NCBI GenBank assembly: GCA_947462335.1
Contig: OX381704.1
Span: 46,628,942-46,692,941, forward strand
Origin: Harmothoe impar
Lineage: Eukaryota > Annelida > Polychaeta > Phyllodocida > Polynoidae
Reading direction: 5' to 3'
DNA: 64,000 nt
Shown here: one piece after another, positions 1 through 64,000 of the stretch
How positions within the stretch are numbered: the first letter of the stretch is position 1
How the letters are laid out: every line of letters starts with the position of its first letter
The notes under the pieces: generated by a model
Seen by the model: the letters and a program-made list of their open reading frames with translations, nothing else
Told to the model about the DNA's origin: nothing
The model's database searches: none
Made by a program: the position numbers and the translations under genes

Positions 1-615
1 GTTTTTGGCATGATGCATGACTGGATAAAGGGTACCTACTTATCTGTGGATGCGGCTAGCTTGTTGTGTTGTAGAAGAGAGTCGTGAACACACTCTTCTA
101 ACGTCCTCGCATGTTGATCACTGTGTCAAAGAAAATACTATTTGGTACTGGTCCATATTGTTACACGGTAATAAGCTACCGATATTCCTTTTACAGTTAC
201 TGTGACACGCTACATATACACTGCTACAGTTTTCCCCTGGGTGTTTTACACTTGAAAACCACTGACACGTGTTGTAATTCACCGCTTACTATAGAAGTAC
301 AGACTCAAAAGGGAGGAACATGTTTATGATACATTGTACAAGATGTAAAACATGTTATTCATCATCACAGGTGTACATATATACCACTCAAAAACCAGTG
401 CCGTGTTTGAAAGTCTGCATGTGGGTTATAATGTAAGCTATTTAAACGTGCAGTACAGTAAAGTAGATATTTATTTTCAGAACCCCTGTTCGGGTTATAG
501 GGTTATGCCAAAGTCTCCATACGGGTTATAGGCGTGATGTGGGTTATATGCGGCAATTAACTGTACCGGTAATTCTTGCACACCGATTCCGTTGGGCATA
601 TTTCCTCTGACTTAC
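1..615. other. INTS13 intron, left edge of window
   Basis: The next INTS13 exon is not recognisable here. The stretch 480-560 has short imperfect copies of a CGGGTTATAGG motif, probably repeat debris. I see nothing else supportable. Confidence 0.5.
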
Positions 616-1632
616 TTCTTGATGGTGGTGAGACAGATGATGCGGCCGGCATTACCGGTGAGGCCGGCCGAGTCGTTGAGCGAGGTGCGGCTCTTGTGCT
701 GTTTGTGGGTGGGTTCACACATGATCTCCACTGCCTGAGATAGCCCATGCATAACCGTACAGTCATACCCTTCTCCCACCTTATTACGTGGGGGCCCCGC
801 CTGGGCCAGGGCCAGTAGCATCTATATTAGGGAATGGTATACATACATTATTTCAATTAGTATAAGGGACTTGTTATGTTTAACTCAGTTTCGTGTCAAC
901 CGGTATCAACCTTAAAACTATACAACAAACTAGACGTTGAATTTGAGGGTATTTGATTCTTTTCTTAGAATTGATACCAGAGAGTTTGAGTAGATTTAAT
1001 TTTAGAATTATAGCCAGAAATAACATCATTAATTACTGATATCCTTTACATATGTTTTAACATCATATATTAGATATTTTACTGTATCTGTTCCTAATAG
1101 TTGAGGAGACTGTCTGACTTACCGCCTGCAGTCCCTGGTCCTGTGGCTCCCAGGTTGTTAAAACACGAGCAACCGAGTCGCTGGTCACTATCCTGATCTA
1201 TAAATGAAATACACAAAGGTATTAAATGTCCTCCGTTGCCTCAGATTTAACGTGAAGTTATGTCAGATACCGCAGGCTACTTATCAAAACTTAGTATCTG
1301 TACAGAATATATCATAGACGGTACAAATGTACATATACCGTAAATCCTTTGTTATTGTTTATGACCCAGGTTTTATGAAACTAATTTATCTTTGATACTA
1401 TGACACTTACAAGTTTATCGGTGGGGAAGATGTCGTACACTATCCGGGCGTACTCTGCGGTAGCCTCCACGTTACACGTCCACAGCGTCTTGGCTATGGG
1501 TGCCTGGGGGATGATGCCGGTGGCCTGTCGCTTGCTGAACACATCAAACTCCAGAAGCTCCTTACTGGACTGCAGCAAGTGTGGGCTGCGGTCCAGCACC
1601 AGGACCGTCTTGTGAGAGTGGGGGCACGCCAT
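616..1632 (-). CDS. INTS13: Integrator complex subunit 13 (INTS13/Asunder), N-terminal exons, partial
   Basis: Three coding exons on the minus strand: 1632-1411 (ATG at 1632, 74 codons), 1197-1123 (25 codons) and 821-616. Donors read GTAAG and acceptors end in AG, and all joins keep frame. The product starts MACPHSHKTVLVLDRSP and contains GIIPQAPIAKTLWTCNVEA, YDIFPTDKL and, in exon 3, NAGRIICLTTIK. These match the conserved N-terminal von Willebrand A-like region of INTS13 in order and spacing. INTS13 is a nuclear subunit of the Integrator snRNA-processing and transcription-termination complex, also linked to dynein and mitosis. About 167 residues of a protein near 700 are present; the remaining exons lie beyond base 1. 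The gene is transcribed away from EFCAB10, with about 4 kb of repeat-filled DNA between the two starts. Confidence 0.93.
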
Positions 1633-2807
1633 GGTGGGGTGTCTTTAAAATCCTAAAAATGACAATGTCAAAATAATTACCTTAGATCAAAGTGGGCACT
1701 CATCCTTCCTGCTTGACCTTAATTATTGGAAAACTGCTTCACCTCTTTATTAAATACAGATGAATTCTTTTAAAGTAAAGAAGGAAAAGCTACTTTAAAC
1801 TGGGGTGATTTTTTGGCTCTTTGGGGTGACTTTGGCTCAAAACATAAAAATGTGCTGCCAAAAGCCCTGCAGAATTCAATTAGACTTCAATAGGGAAGAT
1901 TATTATTTTAAACTTATATTGATAACAATCTTTTGTTGTAATGAGTTTTTTTTCTATATTTCAACAATGTAGTTGTATGAAATTCATGGCAGAGAAAGTG
2001 TGTGCAATCAGAAAAGGCGACCAATGATCCCCACTATTTTTGGGACAACATATTTGAAAATTTTGCTTTTCTTTGACCCAAGTGTTGTTTAGTGTAATCA
2101 TATAGCAAATACGGTAATCAAGTTCTCTTTTAAAATTAGAATATATACTTATGTCAAGATTTCCATCCCATGTGGCTTTAATCCATAATATCCCTCATAG
2201 GCACATGGATTTTGTAGGCCATGCAAGTCTATCATAAGAATTTATGTCTACAGGCACTTTTTTTCATATTTTTCATATAATATGACATTGGGAATGGCTA
2301 TCATAATTCTCTACTTCCTTCAAAATTATGTTTAAAATATGCTTTTACCAGATAGGCCTAAGCTATGAAATTAGAATACAGGCGGGGCCATCAGTCCCAA
2401 GTGGGTCCATCAGTCCCAAAATATGGGGCCATCAGTCCCAAGTGGGGTTAACTTGACGTGGGGCCAACTGTCCGTGGGGCCTAGATGGATACATCTGCAG
2501 GCACGTCGTGCAGATGGTGAGAACACAAGTCTGTGACCTAGAGAATGAACTTCCAGTCTGTGTTCTGAACAATGCAGTAGGTTCTCAGGCCCTAGTTCTA
2601 CTTCTAGTAGGGAAGGCTCCCATGGTTCCTGGGTATCTTAACTGTACAACTGACCTGTTTTTGGAAGTTGTCCCATTCATTTAATATTCCATCAGAGGTA
2701 TTTGTAAATTGGCTTATCTGAATCTGAATCAATGATCTCCATTTTGTAAATATTATTGACTGGCCCTCTCTCTGGTGGGTAGGATCTGAACTACAGATTG
2801 GCTCTTA
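1633..2807. other. INTS13 upstream region
   Basis: AT-rich non-coding DNA upstream of the INTS13 start. At 2385-2490 a phrase, GGCCATCAGTCCCAAGTGGG, recurs three times as a short degenerate tandem repeat. No core promoter motif is obvious. Confidence 0.4.
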
Positions 2808-3553
2808 GGGAGGGTTCATTATTTATGGCAGGGGGGGGGTGAGCGTTTGGCAAATCGAATACGTCAAAAATAATTGGCCCCCCCCCTCAGAATAGGTTGA
2901 AAAAAAAGGCCCCCCCCCTCGGAATAGGTTTAAAAAAAAGCGCCCCCCCCCCTCACCCTGGATCGTTTTCAACTTTATTACAAAAACGATAGTGGTGTCT
3001 ACTAATTGTATGCATTTAATCCTGGGCACTTTTTTACCTACAATTTACTACCTTGCAAAAAATACATCCATTCGTAAGGTGTTTTAGTGTAAACGTCTCA
3101 TGATACTCGCTGGTGAGCGATAATAGTCAAACCTCAGACACTCAACTTACATACCGTTGAGTTTAAGGGCCCCAGTGCTTATAAATTGGAAGCTCCCATA
3201 CCCTCAGTGCTTACATGAGGCCGGCACTTTCTTGAAGACTGACAAAATGGTGGGCTATTCTGAGTGTCAAAAGTGATGCAGTGAGAAATTTGCTGGGAGT
3301 TTGAGGAAAATTTTAGAAAATTTTGAAAATATTGACATAATTTGGTAAAATATAACACAGGCTGTTACCAAAATTCGCGACATTTCAACGTACTAAATTC
3401 GCGACATTTTTAGGAATACCCCTAAAAAAAAAGGCCCCCCCTCTAAGAATAGGGTAAAAAAAAAAGGCCCCCCCCCCTTTGAATACCCCTAAAAAAATTT
3501 GCCCCCCCCTCAAATGCTCACCCCCCCCCCTGCCATAAATAATGAACCCTCCC
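2808..3553. mobile_element. MITE copy A, TTA duplication, G/C-tract arms (PIF/Harbinger-like)
   Basis: Non-autonomous element flanked by TTA at 2805-2807 and 3554-3556. The terminal inverted repeats begin GGGAGGGTTCATTATTTATG on the left and are mirrored on the right. Long G or C runs sit just inside each arm. It has no coding capacity. Two shorter relatives lie at 17215-17495 and 20391-20709. A 3-bp TTA duplication is typical of PIF/Harbinger elements, but family assignment is inference. Confidence 0.8.
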
Positions 3554-3680
3554 TTAGATTCAACTAGACTGGCGCAATCCGTCCTCGCTCTCGCTCCTGT
3601 TGCTCTCCCGATTGATCTAAGGACGGGTAAAGAGCTCGGCTTGGACCCTTCACTGGTGGCCAAAATGTAGGCCTACAACA

Positions 3681-3896
3681 GTGACTATACATGGGTAGCT
3701 AGAAAAAACACCGTGTCGCTGTGTCGATTTTTAGCAAGGCCAAAGTGCCGTGTCGCCGTGTCGATTTTTATCTTATACAAACTTCTCAATTTTTTGTGTC
3801 CGTCGATTTTTAAGCCCCCCGTGTCGTACGGGTCGAATTTAAGAACCCCCCGTGTCGCCGTGTCGCACGTGTCGAATTTTACCCACGTATAGTCAC
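3681..3896. mobile_element. GTGTCG-rich MITE, copy 1, 6-bp target duplication
   Basis: The terminal inverted repeat GTGACTATACATGGGTA (3681) is mirrored at 3880-3896 with one mismatch. It is flanked on both sides by ACAACA. The interior repeats the phrases CCGTGTCG and GTCGATTTTTA several times. A second copy is at 60260-60481 with its own 6-bp duplication. Confidence 0.8.
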
Positions 3897-3929
3897 ACAA
3901 CATGGATCCCATTTCATTCATTATCATTA

Positions 3930-4979
3930 CCGTCAACCGGGGCTACTTTGAACAGCGGGGCTACTTTGAACACCAAAAAAATAAAATGATATATTCACAT
4001 TTTTAATGGTGAAATACATTTCATTGATCTTTGTTATAAATTTCATTTTATTGTTTATGTCACTTTTCTGAAAATATGTCACTTTTCTAGAGAATATCCT
4101 GAAATGACTGCTTGGCAGTGAATCCAAGATGGCCGCCATCCTGAAATGAGTTTAGTCGTTACACTGCAACTTTGCGCTGTACAAAGCAAAGTGTTTCCTT
4201 TCTAATCCATTATGCATTACTAATTGGAAGAGAAATACACCAACAAATAATACATTTTAGAAAAAAAGAATTCTTACGAGAATTTCTATGGAAAATTCAG
4301 ACATTTCATGAATTTAGTGTCTTTTTCTCAAATTCGGGGCTACTTTGAAAACTGGCGGGAGCACTATTCCAAGTCACCATTTATCTACAAATTGAAAAAA
4401 AAAATTCATGTTCAGATACATAATTTTGTTGCTTATGTCCTTTAGTGTTAAAATCATCTCTGTTTAAAAATAATGATTAAATATTTTTAGTCCAGTAGCT
4501 AGCCTATTGATAGACTACGATGAAAATGATGACTCGTTCAGCTGATGACTGTTCGTGTGTGGGCTACTTTGAATAGGCCTGGATGGGCTGTATCACACAT
4601 CTATTTGAACTTACCATCTACCATTACTCCTCCCCAGTTAAATTATTATCAACACTTATAAACTTATTGGGAAGGGTCCTGGAAATGATTTTCAGTGACC
4701 ATACCCTAATTAACCAAATTCTCCAACCAGATATGGTCGAGTGCAATTAGATTAGCGGGTTGCTGTTCAAAGTAGCCCCGATGTGGGGGCTACTTTGAAA
4801 ATGTACAATATTGCTGAAAATGCATATTAGATGTAAAATTCTAAAAATCAAATTGGATTTTTTACAAAGGCATGGATACTCCCCTGTTTTATTTGACAAA
4901 ACAAAATTATTGCATTGCATATGTTACACGGGGCAATGCAAAATGCCAAAAGAATGTTCAAAGTAGCCCCGGTTGACGG
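3930..4979. mobile_element. Non-autonomous DNA transposon with TA duplication
   Basis: The termini read CCGTCAACCGGGGCTACTTT on the left and the reverse complement on the right, with TA immediately outside each end (3928-3929 and 4980-4981). The phrase GGGGCTACTTTGAA recurs inside on both strands near 3957, 4337, 4560, 4768 and 4788. No transposase frame is visible. The TA duplication fits Tc1/mariner-type mobilisation. Confidence 0.78.
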
Positions 4980-5582
4980 TATGCCATTTGATTTGAGATG
5001 TCTGGCAATGTGGGTGCACAGATTCAGTCTGAATACTAAATATATTACCAACTTGGAGTGATCAAAGTGAGTAAAAGGACACATAAACCATAACTGAACC
5101 CAGCTAATACCATTATACAGCCACAATTATTATGTACTGCCTGTAATAGAGATGATAGAGTCTAGAGGCTAGACCCAAACTCTACTCTCTTGCACAGCCA
5201 CAGTTGCAGTCTTGGTAGGCCTACTTGGCCTCTCCTGCTCTCCTATCAGTATCACCGAGTGCATGACTGGCGTCATGCCATGATCATGTACGAGGTCTTG
5301 AGTATAATCTGCCCACTATGACCACATGTATCGCTACTATTACCTTATGTGGTTCAATTCTCGACCTGTTCGCGGAAAATCAGGGAAAATATCTTTATTT
5401 TCACCGGTCAGCGAGCACTTGTTGTTCTTCCGTGGAGGCTGCCATCTTGGATCTCGTGAGATAACGCGAACGTCAGGGACATTCTCCAACCATATTCTCT
5501 AAGTCATATTTCTGTTTGGGTGGTCTAGATAACTGCCTGGAGAGTGGACGCCGTTGCCCGGGTCCGTTCAGACGTAAACAAC

Positions 5583-5709
5583 ATGGCAGGCGAAGAAGCA
5601 GGCGCAGATACTTGGCCAAGGGAAAATGAGGCAACTGACTACTTGAAAAAGCACAAAGTTCTGGAATTGTTAGATAATCTAACGTCCCAATTGATATATC
5701 ATCGACCAG
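5583..5709 (+). CDS. EFCAB10: EFCAB10 exon 1 (RIIa/DPY-30-like region)
   Basis: Starts at ATG 5583 in the context AACATGG and ends at CCA-G before GTTGGT. It encodes 42 codons plus one base, including the acidic leader MAGEEAGADTWPRENEA and the two-helix RIIa segment. Confidence 0.92.
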
Positions 5710-8700
5710 GTTGGTTTTTGTTGAGATATCAATTCAGAATCCGTTGTTTGATACCCTGTCATCGAAGGCTTCTTCAACGTACAAAATTATTCCTGAAGTT
5801 TTGTGGTTGTGTTTTATGCTTTCAATTTTCAGCGGCTGAAAGGGTAGGGGGTACACCATATTGTATATCATCAAATAGGCCAGGAGCCATCAACTGTATG
5901 TATTCTCCTATATTATCGCATGACCCTTTATAAGGGTCACAAGTACCCAGCATTAATGGGCCAGTGCAGCTGAGTGCTGACACAATCATGGGCCAATGCG
6001 GCAATGGCAATGCTGGCAACGGTACTGGGGCCGGGCCGGTGCTGGCAATACGGTTCTGGCCCAGTACAGAAATGCAAATAGGGGCGACACCGGGCCAGTA
6101 CAGTGTGCCATAATTAGACCGGACCTGTTCTATCTCCGTGCTCCGTTTCTCTCCGTCCCCTAGGGGCCGACCAACTACGGTGACAACGCTGCCTAGCCAT
6201 AATCGGCTCAGTACTGGGCCTATATTGTGCCACTACTGGGCCAATGCTGGCATGCCAATACTGGCCCAGTACAGTGTGCCATAAACAGCCTATACTGGGC
6301 CAATACTGGGCCAATACTGGCCCAGAACTGTATACCAAAAATCTGGCCAGTGTAAGATGTGTAGGATACTAAAGGAATGATCAGAATGGAAACACAACCA
6401 TGATCGTTCAGTGTCACGTGTAGACTGTCCTTTTATTATCGCCCATCGTCCGTAGTTCCCTCCTTTCTCGCCAGGCGGCAGCACATACGTTACATCTCCC
6501 TTTCTTCACACTTTTTTTTTTTTTTTGAACAACAAGGAACACTGGATAACTACAGCAACATATGAAAGCTGGAACAAGATAATTTCCTGGAGTAGCTACT
6601 GAGTCAATATAATAGGCTTTGAAAATACCCTGAAAGGAAACACAATAAAATACAAATAAATAAAATCAGTCACTCAGAACTTGCACATAATAAACACTAT
6701 AAATGTCAACGGCAGTTTTTTTTTTTGTTTTTTTTTTTGTTGGTTTGTTTGTGTCACTCTTAAACAGACATATTACAGGTCAAGCCTCCTTGGGGGTCTG
6801 CTCAACCTGCCACTACTGGTGCGATATTGTGCACCCTCACTATGAACAGAACCCTCTCCGCCAGCAGGAATGGGAAGCACACCCATGGGGCTATCCACAG
6901 TTGGATGGGTGGCTTTCTTGGGCGATAGCGGCTTAGGACTTGGCAGAGATGGCATCGGGACAACCGGCTGTTGTGGTATTACATCCATTGTAGGGCTAGG
7001 GGCTACATTAGGCCTAGTCAGTTCATCCGAGGCGCCAAAACTGTTAGCTTTGTGTGTTGCCAACCGCAGATGTCGCCTGTTTCTCCTGTACTTATGCCCT
7101 TCACGATCCACTATATAGGATCTTGGTTGCTCATGGTGCCTGACAATGGTAGCTGGTACCCATCTCTTGGTTCCTGGGAATGGTGCCATTCTCACTGGGT
7201 CACCCACTTGAAGTGGTGGTAGATCTCGTGGGTGTTTAGCATCGTGATAGTGCTTTTGTGACCTTTTGGACTGATCCAAGGCCTTCCTCACCTCCTGCAT
7301 GTCAATCTGTTTTGGGTCCAACAGCTCCGTTGCTATCGGGATCATATTGCGGGGTCTCCTGCCCATACTCAGTTGGGCTGGTGATAGGCCACAACTCTCC
7401 ATGGGAGTCGTCCTATAGTCCAATAAGGCCATATATCGCTGGGCTCTGTCACTGGACTTAGCCCAAAGTCTTTTAACAGTCTGCACTGCCCTCTCGGCCT
7501 CTCCGTTCGACTGTGGGTAGTTGGGAGAAGAGGTCACATGTGTAATCTGCTTTTCGTCGCAGTACTTTCTGAATGCTTGACTTGAGAACTGTGGCCCATT
7601 GTCAGTCCTTAGCACATCTGGTAGGCCATGTGTAGCCAGCTGGCGCATTAGCGTCTCCTTTGTGGTCTCGCTCGACATGTCTGCTAGTTTGTCCACTTCG
7701 ATAAACTTAGACATATAATCCACAGTTAACAAATAGTTCTCCCCTTTCCACTCAAATATGTCACTGGCTGCCTCCTGCCAAGGACGTTGGGGTGTCGGTG
7801 TGGGACGCATTGTCTCGGCTGGCTGTTTGTTCTGAAAGGTGTTGCAGATCGCACAGTCACTGACCAAGTCTTCGATCTGCTGTGACATCCCCGGCCAATA
7901 AAGTGCTTCTCTAGCTCTTTGCTTGCACTTCGTGATTCCGAGGTGCGACTCATGCACTTGTGATAGCATCTCTGGGCGAAGGCTTGGTGGTACCACAATC
8001 CGCATACCTTTGTATACAATCCCGTCTGATACAGCTAGTTCATCTCTATTTGTCCAATACACTCTCACGCTATGTGGAACTTGCTCTTTAGTGTCTGGCC
8101 ATCCCTTTAGTATCAGATGGTATAGCTCATTCATTTCATCTGGGGTGGCTTCCTGGAAGCTACGATATCTCGTCGGCGTGACCGCGATGAAGTTGACCAT
8201 GTTAACTACTATGTGTTCAATGTCCTCTTGTTCACCAGGTAGGTTTGCACGGCTAAGGGCATCTCCCATTGGGATGTCCTTCCCTGGAACATAGCAAACA
8301 TTCAAATCGTAGGGCTGGAGGCGCAGCATCATCGTCTGGAGTCTCATTGGCGCCGCTAGTATGGGTTTCTTGAAGATAGACTGAAGCGGCTTGTGATCGG
8401 ACTCCACCAATACCTCCTTGCCGAACACATAGTGGTGAAACTTCTTACAAGAGTGGACGATGGCAAGAGTCTCTTTCTCAATCTGTGCATATCCTTTCTC
8501 TGTGCTTGTGAGGGCTCTTGAAGTGTATGCCACTGGTCTATCCTCTTGCAACAGAACACCTCCCAAAGCATAGCCAGAGGCGTCACACTGAATCCTAACT
8601 GGCTTCCGCACATCATAGTAAGCCAGTACTGGTGCGTTGCAACACAGGTCTTTTAGCTTGTCAAAGCTGCACTGTTCAGGCTCTTCCCAAACAAAGTCTG

Positions 8701-11700
8701 AATCCTTCTTTGTGAGCTCTCGAAGGGGCGCATCAATGTCACTCAGGTTAGGGATGAACTTAGAGATGTACTGCAAGAATCCCAAAAACCTACGTACGTC
8801 CTCCTTTGTCTGGGGTCTTGGCATATCTCGAACTGCCTCGACTTTGTCAGGGTCTATCTGGAGGCCCTCTGATGAAAGTATGTGGCCAACATACTTCACA
8901 CTCGATTTCTTCACTTGGCATTTCTCGAAGTTTAACTTCAGGTTCCATTCAGTCGCTCGTCTGACGACCTTTGCCATGATACTGTCGTGGTGGCTCTCGT
9001 CACGCCCTGCCACTAGTATGTCGTCCATCACTGCATATGCTCCTGGAATGTCCTCTAACATGGCATCCATTATCCGCTGATAGATCTCTGGTGCCGACTT
9101 TATCCCAAAGGGCAATCTTAGCCAGCGGTACCTTCCCACTGGCGTGTTGAAGGTCGTCAATAGGCTTGATTCATAGTCAATCTGGATCTGTAGGAAACCT
9201 GACTTGGCATCAATAACTGTAAACACCTTTGCATCTGGTATGGATGCCACAATGTCCTCTACTGCCGGTGTTGGGTAATGCTCCCGTCGAATGGCCTTGT
9301 TTAGGTCCCTTGGATCTGAACATATCCTAATTTTGTCTTTCTTTTCCACCACAACCATGGAGCTGACCCAATCAGTAGGTTCTTTCACCTTGGCAATGTG
9401 ACCATCTGCCACCATTTCTTTTAGCTTAGACACAACCTTCTCGCGCATGGAGTGGGATGGGCGACGATTCCCATGTACAACTGGTCTCACTGTTGGATCA
9501 ATCTTCAGTGAGTACACTCCTGGCAGAGTTCCAGTCAAACTCCTCAGCTCTGGATATTTGTCTATACCTCTGTCGACTGCATGTATGCGCTTGATGAGGC
9601 CCAACTCGGTACATGCCGCTCCAGACAAGAGGGTACTCTGGTCCTGTTCAGTGATGTAGAACTTGACCTCAATCTCCTGAGATTTCCACCACACCCGGAA
9701 CACCGCAGATCCGAGTAGGGGAATCGGGTGCTGTGTATATGACAGATATACACGCTTAGTGGGTCGAATGGCAGGTCTTTCTGGTATCTTATTGTATGTC
9801 TTTGCAGACATAAAGGACTTTGAAGCGCCAGTATCTAATTGCATCCGTACCTTGATACCACCAATCGTCAACTTCTCCCACCATCCATTCACCTTGTGGC
9901 TCTTCCCGTACTGGCTGCACTGCGTGCACTAGATGGGCAAATCCGACGTCAGACTCGTCACTGCTCGACTCTTCATTTGAGCGCTCGTCAACGGCATGCG
10001 CACTTTTCTTGAATGTCCTCTTGGACTTAGTGCATACCGATACAAAATGCCCCTTGCCTCTACAGTAGTTGCAAGTAGCATTGTGTGCTGGGCAGTTGCT
10101 GTGACTCGCATCATAACCACACTTTTCACACATCTCAGATTTCTGGTTACCCTTGGGTGGTTTCTCTCTAGGTGGTGCTTGCTTCTTTTTATTTTTACCG
10201 TGCTTGTCGTGTCTGACTGCGTGGACAGCGCTGTCCTCCTCCCAGTCCAACACCTGCATAGTCTCCCTTGAGGACTCATTGCTACGACCAAATGTGATGG
10301 CCATCCGAAGGGTGAGCTCCTCCCCCTTGTCAAAGCACTTTTCTTTCACAGATGCCTGACGCACTCCTATGACAATCACATCACGCAGCATCCGGTCCTC
10401 ATGAGTGGGATCATATCCGCAGTCTTTTACCAGTACACGCAGCGCCGTGACAAAATCGTCGAACTTTTCATCTGCCTTCTGCTTCCTGCGCAGGAACCTG
10501 GCAGTTGCTCTGATCTCATCTCTGAATGGCTTAACATAGTCCTCATATTTCTTGTACACTGCCTGTAAACTCTCATTTTCTGCTGGATCATCCCCAGTGG
10601 CCGGTAACCAGGTAAAGGTACTGTACAGCTCACGACCTTTATCCCCGATGAATGTCATTAAAAAGTTCACCTTCTCTTTCTCCGACTTCTTTGAAAGGGG
10701 ACCCCCAAAATGGAATGTACAGTGTTGCTTGAACCGTTGCCACTCCCTGGACAGGTCGGTAGCCTCCCAGTTCATGGAGGGAGCACTGCCGTTGGAGTAA
10801 CTTTCTGCCATCTTAACTTGAGCCTTTATACTTGCAGAATTGCAGAATTGCTCACCACTAGCTATCAGTAGGACTACAGTGCTGGAACAGGTCTGGGAAC
10901 CAACACACTCGACTAGCTAGAATACACTATATAGGCTTCACACACTTGACATATGGCACATTGACTCCTTCAATCCAGATTGGGTTCAATACTTGTATTG
11001 TTCTTGACAGCACATTGGTTACACAAAAGTTCAAGGCAGGTCACTTTGTCTTTGGGGCATCAAGTCTACTCACTGTTTCCTCAGTCTTGACAAATCCTTC
11101 ACACATCTCCTGGTATGCACAAACATCATTTCATCACTTAGCAATACCAGGTGGGTTCAACCTTCTCTCCTGTGTAGAGAAAACCACTTCTGACAGCCAT
11201 GTAAGATGTGTAGGATACTAAAGGAATGATCAGAATGGAAACACAACCATGATCGTTCAGTGTCACGTGTAGACTGTCCTTTTATTATCGCCCATCGTCC
11301 GTAGTTCCCTCCTCTCTCGCCAGGCGGCAGCACATACGTTACAGCCAGTATCAATCATACCATGTACATGTATTATGAGTTATATAATTGAGACAAAATA
11401 CATCATATTGCCACCCATTGCACATCCTGCACACATAGATAGTGTTTTAAATAAGTGACCTGTCAAACATCTTTCCTCAACTAGTTTTAACAACCAGGAG
11501 TGAAGGAGACCAATCTTATCCACATATGCCATAGCAAGCTACCAGTATAAGATATATCTTTAAAATGCAAACATGAGGTGTTTATAATGAAAACCTCTTT
11601 GTTAGCCAATAGCTGACCATATTAAATTCATAATGTTGTATTATATAGATGTCCAGTGATATCTCTTTCATCATAAACTTATTTTCAACTTGTTAAGGGC

Positions 11701-14700
11701 TCTAAAGAGGTTGGCAAAAATTGGTGATTTTACATGAAAAATTGCCAAAATCTCCTATTTTCCCCAATTTTCACCTGTTTTCACCAATTTTCAAGTGACT
11801 ATGCTTCTTTGAACAGCTCTGTAGAGCTTAATAATTGAGATATAGCTTAAATAAAAAAAAGGTCTCCAGGGAGTGACACCAAGATGTATCCCCAATCATC
11901 AAATCCTAAAAAAGTGTTCTTTTCCCATCCCATGATGCTGTTCAAAGAAAAAAAACACGTTTTTGTTCCATTTGCATTCCATAGCTTCTGAAAACTTCCA
12001 AAATGGAACTACCGTAAATTCCCGCGTACTACCCGCGGGTTGTACGCGAACCAAACTCAGCTTTCATTTGATACCAGACATGCCTATACAGGGTGCGGGT
12101 TATACGAGGGTTTTTATCACTATAGAACAGTACTAAAATATGAATTTTCAGATCCAAAAATGGGTTATAGCATTCTCCTGAGTTGAGGGTGCGGGTTATA
12201 CGCGAGATGCGGGTAGTACGCGGGAATTTACGGTAATCTGATAGAAACATTGAATATGATCAATTCGGTGTACAATACTAAGGTATAGTCTCAACATGCT
12301 GTGTCAAATTATGCATGCATGTGTGTTCATTTTGACCAACCTGTTGAGAGCCCTTAAGGCAATGTGAACCAGGATTATTGAGTAATAATTATACAGGCAT
12401 ACCTGTAATTACTGGACATCGATTCTCTGTCTCTTTGTAGCTCTATAGTGATCGATGCCCAGTTTTATACTTCAGACCAGTGGCTCATTTTGGCTGCTTT
12501 TCGCCTCACAGATTGCTCCTAGCGCAAAATCCTGACTAGGTGTCAATATATTCTCTATGCCAAAGTGTAATTTGAGGGTAGAAAACAGTGGAACCTCAGT
12601 TAGAAAAAATCCTACTGAACAGTTTTTTAGAAAATTAGGGTTTTGTTGCCTTTTTTTGCTGTTTTTAATACATTTCCTACATAACCCGTGAACGTCAGCA
12701 TTTCTCAATTTTCAGGTATTTAGAATTAGAATTTGACATTTTTTTGATCGCAGTAGGATTCCTGAATACCGAGCCATTCTACACCGGGTGTTATTTTGAA
12801 AAAATATAAATCATTTGATAGTGTATTTGGTGTCCTAAATAGAGGGAGTTAAGCCCAGAACTGCTCACAATACTCACACAAGAGGTTGATGTGACTACAC
12901 CCTCAGGTATACCTCACGTGGGGACAAAAGTTATAAAAGACGCTATGATAGCCTGTCCGAAAGCCTTCACACACATAATGGAGTTTTCACTTCTCTCAGC
13001 CTCACTCCCAACTGCATGGAAGAATGCGACCATAACCCCACTCCTGAAGACCGGCAATCTCAAAGAGGTATCAAATTGGAGGCCGATCTCCATATTACCC
13101 ATCCCCAGCAAGATTATGGAGAAACTAATTCATATTCATCTTTCACAATTCTTAGAAGCAAATAAGGCTCTCTCGGCACAGCAATATGGATTTAGAAAAG
13201 GTTTCAGTACGTCGGAAGCAGTTTATGATTTACTAGCAGATATATATAATGCCCGTAATTCTCATCAATATGTAGCATCAGTGTTTATTGACATAAGAAA
13301 AGCATTTGACTGCGTTAACCACGATATCCTTCTTCACCAACTAAAAAAGTCTGGAATAAACCGCACTGTACTCATGTGGCTACATGCTTACCTGAAAGGT
13401 AGATACCAATCCACGAAGGTTGACGGAGTGACTTCCTCCCCCAAAGATGTACATTTTGGTGTACCCCAAGGCTCAGTCCTGGGGCCTACCCTCTTCATCT
13501 TTTTTATCAATTCAGTACTCCTAAACACAGGGACTGCAAAAGCGAAGCTGTATGCAGATGACGTAGTTCTGTACACTACATCAAAATATCCAGCTGTGGC
13601 CCTCAGAAACCTACAACAAGAAGCTAATAATTTGAGCAAGAAATGTGATAACCTAGGCCTTAGTATAAACCATAATAAATCGAAAATGATGTGGTTCTGC
13701 GCTGAACACAAACGTAAAAACTGCCTGAATAGGCACCTGTATATAGGTGACAACAGGATTCAAACCACTGACACCTTCACCTATCTTGGCGCCACTCTCG
13801 ACACCACTCTCAACATGACCCCCTTCCTGAACAAAACAATAGGAAACACAAATTTCCTGTCTTTCAAATTTGGAAAGTTAAGATACCTTTTAGGAATGGA
13901 TGATGCAAAGACTCTGTTCCAGCAAGCCATCCTTCCACACTTTGATAACTGCTCCTTCATGACAGATTGTAGCACTGAAACAAATACAAAGAAGCTCCAA
14001 GTCATTCAGAATAGAATGCTCAGATGCATCCGAAATGTAAGAGTGTGGGAAGACTCAGTAGCTGATCTTCACGACCTGTGCGAAATCCCTCTCCTGGCCC
14101 CAAGGAGAAAAGAGTTACTCATGTCACTAATATTCAGTAAAACAAAGAAAAAAAAACCTATTATTACAAGACGTAGAACCAGAAACGATAACAAGCAAAA
14201 TCATAAAATCCCTTTCCCCCGCACACAAAAGTTCAAAAGAAGTCCATTATATAGAGGTCTGGTAACATGGAATAAGCTCCCAGTAGATATTCAATTAGCT
14301 GAGAGCAAACTGGTGTTCAAGAGGAAGATAAAGAAACTGTTTGGGACATATATGAAAGGGAGAAACGCGGCCGCCACGGCCAGAAGGATAAGGGCAAGAC
14401 GAGTACCAAGACGAAGAGTATAGCAGCATGGAGCTTAAAGGAAACCTGTCTAGGTTGAAAGAAATCAGGGTAAAGATATTCACCTGACCAGGTGGCACCC
14501 GTGATACCATATCAACAACTCAAAGGATAAGGGAGATGGGAAGGAACTTTTACTTTGAACTCTTTATATTCACTCATCTGTATGATATCTCACCCAACCC
14601 TGTATATATGTGATTGACTTTGACAGACTGCTCAGTTTGCAGCCAAAACCCGCTTAATCAAAATTTAAACCTATCTTCTAAACTGTATATACTGTAATAA

Positions 14701-17700
14701 CCTTGTACGCATACGACCACTGCGTCAATTCATTTGGACACTTGTACGGGACCAAAAGGACATACGGAAAAACAACAGTAAATAAAAGCTGGTGAAGTAT
14801 GCATCAAAAAAAAAAAAAAAAAAAAAAAGTTTAATTGGTTGTTGACAATCCAGTCAAGGGCTATTAGGTTCAGTTCAGTGCAAGTTGCAAAACAAGTGAC
14901 TTGCACTTTTTAACTTGACCTCATGTCCACTATGTAGGTCTTCACTATGCATGGGTCTATCCAGAGTCCATCCATGGGATCACGCATGGAGGCAGATTCC
15001 GCAGCTTTTGGCGAGAAAAAAGTTCAAAATCGCAAAGAAATGAAACTTGCTTAAAAACCCCATTTTTGGCGGAGAAAAAAATTCAAAATCACAAAAAAGT
15101 GAAATTTGCCTAAAAACACCTGATTTGGTGAGAAAAAAGTTCAAAATCGCAAAAAAAGTGAAATTTGCCTAAAAACACCTGATTTGGCGAGAGAAAAGTT
15201 CAAAATCGCAAAAAAAAGTGACATTTGCATAAAAACACCCTATTTGGCGAGAAAAAAGTTCAAAATCGCAAAAAAGGGAAATTTGCCTAAAAACACCCTA
15301 TGACTGTAGCATGAATGCAGACACTCAGACTCATGAACACCCACACAGACATACACATAGGCATGAACATGGCCTTCTCCTTCATATAGCAACCTATGTA
15401 TTTCTACTTTGATGAGACTGAATATAGCTTTCTGTTAGAAGGATCAACATGGATGTCGATGTCCAGTTTTAGATATATACTGTAAACGTATTTTATTTCG
15501 CGCTGTACATATTTTCGCGGATTTCGCGGATTTTAAAATCCGCGAAAATATGTACAGAGCGAAAATTTATCCAATATAGCTTTATAACTGTAATATTTCA
15601 ATATCAGCGAATTTAAATCCCTGCGAAATGGTATTTTGAAGCAAATCCGCGAAAATTTGTACCAGCGAAAATATGTACGTTTACAGTACCCATATAGTGC
15701 ATTGGAGTGCTATAATGTTGGACTGCTGTATATTTGCGACCGGTACATTGCCACTAGTGACCCGTCACATGGAGGAAGAAAAGGCAAAGAAGTGGCATGC
15801 TATTGGAAGTGCTGGGCCGTTACTACCAATTCAATTCAATTCAATTTTATTCACACACAACCCCTTTCGGGGCAAAGGAGAAAGGATAAGATAATGCCGG
15901 GTGTAGCCGAAAGTTACATTGGCATCACCGGATACATATATGCCATAAACATGTTTTTATAGGTGTAGCATATAAAATAAGTTAAATACATAAATGGACT
16001 AGATACATAGAGTAGCACCATTCCTAGTCAGATCTATGATAATGAGGTTGAACATAAATGTGTTCACTGTACAAACATAGCTGTCATGCGTAGTTTCAAT
16101 GGACGACTAACCTGAATACACAGGTGACTAATCTACATGTACATATATTAATATACAGCAGTCCAACATTATAGCACTCCAATGCGCTATATGGATATAT
16201 ATCTAAAACTGGACATCGACATCCATGTAACAGAATCCTTCTAACAGAAAGCTATATTTAGTAGAAGTAGAAATCCATGAATATCTATAATGAAGGAGAA
16301 CACCATGTTCATGCCTATGAATATGTCTGTGTGTATGTTCATTTCAAAATTCAAGATTGCAACCATTCATTGAATGCCACCATGCTTTTAATGTAATCTC
16401 AAATTGCAGTTGCAGTAATTTGATACTAATAAAAAAAATCTATTCTATTTTTTTTTCATGAACAGTTGGCATCCCATAGATTCAAGATGGCTATCACTCA
16501 TTGATTGTCCCGATGCTTGAAATGCAATCTTGACTTGTAGTTGCATTAATTTGATCAAAAAAACAAATCCTATTTGATTTTTCCTTCATTCGACCCATTC
16601 AAGATGGCTACCATTTACTAAATGCCACAATGCTTTCAGTGCAATGAAGAATTGTAGTTGCATTAATTTGATATCTATTTTAAGAAAATGTCTATTTGAT
16701 ACCTTTTTCAAACACAGTTGGCACCCCATAGGTTTAGGATGGCCACCATTCATTGAATGCCACACTGCTTTAAATGCAATCTTGAAATGTAGTTGCATTA
16801 ATTTTATACTGTTCAAAAAATCCAATTAAGTTGTTTTTTTCATGAAGAGTTGGCACCCCATAGGTTCAAGATGGCCACCAGTCATTGAATGCCATAATGC
16901 TTAAATGCAATCTTGAATTGCAGTTGAATTGCAGTTGAATTAATTTGATTCTAAAAAAAAACAACTAATTCTATTCTTTTTTTTAAATTCATGAACAGTT
17001 GGCACCCCATATATTTAAGATGACTACCATTCATTGAATGCCCTGGTGCTTAAAATGCAATCTCGAATTGTAGTTGCATCAATTTAATGCTAATAAAAAA
17101 CAAATTCTTATCGATTTTTCTTTCATGAATAGTTGGCACCCCATAAGGTGGCTACCACTCATATTAATGCAAATACAATGCTTTAAGTGCTATCACGAAT
17201 TGTTTTTACATTTAGGGAGTGATCATTTATTAACAACAGGGGGGGGTGGTGGGTTTCCGCGCGGAGCATGCGAAATTTTTTACACTCCCCCCCCCGGTCA
17301 AGGGGTCAACATTTTTTACCCCCCCCTTGGGGTCAAAAATCGGCTCGCGCGCGGACCCTTTGAAGCATAGTAACGCGCGGGCTTTTTGGCTCAAAACAGG
17401 GTAAATTGTTTTGACCCCCCCCTAAGAGGGGTCCAAATTTTTTTGCCCCCCCCCAAACCCACCACCCCCCCTGTTGATAATAAATGATCACTCCCTTATC
17501 TGATACTAAAAAAATAAAATATTCTATTTGAATTTTCTTTCATGAACAGTTGGCACCCCATAAATTGAAAATGCACCCAGCAAGCAGGTCAACAGCTATA
17601 TACGGACAAGTGTACTTTCCCTGCCTGTTCTCCTTCAGTTCAGAGTGAAGAGGGTGGGAGGGGGTGACCATCAACAGTGCATAAACACTTTGATTGGATG

Positions 17701-20700
17701 ACAATGCAGTTTTTATATTACAACCCTAAATTTGTGCAACGAAAATCATCAAGAAATACTAAGTATTTTTTCCAAAGAATAGCTTTTCTAGAATGGCTCG
17801 ATACTCAGAAATCCTACTGCGAATAAAAAAAAGTCAAATTCTGATTCTAAACACCTGAAAAGTGAGAAATGCTGGCGTTCACGGTTTATGTAGGAAATGT
17901 ACTAAAAACACCAAAAATATGCAACAAAACCCTAATTTTCTCAAAAACTGTTCAGTAGGATTTTTTCTAACTGAGGTTCCAGTGTTTTCTACCCTCATAT
18001 TACACATTGGCATAGAGAATATATTGGCACCTAGTCAGGATTTTGCCCTAGAAGCAATCTGTGAGGCAAAAAACAGCCAAAATGAGCCACTGGTCTGAAG
18101 TATAAAACTGGGCATCGATCACTATAGAGCTACAAAGAGAGAGAATCGATGTCCAGTAACAAGTCAAGCTATTGTTGTGTTAGACAGCAAAATATAAATA
18201 AAGCTGACATGGTCTCGCAAGAAAAGGATGGGACAGAGCATGTAGTCACTTGCCAGTACAATGTCAGTACTGGCCCGGTAAAGGCGTGTTTGCTGGGTAG
18301 GCATGCAGCTCGGATTTGCTCACGAGTTATGTATTTGTTTTATTATACCTAGGATATGATATTCATATCTCTTAACCAATGATACTTACTTGAAATTTTA
18401 TGAAAGCATGGCAACTATTTACAAATATCGTCCGATCGCCGATTGTCTTCGCTACAACTTGAACTTGTGCCACAAGCCTGACAAGGTGTTTCTCCGCTGT
18501 CCTAAAAGATTTTCGTCTAAAAACCTTATTTCTTGTCAAATTTACATAGTGTAAAATGATATGTGCATGGTGGCATATCCTCTCTACCATTTCCAATCAT
18601 TAAAAGGCGCACTCAACCCAGGACCTATCCCTGTCGAGTTTTGTACGCAAATAACGTTGTGGGTTCAGTGCACCTTTAAACTACTCAAAATATGCGGCTT
18701 AATGTGTATAGATCGGGTTAAAAATCGGCAATCGGCAATCGTTTTGACTTTTTTGAGCTGTGCTCTTATTTGCTAAGAGGTGGTCACGTGACATTTTCAA
18801 TACGTCCACTGGGTGGCTGTGCGACAGGAGAGGAGGGCCACGGTCAGACCTGGGACGCCTGTCATCACTCCTCCAGTGTGCCACTGTGAGTGTGCCAGGA
18901 CGTACCACCCTCCTGTGGGTATTCCCCACACCAGCCACTTGGGTTTACCCCTAGGTCACCCAGTGCACCTCAGATAGGAGTGCTTGGCGTGAGAGTGCAT
19001 CATACAGGAGCGCATCATGCAGCCCCTTGACAGAAGGAAGTTCAAGCTCTATGATTTAATGAAGGAAAGAAACCTTTTCTGAGCCCATTGAAAAAGACCA
19101 CAAAGTCCACATTGTATTCAATTGAATCACCACTGGTGTGGCAAGCAATCAAAGAGCAATCAAGGAGATTTATAGTAGTGGCATAAGTCAGACATGGTTA
19201 TGTGTGAGTATAAGCCTTGGACAACATTAATTATCTGTGGCTGGTGCCTTGGGCAATTTACTGGAAGGGTCGTATTCAATGGCGCCATTGAATACAATGT
19301 GGCCATATTCAATGGGCTAAGAAAAATTTGGTTTTCCTTCATTAAATGGCTTCAAACAAAAAATAAATGCAAATTCTAACTACATTGATACCTCTCTGCC
19401 ATATTTCACTTGTGGGGGCTGGGCCAGATCTCACTCAGCTTGCAACTTCGTGGGATACTGCCCAGCCCCCACTCCTGAAATACATCAGAGACGGTATCAA
19501 TGGGCGTTGGCATCTGTCTATGTCCTTGGCTTTTAACACTTACTGCAAGTCACTCAAGTCACTTGTACCATATCTATGTCATGTCATCTCATGCCATGGT
19601 TGGGAAGTGTAGGTGTTATGCAAAATGTTTCTTAAATTGGCTAGTAGATCTATTACGTATACTAGATTCTACATCTTTTAAGTTCAAATGATATATTTTC
19701 TTTACAGATGACCCAAAGGAGTTTTTAGTTGGACAGTTAGGTAAACTGCAACAATGTCGCTCAACGCCTCTAGACTACCCGTGTTTGTTTGATGAGACGA
19801 ACATCGGCTCCGTCTTTGGCATGATGGACCCAACTCACCGTGGCTTTATCACAATTGACCAGTACAAACAAGGTGAGTTTTAAACTTTTCACTTTTATCA
19901 TAAATGTTCCCTACTGTTTTTAAGGAGTGTAGTCGGTTATGTATCTTAATCGTTAATTCAACTTTTAATAACAAATAAAATCCTACTGGTAAAGCTGTCT
20001 AGTCTAGATCTTTGTACATGTATATATTTTTAACTATTGAAATATTAATGAACTGTATAGAAAATGGAATGAATAATTATATGCTTAGATAAAGGAGGGC
20101 ACAGAACTATGTATCTCTATGGTATGTTCATAATGTTGTGTTCTGACAGTGTTCCATTTCTCCGTCATGTGATACATGTTGTGTTTTATTTCCCCCTCCT
20201 CCTCAATAGCACTTTGGACACTAGGTGTGACAGGGTACGACGAATCTCCGTCCGGCTGCGACATCGGCCGCATCTCACAAGACACCTTCATCAGAGAAGC
20301 GTAAGCTCCACTTGTTTGCTAATTACGGTAACGATTTTAGGGCTGCAGTGTAACACCCCATTTATAGTTGGGCACGTTCAAATAACCTTAGGGAGTGCTT
20401 ATTTTTTAACAACAGGGGGGGGGTGGTGGATTTGGGGGGGGGGGGGTAAAAAATTTGGACCCCTTGACCGGGGGGGGGGGGTAAAAAATTTAGACCCCTC
20501 TTGGGGGGGGGTGAAAAAAATTCAACCTGTTTTGAGGGGAAAAGCCAGCGCGTTACTATGCTACAAAAGGGCGCGAATGCGCGCGATTTTCGGCCTGCCG
20601 GGTGGGGGTAAAAAATTTCGACCCCTCTAGCGGGGGGGGTGAAAAAATTTCGCGCGCTGCGCGCAAAATCTCACCACCCCCCCCCTGTTGTTAAAAAATG

Positions 20701-22222
20701 AGCACTCCCTTACAGGGTTGATATAGGTAATGCTGAAGGGTCAGCATGATGCGCTAATGTAACACTGGCAAGTGAATCATCAACGCTATAAGTTGCTGCA
20801 CTGCATAATGACGACAAGTGTTGCCTGTAATACTTAAAGGATTAATGGATTTGTAACAATTCCGTATACCAACAGAAAATAACTAGCTGTTATACACTGA
20901 AATATGAATAAGTGTATGCTTTAGAACTGACGGCCCATTTCTAGTTCCAATATGTAACAAAAAGTTTACGGAAAAAAGAAGCTGTTACAACAGCAGTACA
21001 CTAGAATTGGTTATATGATCACCTGCTTTGAAGATTTCTCCCAATTGAAAAACTTATCTAAGTAATTGACTCAGGGTTACCAACCTGAGTCTTATGCGAC
21101 GCCTCATGAGGGGTTGCATCAAGATAGTGAAAGTTCAATTTCACATGTCTATTTAAACATGAAATACTACTTCAATCAACCCAAAAACTATAGAAATTGA
21201 AAGATTGGACACTCATCTACATACAACATTGATCAACATTACCAATATCCTGTTAGAACCATGTGAAATATTTAATATAAAGAAAGTCACAAAATAACAA
21301 CAAAAAGTTCTCTTGAAAAATTAAACTGTTAAGTACTAGAGTCCATTTTCGTCTACATTACAGTCCACACAATTTTAGTGCTAAGTCAATGGGACATATC
21401 TTGTATTACAGGGTGAGACGTTTTTTGTAAGACCTTTTTCAGATATTTCTCCTCAAGTATCTTGAATTATCTTGAATTACTTTAATGTGTGGACAGATGT
21501 TTGTAGCGCTCCCCCTGCTAGTACTAGAGGTAATTTACAGGGGAGGTAACTTGCTATTATTTCTGTGACAGTGATAACCCTGATTCACTTTGCACCGACA
21601 ATGCACATGTCGTTACAAAGACTATATGGAAATATGAGTACCCCCCCCTCTACTAGATATGTAGGCAGTGGTAATTGACTGGGGGGAGTTAATCATCTGT
21701 TATACACGCTGCCCCGCGGCCGGCCGACACGGCGAAACAGAACCGAAGATGGTGTCGCTGCTGACGCTCCGATCGACTCGCTTTTCGGCCGAGACGTAAA
21801 ACGGCGGTTACACGCCACCAGGCGCTGACGCCGACAGCCACCTGCTTGCCCAGACGCACTTGCTCGCCCACACACACTGGCTCGCCCAGGCCCACCGTCT
21901 CACCCACACCCACCAGCTCGCCCACACACACCTGCTCAGCTGAAATATGATCACATACTAGTGTGACACATGATTTGAGGGTAGTTTTGACCCAGGAATA
22001 CATTCCTGCTCTCAGAATTGACAAATAATTATTCATTGTTCCTGAAATAATATTTACGGATTCAGTTGTTTAGTCCATCATTTCAATCACTTTATCACCC
22101 TGACCCTGAGTCATCTGTGATGTTAATCACACGTTCAATCTTTTTCTGATTCTTTTTTTTTTTTTTTTTTTAGAAAAATGGGACTGGAGCGCATGTCTGC
22201 AACATTTGAAGCGAAGAAGTAA
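5583..22222 (+). CDS. EFCAB10: EFCAB10-like EF-hand protein, four exons
   Basis: Exons are 5583-5709, 19708-19872, 20210-20300 and 22174-22222. They sum to 432 nt (143 residues plus stop), and every junction is GT/AG and in phase. The first exon encodes EATDYLKKHKVLELLDNLTS, an RIIa/DPY-30-type dimerisation helix pair followed by HRP, as in vertebrate EFCAB10. Exon 2 has the divergent EF-hand region ending in MMDPTHRGFITIDQYKQ. Exon 3 continues ALWTLGVTGYD, like the KEALKTLGL segment of the family. The length matches the roughly 130-residue vertebrate protein. The start is the ATG at 5583; no upstream ATG is in frame. RIIa-fold EF-hand proteins of this kind are usually axonemal or ciliary. 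Intron 1 is 14 kb and holds most of the left-half transposons. Confidence 0.93.
5925..6350. repeat. Degenerate GGCCAGTACTGG-type repeat array
   Basis: Imperfect, partly palindromic copies of TACTGGGCCAATACTGGCCC fill the stretch just left of the Ty3/gypsy element. The element's target duplication GCCAG is part of this motif, so the retrotransposon landed inside the array. Confidence 0.7.
6351..6494 (-). repeat. 3' LTR of the Ty3/gypsy element
   Basis: 144-bp direct repeat of 11200-11343. The only difference I see is CCTTTCTCG here against CCTCTCTCG in the other copy. It is unusually short for an LTR. Confidence 0.95.
6773..9892 (-). CDS. pol: Ty3/gypsy Pol polyprotein (protease, RT, RNase H, integrase)
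   Basis: A 1,039-codon frame read leftward. The order is: aspartic protease with LDTGASKSF near residue 20; reverse transcriptase with the VMDDILVAG catalytic box near 290; RNase H starting IQCDASGYALGG near 435; an HHCC integrase zinc domain ending CAICN near 690; and a D,D-35-E core (TVDYMSKF, RTDNGPQFSS, SPNYPQSNGEAERA). The DIFEW and K02A2.6-like integrase layout suggests the Mag lineage. The frame is open from a TAG about 48 nt upstream of the first Met, so translation probably enters by +1 frameshifting from gag. No stop or frameshift lesion is seen, so it looks competent. Confidence 0.96.
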   Translation of the reverse strand: MNGWWEKLTIGGIKVRMQLDTGASKSFMSAKTYNKIPERPAIRPTKRVYLSYTQHPIPLLGSAVFRVWWKSQEIEVKFYITEQDQSTLLSGAACTELGLIKRIHAVDRGIDKYPELRSLTGTLPGVYSLKIDPTVRPVVHGNRRPSHSMREKVVSKLKEMVADGHIAKVKEPTDWVSSMVVVEKKDKIRICSDPRDLNKAIRREHYPTPAVEDIVASIPDAKVFTVIDAKSGFLQIQIDYESSLLTTFNTPVGRYRWLRLPFGIKSAPEIYQRIMDAMLEDIPGAYAVMDDILVAGRDESHHDSIMAKVVRRATEWNLKLNFEKCQVKKSSVKYVGHILSSEGLQIDPDKVEAVRDMPRPQTKEDVRRFLGFLQYISKFIPNLSDIDAPLRELTKKDSDFVWEEPEQCSFDKLKDLCCNAPVLAYYDVRKPVRIQCDASGYALGGVLLQEDRPVAYTSRALTSTEKGYAQIEKETLAIVHSCKKFHHYVFGKEVLVESDHKPLQSIFKKPILAAPMRLQTMMLRLQPYDLNVCYVPGKDIPMGDALSRANLPGEQEDIEHIVVNMVNFIAVTPTRYRSFQEATPDEMNELYHLILKGWPDTKEQVPHSVRVYWTNRDELAVSDGIVYKGMRIVVPPSLRPEMLSQVHESHLGITKCKQRAREALYWPGMSQQIEDLVSDCAICNTFQNKQPAETMRPTPTPQRPWQEAASDIFEWKGENYLLTVDYMSKFIEVDKLADMSSETTKETLMRQLATHGLPDVLRTDNGPQFSSQAFRKYCDEKQITHVTSSPNYPQSNGEAERAVQTVKRLWAKSSDRAQRYMALLDYRTTPMESCGLSPAQLSMGRRPRNMIPIATELLDPKQIDMQEVRKALDQSKRSQKHYHDAKHPRDLPPLQVGDPVRMAPFPGTKRWVPATIVRHHEQPRSYIVDREGHKYRRNRRHLRLATHKANSFGASDELTRPNVAPSPTMDVIPQQPVVPMPSLPSPKPLSPKKATHPTVDSPMGVLPIPAGGEGSVHSEGAQYRTSSGRLSRPPRRLDL
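9789..10811 (-). CDS. gag: Ty3/gypsy Gag polyprotein
   Basis: A 340-codon frame starting at ATG 10811. The first 200 residues form the helical capsid-like region (EWQRFKQHCTFHFGG, then LMTFIGDKGRELYSTFTW). A basic segment follows, then a zinc knuckle CNYCRGKGHFVSVC (C-x2-C-x4-H-x4-C) near residue 245, preceded by a second Cys/His cluster CEKCGYDASHSNC. Gag packages the element RNA into particles. Its last 35 codons read the start of the protease in the wrong frame, which marks the overlap with pol. Pol is in the +1 frame relative to gag. Confidence 0.95.
   Translation of the reverse strand: MAESYSNGSAPSMNWEATDLSREWQRFKQHCTFHFGGPLSKKSEKEKVNFLMTFIGDKGRELYSTFTWLPATGDDPAENESLQAVYKKYEDYVKPFRDEIRATARFLRRKQKADEKFDDFVTALRVLVKDCGYDPTHEDRMLRDVIVIGVRQASVKEKCFDKGEELTLRMAITFGRSNESSRETMQVLDWEEDSAVHAVRHDKHGKNKKKQAPPREKPPKGNQKSEMCEKCGYDASHSNCPAHNATCNYCRGKGHFVSVCTKSKRTFKKSAHAVDERSNEESSSDESDVGFAHLVHAVQPVREEPQGEWMVGEVDDWWYQGTDAIRYWRFKVLYVCKDIQ
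11200..11343 (-). repeat. 5' LTR of the Ty3/gypsy element
   Basis: 144-bp direct repeat of 6351-6494. It is the 5' LTR because gag and pol read leftward from it. The target duplication GCCAG follows at 11344. Confidence 0.95.
11349..12009. other. EFCAB10 intron 1, no gene
   Basis: AT-rich intronic sequence. It has short runs with repeated phrases such as CCAATTTTCACCTGTTTTCA near 11760. I see no coding or structured feature. Confidence 0.4.
12012..12233. mobile_element. Palindromic MITE with TA duplication
   Basis: The termini CCGTAAATTCCCGCGTACTA and the reverse complement at 12233 are flanked by TA. The interior repeats GCGGGTTATACGCG-type phrases in both orientations. A diverged relative lies near 56737-56961. 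Confidence 0.8.
12411..12780. repeat. Left arm of a 5.7-kb-spaced inverted repeat
   Basis: About 370 bp starting ACTGGACATCGATTCTCT, matched in reverse complement by 17790-18157. The two arms could be terminal repeats of one large DNA transposon or two oppositely oriented copies of one repeat. I found no matching target duplication. Confidence 0.7.
12843..14828 (+). mobile_element. 5'-truncated non-LTR retrotransposon (LINE) with poly(A) tail
   Basis: The insertion carries most of a LINE reverse transcriptase, then about 380 bp of 3' UTR, an AATAAA at 14781 and a 23-base A-run ending at 14828. The apurinic-type endonuclease and any ORF1 are missing, so it is a dead-on-arrival 5'-truncated copy. 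The exact 5' junction and target duplication are not clear. It lies between the inverted-repeat arms at 12411 and 18157. Confidence 0.88.
12891..14423 (+). CDS. LINE reverse transcriptase, N-terminally truncated
   Basis: An open frame of 510 codons from 12891 (open from 12843), with no natural start because the element is truncated. Reverse transcriptase blocks are clear: WRPISILPIPSKIMEK, QQYGFRKGFSTSEAVYDLL, the first catalytic Asp in VFIDIRKAFDCVNHD, FGVPQGSVLGPTLF, and the second box KLYADDVVLYTTS. The C-terminus ends with the usual LINE tail SPLYRGLVTWNKLP. This fits a CR1/Jockey/L2-type LINE; the clade is unresolved. The intact frame over 1.5 kb suggests a fairly recent insertion. Confidence 0.9.
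   Translation: MTTPSGIPHVGTKVIKDAMIACPKAFTHIMEFSLLSASLPTAWKNATITPLLKTGNLKEVSNWRPISILPIPSKIMEKLIHIHLSQFLEANKALSAQQYGFRKGFSTSEAVYDLLADIYNARNSHQYVASVFIDIRKAFDCVNHDILLHQLKKSGINRTVLMWLHAYLKGRYQSTKVDGVTSSPKDVHFGVPQGSVLGPTLFIFFINSVLLNTGTAKAKLYADDVVLYTTSKYPAVALRNLQQEANNLSKKCDNLGLSINHNKSKMMWFCAEHKRKNCLNRHLYIGDNRIQTTDTFTYLGATLDTTLNMTPFLNKTIGNTNFLSFKFGKLRYLLGMDDAKTLFQQAILPHFDNCSFMTDCSTETNTKKLQVIQNRMLRCIRNVRVWEDSVADLHDLCEIPLLAPRRKELLMSLIFSKTKKKKPIITRRRTRNDNKQNHKIPFPRTQKFKRSPLYRGLVTWNKLPVDIQLAESKLVFKRKIKKLFGTYMKGRNAAATARRIRARRVPRRRV
15005..15300. repeat. Tandem array of a ~60-bp A-rich unit
   Basis: About five copies of a unit containing GGCGAGAAAAAAGTTCAAAA and CTAAAAACACC. Copies are well conserved with a few indels in the A-runs. 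Non-coding. Confidence 0.85.
15333..16342. repeat. Long inverted-repeat (foldback) element with nested MITE
   Basis: The left arm runs 15333-15735, excluding a nested 207-bp MITE. It pairs with the right arm at about 16148-16342: ATAGCTTTCTGTTAGAAGGA matches its reverse complement near 16240. The loop (15736-16147) is AT-rich with a CAATTCAATTCAATTTTATT run. It is non-autonomous. Confidence 0.75.
15480..15686. mobile_element. MITE nested in foldback, TA duplication
   Basis: The termini CTGTAAACGTATTTTATTTC and the mirrored CGTACGTTTACAG-type end are flanked by TA (15478-15479 and 15687-15688). The interior contains the palindrome around CGCGGATTTTAAAATCCGCG. It split the left arm of the surrounding foldback, so it is the younger insertion. 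Confidence 0.85.
16345..17570. repeat. Tandem array of a ~130-bp unit
   Basis: Seven or eight diverged copies containing CAGTTGGCACCCCATAGGTT, AAGATGGCCACCATTCATTG and GTAGTTGCATTAATTTGAT. The GTTGGCA landmarks fall near 16467, 16719, 16851, 17000, 17132 and 17551. The array is interrupted by the MITE at 17215-17495. Confidence 0.85.
17215..17495. mobile_element. MITE copy B, TTA duplication, G/C-tract arms
   Basis: The termini GGGAGTGATCATTTATTA and the mirrored TAATAAATGATCACTCCC are flanked by TTA (17212-17214 and 17496-17498). Long G and C tracts sit inside each arm. It belongs to the same family as 2808-3553 and 20391-20709. It interrupts the 130-bp tandem array. Confidence 0.85.
17790..18157. 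repeat. Right arm of the 5.7-kb-spaced inverted repeat
   Basis: Reverse complement of 12411-12780, ending AGAGAATCGATGTCCAGT. Both arms keep a 78-codon open frame of similar sequence, but it reads outward and matches no family I recognise. Confidence 0.7.
18158..19707. other. EFCAB10 intron 1, right end
   Basis: Non-coding. The phrase CGCACTCAACCCAGGACC (18607) through GGTTCAGTGCACC looks like the edge of an old interspersed repeat. A TATTCAATGG motif recurs in both orientations at 19268-19315. No gene seen. Confidence 0.4.
19708..19872 (+). CDS. EFCAB10: EFCAB10 exon 2 (EF-hand region)
   Basis: Acceptor TTTACAG before 19708, donor GTGAGT after 19872. It encodes DDPKEFLVGQLGKLQQC through FGMMDPTHRGFITIDQYKQ. 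The loop DPTHRGFITIDQ lacks several canonical calcium ligands, so calcium binding is doubtful, as in the vertebrate protein. Confidence 0.92.
20210..20300 (+). CDS. EFCAB10: EFCAB10 exon 3
   Basis: Acceptor CTCAATAG and donor GTAAGC. It encodes ALWTLGVTGYDESPSG through DTFIREA, the helix following the EF-hand loop and the start of the C-terminal segment. Confidence 0.9.
20391..20709. mobile_element. MITE copy C, TTA duplication, G/C-tract arms
   Basis: The termini GGGAGTGCTTATTTTTTAAC and the mirrored GTTAAAAAATGAGCACTCCC are flanked by TTA (20388-20390 and 20710-20712). The interior has runs of up to 12 G and a GCGCGC-rich centre. It lies in EFCAB10 intron 3. Confidence 0.85.
20713..22173. 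other. EFCAB10 intron 3, no gene
   Basis: Non-coding. At 21840-21930 the phrase GCTCGCCCACACACAC-like recurs five times (short degenerate tandem repeat, GC-rich). It gives a small antisense open frame that I do not regard as a gene. Confidence 0.4.
22174..22222 (+). CDS. EFCAB10: EFCAB10 exon 4 with stop codon
   Basis: A long polypyrimidine tract ends in TTTTAG before 22174. The exon encodes KMGLERMSATFEAKK and stops at TAA 22220-22222. AATAAA signals follow near 22345 and 22361 and would end the 3' UTR. Confidence 0.9.
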
Positions 22223-24471
22223 CCTGCCACTATTTTGAATGATGTGTCTGTAAACTCAAGACTCTATGGACGTCGTATATAAATATTATTTTGAATGTTA
22301 CTGTTTTGAAAGAAATCCATATGGCTGTTCAATTAGAATTGTAAATAAAATATTGTAATAATAAATATTTGTTTTGTATTTATTTCAAGAACTATTTTTT
22401 AAGATTACCGTATATTCTTGTGTAGAGGCCGCCGCCCGCAGCTAGTATGCGACTGATTGCGAGTCAGACCGCCTAGGAGGCTCATACGCAAGCTTTTGCT
22501 CGCATAGTCAGTGTAGTCACAAGATCCTTTAAAAACAGTAAATACTTTATTTCAGTACTTTTCCAACTGTTCTTTATTTTCCAGAAAAGTTAAATTTTCT
22601 GGGCGAAATGTTACTTTTTTTTTTGTGTACAAGCATGGATGCCAGAACAAACATGCACACAATTTTTTTATCTTTCAAGGGAAGCAATTTTTTTCGCGCT
22701 AAAGTCAACCCAGATTCCATCCCCTTCCCTACTCCTGAATTTTAAAAAGTTGCCAAGAAAGGAAGGCACATGTAAGATTTTATAGAAATAAGTTTTCAGG
22801 GACCGTGATTATACTTTATTTGAGCTGGATTTACTTTATTTTTTAAATTTTTTAATTATTCTTTGTAGGACGAAAGCTAAAAGCGTCTGTCTTCACCGCG
22901 ATGCAACCTTGTTATGAAGATATTCAAAACTTCAATGGCCGCCATTGTCATGGCGCCGCCCTCTGAGTGACGTCACAGTGACATCACAAGGAGCTGTCTC
23001 CATAGTAACCAGTTGTAGACTGGATACGGTTGCTAGCAACAATGGTGATATCATTTGTTGGTAGTAACAATGCAGTTTTGAAGTTTCTGCAGTGGAGACT
23101 GATAGGTTTCGCTTGTTATAAGCTCATCAGGCATCTAAATAATTTCTTTTAGAGAAATTATCGCAGACAAGGTGTCTGAAGCTAGTTCAGAACTTTAAAA
23201 GAGAGCGGGCCCGGGCGAATTTGTGTTAGCAAATGCTTATAAAATTCGTCCTAGCTGGATTTACTTTATTTCGGTAGCACTGATACTTTATTTTTATGAA
23301 GGACCAGTGGCAGCACTGCATAGTTTAGTATTGACATTGCCATTATCAGAGCCTGTCAGGCTTATGGATTTTCCTAAAGTCAAGGCACGGCTAATAGGCA
23401 AGTTTGGCTTACTTATACATGAGAATTTACGGGAGGCAGACTTATATCTTTGAAAGTGACACTTAATCATCAGACATGGATTTCCCTAATAATAAGGATT
23501 TCCAACTCCTCCCCTCTGTAAGTAAACACTCAAAATCGGGAGATGACCGGGTACCCGAGTACCTTTTCAGGGATTCTGTCAATACCTGATTCACATCTCT
23601 GAATTACTGAAATAAAGGAAAAAGAGACAAACTATGCTTTGATATATCATGAAAAGGTTTATTTGAAGTATAAAAATACACTTTTATCTAGATTCTACAG
23701 GCCTCGCAGTAGAACCCATATCCATAACCAACTTAACCAACCACCGTCACGTAAAAAGGTATACACTACACGAACTTCATGGTTTATAAATGTATGCTTT
23801 TGGTATAGCAAAATCACAAAGAGGAAATAGCATACCATCTAGTTACAACCCCCTCCCAAATCTTTACATCATAATATCAAATTCAGTAAAAAAAAACACA
23901 AAAAAACATGTCCATACAAAGGCAACATTTGTTGCAGTTTGTAAAAATAAAGGAACCTTTTCAAATTTTCACCTTTATGGTCATCAACAGAAAATGAAAT
24001 ATTGTCACAAGCACGCATCACAGGATTTCTCTCCTGGCATTCAAAAACAAAAGTTTTCCCTTTTCAACAGTTTTGATCTGAGTTGCAATCTCAAAGCTTC
24101 ATGTAACCCCCCCTCCTCGCCCCCCCCCTCACACACACACACATCGTGGTGATCAAGTCGCTCTCCAGCAGATGTCCGGTTACCGGTATAACCTTTCTAT
24201 TCCAGCATGCTACGTTCTTCTCATGACTAGGGTATAATGTGTAGGACTGAATGACTAAAGTAGTTTATGAGAAGCAAAGTAATATGATCCTCAACTCAAT
24301 TGATCTCAGGAAGTTTTGTAGTTTTCCTTTTTGATCCACACTGGATCACAGCCCTAAAAGATAACACTCAAGTTTATACACATACTAAAACACAATCAGT
24401 GGATAACATTGTCCATCAACATCAAGACAACTCTACCCAGTCATAGATCAAACACGTCATCTCACCTGCAC
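22223..24471. other. EFCAB10 / TDRD-like convergent intergenic region
   Basis: It contains the EFCAB10 3' UTR with AATAAA near 22345 and 22361. On the minus strand an AATAAA near 23652-23658 could end the TDRD-like 3' UTR. A CpG-richer patch lies at 22920-23000. No coding frame is convincing. Confidence 0.4.
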
Positions 24472-24803
24472 TCTCCAGCAAGAGGGGGCGTACTCTTGTT
24501 CCCGAATCCTTCCGAAGCTAGGCTCTGGTAACTGCCAAATGTTGGGATTTTGCTGGGTCTGGGCAACCCCTGCTGGTAGCTTGGAATCAGCGAACAGGAA
24601 CAGGAAATGGAACCAGAAAGGCTGATGGTAAATCTACCTAAAACTACCATCATACATTCTGGTTCCATTTCCTGTTCCTGTTCACTGGTTCCAGCCTACC
24701 AGCAGGGGTTGCCCAGACCCAGCAAAATCCCAAGTTCAAGGTCATTTGGCTGTTACCAGAGCCTTCCTTCGGAAGGATTTGGGAACGAGAGTAGAGGGGG
24801 CGA
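24472..24803. repeat. Foldback element, copy 1
   Basis: A near-palindrome: the left arm contains GGATTTTGCTGGGTCTGGGC and the right arm its reverse complement. The turn is near 24632-24650. Outer ends pair GTTCCCGAATCCTTC with GAAGGATTTGGGAAC. A second copy is at 25647-25960. Confidence 0.8.
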
Positions 24804-25646
24804 CGCTAAACCGCCCTCGGCCCGCCACACATACACACACACTCAACCCACTTGACTGCACATACAGCCTCTTAGTCTTGTGGTTGCCATTTCATGGCCA
24901 ACGTAGGCCGACGCTCATTAATTTTATCAGGTTACCAGTGCTGTTCTCCTTGTTAAGCATACATTTATCTCGATTTTCTCAGCTATTTGACAGGTTCGAA
25001 AGAAAATGGAGGTATACATTTTGGTAGGACAAATCATTTACATCCATTAGTACTCTTATTTTCTTTCAAATCAGCAAATCGAGATTGAAATAGACTTCAC
25101 AAAGAGAGCGAAACTGAGAACCTGATACATGTACCAAGTACTTTGATATCACACCATAGTCTTGTATATATATATATGTTTAACTAAAGGTATATAATAA
25201 TACATAGGCTCTGCACTGCAAGCCTATGAAACAATATCACATAAAAATACAGATCATTTCTCGTCTGATAAATCAAGTTATACATACGTCACCGCCTGTA
25301 GGACACGTTTAAATGCTACAATGTCAATGAGGAGCCACATCCACCCAAAGGCATTTGGTTTAGAGACAGAATATGCTCCAAACTAAACACGCGTTATCAT
25401 CACCTCTTTTAGTCAGTAAATCTGTGACTTCAAGTATCGAAAGGGTTTTTTCCCCCCCGCATACACAGCACCAAGATATTTTATCTCATTCTTTAGGGAC
25501 AAAAACAGAAACAAGTATTCTGTCCATCACAGGGCCTATTAATACTTCTAACAACAAGAGTTCAGCACCTTAAGGCCCGGCTCTCTTCTGACCTGACTCG
25601 AGCTATAAACTGGACACGATGAGATCCTTTTGTGGAGAAAAGTTCA

Positions 25647-25960
25647 GCGACTCTTACTCTACTCTCGTTTCCCAACCCTTCCGAAGGAAGGCTCTGGTGA
25701 CAGCCAGTATGACCTTGAACTTGGATTTTGCTGGGTTTAGGCGATCCCTGTAGTTAGCTCGGAACCAGCGAACAGGAACCAGAAAGTATGATCGGAAATA
25801 CAGGTAAATCTACCATCATACATTCTGGTTCCTGTCCTCTGGTTCCAAGCTACCAGCAGGGATTGCCCAAATCCAGCAAAATCCAAAGTTCAAGGTCATA
25901 CTGGCTGTCACCAGAGCCTTCCTTCGGAAGGATTTGGGAACGAGGGTACTCTTACTCGGG
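25647..25960. repeat. Foldback element, copy 2
   Basis: Same architecture and sequence as 24472-24803: GGCTCTGGTGACAGCCAGTA in the left arm and its complement in the right. It lies about 850 bp from copy 1, in the presumed 3' UTR of the TDRD-like gene. Confidence 0.8.
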
Positions 25961-26024
25961 CTGAGACCTGATGTCCAAATGTTGAAACAGACATTTTCCT
26001 CTGACTGGTGGCACCCCCTGGTGC

Positions 26025-28907
26025 CTCAGCCTGGAACCATGCGGTAGCGCTTGTTGCGCTTACTCCCTGAGTTAGCTGTTGTTGCATTTGGTGGTATAAT
26101 ACGACGAGCGTGTCCGAGCTGTATGAAGCGATCAGCTACATTGACTTCAGCTTTCTCGTTGGTCGTGTCATAGAGATCGACCGTTAGTCGTGTCCCAAAC
26201 CTGCAGATATTACACACAATATGTACTAAACATAAGTATTCAGACTTTCTTTTTTAACATAAGTGGCATTCACCGGGGACATTCATACATCATGAGGACA
26301 AAGGGCATAGTGTGTTGAAGCCCTATATGCCACCCTTTAAGGGTTAATATTAATCACACACTCACCCCCCCCCCCCCCCCAACCCACGTTGTACATGTAT
26401 ATATAAAGTATCAATTACCTTTCCTGGACGAGCGCCACAAGTTCCTTCTCTTCCACGAAACTGACAAACTCGTGGCTGAAAAAAAAAAGAACAACAAAAG
26501 ATCACATAATTTGTACACTTTGAAGAGTTTTGAGTTGACTAAAGTGGTCATATAGATTACATGTTTAGCAATTTAAGCGCGCAAACACAGAACCAATGAC
26601 AGGACACAATAAGATTCCATGATGGATGCAATTTCTTTTTCAGCAGATGAATGTTTCTATTTAACCAACAACTAATACAATAGTTTCAATGAACAAAACA
26701 ATATCATATACATATATATATATATACCGTAAAACGTTGGCTAAATTTCCTTTTCAGCTTTATCTTCCTAGTCCAGATTCGACTCATCGGCATTGTTGTA
26801 TAGTCTTGATAATTCATTAATATTCAGAATTTAATGGTATATTATTCAAAAGAGAAATCAAACAGAATAGACAGAATGGTATAAGTACATGGCTTGTGTG
26901 GTCCAAGTGTCGCCCGTTGGTTTGATCTCAAGGTGAAACTCGATGGCTTGGAAGGGCACGAATAAGAATTGTGTGTCGATCTGCTTTACACTGCGCTCCT
27001 GCTGCCACACTGTGGTACCGAAGTCAAGGAAGAACACCTGAAGGGTAAACACAGAGGGGCATTGTGACTATTACTCCATGTGAAGAGAGTCACTTGTGGC
27101 TGTGTCTCATGAGATCAGGCCATTGTTGTCGTCTTTGACCGGGTGCAATCTTTGACCGGGTGCCATCTTTGACCGGGTATCAGAAAAAGTGTAATTAAAA
27201 AAATAAAAAATTCTGTGATATGCTGGGGGCCAAAAAAACAAATGGCGGTCCTTCTATAATGGCATAACATCTGTCCGCCCTATATTTGCCTTTTCCGTGC
27301 TAGCCGGTCAAAGATTGCACCTGGTCATACTAGTAGATGAAAACATTGGCCCATGTTCGTGAGACACAGCCTTGTAATGTATATCAAACTTTGTTTTAGC
27401 CTCATGCGTCATGGTGAATTGTGAAGCTTACTTCATTACGATATATTGCTTTGACGTGCAATACCCTTTACCGTGTTATTACTACAACCGTTGTTAGTTT
27501 TAATTGCTAGGTTTTCCAGGATAAATAAAAGAATATCAATCAATCAATCAATCGGTACGATGAATGAATACGGATCTCATACATTTTGCACTTGATAATT
27601 GAAGGCTCAGAATGATAAGCATAAATTGTTAAGCTACTAATTAAAATGAATATGACAAGGTAAAGGCTGTTCATCAGATGCCGTACCTTAACCCTGTTGT
27701 TGTCAGGATCTACCTCGATGACACGGCAGCGGTACCAGTAGTGGTCGTCATCACATTTGGCGGCCACGATTTCCCCCTCGGCATAGAGTGTCAGGTCCTG
27801 GTGCTCAAATGGGTGCTCCTCATAAAATTCTCTGTAACGTCATATTACAAGGTAATATAGTATATCTTTTTACCAGAGTGCTGAATTAATTACTTCAATG
27901 CAGCTTTAGAGTTTGATTGTTTACAGTCCCCAAAGCTACTAGCAAAAGGGCCGCTTATTAGATTGGTCGCGGTTATTATGTAAAATACAGTGGACATTCT
28001 TAATACTGAAAGATTTCACTTGACTTTTCAGATTGAGTATCATAATGCCATGAGACGGTGTTTTTTTTAATTTTTAATGTAAAGGGGCGAGGGGGGGGGT
28101 ATCTTGAAGCCAGGGATTTTATGGGTAATACTAGAATTACAACTTACAAGACGATGATATATATATTACAGCGATCTTAATAAACCCCCGAAAAAATAGT
28201 AAGCTGACAAAAGAATCCTTTACTTACGTCATCAGGTCTCGCATTTTCAGGAATTCTGTGTGAAAAACAACAAGGAATATGAAGACATTATTTCCTGTCT
28301 CAATTTCTCACAGCTCGATATTTCATAATGGGGTCGACATTTTATTGCATTTCATAAAACATAAATGGAGTTGAAAGTAAACAGCCTTATAATCTCATCA
28401 CACCAACCTTACATATATGCATTTTGTAATTAAATTGGGTACATCATTACCATTTGAAAATATGTTATGAAACAGACCTTCATTGGCGGGTGGACAGTCG
28501 ATGTCGGCATGTATGGGCAGGACGCCGTAGGGGAGGTAGCCGTAGAAGCGGCTGGGGTTGATGACACTGAGCACCTCGAGCCGCACCCAGGTTTTGGGTT
28601 CTGGTAACGCGACGACGTTCTCATCGCTGTACATTACGACGGCTGATACTTTGTCTTCACACATGTCAGCTGTAGGCAATACAACAACAGTGAATTTCAG
28701 GAGTCGCAGATTGCAAGTACTTTTCCTTTTCAAAGTGGCCAAACACTTTTGAGATTATTCAAAGTCTAAGTAAATAGTCAAATAAAAAAATCTGGCTATG
28801 GTCATACTTACGATTTGTGCGTACATGCTTGTCCCGACAGAGCGCACCGAGCCAGCATCTTACACCACGCGCATAGTACCTGCAGATGGTCTGATCTCCT
28901 ACGCACT
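26025..28907 (-). CDS. TDRD12-like gene, 3' exon cluster (CCCH finger and last extended Tudor)
   Basis: Seven exons. 28907-28812 encodes CVGDQTICRYYARGVRC through CRDKH, a C-x8-C-x5-C-x3-H finger. 28669-28478 starts the extended Tudor (WVRLEVLSVINPSRFYGYL). A 28-nt micro-exon, 28255-28228, follows. 27831-27687 holds the Tudor core EGEIVAAKCDDDHYWYRC and 27037-26889 continues VFFLDFGTTVWQQE. 26475-26419 and 26200-26025 finish the nuclease-like half, ending SGSKRNKRYRMVPG and TGA at 26025. Confidence 0.87.
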
Positions 28908-31900
28908 CTGAAACCAAGAAAAATATGGTTAGTGAAACAACTTATAACACAAACATACTATATTGTATTACTAAGTAGTAAGTCTAGTCTTTTATACATA
29001 ATCTCAGCAAGTAAAATCTGAAAGTCTCGTAAAATCTGAAACAGTTGGGATGTGGGCGAGGCAGAATGAGGTAAGGGGCGTAAGGGACATAAGATGTAAG
29101 AGAAGGCATGAAACAAATTAAAGTAGTATTATTCATCTTAACGAGAACAGGAAAAATATTCCAGAAGTGTTTGTGCACGGCAGGGCGGCCAGCACTTCTG
29201 TTTGGTGGGACAGTGTATTAGCAATGGTCATTTATAGAGAGGACCTCTGGCACGTGTTGGCGCCGGTCAAAGAAGCCATTTCGGATCCGCATCACACCAG
29301 GTCCCACTGGGGCCTCCCGCCAGGAATACCTCCAGTGAGGGGGCTCATAACAAAAGGCGCCGGTTTCTGACGTCAGCGTTATTGTAGGTCAGATGTATTT
29401 TGTCCGACAAATACTCGTATCTATCCCTATCCTATCTGAGCCCTACTTCTGTGTATTTTCCAGAGGGGCTCTTGGCGTTTTGGTTGCGCCCACCTTCCTT
29501 CTCTTCAAATTAAGGAGTTTGGTTTTTCTATGTCACATGATACTCTTTAAAACCCAACTAAGAGTTAGGCAGGCAGATTATGCCATTCATAGGCTATGCC
29601 AATATGTCGTAGACTATGCACAGCTGTAATTTATCATCATTTATAGCGGATGTCCCGGGTCATCTCAAACAGAAGGCGTCCATTTGTTGCTGCGGACCTG
29701 TGGGGGCGACTGTTCTAACAAACCGACCCTCATCACATGTTGACCTGGTGAGATGGGGTTACTCAGACCGGATCTTGGAGACAGTACAGAGGTGGGGCGC
29801 CGTCAACAGCAGCAGCTTCAGCAGACGCCGCCTGTCTGTCCATCTGCAACCATCACCACGTCCAGAAGATGCCTCCTGTCCATCTGCGGCCATCACTACG
29901 TCCAGCAGACGCCTCCTGTCTGTCCATCTGCGGCCATCACTACGTCCAGCAGACGCCTCCTGTCCCTGTCCATCTGCGGCCATCACTACGTCCAGCAGAC
30001 GCCTCCTGTCTCTGTCCATCTGCGGCCATCACTAGGTCCAGCAGACGCCTCCTGTCCCTGTCCATCTGCAGCCATCACCACGTCTGGCAGACGCCGCCTG
30101 TCTGTCCATCTGCGGCCATCACCACGTCCAGCAGACGCCTCCTGTCTCTGTCCATCTGCGGCCATCACCACATCCAGCAGACGTCTCCTGTCTGTCCATC
30201 TGCGGCCATCACCACGTCCAGCAGACGCCTCCTGTCGCTGTCCTTCTGTGGCCATCACCACATCCAGCAGACGTCTCCTGTCTGTCCATCTGCGGCCATC
30301 ACCACGTCCAGCAGACGCCTCCTGTCGCTGTCCATCTGCAGCCATCACCACGTCCATCAGACGCCTCCTGTCGCTGTCCATCTGCGGCCATCACCACGTC
30401 TGGCAGACGTCTCCTGTCGCTGTCCTTCTGCGGCCATCACCACATCCAGCAGACGTCTCCTGTCGCTGTCCATCTGCGGCCATCACCACGTCCAGCAGAT
30501 GCCTCCTGTCGCTGTCCATCTGCAGCCATCACCACGTCTGGCAGACGCCGCCTGTCTGTCCATCTGCGGCCATCACCACGTCCAGCAGATGCCTCCTGTC
30601 TGTCTGCGGTCATCATAACGTCCAGCAGACGTCTCCTGTCTGTTTGACTGCAGCCACCAACACGTATTCTGGGTATACCATAAATATACTGTTTATAATA
30701 TGAATTCAATAAATGTACAGCTGTCCAGTATTCGTTTTATTGATGGGGTTCTGAACATTTAATGCACAGTGAGAAATATTATGATTGACCTTATATTTGT
30801 GTCAACGTAATGGGGGATAACAAATGTGAATAATTATATTTATCATGAAAGGGATTAAGGTAGTTGCAGACAGTTGAGGTGTCTAGAGATAAGCAGGCCC
30901 TGACATTGGCAGGATGACCTTGACTGTGCCATCTGTTCATCAGCACAAACAGGAAATAGCCGTCACTCAGTGCGTCCCCAAGGTAGAAGTGCACTATGGG
31001 ACTTGGCTCACTCCGGCTATTCCGAACGTTCCTACACACTGATGGTCTGGTCACAGAGGTAGTTTTGACTTACGCTGACATGCCACTCCATGGTCAGCAA
31101 AATTAAAGGAGTAAATCTTTCGAATTTTGTCAATCCTAATTAACTATAAATCACAAGGGTAATGTGGGAGTTTCTACAGAAGTAGGGGATCTGAAAGTTG
31201 GCTTGTCTCAGTGTGACATGATGTGGGCACCAGCCGGCCTATATAGGGACCAGTAATGGCATCATCGGACAGATGTTTGTGGCAGACAATAGAAGACGTC
31301 ATCTCCACCTCACTATAGGCCAATAGGTCAGAGCGCCGGTCTGATTGCATGTATAGCTGTCAGCAGGACAATGGAACACGTCATCAATAACCCATCGTAA
31401 TTGAAGGGAGGTTGACCATGTCAGGGGTTTATGATTATCAGTTTTTGTGGGTTTTTTTTTACATACGCCGTAAAGCCATATGCCGTATAGCCCCACACAA
31501 CTCAGCATAAACAAGCAGGACCAACCCTAAAAAAGTAAATGAAATTGACTTAACCTAACCACTCTTAGATTCTCCCCAGGTTACCTAAAACGCATCTTGG
31601 CCTAGCCATAATGGCAGATCCACTAAATGAGGGCCGGGAAACGACCATTCTACATTCCAGATTAGAAAAAAAAGAGTAAAAATCGAAATATCTGACCTAT
31701 CGACCCCAGCTTTTCACACGATGTTACTGGAGACCAACATTTTCCTTTATTCGGCCTGAACTCAGGGGACAATGACCTACCCAGAAACCATTATTGTTCT
31801 GCTAAACGTCTGGCTGACTTCAAACAACGTGAGGCGGGCACCGCGGGGTGAGGAGGCCGGGGCGGGGACCCCATCACCACCTGACAATGTGAGCACACCC

Positions 31901-34900
31901 AGCACCCTGCGAGCAACTCAACTATTCATAGAGACAGGAATTCCAGACGGGCAATTCCCTTAAAGATGGACCTTGTGTTTTTCCTTCAAGGCAGCATACT
32001 ATAGGCGCCCATTTGCACATTGGTAGTATTCACAATTCCTTCTTTTTTAAATAGTAAAACTACCATCTATTATCAAAAAATGGCGAATTGGCAAAAATCC
32101 TGTCAATATCCCGTACTAGACTCTAAATTCTACAAGGTTTCAAATTCGACAGGACTCCAAAGGAGGCAGGATTCTAAATTCTACCGTTTGTCTTGTTATT
32201 CTTACATAGTTTCTATGCAAATAATTAATTCATTTAAAGCGTTGAATATTATAAATATTGAATATTTACAACTCATGTCCGCTCTTAAACAAGACCGCAC
32301 TGAGAGCCACTATTTGACCATCGTTTTATTGACTATTAACCCCCGATCGGATCTGTTCTATGGCGCTACAGTTGGCTACATTTAATATTGATGGGAACTA
32401 TTACTTGTGGACTTTGATTTGGCTGTCCTCCCAGTGGTCGGTGCACTGTTTATTTGTCACGTTTTATCATCAACCCTTTGAGGACGGCATGTTGCCTTAA
32501 AGAATATTTGTCATCATGATGCACCAACAGATCGACAGCACTGTATTGGTGACTCATCGGAGCTGCATTGGCGTATCATGGCAACCTTTCAAGAGTGTAT
32601 CAACCCCGTTGGGTGGCCATGATGGAGGAATGAAGCTCTGTTGAGTTTTTCACTAGGGCTACATACATACATAACGATAAGTGGCATGGTACATTAAAGC
32701 ACTATTCGCTCCTTAAAGGGTTACTGGTTAAGTCCCGGGGTGACGTGTGTTTCCTGGTTTATTCGGTTCAAATAGGGAGTGCAGAATTCTCTAGAATTAG
32801 TGCTAGGAGTTAATAGGGGTGAAATGTTTTTATATCCCCTCCCACAAATCCACCAACCCCTATCATCTACAGTCTATACATTTAGTACTAGGCTGGATCC
32901 CCCGTCCTTCCCGCCAACGTTTTACGGTCTAGGGAGAGGTCATCATCGTTTAACCTCGTTTGATTGTTTGAGTACATAAGTTAGAAGTCTGCCGGGGCCA
33001 TGCTAGGCAATCCAGACTCACACCAGGTAAAGCTATTCACTCTTCACGTTTGGGATCGAATCAGTGAAACGAGGACAGGGATTTATAATGGTGCTCGTCC
33101 ACGAAAGCGATGGTCGAATCTGGACAGGAATTTATAATGGTGCTGCCTCTTCTATGGGTTGTAAGGGGTAAAGGAGAAAAACGCTACCAAGGCACATCCC
33201 TCTTTTTGAAGGATAGCAAGTATTGCTTTATTTGCAGGACTAGACACACCAGGGGGCTAACTGGGTGTTTGAATGAGCAAAGTCCCTTACATCACCTTTA
33301 GTGTGTAAACTAGAAAGGGCAATAACCTTAAAAAACGAATCCACCACACCCTGTTACCAAATAAAGCCCAATTAGTTTATATAACCTTACCTTATTCCAT
33401 AGCCAGTGAATGTCGTATAGGCGTAGGTTCTAGCCTCCAATATTCAACATTATACAATAAAGTAAATTAAGTGCAGACAAACATGTCGCAATGTACCCAA
33501 TAGGACACCAGCGTCCGAGAAGTGATCAATACCTGACCAGGGGGCAGCCTTGTATTAAGGGTAACCTTGTAGGCGACTCATTACTCTGTGACGTCACACA
33601 ACCTCTGTGATATTCTAATCGTCAGATACGAGGCATTCTGACTGTACAAACATTGTCAACGCTACGTTTTGTTATAAAGCAGTCACAACACCATAAAGAC
33701 ACTACAATAGTTGCATGCCCGATGTGTTGCTGTGAAGCTTGTCCAATATTAGCCGCGTCAATACCAACTGTTACTCCACCCACACACCTGACTCTCAGCA
33801 AACACTCTGCACAGAACCTCCTTTACCCTTCCTGCCTTTAAGGACAGCATTAATGCCACAAGGCCGATTGGTTATTTGTCATTGTGATAAGCCAATGATG
33901 CACCGAGGTGTAACACGCCGGTGATGCATTGGTGCATCAATCATGACGACCTTTTGAGAGGAGAAATGCTACCATCATGACAACAAAAAGCTAAACCATC
34001 TTACATAGAAACCCTTACCCCTCGTATAACCCCCAGAATTTGAAGAAATCCTCTAATCCACACGTAGGGTATAATTTGAGTAGTAGTATTCTGAAAAGCT
34101 GCACCCTCAGCCCAAGAAATCCTAAGGGTTAGGCTCACATATAACTCATGGGTTCTAGGCGTTCTACTTTAAAGCACTGTGCTCTCCTTCAAGATAAATG
34201 TTTCATGTTGCCCGCCTAAACCACACGGGGGTCTATTGATGAGCTCAGTGTCTCCTTAGGAGGACATTAGATGAGCAGCGCTACCTGAGCTACAGAACGA
34301 ATAAAGAACAGGTGAAACTTGCATTTGTTCTTATTCTTTGTGCTTGGCCTTCTTATTAACCCAGAGGGAGGAAGTCGGTGAGTCACAATCAGTGATAAAT
34401 GCTACCACTAGAGATGCCACTCCCCAGCTTAAAGATGGGTTAGGAGCTAATTTGGAGTCGATTTTTATTTTTCATTTAAAGAACGTATTTGTGTTCATAA
34501 CGTCCATACAAATGTGCGTGTAGCTTTCAAAATCATTCTGGTGAAAACCAGGTCAGGAGACTCTCTCTGTAATAGTGGCGGGTCCCCTGACCTATTCTGA
34601 CCAGGTTTTCTCTATATTTAATGCATTTATAAGGATGGGACTCATTTTATAAGCTACACAAATATTTGTATGGACATTATGAACACTATTACGTTCTTTA
34701 AATGAACCAGCAGCTTCGCTGCTGTTGGTACAGTGAGCATTTGGTGTTACAACATGGCGGCGGGCGCGAACGAAAGTGCCGACCAGGACCCAACAAAATC
34801 GCCTCGGGTGAAATGCATCATGGGAGCCGCATAGATATTGGTATGGTCCTAAAAACAAAAATCTACCCCAAATTAGCTCCTAACCCATCTTTAAATTGAA

Positions 34901-37900
34901 AAAGTAGAGTATATACAGAAAATGATTATAACTTTGCAACATATAAATCATTGAAATCTCCCCTGAATCTTGAAAAACCTGAAGAATCACATCCCTAATA
35001 TTACCCAGCCCACCTCTCAATTTCCTCCATATGACGAGATACCCCCTTACTGTTCCGTACAGCCTACCCCTAATCACCAGGAACCTTGGTTATAACGGAC
35101 AATTAACAACTTACTTTAGGAGAACATTTTTGGTTTCCATACAGCATGACACTAGCATACATTATATTCCCCAATCTAACATTTAGTAACGGAAATAAGA
35201 ACAAACAGTGGTGTAAATCGGCCTGACATGACCTGCATCGAGATGAATCTCTGAAGCAGGGTGTGGCACAATTATCAGGAAAAAACCTCTATTAAATCTT
35301 TACCGAGAAAGGCATTCTAAATCCTACATAACAGGGCGGTGACACTAATAGCAATTATCTTATATAAAAGTAGTTACACAACTACATTGTATAGAGGTAA
35401 ATCCCATTTTACAATCAAAATAATGAGAGGGGGTCCTGGTTCATTAAATTGCAGCAGTGCCCATAGTGATCAAGTTAACTAAAGGAGTGGGGGCCTATGT
35501 TACTATAGAGCTATAACATTTGTGTTTTCTCTTTACATATGATGTATTGATTCAAGAGCAGAAGCAATGCTGCTGATGCTGGATGTATTTCCCATAGCCT
35601 GCAGTGCTAACGAACGCCATATTGGCCTGATTTGGAATGCACGGGTGGGTTTTGGGCGCTTTTAAGTGGAATATTTACCCAATAAGGCATACTATCTGGT
35701 TGAAACCTATACCAAATAATAGATATGATCAATATCTAAGGCCAAAAAAAAGGTTTGTTTCAGGTCACCCGACCGACCCTATCAAAAGAGGGCCGACCCT
35801 AGGTTTTTTATGCAATTTTGAAGAAATTTTCATGTTATTACCCTTTTTTGGTCAATTTTGGGGGATTCAAAAAAGTTGGGTAGTACATTCATGTTTAAAA
35901 AAATAAAATAAAATAAAAATAAAAATCCGACCTACCGACCCTACATTTTCCTCCCATGTTACCTGAAACAAACCTTCTTTTTTTTTTTGGCCTAAATATT
36001 ATTCGCGGACAAAAGGTGGAAACACTCATTATGTAATGGCTACAGTGATTTCCAATTTTTGACCTACCCCTCAAAAGCTATCCCCAATATAGTGACGATA
36101 GCGGTCATAGACGTGGCAGCGTGATAGAGGGAAACCCCCTCTCAATAAGTTGCTCACCGGCTCATTTTGTATGACTGATGTAGGAAGAAGGTGTGGCTCT
36201 CGTTTATATATTATTATTATGTATGACCCTGCATTGGTATATTGAGTTGTCTATGCTGCACGACCCCTAATTAATATGATACTAATAATAGCTAAACCGG
36301 TAGTGATTATATATGGCCAGTAATTGAGTAATAGGCATTAATTCAAGTATATTAATATACATCAATTCTATGTGCAATTATCATTGTTTAATGTCTCATG
36401 AATAGTATCTTCATATTAATCTGGCGTAAAGGCATAAGTAGTATAGTATGTATCGGAACGGGACTATAGTTAAGTACTGTTTATTACTCAATCGACCTGC
36501 AGCCAATCAGAGGCCTCCATTTGGTCACGTGACCGGAAGTGACCTACTTAGGGGATTAGTGGTGACGTCACGTGACCTAGTTAGCCAATCAGAGGCCGCC
36601 ATTTGGTCACGTGACCGGAAGTGACGTCATATGACCTACTTATGGACCGGAAGTGACGTCATATGACCTACTTAGGGGACCGGAAGTGACGTCATATGAC
36701 CTAATTTAGGATCACGTGACCGGAAGTGACCTGATGAGTCACGTGACCGGAAGTGACGTCACATGACCTAATGGCCAACCGGAAGTGAGTGACCTTATTG
36801 AGGATCACGTGACCGGAAGTGACCTGATTGATCACGTGACCGGAAGAAGAAGTGACGTCACGCGACTTAATGAAGAGATGAGCGTCTTTAAGGGGTCACG
36901 CGCTTTAAAATGTGACATCTTTTTTTTTTTTGGAGGAGGAGGAGGAGGAGGAGGAGAAGGAGAGGAGGAGGAGGTGAGTCTCTTATTTTTTTCGGTAAAC
37001 TAATAAAAAACACTACGATATAAGTTTTTGTTTTTTTTTCATTTTTTATTGTTTTACGAGCGACTGGAAGTGACTTATTGAACTAGGTAGAAGCGTTCTT
37101 TAGAGTGTATAAGGGGGGGTAGGGAAGGGGAGGGGAGGGGAGGGGAGGGAAGGGGAGGGGGGCCCCTTTAAGATGCATGGGGAGGGGGGCGCTTTTAGGA
37201 TGCATGAGGTGGGTGGGGGGGGGGGAGGGGGGGAGGGGGGGAGGGGGGCACTCTAGGGGGGTGGGGGGGCACTCTAAGGGGCTTTTGTCTCTTTTAAGAA
37301 AAAAAGAAAAGAAAAAGATTTCAATCGAGAGACACGCTTCTTCCTCTCGAGAGGAAGAAGCGTGTCTCTTCATTTTTTTTTGTTTATCACGTGCCTCGAT
37401 GAGGCGATCAGCTGCGACTGGAGGAAGTGACACTTTAAGAGGGCGCGCGTCTTAATTGTTATGATATTTTTTTTTACTTACTAATAAAGAAGACGTATGA
37501 AAATAAAACACAACAATTCACATGTCCGTCGTTCTCGTTGTTTCTTGCTTGATAAAGTCAAGTAATATCGCGATGCCGAGGTCAAACTTTCCCATGTCCT
37601 CAGTCAACACTCGAAGGAGTTCAAAAGGTGTACCGCCGGCACCGTCAGCTTCATCTTGCCACATTTTCAACACTCGGAAGGCCCACTCAGCGGGACTTCC
37701 TCCGTATTCGCATTCTTCAGCGATCTTATCTAACCTCTCAGGCGACAATTTTAAATGGTCCCCCACCTCTTTCCACCTGCTACCTAGACGTCTGCCGAGG
37801 GTGCCCAAGTGCTTATGCATCGCGCGCGAGTCGGGGTTTTCGAAATCCAACCCCTGTCTGTGGAGAAGGGACATCCACTGAGCCAACAGTTCCACGCGTC

Positions 37901-38271
37901 TAATGCGGGTGAAGACGCGACCGAGCTCTCCCCATCTATGACGATGCGGGGTTTCACCCCACCAGACTCGGAACATCGCCGTACACAGCTCCTCTGGTGT
38001 CTTGACACTGCGCTCTACTAGAGCATCCATACGGGCGGCGGTAACTTTTAAGCTACTGCCCAACTCTCTCCAACAGCCGCTCAACTCTTTACCTAGTTGA
38101 CGAAGCAAGGCGTCGCTATAGGCTAACCGCCGCTGTCCTACCTCTCTGTTCTCCCCATCGGTCTGCCTCGCGCGTCTCACGTCGTCAAGCCGCATTAACT
38201 TTTTTTCAGGTGGACAAGGCGGTGAAGGCGAGCTTGAAAGTGGAATAGCTTGAGCCATCTCGTCTCGTCTT

Positions 38272-38303
<32 letters not shown>

Positions 38304-39740
38304 TGGTGGTAGTAGACGTTACTGTGGTCAGAGGCGATATGGTTTTTTTCCAACAGAAATCAGAGCTTTTATACAGAGGGAGTTTAATCCCATTTCCAAC
38401 AGCACTCCAGCTGTCTAGCGACCTGTCCGCATGACGCTTTTTCAGCCGCTCCGCTCCTTAAGAGCTTAGATGACGAGGGGTATGTCATCGCTATCCGTGG
38501 AGACCAGCTGAAAACGGTGTTTCTTCCTCATCCATAGCCTTACCTCCTACCCCCTACCTGAGGACGTCTCCCTCCCTCTGACATTCATTGTAACAAACGT
38601 CAGAGGTCAGGTGAAAATCGGATTTTTTTCATGCACAGCCTTAGTCAGCTGTCACCCCTCCCTATTGAACTAGCCGGCCGCCGCCTGGCCGGCCCGGTCT
38701 ACTCACCACGGCAGGAGGTGGTGATTTTTTTTTGTCTTACACTTAAGTCGCTCACCACATGCACACGCCTCTACTCACAGACAGACACGTTCGTCTTAGG
38801 GGGGTCCTGCTTCACGCCACACGCCTCCTGTAGTTTTTTTTTGTATACACACTCTAAGCTCATCACCGTTAATCCTTTATACAGCTAACGCGCGCTGAAT
38901 GGCTGAACAGGGTGGTAAGTGGCTTAGCTCATGACAGTGGATCCCTCAAAAAAAAAGAGGGGAAAGGGATCCAGCTGAAAATGTCATACCTTATGTCTTT
39001 GTGAATGGCCGCCGGTCAGTCGACGGCAGCAACCGCTTAATCCTTTATACAGCTAATGCGCGTTGAATTGCTGAACAGGGTGGTAAGCGGCTTAGCTCAT
39101 GACAGTCGATCTCTCAAAAGGGGGGAAAGGGATCCAGCTGAAAACGTCATGCCTTATGTCTTTTGTTTCTCTTTGTGAATGGCCGCCGGCCAGCCGGCGG
39201 CAGCTGAACAGGGTCAGTAAGTAGCTTAGCTCTAGAAGCGAGAAGGCGTATATAAGGGGCCTGGAAACCTCCATTCACTCACTCATTCTTTTGCTGCTCT
39301 CTACAGTCACCACCATGAGCAAAAGACAACACCTAGCGCCGTCCAAGAACAAGAAGACTACGCGGAACAGCGCTCGTTTAGCGTCAGTGCCTCCTCTTGC
39401 TACTGAAAATGAGACTACCGCCGCAGCCGCTTGGTCTTATCACCCTCCCGCTGTAGCGAGCGCTCGCGGCAGTAGTAGTAGTAGTAGCAGTAGTAGTAGC
39501 AGTAGTAGTAGTAGTAGTAGTAGTGGTAGTAGTACTACTGGTAGTAGTCGTCGTGCTAGCGACGTTGTTACACTCGCGACGGTACACGTTGCTGCTAAGC
39601 GCGCTGCCGCTGCTACTGCCGCCCCGCCTGCTGGTGATCCTCGGGCTGCGGCTGCTGCGGCTGCTGCTGCTGCTGCACCTGCTACCGCTGCGCCTGCTAC
39701 CGCTGCGCTTGCTGAGGCTGCTGCGCTTGCTACTGTTGCG

Positions 39741-39772
<32 letters not shown>

Positions 39773-42700
39773 ACCTGCTGCTACCGCTACTACTACTGAC
39801 GACAACGCTCCTGGCACAGCGCAGTACTGGCAACCGGGTTTTTACCTCCCCACTACTGTTGATGACTTTGATGACCTGCCGCACGTTGCACAGCCCCTCT
39901 CCTCCACCACTACATCGACCGACGCCCTCGACGCCGCTCGCGCTGAGAGTGACAGCTATTCGGACACTCAGCCCCTAAACCGAGAAGAAGAGGAGGAGGA
40001 GGAGGAGGAGCAGCAGCAACAGGGTGAGACAGAGAACGACGCTGACGACGAGGCGTACGAACAACCCGAAGGGAAAGGGGTGGGCGGTACGTTTTTTGGC
40101 TCCCCTCTTCGACCTTTCGACCTCACTTCCACTAGTAGCGCCCCGTCCGGTCCGTGGCGACTGCCCTCACCGCCACCTTACAAGGGCGGCGGCGCTTCAT
40201 CTTCTACCGCTACACTCAGCACCGACGGCGTGTGGCTGCTCTGTTCCAACAACGAGGCCTCGGATACCACCAGCGCTGACGCTGCTCCTGCTATCGGTTC
40301 TGCTGCTGATTCAGCTCACGCTGATGGTGTTACTCATCCTGCGGGTGTGAAACGTTCTAAGGTGAGTTCCAGAACAACAAGGCCTAGTAAGAAGAGAAAA
40401 ATACAAGAAAAAGAACGAGATGGACGAGAAGAAGCAGAGAAAACCTTCTCCCGTCTTCTCGGGTTAGAGTTCTGCTTAGACGGAGCTTTGACGCTGGAGA
40501 TCTGGGAGGACGTGGCTAGACTGTCTAGGAGGCCGCGCTACACAAAAGACGGCCAGGTGAAAGAGGCGTCTCTGACCAGAAGCAAGCGAGTGCACTTCAC
40601 GGCCGACGCGCTGCGCGAGCTAATAGCACGCATCGCCGATATCCGCGCAGTGGTGCGCATACGCGACACAGCGGCCGCGCAAGGAAGACCTAATCACACC
40701 CCCTGGTTCGCAGTGCTGGATGAGGAGGGCGAAGTGTACGCAGCTGTGAGCTACTACAGCGGTAAGAACCTCGTCCACGTGCGCAAGTACGAAGGTCCTG
40801 ACAAAAAACCCACACAGCAGGGAGTGACGCTGTCCGCCAGAGCGCTCAAAGAGTTGGATGACAAAACAGAGATCATTCTGAAATATCTCGGCATAGATTC
40901 GGAATGAGAGACGCTCAACGCTCACGCGCGCACACACACACACACACAGCGTTTGACGTACGCTGTATGAGACAGACAGACGGATACACAGACAGCAGAC
41001 AGAAAGATAAATAGATAGATAGATAGACAGATAGATTGATAGATAGATAGATAGTTAGACGGCTAAGTAGTTGGTAACTGAGTGAAAAAAAACATGACAC
41101 AGTACGTATGCGAAAAGTGTTTCAAAATGTTTAAAAGACCGTACAACCACGAGAGACACGTAGAAAATTGTAGAGTAGTACCTAAGTTTTGCCCTCTATG
41201 CGGCGAAGGCGATTGCCGAAAGATCGCCTGTCGACGCGAATCTCTGGACGGGGTGACCGTCCCTCCGCGCATATGTGCTGTACCGAACGGGGAGGAAACG
41301 TTCACGGCGAATTGGCCTGCGATACAAACGGGCGTCAGGATGCACGGGACTCGCGTGAGTGTAACAAACTTCAGGCTACCAACCGGCGAGTTGAGTGACG
41401 CTGTAGATACTATGCGTCGCATTCACTTGACACAAAGATTCAGATACAAAGTGGGTTTCTCGGTAGGCTTACTCTTACAACACAGAGAAGACAAGAGCAA
41501 ACTGCGCTACTTTCACGCCTCCCAGAACAACGCAACTCTCATACAACCGCTCCCTACTATAACTAATTCAGAAACTTTGGAAGAGCTCCTCTCAAAGATG
41601 GAAAACACCGTCGCTTGCGAGGAAGTACGGAAACTTTGCGACGCTGACACCAAGTGGCACGTTCTTTTTCCTACCAATTTGAACATTTGCGTTTACATGG
41701 GACCGGGGGAATTCCCCATAGGCGGTAGGATCACTCAGGCCGGTCGAGTTGGAAAGAGAAGCGGCGTGTTAGATTTTCCCAACAAGGACAACCTCTGCAT
41801 CTTCCGCTGCATTTCCTTTCACTTATACAACACCAGCAAGCGCGCTTCAGATTTGTTACGTCAGTTCTGTCCCGCTGCCACACCTGAATCCTTTCCGGGT
41901 CTGAACATCCGCGACTTACCCGCGTTAGGGAACTTGTTTGACGTACAGATAGCGGTTTACACCGCGTCGCGTTAAGTGCCGGGGCGGAAGTTGAGAAGAC
42001 GCGTTACTCTGATCAGACCGCCTTCCAGAACTCTGGCCGCCCGAGGTAAAGTCAACCTACACCTGACGGCGAAAGGCGGTTTGCACGTCTCTCTCGTCAC
42101 GGACTTCAACGTGTACGCGGGCATATACGAATGTTGCAAGTGTAAGGCGGCGTTCACCACCGAGTTCTTGCTGAAGAGACACAGGAACCAGCTTTCCTCT
42201 TGCCGACAAGTCAAGTTGCGCTACGTAGGTGGCATCTACCAAAATTCGAGAACGATTTTCGAAGCGCTAGCAGACTTCTCCATTTTTCCCCCCGACGGAC
42301 ATTCCGGAATCTACCCTTACAAGATCGCCTTCGATTTCGAGGCTTTCTTCAGACCGTGCAAAGAACCGTCGACGGAACACGTGTCCCTGCTGTGGGATCA
42401 CGTCCCTTTGTCGGCTAGCGTCGCATCCGACTTTCCGGGGTGGGAGGGGCCCGTCTGCTTCGTCAGAGAATCCGACGCAGATTCCGACCCCTTGTTGGAC
42501 CGAGTTTTAAATCACATAAACGAGAACGCCAAAGTCATCGGGGAAGCTGTGCTAGAACTTTACCGACCGACCTTAGCGAAGTTAGATGCGGCGATAAGTG
42601 AAGCTCTCCTGCTGGAGGAGGCGACATTCACCCCTTCTCCAGGCGGCTTCGCTGCGGCTCAGACCAGACACCCGTTAGTTCAACTGAAGAAGCGTCTTCT

Positions 42701-45700
42701 GAGATACATCCGTCAAGCTCCAGTCGTGGGCTTCAACTCGGGGCGTTACGACTTGAACCTGATCAAAATACGCCTTCACTCGTTCTTCGCCTCCGGAGAC
42801 CGAAGAAACCAAGAATTCAGCGTCATAAAGAGAAGCAATCAATACTTGGCGGTTTACACACAGCACACGGTTTTCTTGGACGTAGTCAACTATTTGGCAC
42901 CCGGTTACAACTACGCGACCTATTTGCGAGCTTTCACCAGGAACGAAGAGAAAGGTCACTTTCCTTACGAATGGATGACGTCTACCAGGAAACTGGCAAA
43001 CAGAACGCTGCCACCGAGATCGGCTTTCGACAGCGAGCTGACGGGCGTCAAAATGTCCGAATCCGACTACGCCGCATGTCAGAAAGTTTGGTCCGACGAG
43101 AAGATGCAAACTATGGAAGACTACTTGATCCACTACAACAACAAAGACGTCAAACCTTTCATAGAAGCTCTGAAAAATCACGCTAAATTTTTCCAAGATC
43201 GCGGCATTGACATGTTGAAAGACGGAGTTTCTCTCGCCGGTTTGACTTTACGGTTCCTCTTCCAAAACCTTGAAGACGCGTTCACAACGTTCCCCCAGTT
43301 CGACGCCGTCCTCCACGCTCTGATCAAAGAAAATCTAGTCGGCGGTCCTTCCATCATCTTCCATAGATTTCACGAGAAGGGCACCACGCGGATAAGGGAG
43401 CACAAGTACGGCGAAGAAGCGAGACCGTGCCAACACATCCTAGGACTAGACGCTAACTCTCTGTACTTGCGCTGCATGAGCGAAGCGCACTGCACGGGCT
43501 ATTACGCGGTGAGACGGCCCGAGACCGAGTTCAAGCCCGAAATTAGGCAAAGAAACTCTCACAGCGCTTTGGAGTGGTTACGCTTCGTAGAGCACGACCG
43601 CGACGTGAAACTGCGCCACGCTTTGAACGGAGGCGAGATGGTTGTAGGCTGTCGGAGAATTCGCGTGGACGGGTTTCACGCGGCCTCTAATACGGTTTTC
43701 CAGTTTCACGGGTGTTGGTTCCACGCTCACGAGTGCATACCGTCGCACCGATATCAGTGCGCTTCACTGAGAGAGGAGAGACGCGACAGAACGACCAGAG
43801 TAAGCGCTTACTTGAAAGCGCTAGGTCACAAGCTGGTCGTCGTGTGGGAGTGCGAATGGCGAGAGATGAAGCGTCGAGATGAGCGGGTCAAGGCCTCCCA
43901 ACAACGCTGGAAGGTTGACGCTTTGAAAGTGTCTCGAAACGCGATGAGCGAGAGCGACATCCTTTCCGCTGTGAAAGAGGAGAAAATGTTCGGTTTAGTT
44001 CAAGTGGACATCACTACGCCGCCTCACCTACGAGACTACTTCGAAGAAATGACCCCCGTTTTCAAGAACGCGACCGTTTCAAAATCGGACATAGGACCTC
44101 ACATGTCAGACTTTGCGCAGGAAGAAAAGCTGTTGAACACGCCTCAGAGATGTCTGATAGGGAGTTACCACGGAAAAAATATTCTCTTGGGAACGCCGCT
44201 TCTCAAGTGGTATTTAGAGCACGGTTTGATAGTCACCAAAGTGCAGCTGGTGGTAGAATACCTACCTAAACGCTCCTTTGCCGGTTTCGCGGACGAAGTA
44301 ACGGCGGCGCGAAGACGTGGCGACGTGAACGAGAACGAGAAAATTCTGTCAGACTGTTACAAGTTAATGGGAAACGCCACGTACGGTAAAACAATCTGCA
44401 ACAAAGAAAAACACACGGCGGTGAGATACACTGACAGTCGGAAGTTCGAACTATTGGCCAATTCGTGGCGCTTCAAAAAGGCGTCCGAGTTGAGTTCCGA
44501 TCTGTTTGAAGTCGAACTACAACCGAAAACAGTCAACAACAACCTCCCTATTCAAATAGGGTTCATGGTATACCAGTACGCGAAGTTGAAAATGTTAGAG
44601 TTCACATACGACTTCTTGGATAGATTCGTCGATCGGCGCGATTATGCCCTTTGTCAAATGGACACCGACAGTCTTTACATGGCTCTCAGCGGTGACACGT
44701 TGGATGACCTAGTCAAACCTCGCCTGAGAGAGACGTACTTCAGAGAGAAACGAAAGTGGCTTCCGACAGCGGTGTGCGACGATCACTTAGAGCTTTTCGT
44801 GAAGACAAAAACGGAAAGAGTGCGAGAATGGTGTCCGCCGCCCGGCGGATGTTGTGAGAGACGGTACCTTCACGATCTGAGAACTTCGGGGCTTATGAAA
44901 GCGGAGTGGGAAGGTGACGGGATCCTAAGTCTCAACCCTAAGACTTACATTTGCTACGATCGAGTCAGCGACACCGGTGAAAGAAAATCCAAAAAATGGA
45001 GTGCAAAAGGCGTACAGAAGAAACAAAACCCTCAGGAACCAGACGACTTCTTGGATGTTCTTCGCCAACGAAAAACTCTCATTGCTGTAAATAGAAACTT
45101 CAAAGTGGTGCGAAACAAAATGGTCACCTACACCATAGAGAAAGACGGCGTGCGCTACTTGTATTATAAGCGTCGCGTGCATTCTGACGGTGTGACAACG
45201 AGTCCTTTAGAGATATGAAAAAAAATAAATAAGCGTGTGCATCTTTTCAAAAATAGAGTGTTTATCAAGATTGAAAAAAAAAGAAATAAAAAAAATAAAA
45301 TAAAATATTGTTGTGTTTTTATTTTCATACGTCTTCTTTTACTAGTAAGTCGCGTAGTCTCTTAAAGCGTCACTCATGTGACGACGTCGCTTCCAGTCAC
45401 GTGATCCTAAAGACCCTCACTTCCTAAACAAAAAACTTCTTCTTCCGCTCACGTGATCAATCAAGTCACTTCCGGTCACGTGATCCTCAATGAGGTCACT
45501 CACTTCCGGTCGGCCATTAGGTCATGTGACGTCACTTCCGCTCACGTGACTCATCAGGTCACTTCCGGTCACGTGATCCTAAAGACCCTCACTTCCTAAA
45601 CAAAAAACTTCTTCTTCTGCTCACGTGATCAATCAAGTCACTTCCGGTCACGTGATCCTCAATGAGGTCACTCACTTCCGGTCGGCCATTAGGTCATGTG

Positions 45701-48700
45701 ACGTCACTTCCGCTCACGTGACTCATCAGGTCACTTCCGGTCACGTGATCCTAAATTAGGTCATATGACATCACTTCCGGTCCCCTAAGTAGGTCAGTAG
45801 GTTACCCAGAATGCACCACTAATCCCCTAAGTAGGTCACTTCCGGTCACGTGACCAAATGGTGGCCTCTGATTGGCTGCAGGGTTACCCAGAATGCACCA
45901 CTAATCCCCTAAGTAGGTCACTTCCGGTCACGTGACCAAATGGAGGCCTCTGATTGGCTGCATGTCGATTGAGTAATAAACAGTAGTTAACTATAGTCCC
46001 GTTCCGATACATACTATACTACTGGCATATACAGTGACAACGTACTAACAGAGACTACATGTACCAGTAGCTCTGCATGATTTCCACATACGGCTTACCA
46101 CCTTATTCAAATCTCTATATATACTACTGGCAGACCTCTAGACTACTAGACCCCACTCCTCAGCCCACTAGCCAAGGTCCTGAGAGATATTGCCACGTTC
46201 TACCCATAGAATAAGTCATATTTCCATATACTACTCACATACTCAGGCACATTTCCATATACTACTTACATTACGGAAAAGAGTATATTTCCATATACTG
46301 CTCACACACTAAGGCATATTTTCATACACATGTACTATTTACAGACCGCAAATTCTCGAGTATAAGCCTAACCATCATATAAGCCACAGCCCTCACTTTG
46401 GAGATTACTATAAGCCACACCTCGGCCCCAGGGGTATGGAACAAACCCGTGGAAAACAACTTGACATAAGGATGACCCATTCTCTCCCATAGTATGCCCA
46501 TCTGCCCCTGTTCTGCCCAGAATGGTGCATTACTATCCCAGATCAAAACATGGATATTATTAATAGCATGACATTGGCATCAGCATTGACATGGACACAT
46601 GTCTGATTTCCTGTAGCAGATAGTCAGGGCCGAATACATGCAACCTGCAACCAGCCTGTCCAGCAGGATCTCCGACTGGGAGCCCCCTCTGATGCAGCCT
46701 GTCATCTGGATGAGTTTGGGCAGATCCTATAATCCACACTGCGGTTCTGATTGGCGTAACCCACGGCGTATAAGCAAGCTTTTACGATACAAAATGTATT
46801 TACAAATTATCATAATGATACTCAACTAGGCAACTCCCTTACAATCATTGGTCAGGTAAGACTGGAACCCTCTTGTCCAACATGGACAGATGCAGAAAGG
46901 TACAGATTAAAGATACTTTATGGAGTGGTCAACAGGTAAGGGTCGGAGGTTTTCTAAGCCCCAAATTTGTCTTTTAAGGTGGTTGAAGAATGTGCCTGTA
47001 TAGATGCGGACTGTGTGCTGCACGGGGACACACCCTTCTACCCTCTAGCCTGTACCTTTGCTGGTTCCCAGAAAATAACCCCCCCCCCCACACACACACA
47101 CATACAACCAGCTAATTAATCCCCTTGCCTTAATTGTTCCGTCCCATCTATTGACCTCCCCCCCTTCATCCTTGGTATCCGTCCCCGTCTCAATGTCTAA
47201 CAATGCTGCTGCATCCCATGCACCCAGCTCCCACCCACCAGCACACCTCTTTCCTGTTACCTGCCGGCTCCCACCCACCCACCTGTGGTACCTCCTCCTC
47301 CGTGTGTCCTCCAGTCCCCAGTTGCTGCCAGCCTCACAGCGCGGCAGGACCTAGGTACCTCAGGTGTACTACCAGCACCGTGGAGGAAGAGCATACCGCT
47401 TCTACCTCATGGAACAGGGCACTAGTAAAGGTGAGTGACTGCTCGGCTCATTTGAGGTGCACACAGCTTATCAATGCTGGGTAGATAGGTGGTCTCTGAC
47501 ATGGGTTTATAACATATACAGTAACACTGACTTTGGTAGATTTTGTGGGTAGGTGGGTTGGTAGGGCGGGATGGTAGTTGATTCAGTTTTTGAGGGCGTT
47601 CAGCACACGTCCGATGTACCACTACACATGTAATGGTATTTCTCGGGCCGGCTGTAACATCATCACAACTGATAATGTAACCAAACATAAATATCAAAAT
47701 AAGCATTTGTGAAGCTATTAAGTGCATTTTTTTTAAAGTACATATTGTCACTAATTACATGAAATAAATACAGATAAAAACTTATCTCCACAGCTCCGCC
47801 GTTTGAGCTATTTTCATGAGCATGGGGAATCGCACGGTTTACTAATGTAGCACTTTCTGCCAATACAACTAAATATACATTTTACATATTAAATCAATAA
47901 GATTCTGTATCAGGCAACGCGAAGACAGTATATAGCTGGAAACGCTAGCCGTAAGTAGGATAGTGCCCTTTGATAGGGTCAGCTCTGATGCTCACAGGCC
48001 GTGGGTGGTAAGTTAGAAATGAGGATAATCCGACATGGCCTTTACACTCCACAGGTGGATGTATACAACTTTATTATTACACAAAATAGGCTAAGCGGAC
48101 ACGCAGAGACAAATCCTCTATCCCCCCCAGGGAGGCAAAGTTCAGATGAGCTTACTACGCTAAACATAGGTCCTGGTTATTATCGGATATATTGTAAATT
48201 GGTTGCTATGGGATGTTAATTTGTTCAATGTTGGGAATCGGTTGCGTTAGGAAGATCACTTTTAGGAATTCTTTCTGGGGGACATTCAAGTTTAGGAATT
48301 GGTTGATATAGAATGTAAAGCAGGGAATTGGTTGCTAAGGAACATTCAATTAGTTGCTAAGGCACAATGCCACATCCAATGTTGAGCATTGGTTGCTAGT
48401 TGATGTTAATGTTAAGCATTGTGCAATACTGGAAAGTACTAGAATATGTATCAAAGTACCATTTCCAGTACTAAAATTGGTTTCTATCTAGATCAGACCC
48501 CTTGCTGAGACTTTAAATATACATTCACAATATCAGAGGCGTAAGTAGCCATAAGTATATGCCACCATTGGAGCTTCCCAATCTCTGGGAGATAACTCTG
48601 TACACAGGTATAGTGGTCAGGTGGCTACTTAGCATGGCTGAGAGAAGACATCGATCCCCATTACCTGGTAACCTTGTCCGGCCCATCTGTCCCTCTGTGT

Positions 48701-51700
48701 TCTCCTCCTTTTGGTACCTGGCCTATACAAATACCAGGGACGTGACCGGACACAATCGGCACCATGGTTAAATAAGCGGCCAGGTAGGTGGACGACCAGA
48801 AAGGGGCAGAGGGAGGAGGTCCCACCTGCCATGACAATATATAGCAGTCTAAAGATACCGGACAGTGGCAATGTCCGCGTAAAATAGCTCGGGTTCGATG
48901 GAATTAATGAACGTCTTCCACATCCTGGGCTTTCCAAAACTGAGAGAAATTTTAAAATACGCCAACAAGTACTTAAGTGTGTGAGTATACACTATATTTT
49001 AGCAATAATTAAGTGTTTTTTTTCCTTTGTTACTCTTTTCTGTGTGGAAAATGTGGGCACCCATGCCGAAAGGGTGCTATACACAGGGACTGTACATTGA
49101 TGGTACTTTTATATAGCTACATCTGAGTCCTATCAGACATTCCCAATGACATATCACCTGCCTACACACTACCTGAGTTCGTTTTTACATGCTAGGATAT
49201 AAGAGGAATCTTTATGCTGCTATACTTAGTAGGTATTACAAGTTCTGTGTATGCCTTATTTGTGTTACTGTAGGCACCAAGGCCGTCACTTCATTCACAC
49301 CACTCATAGAGCATACACAGGCTACATGCTACGTGCTGGGGCTCATGTCATGTAGTGAATAGGTTACCAATAGTATAGGGGGCGTGTGGCTTGGCTATGG
49401 AGCAATCAGAAGCCTTGCTATAGCCTGTGATGTATACATGGGTACAGCATGCACAATGACAGTCCCCTTGTTGTAGTACGCTTGAGGCGTATACCTGTGT
49501 GGGGTTTAGCCTGTGAGGGTCCAGCATTTATTATGGCGTATACCTTCAGGGCGTATAGCTTACAACAGCTCTACGTTAATATACCATTTCATTTAATATT
49601 GTTTTTAAGGTAGGCCACTCCAAATTTGTGAGTAGGTAGACCGTGGAATTGATAAAGCAACTAAAGATATCACACTCAAAACTCTGAATAGTACAATGTA
49701 CATAATGGCTGCGTCCTGGATGCGCTGCTCCTGTGGTGTATATATCTGTGAGGAGACTGAATGTCAGGTATAACGGTCTCTAACCACGCCCATCTCATAC
49801 ATACTCTACGCCTGGGGTCTAGTCAGGTGCAGGCCTACATACACTCGCTAATCAGGGTCTAATCATGCCTAAATGCAGAGATACAACACTCTACCCTGGG
49901 TCTTGTCAGGTGTAGGCCTACATACAGATATACACATGCTGGCATTGCTAACTTGGGTGTAGTCAAGTATATGCCTACATACATGTACATATATATAGTC
50001 AGGGCTCTGAACATACGTACACTCATTTTTATGCATAGGAACGCAGGGGATGGAGGCAATTATCCTCACAGCCCCCCTGTCCCATTGCCTCCGTGCCCCA
50101 GTCCCTCCATCCACAATTGTATGCCTCCCTCATTGCCCGTCTCTACCATTGCCTCCATCCACAATTGTATGCCTCCCTCATTGCCCGTCTCTACCATTGC
50201 CTCCATCCGCAATTGCATGCCTCCCTCATCGCCCGTATCTATTGCCTCCATCCACAATTGCATGCCTCCCTCACCACCCGCCTCTACCATTGCCTCCATC
50301 CACAATTGCATGCCTCCCTCATTGCCAGTCTCTACCATTGCCTCCATTAACAATTGCATGCCTCCCTCATTGCCCGTCTCTACCATTGCCTCCATTAACA
50401 ATTGCATGCCTCGCTCATTGCCCGTCTCTACCATTGCCTCCATCCACAATTGCATGCCTCCCTCATTGCCCGTCTCTACCATTGCCTCCATCCACAATTG
50501 TATGCCTCCCTCATTGCCCGTCTCTACCATTGCCTCCATCCACAATTGCATGCCTCGCTCATTGCATCCCTCCCAATTGCCCGCCTCTTCCAGGCAGTGG
50601 GAGGAGTGCATGTCAGGCTTATGTCATTACATGAATTGACACTGGCTGATTCAATAACTCAGTCCTGCTATAGAGGTTGAATCCTTTAAGGGCTGCATCG
50701 TGCTTTAATTCACTGCCCTTGGCCAGGATACTCGCCAGCGCTGCATTCATGCATTATGCCGACCATACAGATTTGTTACACTCCTGAGGGTCTGACATGA
50801 ATTAAGTATCATAATCGACAAGTAGTATATCACTTTAAAGCACAATGTGGCCCTTAAAGGGTTAACAGGCGACACCTGGTTGCCTGTAGTGAGCAGCAAG
50901 ACAAATTTTCTTTCTCTATTGTTACTTGTAAAAGTAGCACACTGCCTCTAATTTGTTAGTAGCCACTCTTTTTCGAGCCTACATAGCAAAACAGGGTGAC
51001 ACTTTTCAATTAATTTTAAGCACAAACATGCTCAGCAGGGCGATCTGCAAGTCGACGCAGCGATCCAAGAGTCGGTCCAGCTGAAAGGGTATACATCAAC
51101 TCATGTGGATGGATTACATCTGTCAGCTCACAAAGCAGCTCTTGTGGGTGTGACTCGCTACCTGAGTCACTCATACAGTCTACTCTGGTACCATTCTGAG
51201 TCAGAGAATGGTGGATGAAAGCAGTCTCTCATTGCTTCATGCCTAGAGTACAGCAGTACAGGCCTCACTCTCCCAGCAGTCTTAGTGCTAGACTACTAGG
51301 TATAGTAATATAGCAATGGATACATTAGCCGTCAGTGACTAACGCTGGGGCAGTGCCCCTTCAGATTCCTCTATTAACCCCGCGGCCAACTAGTGGGTTG
51401 GGACATTCTGCTCTGGTCCCACTTTATGTTTTTACTAAGTCTCCCCCCACTGCTATATATAGAACAACTCAAGACAATATGGCGCCTTTTCCTACAATGC
51501 ATGTACATACTAACCCTATTAAGGGCAACATAGTGCTGTACATAGTATAACTGATGCACCAATGCTCCCTACTGCTTATAGTTTTGCGCTGTTTTTTCCT
51601 ATGTATACTATTTATAGCGCGTGATAAACTCACTGCCTATTGCCTTGTCCCATTTATAACATGGAATGGCACTTTCTATATGTATGCTATTTAAAGAAAG

Positions 51701-54700
51701 AGATGAACTTTACTGAATTCACAGAATAGGATGACCCCCCCCCTCTCACTACCTATTATAGGCGTATCATATTTATAAAATCGTAAAGATATAGTGACCC
51801 CTCCCAGCTGCCTATTGCCACATCCTATATTGCCATCTCCTAGAAATAAAATAGTCATTACCTATAGCTGGTCTATACATAGGTGTCCACCCACTCAGTA
51901 GGCCTATGGTATATGGATATAACAAGATGACACCCCCGCACTCTGCCACTGTTCGTGTCTCCTATATCTACAATACAGTGATGACCGATGGTGTACCTGA
52001 TCTAAACATAGGTGTTCCACCACCCACACCTTTCTGGGCATGGTGCTAATACATACCACCCACACTACTCACTAGTCACTATTCTCTGTGTCTCTATGCT
52101 ACTACTACAGTGGAGGTCTGCATCGGGGTACCCATTTCCCCTGTCGATATTAAGGAATGCCCATGTCACAATGTCAATTTTAAGAAATACGCATATCACC
52201 ATCTCCATTATTCCTCATGTAGCATGTCATTAAGTCTTAAATGTCGCCGTGTTGAATGGTCCAGTGTACACAAACTGGGCCGGTGCAGGTGTGTGCATGT
52301 AGAGCTGCATTGGGTGCGGCACTCGCAGCTGAGGCCGGCAGAACGGTCAGTTATTACAGTGCTATTGGGGCGGGGCAGCTTCCGTTGATGACATTATGAC
52401 GCAATGTCACAATAGGAGGTTGGGCTGCAAAGTGGTGATTGACCAACACACATTTTTTTTATCGTTTCCTAATTCGGTGCGACGCTTTTCCGTACTCTGA
52501 TATATTTGGTGTGGACCCCCCTCCCCTTTTTTTTCAAATTCCTGGGTCTGCCCCTGCAGACAAAACGGGTAATAGACACCATCGACCGCCCCATTGTCAG
52601 TACATAAGTGTATGTGTGGTTGGGGGGGGGGGGGTATGTAGGTAGCCTTATTACAGGACACAACTCCGCAGATTGATAACACAAGTTTGGCCTTTATGAC
52701 ACAGTTGCATAATAAACCAATACCAACCCTACACACGCTTCGTTTATGGCTTAATTGCACCAGAGACCAATATACCTCAATGCTTTATGTTAATTTGTCA
52801 CCATGCTGCACTAATGCAGTGTCGGTGAGCAGCTCATCTGGAGCAGCTCACCTGGGCTACAATCATGATGGCTGCATCATGATGAGCCTATCATAGTGGG
52901 AGACAGAGTGTCTCAGGCACGTAGGGTTGGCATGAATGCAACCAAAGATCATAGTGCATTGATGCATTAAAGTGATATGGTCCGATGATAAGGGCTTAAA
53001 AATCAACTTGGTTATAAATGAAGCAGAATGTTCAATATGGCCATACTTTATGTCCCACCTGCTTTATTAAACATGACTCAGAATTCAGCGGACCATGTCA
53101 CTTTATTGGGTAAAAGTTTGATGTATCATGTATGAGTCTGAATTATAATTCCATCTTTTTATTTACAGAAATCGGCACATAAGACAATCATCCCACAGCA
53201 GCACTGAGTGACCAACTCCACGATGCTCTGGCCATCACTGCGTGCCTGTCCTCTGTACCACATGACCCGCACGCAGCGCTCTGATTGGATGATCGATGAA
53301 CGCCACCCCCAAAGGCTGCAGGTTAATTGACCTATTATGGGATGGCAGCTGTTAACTCACCCTGGCAACCACCCTGCGGTCATCTCTCCGCTCCCTGGCA
53401 ACCAGACAGTGGTCATTGCTCAGGGTCAATAATCGCTTCTACCTGTATTGTTAATGCTAAGTCTACAACTGGACAACAGAGAGTGGAAGCCGCTATCAAA
53501 TCTCCGGCTTGGGTTCATTCTGGGAACGGAGCGGCGTGTGAAACGGGCACGTGGGGGACTCATTAACGCGCGATAATAAAGTGAATGGGGCCGACTGGTG
53601 CTTGATGAGAGTGGTGTTTACACAGCTGTAAAGCACAACAGGCACTGCATGAACGCTCCCACTAATTGAGGATTTATCACACGGGGATTTTTTTCAGACC
53701 CTGATAAAATGAATATCAAAGTCAATATCAATACTTTGATGGCTAGCTAAAAGTCAATCGGATGGCCGAGATGAAAGCTCTGACATGACATACATTGACT
53801 TTTGTATCACATGCAATATTTCAGTAGGATATTAAGATGAAATACTACTTGAAATTTAACTGTATTTACCTGTAGACCTTGCCAAGCAGAGCCATGCCTG
53901 ATACACGCATTCCATCCACTGAGGTGGACAGAGGTACCATAGGTTCTAATGTAGACCATGGAGGGGCCATGTTACCAGAAGATACCACCGCCTCAATGCT
54001 ACAAACTAACACTAATGACCCCCCGTCTATACTTAGCGACTCTCTCAGTGACAACACCTTGAATATGTCCGAGGTGTGGCTCCCAGAGGTGCAGAACAAC
54101 ACGCCCCCGGGGGACCTGAGCAGCCTGCTGGCCATGGTGCCATTCAGCACTGTCACCGGTGTGCAGGTGGGGGATGTGCCATCGGTGAGTGTCACCCCGA
54201 CCAGCGTGGGTGTTGTGGCCGTCCCGCTGGCCTCCACGACAGTCACCAACAGCCTTGTCATCATCTTCGGCTGCATCAGCATCTGCATCACCATCATCAA
54301 TGTCCTGTTGCTCGTATCGTCCAAGTTCACGAGCGGCGGGAGGACCCCGGTGCTCATCTTTGTGCGGAGTCTGTGCGTGGCCGATGCGCTGACGGGGATA
54401 TTTGGCATGTTGAAGATGTCCCAGGTGGTGACCACGTGGGGGTGGATTAACTGCTTCCTCCCAGAGAGCATCCTGTTCAGCGCCACCATTGCCTTCAACC
54501 TGACGCACGTCATGCTGGCCACAATGTGCTACTCCATGTTGAAGGACCTGCTGCGGTTTGACCGCCGACAGGACAAGCACCGCTCCATCTTCTCCATGAC
54601 CTTCCTGTGGAACGGCTCCTTCGTCATCGGCTTCTCGCCCCACATGGGCTGGAACGTCGATTCACGCATGGGCTGGAACTCTGAGAGCCACATCTGTTTG

Positions 54701-57700
54701 TTCCTCAAGTACTTCAGCCATGTGTATGTCACCTTTGTGACGGTGATTATTGGAGTGTGTCTGGTATGGCTGGTAGTGGTGAACATTGCACTGCAGGTGT
54801 TGATAAGTTACCGCAGGGTACGCGACCCGGCCCAGCTCACCCTAACCTGGCCGGTGATCCGGGCCACACGGGTGGACATCATCCTACAATTGGTGTGCTA
54901 CATCCCTGGTGCACTGTACATCTACATGAGCTGTGACTCCTGTGCCTACAACACAGAGCCGCTGGTGGCCAATGCCAACCTCTGGTTATTCATGCCGCTC
55001 ATGATACTCCGGTCTATGTGCAGCACTGCCCTGCACGCCACCAGAACGCCGCAGATACGCGACGTCATCTCCCACTCCATCAAACTCTCCCAGTACCAGA
55101 TGATGCTCACTTTGGGGCTCAGCGCAAAAGCTGAGAGACCCATCCGTTCAGGCGCAAGTGTATTTGTGATAGAAACAGATCATAAAAACAACCTCCCTGA
55201 GCCTTCTAGGGACCTGTATAAGTATAGTTGGCGGCAGGTTATCAATGGGAAGCTATTACATAACAAGCAGCGTCTGACTAGACCGCATGGGGCCAACTCT
55301 CCCGCGGCTCACCCTGTGATACCAGAGGAGCCGTCCACTAGCACCATGGACCATGGGAGTGTAGCTCCTCCTCACACAGACTTGTCCATTGGTACCCCGT
55401 CCACCCCGTCCCAGAGCAACTCCAACATGACCCTCGTCTCCTCTCTGGGCAGTAGTATGCAGTCCAACACCAATGGCACTGTCAGTCCCAAATCCTCCAC
55501 GTCCTCGGGTAAGCTGAGTAGAAGTGTTAACCTGCGCACCTTACAGACGTCCCACAGTGTGCCGCAGCTGCAGCACCTCCAGGACCCCGCCCCCCCGGAG
55601 GGGTCTCCGGGGGGAGCCGCCCCTGGGGCTTCAGCCGCAAGCTTAGGGCGGCCCTATTGGATTGGCTCCATGCCACGCCGGACTTCCCAACCTCTCTTGT
55701 TACCCATTGAACATGCGGAGGAGTCATCATTTGTGGCATCCCCGACCAATATCCGGTCGCCTCTCGCCCATCATCGACATTTACTCTGGGCGCGTTCCCC
55801 TACAACCTCACGGATTACGTCGTCATCCATGCAGGCACTGAGTTCGGCTGCACGGCGACCAGCGGGCAAGAAGGAGGCACTTAACAATGGATCGTCGCAA
55901 AGAGCCAGTGATGGGTCAGCACACAGAACCAGTGATGGGTCGCTGCACAGAACCAGTGGTGGGTCGGCACACAAAGCGAGCGATGGCTCAGCACACACAG
56001 TGAGCGATGGGTCGGCTCACATAGCGAGTGACACGGCATTAAGAACTAACACGGTGCATACAGAAGTGGTGGTACACGTACCCGCAAACATATAAACTCA
56101 TTCCAAACAGGCCTGGAAGTAATCTTCTGTTCCATGCTTCGATACTAACTTTAGTAAACTGTGGTGCCACAGCATGTGCCGAGGATTATCAGATGATCTA
56201 TTTTTGTAAAATGTATTTATAATCCACATATTACCAATACATGTCAATAACCCTTTAAGAGATGCATAATGCTTCAATGCATGATAATGCCCCAGTCAAT
56301 TTGATCAATGCAAGTCTACTCGTCAAGGCTTCATTCATGCATTATGCCGACCCTTCAGGAGTGCATCAACCGAGTAGGGCCTGCATGATGCTTGAATGTG
56401 GCACTATGCCGTCCTTAAAGGGTAATATGAGAGTAATAAAGTACCGGTAGTAGTGTAATTACTGCACTAGGGATCAAATGGTCCTATAGGCTGTGATTGT
56501 GATTCGCTAAACATTATTTTCGAAAGCCTGTATAAAATAACTCAAGAACTCCTATGGGTGACTAAAGTCTTGAAATTCCAGTCTGATTTGTCTTGTAAGG
56601 AATACATGTCCAACGCTTTTTTATTTGGGGTGACCAGTTATAGTCTTATTACTCGAGGATTATCATAGTGCCCATTTTTGTAAACTGTAACTGTGCGTTA
56701 CAGAGTCTGGATGATATCAATAATCATATGAGAGTACCGTAAAGTCTCACGTACAAGCCGCGGCTAGTACACAAGTCAGATCGGCAATGCGTCTTATATG
56801 ATCGGCCCTAAGCCTAGGTGCGACTTCCACGCGAGTTTCTATATACGTATACTGCAGTACAAAAGTTGCCATGATCAGATCCTCTGTGGGGCTTATAGGA
56901 AATCCCCTAAGTCTAGGTGCGGCTAATACGCGAGTTAGGCTTTATACACGAGGCTTTACGATAGCCGTGACATTCCTACAGAACTATTAATCCTTTAAGG
57001 ATGGTCCACAGTAGTGTGTACCAACAAGCTATTCCCGTCCCCTACCTATAGAATAAGGGTATGTCCCTCTTGGTTCTACACTGGCAGCCTGTGCCTGCAT
57101 GGTCTTTGTGCTATGATCAGCCCCGCAAAATCTGGATAACAGGAATATTCTTGATTATGAAATATGTGACCTTTCAATAAATCGAAATACATGTCTTATC
57201 GCCAGAATACGATGCTCAAAGGACTTGTGGTAACGAGCCCTTATTCTAATACCCATCCAACAACCAGGACTGTACTTTGGAGATGTAGGTTTACGCCCTT
57301 GGCCCTGGGCCACCTTCGACAACATCAGTATGATGAGAAATGCATGCAAAAGGCCGCAAGTCGTGTTTTAAACCCCTAACTTTGACATCAACCACAAATT
57401 AACTATACAGAGGTTATTGACACTAAAAAAAAGTTCTGATAAAGGTTATAATATATAAATGCTACAAATACATCTTTTCTCAGAACTTTGCCGGCGGCGA
57501 CAAGGTCTTCATGCAGAGTGTTTGTAAGCTGTTCGTGATAAAGATAGTCTACATACAGTTATTTATATACATATATAGACTGACTAATGAAATAAAACCG
57601 GTACTTCTGACAACCACTGCACATAAGTCAATGCTGTTTATTTCTGTCTTCCCTGCCCTCTTTTTGTCTCCTATTTCATGCCAGGATAATAAAAGACACA

Positions 57701-60700
57701 TTTTGTTTCAGGGAATCCCAGATATTTCTGTTTTGTGTTTTCCTGTTTTCTTTAATAGAGCAACTGGACCTTCTGAGCCATTCTGCCAAGTGGGATACAT
57801 GTATCATGAAGAGAGTTTGCCATGAGCTTAAAAAGGGAAGAAACCATTACGGTACGGTCTCGTAGCTGTACATAAATAGTAATTCTACGCGAACTGTAAC
57901 CCTGTACAACTATGTTATATGCAGTATGGTACTAAACTGTAACTTCCCAGAACTTCAAAGTATTTTGTACTAGTGATAGCTAGCTTTGAAACGAAATACG
58001 TGACATTTGTGTACAATGTACTAGGCCTATTATAGAGTGTATGACAATATAAAAGTGTCTCAAATTATATTATAACGTTTTCGAAATTCATTTACTCTAC
58101 ATTTGTATTCAGAGGAACATTAGGGGCAGACTTCTAGTGAATACTAAATATCTCCAAAGGAAATTAAACGTTTTAGTTTATAACCCGCTGATAAAACAGT
58201 CCTCGCTATGTAGTCCATGGCCTATGGTGCGTTCCAAATCGTGAAGAACAATACAAGTTTATAAATCACATTATCATGGGAAGTTGTCCATTTATTGCAG
58301 AGAAAATGTTTAGCTACCTAGGACCATCTAATAATATTAGGGAAAGTGGTAACGCTGTGACAGTTTAGTGAAACATATTTGCTTTATGGGGTATTTTCCA
58401 CAGTCAGGTGGCAGTGGGGAGCCATGCGGAGGGAGGAGGGCGTGGCTTCAACCCGCGTGCACCTGCTCATTGTTAATGGGTATATTTTTAGCCCACCCTC
58501 TTGTACAAAGTCAGTGAAGGATACAAAGAGACTACACTTAATAAACAGTCAGAAGGTCGTCAGGCAGTTCTTATAATACAATTATACTCTACATTTAAGC
58601 CATGACTTTCTTGACATACCGATGGCATACACATTTACCCTCTAAGAAGGCACGATTACTCAAGCAAAGGAGCTTATTTGTCATTATGATGATCAGATGC
58701 CTCATGCAGATCTTTCGGGAGTGTAATATAATATCAACCCTGTAGAGTCGGTATGATACAAGTGTCCAGCAACTGCAGGTTACTCACTGGTGCTGCATCT
58801 GTGCATCATGACGACAAATGCATTTATGCACTACGCTGCCCTCAAAGTCTAAGTCTTAAAGTTTAAGCGTTTCTTTTGCCATCCGAGTCTAACGCTACGT
58901 TCTCCTGTGACCTGTACGGTATATCTCCCTGCTTTATATCCGCCAGGCGCGACTAGTGATTCCTGGAATAGACACGTGGCAGCCAACAGCACAACAGGTA
59001 TCTAAAGGAGGGTCTTGGTTTAATGACAGGCTGTGAAAAACGTTCAGCCCTTACGGAAAACATAGTGCACTATAATGCACTATGTCCTTTGTCGTCATGA
59101 TGGAGGAAATGCTCCATTTGTGCATCATGCGGAACCTGCAAGGTTGATACACTCTCGAAGGGTCGGTATGATACACCATTGCAGTGCCCCCCCCCCCCCC
59201 ATTACTCTTAATGTCCAACCTCATCCCACCCCTCTGATACTGAATGCGACAATGAACGACTTTTCGTTAATACCGGGAAAGGACGCCACATGTTAACGCT
59301 GTCCAGGACATCGTTGGTGCTAGTGGTGGAGTCCTTTTATCATCACTCACCAGGGGGAGCATAACTACGTAACCCTTTAAGGGTAGCATTGTGCTCGTGA
59401 AGCACTAAGCCCACTGTCGACATGATGCATGAATGCAGCCCTGGCAAAAGTAAACTAACTACATTTGTAGTAGCCAGTGCTGCATTTATACAGCAATGTA
59501 ATGATGGAGAGTTACTAAGCAGCAGCGTGTTGGTGCATCATGACAACAAATGAAGATACATACATGTGTATTGAAGCATCATCTGGTTCTTAAAGGGTTA
59601 GATGGGGACTGTGACAGACTGCTGCTGCTATTGTCAGCCTCCGTCCAGGGCCCTTCCACCGGCCGTACAGAGATCGGTGTATCCGCTCTGCTGAACACTA
59701 ATTAAATGTCACCCACAAAACACTCCCACATTGGTAGGCAATCAGGGCGGCAGAGACACATAACATGCCTCCCAGGTACCTCCTGATTGAAAAGCTGGCA
59801 TGATGCACCAATGTAGTGCTGGTGAGGTACCATGGCAGTCCTGGTGAATTTTTGTTAAATTCCTCGGGCTCAGACAGCATTTCCCACCAACTTGAGCAAG
59901 CCAATAACATAATTGCTGGTTGATCTATGTACATCTATGGGGGGATCACATGGACTAAGGAGATAAAAAAAAAAAGTTTTCATTAATAATTGTAATATTG
60001 TGTTGTATCTGTTAGATACTAAGAGCTGCTATGAGAGTGTTTGGGGGGTGGGACACGGGGTGGATTTTGCTCCCGGATTTTGCTAGGTCATATGTTACCA
60101 TAAAACAGACTGGCCTGCCCGTGTCTAGCAACAGGCATTGGTACGGTCAGAACTCACCAGGTGTCAGCAGTGCTTACATTTCGGTATGTCCTGCTCTCAG
60201 CGCCTCTACACTGGTTGTATGCGCCATGGGAATGAAAGAGCCAGTGTCTAGGGCTGTATGTGCCTCTACATGGGTCCCCAGAATTTTGACCGTGTCGCCG
60301 TGTCGATTTTTAGCTACAGGGCCATCTCATCGTGTCGATTTTTAGGTATATAAGGACTTAGAGAAAAATCGCTGTGGGTCGATTTTTATCCTAATTTTCC
60401 TGTGTCCGTCGATTTTTAAAATGGCCTAAAAGGGCCGTGTCGCCGTGTCGGCCGTGTCGATTTTTACCCATGGAGAGGCACCTGTATGATTAACACTGGG
60501 TTTTAATTTATGTTAACATTCACAGCCGTGCATGGTCCTTAGTCGCAGTCAACTGAGTGGCATGGTTTGGTCAAGGGACCAAGTCACTGCCGTACATTTC
60601 GTGACGCATCTCCAGCAGTTAATGAGCATATATGATCCAAACTGAAACAAGTTTACCACTTTCAAAATAATAAAGGGTTTACCACTGACCAGTCTTATAG

Positions 60701-63700
60701 ACCTGATATTTTGTTAAAATAACCTAACTTACTGTGTCCGTCGAGTGCGACGCCTGCGTCCTCAGTGTCTACCAGGTAGGAGTTCCTTATGCTTAGGAAG
60801 TCCTCCTCCATGGGGCGCCACTCGTCCAGCACCGAGTTCTCGGTACCCACCGGGGAGCGCGGTCGGGCGGTGGGCACCTTCTGAGAGGAACCTGGGGGCA
60901 AAGGGGGAACACATGCTGGTACAGGAAACATAGCAAAGGATCAGTTCCTGGATGGAACATAGAATTAACTTTTACATTTGTGTGTACCTTTAAATATAGG
61001 ATACTCACCACCTGAAAAGATATTGTGAGGCCTTTAACTTTAGTTTAAGGGTCTGCATAGTGCTTTTTACTTTGTATCATCATGATGCATACATGTACTC
61101 CTAGCGAGCTACTCATGATGGCTGCATTCTGCCGACTCTTCACTGCTGTATCATATCAAATCATGATGTGGCGTTGACTGATCAAAAAGAGATGAAATCT
61201 GATATAGTTACCGAGTGAGAGCGTTGACATCTGGGGTAGCTCCGTGATCTGCGCCATGCCGAGACGTGCGAGCTCCAGGTTGAGGCAGCGCGCTCCCTGA
61301 TCTTCTGACTCATCCACTAGCAGCATCGGCAAAGGCGCTGTTATGCTGTAAAACAATTATCAAACTCTATGGATCGAGTGCCTAATTTTTGCTTGATTTA
61401 TTCTCTTTATATTTTCATCCAACAAGGTGGGGGGGGGGGGGGAGAGTGAGAGGGCTCTCCCAGCTGTATGAGGTGTATACGACCTTCAAGATTCGCAGTT
61501 GTGAGTAGAGCAGGTAAATGCCACGTCATATCTATGAATTTTTATCTCTTTTCATTTTCTTTTAATACCCTCGATAAATTATTGCCAATAATTACAGAGA
61601 AGTTGTTTATTTGTTGCAACACATTTTCATTCATTTTTCTACGGACCAAAAGATTCTTTGGATTAGTGATATGGATAGATATTGAATTCATATTTCCAGT
61701 GGTTCCAGTGCACTATGCATACTCCAAGAGTTACACAGTGCACTCTAAGTTGCAGTACAAATCTGTCTAAACCGTCAGGCTAGCTCCTATACCATAAGCC
61801 GACACTGCTTTTGAGAACAAACTGGGGTTATGTATAGAAAAAATCTCTTGTAATATACTGTTAAAACCCTTTAAAAACAGGAGTACCTGCAGTGCTTGAT
61901 GTTTCCCGGTTCGTCCACGGTGCCCACAAAATGTTTGTTGTAGCCTGTGTTAGACGTGAACCATTGTACGGCCGCCATCAGCCACCCACCATGGTCATAC
62001 GACAACGTCACCTGAATAAGACAGCCACAGTGGTAAGAAAGGGTCATTGCTGCTATGGCCCATCCTGTTTAAACTTGTAGTCAAAGATCAATCTGATATA
62101 TTTAACCTACATTCAAATATTCCTGGTCAACAAAAAATTATTTTCTCTGAATATGATCACTTTGAAGATGACATATGTTACCTCTGGGTCTGGTTGGGCG
62201 GGTACCACGTGGCTGAGCCGGCAGCAGACGGCCTGGGCTGGGACGGAGGATAGCTTTGGCTGGATGGGGTACACCTTGTTAAGGCTCACCCACTCACGGT
62301 TACCATAGTCCACGTACAGAACTTCCACCTGATCAGGGTCCCCGGAGGACAAAGAGTCTCCTGAGACGCTGGAGGCGCGGGCGGTGCGGGAGGTGTTGAG
62401 GATCTCGGCGCGGTAATAGCTGTTGTCCTCCGAGTAGAAGGCAACACAGGCATCGTGCACCTGAAACAACAGGTCTGGTTAATCCTTGAGGACCATAGAG
62501 TGCTTTAGTAGGATATGCCATTGTCGCCATGATGCATGAATGCAGCCCTGGTAATTAGATTGCCAGGGCTGCATTCATGCCTTCTTGACACTGGGCACTA
62601 ATAGTAAGTGTGAATTAATTTTTGACCAGAAAAATGGTGGTGACTTCGTAATATAATAGGAAACAGGCGAGAACAGCTTATTTGGGTCTCCCTAAAATAT
62701 CAAAGGGTCTAGGTAAATCACATTGTTACTTAATAAGCGAAAATGATAAATCCGCTGACGAATGTTAGTTCCTGCCTTACCTCTAGGTTGGCGCTGTGGA
62801 AGTAGCGCTGCATGGTTTCTAGGTTGGCCTCCCTGTAATATTCATCGAGTTGCTCTGCGAGGCTGTCTATAAGCTGCTGTGTCTTTTCGGCCACCGGGTG
62901 AATGAAGAAGAGGCCCGGCGACTCAATGTGGGACATGAGGAAGACCACGCGCTGATCGGGCCCCACAGAGATCTCAGCTGACGGGATCCGCACATGTTGG
63001 TGATCGCTGGCTGGACGCTGACTGGATGCTTTAATCCTACTTGACTGATCACCCTTTGATGTTTGCTCACTGGTCTTGGGGTCAGTTAGGCCAAGATTCT
63101 GTGGGGACGTTTTGGTGTTGCCCTGATGGTGAGTGCTGTTGGATAGAGAGGTTGAACATTGGACGGCTGACAGCTTCTTTTCCTTCTCAGGATCACTGAC
63201 TTTCTTCCACGCATGGGCCCATTCCTGATACAAATTTGCTTGGCTCTCAGTTTGTTTGTTGTTAATTCTTTGTCCTTGTGTTTTTGATTGATTTGGTGGA
63301 TTCTCTGAGGCGGCAGGAGATTTGTGACTTTTAGCCTCAGCCTGTTTGCTATCACCCCTGTCACGGGGTGCTTGGTTTGTCTCACCAGGCACCGGGTTCG
63401 CTGTCCCCTCCTCCCACTCCGCAGTACAGCCATCACCTGCCCCCGGCTGAACAGGAGACAAGGTAGATATCAGACTCTTCGAGTCCATTCTACCTGTCGT
63501 GATGTACCTCTCATCGTGACTCACACTCTCTGTGAGCCTCATCCTTTTAATCTGTTTGACAGATTTAGCATTGGGCAGCCTCCTGGCAAGTTTAGTGTTC
63601 ACCAAGTGGTAGCTGACACAGATCATTTCCTGAGTGATGGGACCTGACCGGGCATGGGCAGGCACCTGCGGAACAGCCTGCGGGACGTAGATGTGCACGA

Positions 63701-63833
63701 ACCATAGCGGACAGCCCGGCTCGTAACTAAACACTGCATGCTTAAGTCCTACGCTCTTATCAGCTTTTAACGTTAAGAGAACGGCCATTGCCTCTTTCTG
63801 CGTCCACTGGGTACCATCGGCTAGAGGGGCCAC
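26025..63833 (-). CDS. TDRD12-like multi-Tudor protein with CCCH finger, partial, 12+ exons
   Basis: Minus-strand exons: 63833-62781, 62460-62182, 62011-61887, 61345-61212, 60891-60733, 28907-28812, 28669-28478, 28255-28228, 27831-27687, 27037-26889, 26475-26419, 26200-26025. All have GT/AG borders and every junction is phase-compatible. The product has the end of one extended Tudor (SYHLVNTKLAR), a linker, a full extended Tudor (MSHIESPGLFFIHP, then VLYVDYGNREWV), a CCCH finger (CRYYARGVRC...CRDKH) and a last extended Tudor (DDHYWYRCRVIEVD, VFFLDFGTTVW). CCCH followed by an extended Tudor with a FYG-type start is typical of TDRD12, a piRNA-biogenesis factor of germ granules. The DEAD-like helicase that TDRD12 carries before the CCCH is not visible. 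The 31.8-kb intron 60732-28908 hosts a Polinton-like element and a GPCR gene. The 5' end is off the right edge. Confidence 0.8.
27120..27330. repeat. Short inverted repeat with CTTTGACCGGGTGC motif
   Basis: Three head-to-tail copies of CTTTGACCGGGTGCMATC at 27135-27180 face one reverse-complement copy near 27307-27325. It lies in a TDRD-like intron, and a small MITE or its remnant is likely. Confidence 0.5.
29816..30660. repeat. Minisatellite, 44/46-bp unit, about 19 copies
   Basis: The unit contains GCAGACGCCTCCTGTCTGTC then CATCTGCGGCCATCACCACG. Copies alternate between 44 and 46 bp because of a CT/GC dinucleotide difference. Neither length is a multiple of three, and the unit has no stop in several frames, so long open frames appear on both strands. 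I treat these as non-coding. It is in the TDRD-like long intron. Confidence 0.92.
30661..34431. other. TDRD-like long intron, no gene
   Basis: AT-rich non-coding DNA. Degenerate copies of the CCCTTTAAGG/TGCATCATGACG repeat family occur near 32470-32630 and 33835-33960. The small open frames here lack splice context or family resemblance. Confidence 0.45.
34432..34891. mobile_element. Foldback DNA element with TA duplication and a GC-rich insert
   Basis: The termini AAGATGGGTTAGGAGCTAAT and the mirrored ATTAGCTCCTAACCCATCTT are flanked by TA. The pairing extends inward (CATTTAAAGAACGTA with its complement near 34690-34706). The right arm contains about 140 bp of unpaired, CpG-rich sequence (34708-34850) that includes ACATGGCGGCGGGCGCG and a 26-codon frame followed by a donor-like GGGTGAAA. 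Confidence 0.7.
34892..35739. other. TDRD-like long intron, no gene
   Basis: AT-rich intronic DNA without a recognisable gene or repeat structure. Confidence 0.4.
35740..35992. mobile_element. MITE with A/T-tract termini
   Basis: GGCCAAAAAAAAGGTTTGTT at the left end pairs with AACAAACCTTCTTTTTTTTT at the right. The interior repeats CCGACCCTA. Flanking TA bases are compatible with a TA duplication. Confidence 0.65.
36500..36870. promoter_or_regulatory. Array of E-box, ETS and CRE motifs in the left terminal repeat
   Basis: I count seven CACGTG E-boxes, about eight CCGGAAGTGA ETS-type sites and at least four CGGAAGTGACGTCA composites in which an ETS site runs into a CRE. Two CCAATCAGAGGCC CCAAT boxes lie at the outer end, one beside GCCGCCATTTGG, a YY1-like motif. 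The mirrored array is at 45370-45960. In animal promoters these bind USF/MITF/MYC, GABP/ELK, CREB/ATF and NF-Y. Their use here is inferred. Confidence 0.75.
37328..37369. repeat. Perfect 42-bp palindrome
   Basis: AGAGACACGCTTCTTCCTCTC (arm, split at position 37348/37349) is followed directly by its exact complement, with CTCGAG at the centre. No counterpart is seen in the right terminal repeat. It lies between G-rich repeats and the Death-domain gene end. Confidence 0.9.
37518..38258 (-). CDS. Tandem Death-domain protein of the Polinton-like element
   Basis: 246 residues from ATG 38258 to TGA 37518. After a Pro/Ser-rich leader there are two similar helical modules. Residues 47-130 include LLRQLGKELSGCWRELGSSL and residues 145-238 include LGTLGRRLGSRWKEVGDHLK. 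The pattern L-x3-L-G-x-x-W-x-x-(L/V)-G-x-x-L, then a hydrophobic-D/E-x-I segment and a W-x-W stretch, is that of the Death-domain fold used by FADD/RIPK-type adaptors. It probably interferes with host death or NF-kB-type signalling, which is inference. It is transcribed divergently from the PC4-like gene; a TATAAAAG lies upstream at 38366-38373. No lesion is seen. Confidence 0.75.
   Translation of the reverse strand: MAQAIPLSSSPSPPCPPEKKLMRLDDVRRARQTDGENREVGQRRLAYSDALLRQLGKELSGCWRELGSSLKVTAARMDALVERSVKTPEELCTAMFRVWWGETPHRHRWGELGRVFTRIRRVELLAQWMSLLHRQGLDFENPDSRAMHKHLGTLGRRLGSRWKEVGDHLKLSPERLDKIAEECEYGGSPAEWAFRVLKMWQDEADGAGGTPFELLRVLTEDMGKFDLGIAILLDFIKQETTRTTDM
38259..39314. promoter_or_regulatory. 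Divergent promoter region of the Polinton-like element
   Basis: About 1.05 kb between the two divergent start codons. Rightward, TATATAAG at 39249-39256 lies 59 bp before the ATG at 39315. Leftward, TATAAAAG (complement, 38366-38373) lies about 108 bp before the ATG at 38258. Between them is a 168-bp direct duplication. A (GGC)n/(GGT)n run at 38272-38310 abuts the Death-domain gene start. Confidence 0.7.
38870..39233. repeat. 168-bp direct repeats with GC palindrome, 2.2 copies
   Basis: Copy 1 starts TAATCCTTTATACAGCTAA at 38870, copy 2 at 39038, and a partial third starts CTGAACAGGGT near 39204. Each has GGATCCAGCTGAAAA-like and ATGGCCGCCGG blocks. In copy 2, GCCGCCGGC-CA-GCCGGCGGC (39182-39201) is a perfect inverted repeat; in copy 1 it is imperfect. 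Confidence 0.85.
39315..40907 (+). CDS. Nuclear-type protein with two PC4-like ssDNA-binding domains
   Basis: 530 residues from ATG 39315, in a strong CACCATGA context, to TGA 40907. Residues 1-350 are low complexity: serine runs from (AGT)n, alanine runs from (GCT)n, then an E9Q4-type acidic stretch. A basic cluster (PSKKRKIQEKER) near 365 looks like a nuclear signal. From about 386 two related modules follow. The last, NLVHVRKYEGPDKKPTQQGV then TLSARALKEL, matches the strand-turn-strand-helix of the PC4/Sub1 coactivator. The earlier one (LTLEIWEDVARL ... RVHFTADALRELI) is a diverged second copy. PC4 domains bind single-stranded DNA and pair as dimers, so a tandem copy could fold as an internal dimer. 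A role in element replication or transcription is inferred. Confidence 0.72.
39472..39800. repeat. Trinucleotide repeats coding Ser and Ala runs
   Basis: (AGT/AGC)n at 39472-39550 and (GCT)n-rich tracts at 39640-39785 inside the PC4-like gene. They are likely length-variable. They also create long but meaningless frames on the opposite strand. Confidence 0.9.
40926..41060. repeat. (CA)n and (GATA)n microsatellites between element genes
   Basis: CACACACACACACACA at 40930-40947 and imperfect GATA repeats at 41005-41055 fill the 186-bp gap between the PC4-like stop and the polymerase start. No poly(A) signal lies in this gap, so the two genes may share a transcript. Confidence 0.8.
41094..41975 (+). 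CDS. DNA polymerase N-terminal part, up to the in-frame TAA
   Basis: 293 codons. It contains the zinc-finger-like start (C6, C9, H19, H22), CPLCGEGDC near residue 35, and the DNLCIFRC block near residue 225. No polymerase catalytic motif is in this part; if the TAA is obeyed, this would be a free accessory protein. Confidence 0.8.
   Translation: MTQYVCEKCFKMFKRPYNHERHVENCRVVPKFCPLCGEGDCRKIACRRESLDGVTVPPRICAVPNGEETFTANWPAIQTGVRMHGTRVSVTNFRLPTGELSDAVDTMRRIHLTQRFRYKVGFSVGLLLQHREDKSKLRYFHASQNNATLIQPLPTITNSETLEELLSKMENTVACEEVRKLCDADTKWHVLFPTNLNICVYMGPGEFPIGGRITQAGRVGKRSGVLDFPNKDNLCIFRCISFHLYNTSKRASDLLRQFCPAATPESFPGLNIRDLPALGNLFDVQIAVYTASR
41976..45218 (+). CDS. DNA polymerase catalytic part after the in-frame TAA
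   Basis: 1,080 sense codons directly following the TAA, with no further lesion. It starts with a second Cys/His finger (CCKCKAAFTTEFLLKRH) near residue 49. The exonuclease motifs lie near residues 116, 250 and 387, polymerase motif A near 488, B near 796 and C near 895. No ATG lies close to the TAA, so independent translation would need an internal start. Confidence 0.88.
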   Translation: MPGRKLRRRVTLIRPPSRTLAARGKVNLHLTAKGGLHVSLVTDFNVYAGIYECCKCKAAFTTEFLLKRHRNQLSSCRQVKLRYVGGIYQNSRTIFEALADFSIFPPDGHSGIYPYKIAFDFEAFFRPCKEPSTEHVSLLWDHVPLSASVASDFPGWEGPVCFVRESDADSDPLLDRVLNHINENAKVIGEAVLELYRPTLAKLDAAISEALLLEEATFTPSPGGFAAAQTRHPLVQLKKRLLRYIRQAPVVGFNSGRYDLNLIKIRLHSFFASGDRRNQEFSVIKRSNQYLAVYTQHTVFLDVVNYLAPGYNYATYLRAFTRNEEKGHFPYEWMTSTRKLANRTLPPRSAFDSELTGVKMSESDYAACQKVWSDEKMQTMEDYLIHYNNKDVKPFIEALKNHAKFFQDRGIDMLKDGVSLAGLTLRFLFQNLEDAFTTFPQFDAVLHALIKENLVGGPSIIFHRFHEKGTTRIREHKYGEEARPCQHILGLDANSLYLRCMSEAHCTGYYAVRRPETEFKPEIRQRNSHSALEWLRFVEHDRDVKLRHALNGGEMVVGCRRIRVDGFHAASNTVFQFHGCWFHAHECIPSHRYQCASLREERRDRTTRVSAYLKALGHKLVVVWECEWREMKRRDERVKASQQRWKVDALKVSRNAMSESDILSAVKEEKMFGLVQVDITTPPHLRDYFEEMTPVFKNATVSKSDIGPHMSDFAQEEKLLNTPQRCLIGSYHGKNILLGTPLLKWYLEHGLIVTKVQLVVEYLPKRSFAGFADEVTAARRRGDVNENEKILSDCYKLMGNATYGKTICNKEKHTAVRYTDSRKFELLANSWRFKKASELSSDLFEVELQPKTVNNNLPIQIGFMVYQYAKLKMLEFTYDFLDRFVDRRDYALCQMDTDSLYMALSGDTLDDLVKPRLRETYFREKRKWLPTAVCDDHLELFVKTKTERVREWCPPPGGCCERRYLHDLRTSGLMKAEWEGDGILSLNPKTYICYDRVSDTGERKSKKWSAKGVQKKQNPQEPDDFLDVLRQRKTLIAVNRNFKVVRNKMVTYTIEKDGVRYLYYKRRVHSDGVTTSPLEI
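45305..46023 (-). repeat. Right terminal inverted repeat of the Polinton-like element
   Basis: Reverse complement of the left repeat. It holds an internal 172-bp tandem duplication (CCTAAAGACCCTCACTTCC at 45406 and 45578), and the ACTAATCCCCTAAGTAGG block is also doubled. Ends TACTACT at 46023. Confidence 0.87.
46030..50084. other. TDRD-like long intron, no gene
   Basis: Non-coding. Degenerate tandem phrases occur: CATATACTACTCACA-like at 46220-46330, GGAATTGGTTGCTAAGGAA-like at 48200-48430, and a ~75-bp AGGCCTACATACA-containing unit at 49790-49990. A C-run and (CA)n lie near 47080. Confidence 0.5.
50092..50585. repeat. Minisatellite, 48-bp unit, about 10 copies
   Basis: The unit contains CCATTGCCTCCATCCACAAT then TGCATGCCTCCCTCATTGCC. 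48 is a multiple of three, so every frame stays open through the array on both strands. I see no coding context. It is in the TDRD-like long intron. Confidence 0.92.
50681..50862. mobile_element. CCCTTTAAGG-family MITE, copy 1
   Basis: The ends ATCCTTTAAGGGCTGCATCG and the mirrored CACAATGTGGCCCTTAAAGG pair as terminal inverted repeats. The interior carries CTGCATTCATGCATTATGCC. Related full copies lie at 56249-56424 and 59371-59599. Confidence 0.7.
50863..53893. other. TDRD-like intron upstream of the GPCR gene
   Basis: Mostly featureless. Splice-acceptor-like TTTACAG (53168) and TACCTGTAG (53875) lie upstream of the GPCR ATG, so an untranslated first exon somewhere here is possible. G- and C-runs occur near 51736 and 52620. 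Confidence 0.4.
53894..56095 (+). CDS. Orphan class-A-like GPCR, single coding exon
   Basis: 733 residues from ATG 53894; the frame opens slightly upstream without an earlier ATG. A roughly 110-residue N-terminus with NMSE and NNTP glycosylation sites precedes seven hydrophobic segments, near residues 115-142 (NSLVIIFGCISICITIINVL), 151-173, 190-217, 233-249, 274-303, 319-345 and 358-383. LCVADALTG in segment 2 and GWN before segment 5 recall the EDG/GPR3/cannabinoid cluster. The DRY box is replaced by MLKD and the NPxxY motif is absent, so signalling may be atypical. The 300-residue tail is Ser/Thr/Pro-rich and ends with six SDGSAHR-like repeats. The gene lies inside the long TDRD-like intron on the opposite strand. 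AATAAA at 56435 may end the mRNA. Confidence 0.85.
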   Translation: MPDTRIPSTEVDRGTIGSNVDHGGAMLPEDTTASMLQTNTNDPPSILSDSLSDNTLNMSEVWLPEVQNNTPPGDLSSLLAMVPFSTVTGVQVGDVPSVSVTPTSVGVVAVPLASTTVTNSLVIIFGCISICITIINVLLLVSSKFTSGGRTPVLIFVRSLCVADALTGIFGMLKMSQVVTTWGWINCFLPESILFSATIAFNLTHVMLATMCYSMLKDLLRFDRRQDKHRSIFSMTFLWNGSFVIGFSPHMGWNVDSRMGWNSESHICLFLKYFSHVYVTFVTVIIGVCLVWLVVVNIALQVLISYRRVRDPAQLTLTWPVIRATRVDIILQLVCYIPGALYIYMSCDSCAYNTEPLVANANLWLFMPLMILRSMCSTALHATRTPQIRDVISHSIKLSQYQMMLTLGLSAKAERPIRSGASVFVIETDHKNNLPEPSRDLYKYSWRQVINGKLLHNKQRLTRPHGANSPAAHPVIPEEPSTSTMDHGSVAPPHTDLSIGTPSTPSQSNSNMTLVSSLGSSMQSNTNGTVSPKSSTSSGKLSRSVNLRTLQTSHSVPQLQHLQDPAPPEGSPGGAAPGASAASLGRPYWIGSMPRRTSQPLLLPIEHAEESSFVASPTNIRSPLAHHRHLLWARSPTTSRITSSSMQALSSAARRPAGKKEALNNGSSQRASDGSAHRTSDGSLHRTSGGSAHKASDGSAHTVSDGSAHIASDTALRTNTVHTEVVVHVPANI
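56249..56424. mobile_element. CCCTTTAAGG-family MITE, copy 2
   Basis: AACCCTTTAAGAGATGCATA at the left pairs with GTCCTTAAAGGGT at the right. The interior has CATTCATGCATTATGCCGAC. It lies in the likely 3' UTR of the GPCR gene. Confidence 0.7.
56737..56961. mobile_element. Palindromic MITE, diverged relative of 12012-12233
   Basis: TACCGTAAAGTCTCACG on the left faces CACGAGGCTTTACGATA on the right. The interior has CGGCTAGTACACAAG and CGGCTAATACGCGAG, the same style as the copy at 12 kb. Confidence 0.65.
56962..58640. other. TDRD-like long intron, no gene
   Basis: AT-rich intronic sequence. Small open frames at 57191 and 57511 have no splice context or recognisable family. Confidence 0.4.
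58641..59170. repeat. Degenerate CCCTTTAAGG-family copies
   Basis: Two decayed copies: one around 58643-58855 (TTTGTCATTATGATGATCAG, GCATCATGACGACAAATGCA) and one around 59054-59170 (TTTGTCGTCATGATGGAGGA). A C13 run follows near 59188. Confidence 0.55.
59371..59599. mobile_element. CCCTTTAAGG-family MITE, copy 3, TA duplication
   Basis: The ends ACCCTTTAAGGGTAGCATTG and CTGGTTCTTAAAGGGT are flanked by TA. The interior has CATGATGCATGAATGCAGCC and GGTGCATCATGACAACAAAT. It is the best-preserved copy of the family. Confidence 0.72.
59600..60259. other. TDRD-like long intron, no gene
   Basis: No supportable gene. A fragment CTGGCATGATGCACCAATG near 59793 is another remnant of the CCCTTTAAGG family. 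Confidence 0.4.
60260..60481. mobile_element. GTGTCG-rich MITE, copy 2, 6-bp target duplication
   Basis: The terminal repeat GTGCCTCTACATGGGT is mirrored at 60466-60481 with one mismatch. It is flanked by CTGTAT on both sides. The interior again repeats CCGTGTCG and GTCGATTTTTA. It is the same family as 3681-3896. Confidence 0.82.
60733..63833 (-). CDS. TDRD12-like gene, 5' exon cluster (extended Tudor domains)
   Basis: Five exons. Exon 63833-62781 begins after acceptor TTCTGTCAG. It holds the nuclease-like half of an upstream extended Tudor, a long polar linker rich in Lys, Ser and Gln, and the start of the next one (VVFLMSHIESPGLFFIHP). Exon 62460-62182 is the Tudor barrel with the aromatic cage region YRAEIL and VLYVDYGN. 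Exons 62011-61887 and 61345-61212 complete its nuclease-like half (FVGTVDEPGNIKHC, LLVDESEDQGARCLNLELA). Exon 60891-60733 encodes a disordered linker. Confidence 0.85.
62484..62580. repeat. CCCTTTAAGG-family fragment with short palindrome
   Basis: It contains CATGATGCATGAATGCAGCC and, 22 bp on, GGGCTGCATTCATGCC, so CCAGGGCTGCATTCATGC faces its complement. It lies in the intron between TDRD-like exons 62781 and 62460. Confidence 0.55.
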
Positions 63834-64000
63834 CTGACAGAAGGGGGAGAAATTATATAAGTCTATAATAGAACATAATTTAAATCCCCCCCCCCCCCCC
63901 ACAATAATATAAATTTTGAGAAATGCGCAGGTGAAATGATATGTGGCCTTAAAGAACAAAATGGACAAAATGGAATCCTAGTTCTGCACATGAAAATATG
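63834..64000 (-). other. TDRD-like intron, right edge of window
   Basis: Acceptor TTCTGTCAG ends at 63834. A C14 run at 63887-63900 interrupts the polypyrimidine region upstream. Earlier exons lie beyond the window. Confidence 0.6.

What the first reader, a model, noticed from the sequence alone, without database searches (positions are those of the whole stretch)
36437..46023. Compact Polinton-like element with polymerase but no integrase or capsid genes
The 6-bp duplication GGCATA, AG termini, long inverted repeats and a protein-primed polymerase are all seen directly and together define a Polinton/Maverick. Yet the 7.7-kb gene space holds only the polymerase, a PC4-like protein and a double Death-domain protein. 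Capsid, packaging ATPase, protease and integrase are all missing without obvious scars. Either this is a derivative mobilised in trans, or a lineage that has dropped virion genes and lives as a replicon-like element.
Basis: partly seen in the sequence, partly recalled or inferred. Interest (0 to 1): 0.92.

Follow-up and report, generated by a model that had tools for sequence, protein, structure and literature searches.

The report
Polinton split across separate DNA pieces
A virus-like jumping gene, in what looks like an animal genome, keeps its DNA-copying enzyme on one piece of about 9.5 kb and its integration and probable shell genes on another of about 10.5 kb with the same ends, which suggests a Polinton that works as a multi-part genome rather than one that lost its genes.

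Summary
In detail: a 9,587-bp element with AGTAGT...ACTACT ends, long inverted repeats and a GGCATA duplication. It carries a B-family polymerase (broken here by one in-frame stop), a weakly PC4-like gene and a double-Death-domain gene; no integrase, capsid, ATPase or protease was found. It is no unique deletion: in its 1.51-Gb genome the exact 37-bp tip occurs 10,412 times (reversed control 0), a polymerase 41-mer 1,919 times, and 31 of 34 scored polymerases are uninterrupted.

The missing genes turned up on a second element with the same outer ends. One 10.5-kb copy, read in full, encodes an rve integrase, packaging ATPase, adenovirus-type protease and two capsid-like proteins (named by likeness to an ordinary Polinton of this genome), but no polymerase. 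Its integrase was intact at 109 of 109 scored places. All 11 tip pairs of this size class have perfect 6-bp duplications, but only 2 of 11 carry the exact integrase marker. Further same-ended elements, some without long frames, are also about 9-10 kb.

Best reading: a multipartite Polinton with replication and integration/virion segments plus similar-sized satellites. The split and shared ends are shown; mutual dependence and packaging are inferred.

The parts
36431..36436 (.). left copy of the 6-bp target duplication GGCATA
   Evidence: read directly
36437..36853 (.). left terminal inverted repeat; outermost ~98 bp shared with segment 2 and type 3 elements; inner part made of repeats with CCAATCAG, CACGTG, CCGGAAGT and TGACGTCA words
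   Evidence: any transcription-factor meaning of these words is recalled, not tested
37518..38258 (-). double Death-domain protein, 246 aa
   Evidence: Pfam Death 2.7e-7, two stretches; weak PDB match to RIPK1 death domain, E 0.012; database relatives at 100, 78 and 55% identity; 150 of 150 scored genomic places identical and open
39249..39255 (+). TATATAA word upstream of the PC4-like gene
   Evidence: read directly; promoter role inferred
39315..40907 (+). PC4-like protein with a low-complexity N-terminus; PC4 match near the C-terminus, possibly two PC4-like repeats (searched from residue 2 on)
   Evidence: Pfam PC4 E 1.2e-4, below cut-off; one relative, 73% over the C-terminal 200 aa; low-confidence model with two sheet-then-helix units
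41082..41975 (+). N-terminal piece of the polymerase frame (zinc-finger-like start; DNLCIFRC at residues 236-243 of the piece)
   Evidence: relative P0004 (99%) has the two parts in one 1,375-aa frame. Terminal-protein/vOTU assignment is by analogy with PMC11071308
41976..45218 (+). main piece of the B-family DNA polymerase with a Vsr-like endonuclease stretch at residues 571-647
   Evidence: Pfam DNA_pol_B_2 3.1e-7; PHROG endonuclease 4.3e-6; PDB Vsr E 0.015; motif positions (their exonuclease/palm naming is recalled); 669 relatives
45607..46023 (.). right terminal inverted repeat
46024..46029 (.). right copy of the 6-bp target duplication GGCATA
   Evidence: read directly

Best explanation
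The element is the replication segment of a multipartite Polinton. Segment 1 (the window element, about 9.5 kb) makes the protein-primed-type polymerase, a PC4-like protein (likely a single-strand DNA binder for strand-displacement replication) and a double Death-domain protein (likely an interferer with host death-domain signalling). Segment 2 (about 10.5 kb) makes the integrase, protease, capsid-like proteins and packaging ATPase. Segments 1 and 2 and a third type share the outermost ~98 bp, and the other types found share at least the exact 37-bp tip, so one polymerase/terminal protein could start replication on all of them, one integrase could insert all of them with a 6-bp duplication, and one capsid could package all of them. 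The similar size of coding and non-coding members (38 of 42 tip pairs at 8.7-10.5 kb) fits a packaging limit. Shown: shared ends, duplications, complementary gene sets, high copy number and recency. Inferred: cross-complementation, packaging, and the roles of the PC4-like and Death proteins.
For: Copy number: exact tip 10,412 with control 0; polymerase marker 1,919; integrase marker 224. Duplications: 13 of 14 for segment 1, 11 of 11 for the 10.34-10.54 kb class, 11 of 12 for other types. Segment 2 genes: rve 3.6e-13, chromo 1.5e-3 (below cut-off), ATPase as Adeno_IVa2 7.8e-5 and Pox_A32 4.3e-4 (the latter below cut-off); Peptidase_C5 2.3e-4, just at cut-off. Against eight proteins of ordinary Polintons of the same genome (so E-values for a very small set), capsid-like, integrase, ATPase and 110-aa proteins match at 2e-33, 4e-55, 7e-42 and 4e-9, minor capsid weakly at 1e-4; D149 and E184 of the integrase are 35 residues apart. 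Complementarity: no polymerase, PC4 or Death query hit segment 2 and no integrase, capsid-like, ATPase or protease query hit segment 1 at E 1e-4. Intact frames among the best-scored: 31 of 34 polymerases, 109 of 109 integrases. Separate insertions: 13 of 13 integrases on C1 below 107.1 Mb lie more than 76 kb from the nearest of 100 exact polymerase markers; by eye, none of the 11 pairs of 10.34-10.54 kb holds a polymerase marker. Shared outer ends: 98-102 bp at 98-100% between type 3 and segments 1 and 2; segment 1 against segment 2 directly, 128 aligned positions at 89% including gaps. Recency: 12 mismatches over 7,018 aligned positions between two segment-2 copies; mean 0.70% between 29 segment-1 copies and the window over ~531 non-coding bp, copies that had been picked for an identical Death frame.
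Against: Only two segment-2 interiors were read and only one copy end to end; of 11 tip pairs in that size class 2 hold the exact integrase marker; of the ten pairs other than the reference, nine have ends closest to segment 2 and one does not. The capsid-like proteins have no Pfam match and the larger one and its ordinary-Polinton relative have no relevant PDB match by sequence, so 'capsid' rests on mutual similarity, setting and recalled features. By exact markers segment 2 is about 8.6 times rarer than segment 1, so it may be an ordinary helper and segment 1 a parasite. No sequence outside this genome was shown to have the same split. No virion, transcript or excised DNA was examined. An intact single-piece element with these ends was not exhaustively excluded. 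Segment-1 lengths vary 9.1-10.3 kb and 13-16 kb relatives exist, so a size limit is suggestive only. Six of 20 segment-1 copies had no right tip in the stretch read, and one type 3 pair has unlike flanks.
Confidence: 0.65

Rival explanations
1. Segment 1 is a parasitic derivative that kept its own polymerase and is mobilised by segment 2 or by a rarer intact single-piece Polinton with the same ends; the system is helper plus parasites, not a co-operating multipartite genome.
For: Segment 1 markers outnumber segment-2 integrase markers 1,919 to 224; same-ended elements with no long frames in the parts read exist; type 1b keeps only pieces of polymerase in the part read; ordinary single-piece-type Polinton genes are present in the genome.
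Against: Segment 2 as read has no polymerase of its own, so it cannot be a self-sufficient helper; about 23 kb around one ordinary Polinton and 3.5 kb of a second showed no more than short hits (31 bp or less) to the non-coding parts of the window element, though their ends were not located; segment 1 keeps three genes, unlike most parasites.
Confidence: 0.22
2. Both segments are recent internal-deletion products of one ancestral 18-20 kb Polinton and are decaying remnants without present function.
For: The gene sets are complementary halves of a Polinton; the window copy itself has a broken polymerase.
Against: Frames are open in 31 of 34 polymerases and 109 of 109 integrases, though both lists hold only the best-scored candidates; the ends of the two segments differ inside the outer ~98-128 bp; database relatives of the three segment-1 genes at 55-78% identity, of unnamed source, are open.
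Confidence: 0.08
3. The element lives as a virion-free linear replicon, like cytoplasmic linear plasmids, and segment 2 is unrelated apart from borrowed ends.
For: Segment 1 alone has no virion gene; PMC11071308 (passages read) derives cytoplasmic linear plasmids from polintons by loss of the morphogenetic module.
Against: Thousands of chromosomal tips and matching 6-bp duplications call for an integrase; an intact integrase on an element with the same ends is present in the genome.
Confidence: 0.05

Closest known systems
Polinton/Maverick (vertebrate Mavericks, PMC8097293, passages read)
   Same: 6-bp target duplication, (AGT)2//(ACT)2 end motif, inverted repeats, B-family polymerase; partner element has rve integrase, packaging ATPase, adenovirus-type protease and capsid-like proteins
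   Different: intact Mavericks in that paper carry their core genes together on one element (length of 15-20 kb is recalled); here they sit on two separately inserted elements that share ends
Adintoviridae (Drosophila-associated adintoviruses 1-3, 13.3-14.6 kb, PMC8363768, passages read)
   Same: PolB, integrase, capsid, protease and FtsK-type ATPase set
   Different: single contigs in that paper; no PC4 or Death gene mentioned in the passages seen
Bidnaviridae and Vesanto virus (PMC4061559, PMC8363768, PMC11071296, passages read)
   Same: Polinton-derived PolB; in Vesanto virus similar inverted terminal repeats on many putative segments
   Different: ssDNA viruses with a parvovirus-derived capsid protein; Vesanto may have up to 12 segments; here the partner carries Polinton-type genes and both are inserted in chromosomes
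Cytoplasmic linear plasmids (PMC11071308, passages read)
   Same: PolB replicon without virion genes
   Different: not chromosomal, no integrase-made duplications (recalled)
Non-autonomous DNA transposon derivatives (general knowledge)
   Same: share ends with, and depend on, an autonomous partner
   Different: here neither partner, as read, has the full gene set

Membership tests
Polinton/Maverick, window element alone | 6-bp target duplication | tested here: met
   13 of 14 other copies with both ends found
Polinton/Maverick, window element alone | AGT/ACT end motif and long inverted repeats | tested here: met
   motif as in PMC8097293
Polinton/Maverick, window element alone | B-family polymerase of the viral/organellar type | tested here: met
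Polinton/Maverick, window element alone | terminal-protein and vOTU domains in the polymerase N-terminus | tested here: inconclusive
   about 295 aa upstream of the main piece, with a DNLCIFRC motif, are present; no profile match for either domain
Polinton/Maverick, window element alone | rve integrase | tested here: not met
Polinton/Maverick, window element alone | capsid, packaging ATPase, protease | tested here: not met
Polinton/Maverick, segments 1 and 2 taken together | integrase, ATPase, protease and polymerase on elements with the same ends | tested here: met
[quoted passage not shown]
   capsid-like proteins match those of an ordinary Polinton of the genome but no Pfam family and, for the larger one, no relevant PDB chain by sequence; fold not modelled
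Polinton/Maverick, segments 1 and 2 taken together | all core genes on one DNA element | tested here: not met
   no exhaustive census of tip pairs
Bidnaviridae | parvovirus-like capsid and ssDNA genome | not tested
   partner capsid-like protein resembles a Polinton one instead; strandedness of any free form unknown
Multipartite virus | segments separately packaged and mutually required | not testable with these tools
   no particle or expression data

The most novel reading that the evidence does not exclude
A multipartite, chromosome-integrating Polinton-type virus/transposon: replication and integration/virion functions on separate ~9.5 and ~10.5 kb segments, plus satellite segments of the same size (one with a double Death domain joined to a PC4-gene-like N-terminus, others without long frames) held to that length by the capsid, together thousands of chromosomal copies.
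Probability: 0.5. Interest if true: 0.95.

Novelty: new variant of a known kind. Interest (0 to 1): 0.88.

Why it matters
Polintons are seen as single-piece self-synthesising elements. A split version would make the evolution of multipartite genomes, otherwise seen in free viruses, readable from thousands of datable chromosomal insertions. It could explain 'incomplete' Polintons in other genomes as segments whose partners were not looked for, and it gives a model for how Polinton polymerases came to sit in segmented bidnavirus-like viruses. The Death-domain genes point to animal death/inflammation signalling as a target of Polintons. In eight searches of the held PMC library, among them polinton with bipartite, polinton with multipartite, polinton with Death domain, and Maverick/polintovirus with segmented, neither the listings nor the passages I read showed a split Polinton; the library lacks most subscription papers.

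Tried and rejected
IMG/VR scans with the polymerase piece and with alignment A2: 2 and 58 pattern matches, no relative confirmed. DNA search with 228 bp of the repeat: 0 matches, uninformative because the window's own copy was not found either. AlphaFold models of the Death protein (mean pLDDT 42.0) and the PC4 end (47.6) are too poor to use; no fold search was run. PDB sequence search with the capsid-like protein and with its ordinary-Polinton relative: no relevant match up to E 1. Idea that ordinary Polintons of the genome (C20 locus, C5 locus) share these ends: only short hits of 31 bp or less, E 0.007 or worse, but their ends were not located. I first took types 4 and 5 as different segments; flanking stretches show one family in two orientations. 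I first took type 1b as a diverged segment 1; in the part read it has only pieces of the polymerase and a Death end on the PC4-like protein.

Dropped before counts: of 28 copies with a left tip I looked for the right end in 20; L015, L022, L026, L028 were left out of the coordinate table and L025, L027, L029, L030 were not fetched. Six of the 20 had no right tip in the 1.5 kb read. Two of 30 loci had no tip within 3 substitutions (L017, L018). Two of 15 integrase places on C1 lay beyond the polymerase marker list.

Not done: mismatch-tolerant count of the integrase marker, naming the host species, transcripts, other species' partners.
Full report
What is there. The element at 36437-46023 is as described: 6-bp duplication GGCATA, AGTAGT...ACTACT ends, inverted arms of 96-98%. 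Three genes fill it: a double Death-domain protein, a PC4-like protein and a B-family polymerase with a Vsr-like stretch. The PC4 match is below Pfam's own cut-off. In this copy the polymerase is broken by one in-frame stop. No other Polinton gene was found in it. Its end motif is the one reported for vertebrate Mavericks (PMC8097293, passages).

It is a family, not a relic. In the window's genome (unnamed, 1,511,831,793 bases, 736 contigs; animal by inference from named relatives in Pomacea, Branchiostoma and Holothuria, and from the Death domains) the Death protein is encoded 100% identically and without stops at 150 of 150 scored places, out of 3,960 first-look candidates. Of 30 such loci, 28 show the same left tip in different flanks. 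For 20 of these 28 I looked for the right end: 14 of 20 have it 9.08-10.28 kb away, and 13 of those 14 have a perfect 6-bp duplication. The polymerase frame is open in 31 of 34 scored places. These lists hold the best-scored candidates, so they show that intact copies exist, not what fraction is intact. An exact 37-bp tip occurs 5,195 times forward and 5,217 reverse with none for the reversed control. If most elements have two tips this is about 5,200 elements and roughly 49 Mb, about 3% of the genome (my estimate, all types together).

The tip list shows more than one element. Among the first 100 tips listed (C1, 0-5.26 Mb) there are 42 adjacent +/- pairs: 27 of 8.7-9.9 kb, 11 of 10.34-10.54 kb, and four larger. 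Two interiors of the 10.4-10.5 kb class, L058 and L059, match each other with 12 mismatches over 7,018 aligned positions. Compared with the window element by sensitive blastn, L058's only match is 188 bp at 74%, in a stretch of the window element between its Death and PC4-like genes. L058, with its flanks L061 and L062, is one whole copy, and its frames include: protease 213 aa, capsid-like 434 aa, 112 aa, minor-capsid-like 372 aa, integrase 378 aa, 396 aa, 110 aa and ATPase 239 aa, all on one strand. Pfam supports the integrase (rve 3.6e-13), the ATPase (Adeno_IVa2 7.8e-5) and the protease (Peptidase_C5 2.3e-4, just at its cut-off). The capsid-like, integrase, ATPase and 110-aa proteins match those of ordinary Polintons of the same genome (E 2e-33, 4e-55, 7e-42, 4e-9 in a comparison with eight proteins); the minor capsid match is weak (1e-4). 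No Pfam family matched either capsid-like protein or the ordinary Polinton's counterparts, and PDB sequence searches with the larger one and its counterpart gave nothing relevant. The name capsid therefore rests on mutual similarity, gene setting and recalled features.

Complementary sets. tblastn in both directions finds polymerase, PC4 and Death only on segment 1 (with diverged pieces of polymerase and Death on type 1b) and integrase, capsid-like, ATPase and protease only on segment 2 among the elements tested (one ordinary-Polinton integrase query also hit the retrotransposon integrase in the left part of the window, outside the element). The integrase gave 109 intact identical places of 109 scored, out of 6,694 candidates. 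On C1, 13 of 13 integrases below 107.1 Mb lie 76 kb or more from the nearest of 100 exact polymerase markers (two further integrases lay beyond the marker list). All 11 of the 10.34-10.54 kb pairs have perfect 6-bp duplications.

Limits of the segment-2 class. The exact integrase marker occurs 224 times genome-wide against 1,919 for the polymerase marker. Of the 11 pairs in this class only two contain it, the two whose interiors I read. For the ten pairs other than the reference, nine have ends closest to segment 2 (93.7-99.6%) and one does not. What the nine unread pairs encode is unknown. The class may therefore mix intact segment 2, a diverged sister and derivatives.

Other same-ended types. 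Pairs of 13.2 and 15.9 kb share the outer 98-102 bp at 98-100% with segments 1 and 2, have matching duplications, match neither segment inside as far as read and share a repetitive 446-476 aa frame (type 3; its marker occurs 955 times, often twice per copy); one carries a reverse-transcriptase-like frame (by eye), the other about six copies of a ~1.1-kb unit. Of the 27 pairs of 8.7-9.9 kb, nine are segment 1 (eight by polymerase marker, one by Death hit, matched by eye), and centre probes of the other 18 give eight type 3, two type 1b and eight of a family, types 4/5, in which no frame longer than 111 aa was seen in about 7.4-7.5 kb read of each of two copies. Type 1b has a protein whose N-terminal parts resemble the PC4-like gene's (52-62%) but which ends in a double Death domain (Pfam 1.4e-10). 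Duplications match in 9 of 10 pairs of these types tested.

How it probably works. Shared outer ends mean one terminal-protein/polymerase could prime all segments, and one integrase could insert all. PMC11071308 (passages) describes the polinton polymerase as terminal-protein, vOTU, exonuclease and palm domains; the N-terminal piece here is compatible, but no profile matched. PC4 proteins bind single-stranded DNA (general knowledge), which suits strand-displacement replication. Death domains most simply mean interference with host signalling. Coding and non-coding members of about the same length suggest that packaging sets the size. None of these steps was tested.

Novelty. Known relatives with split genomes are bidnavirus-like ssDNA viruses such as Vesanto virus (perhaps up to twelve segments; PMC8363768, passages). 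Adintoviruses in that paper are single contigs. Eight library searches showed no split Polinton. The main doubts are whether segment 2 is a partner or a helper, and whether an intact single-piece form exists unseen.

Noticed in passing
L051, L054, L056, L057 (C20:8.888-8.911 Mb); places on C21 and C8 99.6% identical over 3.4 kb: Ordinary Polinton with ATPase, integrase, capsid-like protein and a polymerase split over two frames; its ends were not located.
   Followed up: partly
L055 (C5:18.267-18.2705 Mb); an equally scoring place on C13: A second, different Polinton type with ATPase and integrase frames.
   Followed up: partly
L088, L099, L129: Type 1b elements (9.8-9.9 kb): PC4-gene-like N-terminus joined to a double Death domain, plus pieces of polymerase; a Death domain seems to have moved between genes.
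   Followed up: partly
L060:2497-8513: About six head-to-tail copies of a ~1.1-kb unit inside a type 3 element.
   Followed up: no
L086:2-1486: Reverse-transcriptase-like frame (by eye) inside a type 3 element.
   Followed up: no
L090-L092, L095, L103, L125-L128: Same-ended elements of 9.2-9.7 kb without long frames in the parts read: size kept although no long gene is seen.
   Followed up: partly
window 36496-36853 and 45386-45962: Terminal repeats are arrays of CCAATCAG, CACGTG, CCGGAAGT and TGACGTCA words, resembling a promoter array (recalled meaning); the right arm holds a 172-bp and an ~82-bp tandem duplication.
   Followed up: no
window 43686-43916: Vsr-like endonuclease stretch inside the polymerase (residues 571-647 of the main piece).
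   Followed up: partly
window 6773-9928 and 12843-14423: A retrotransposon frame with RT, RNase H and integrase matches, and a separate reverse-transcriptase frame.
   Followed up: no
L026: Two left tips 145 bp apart, a tandem end duplication.
   Followed up: no
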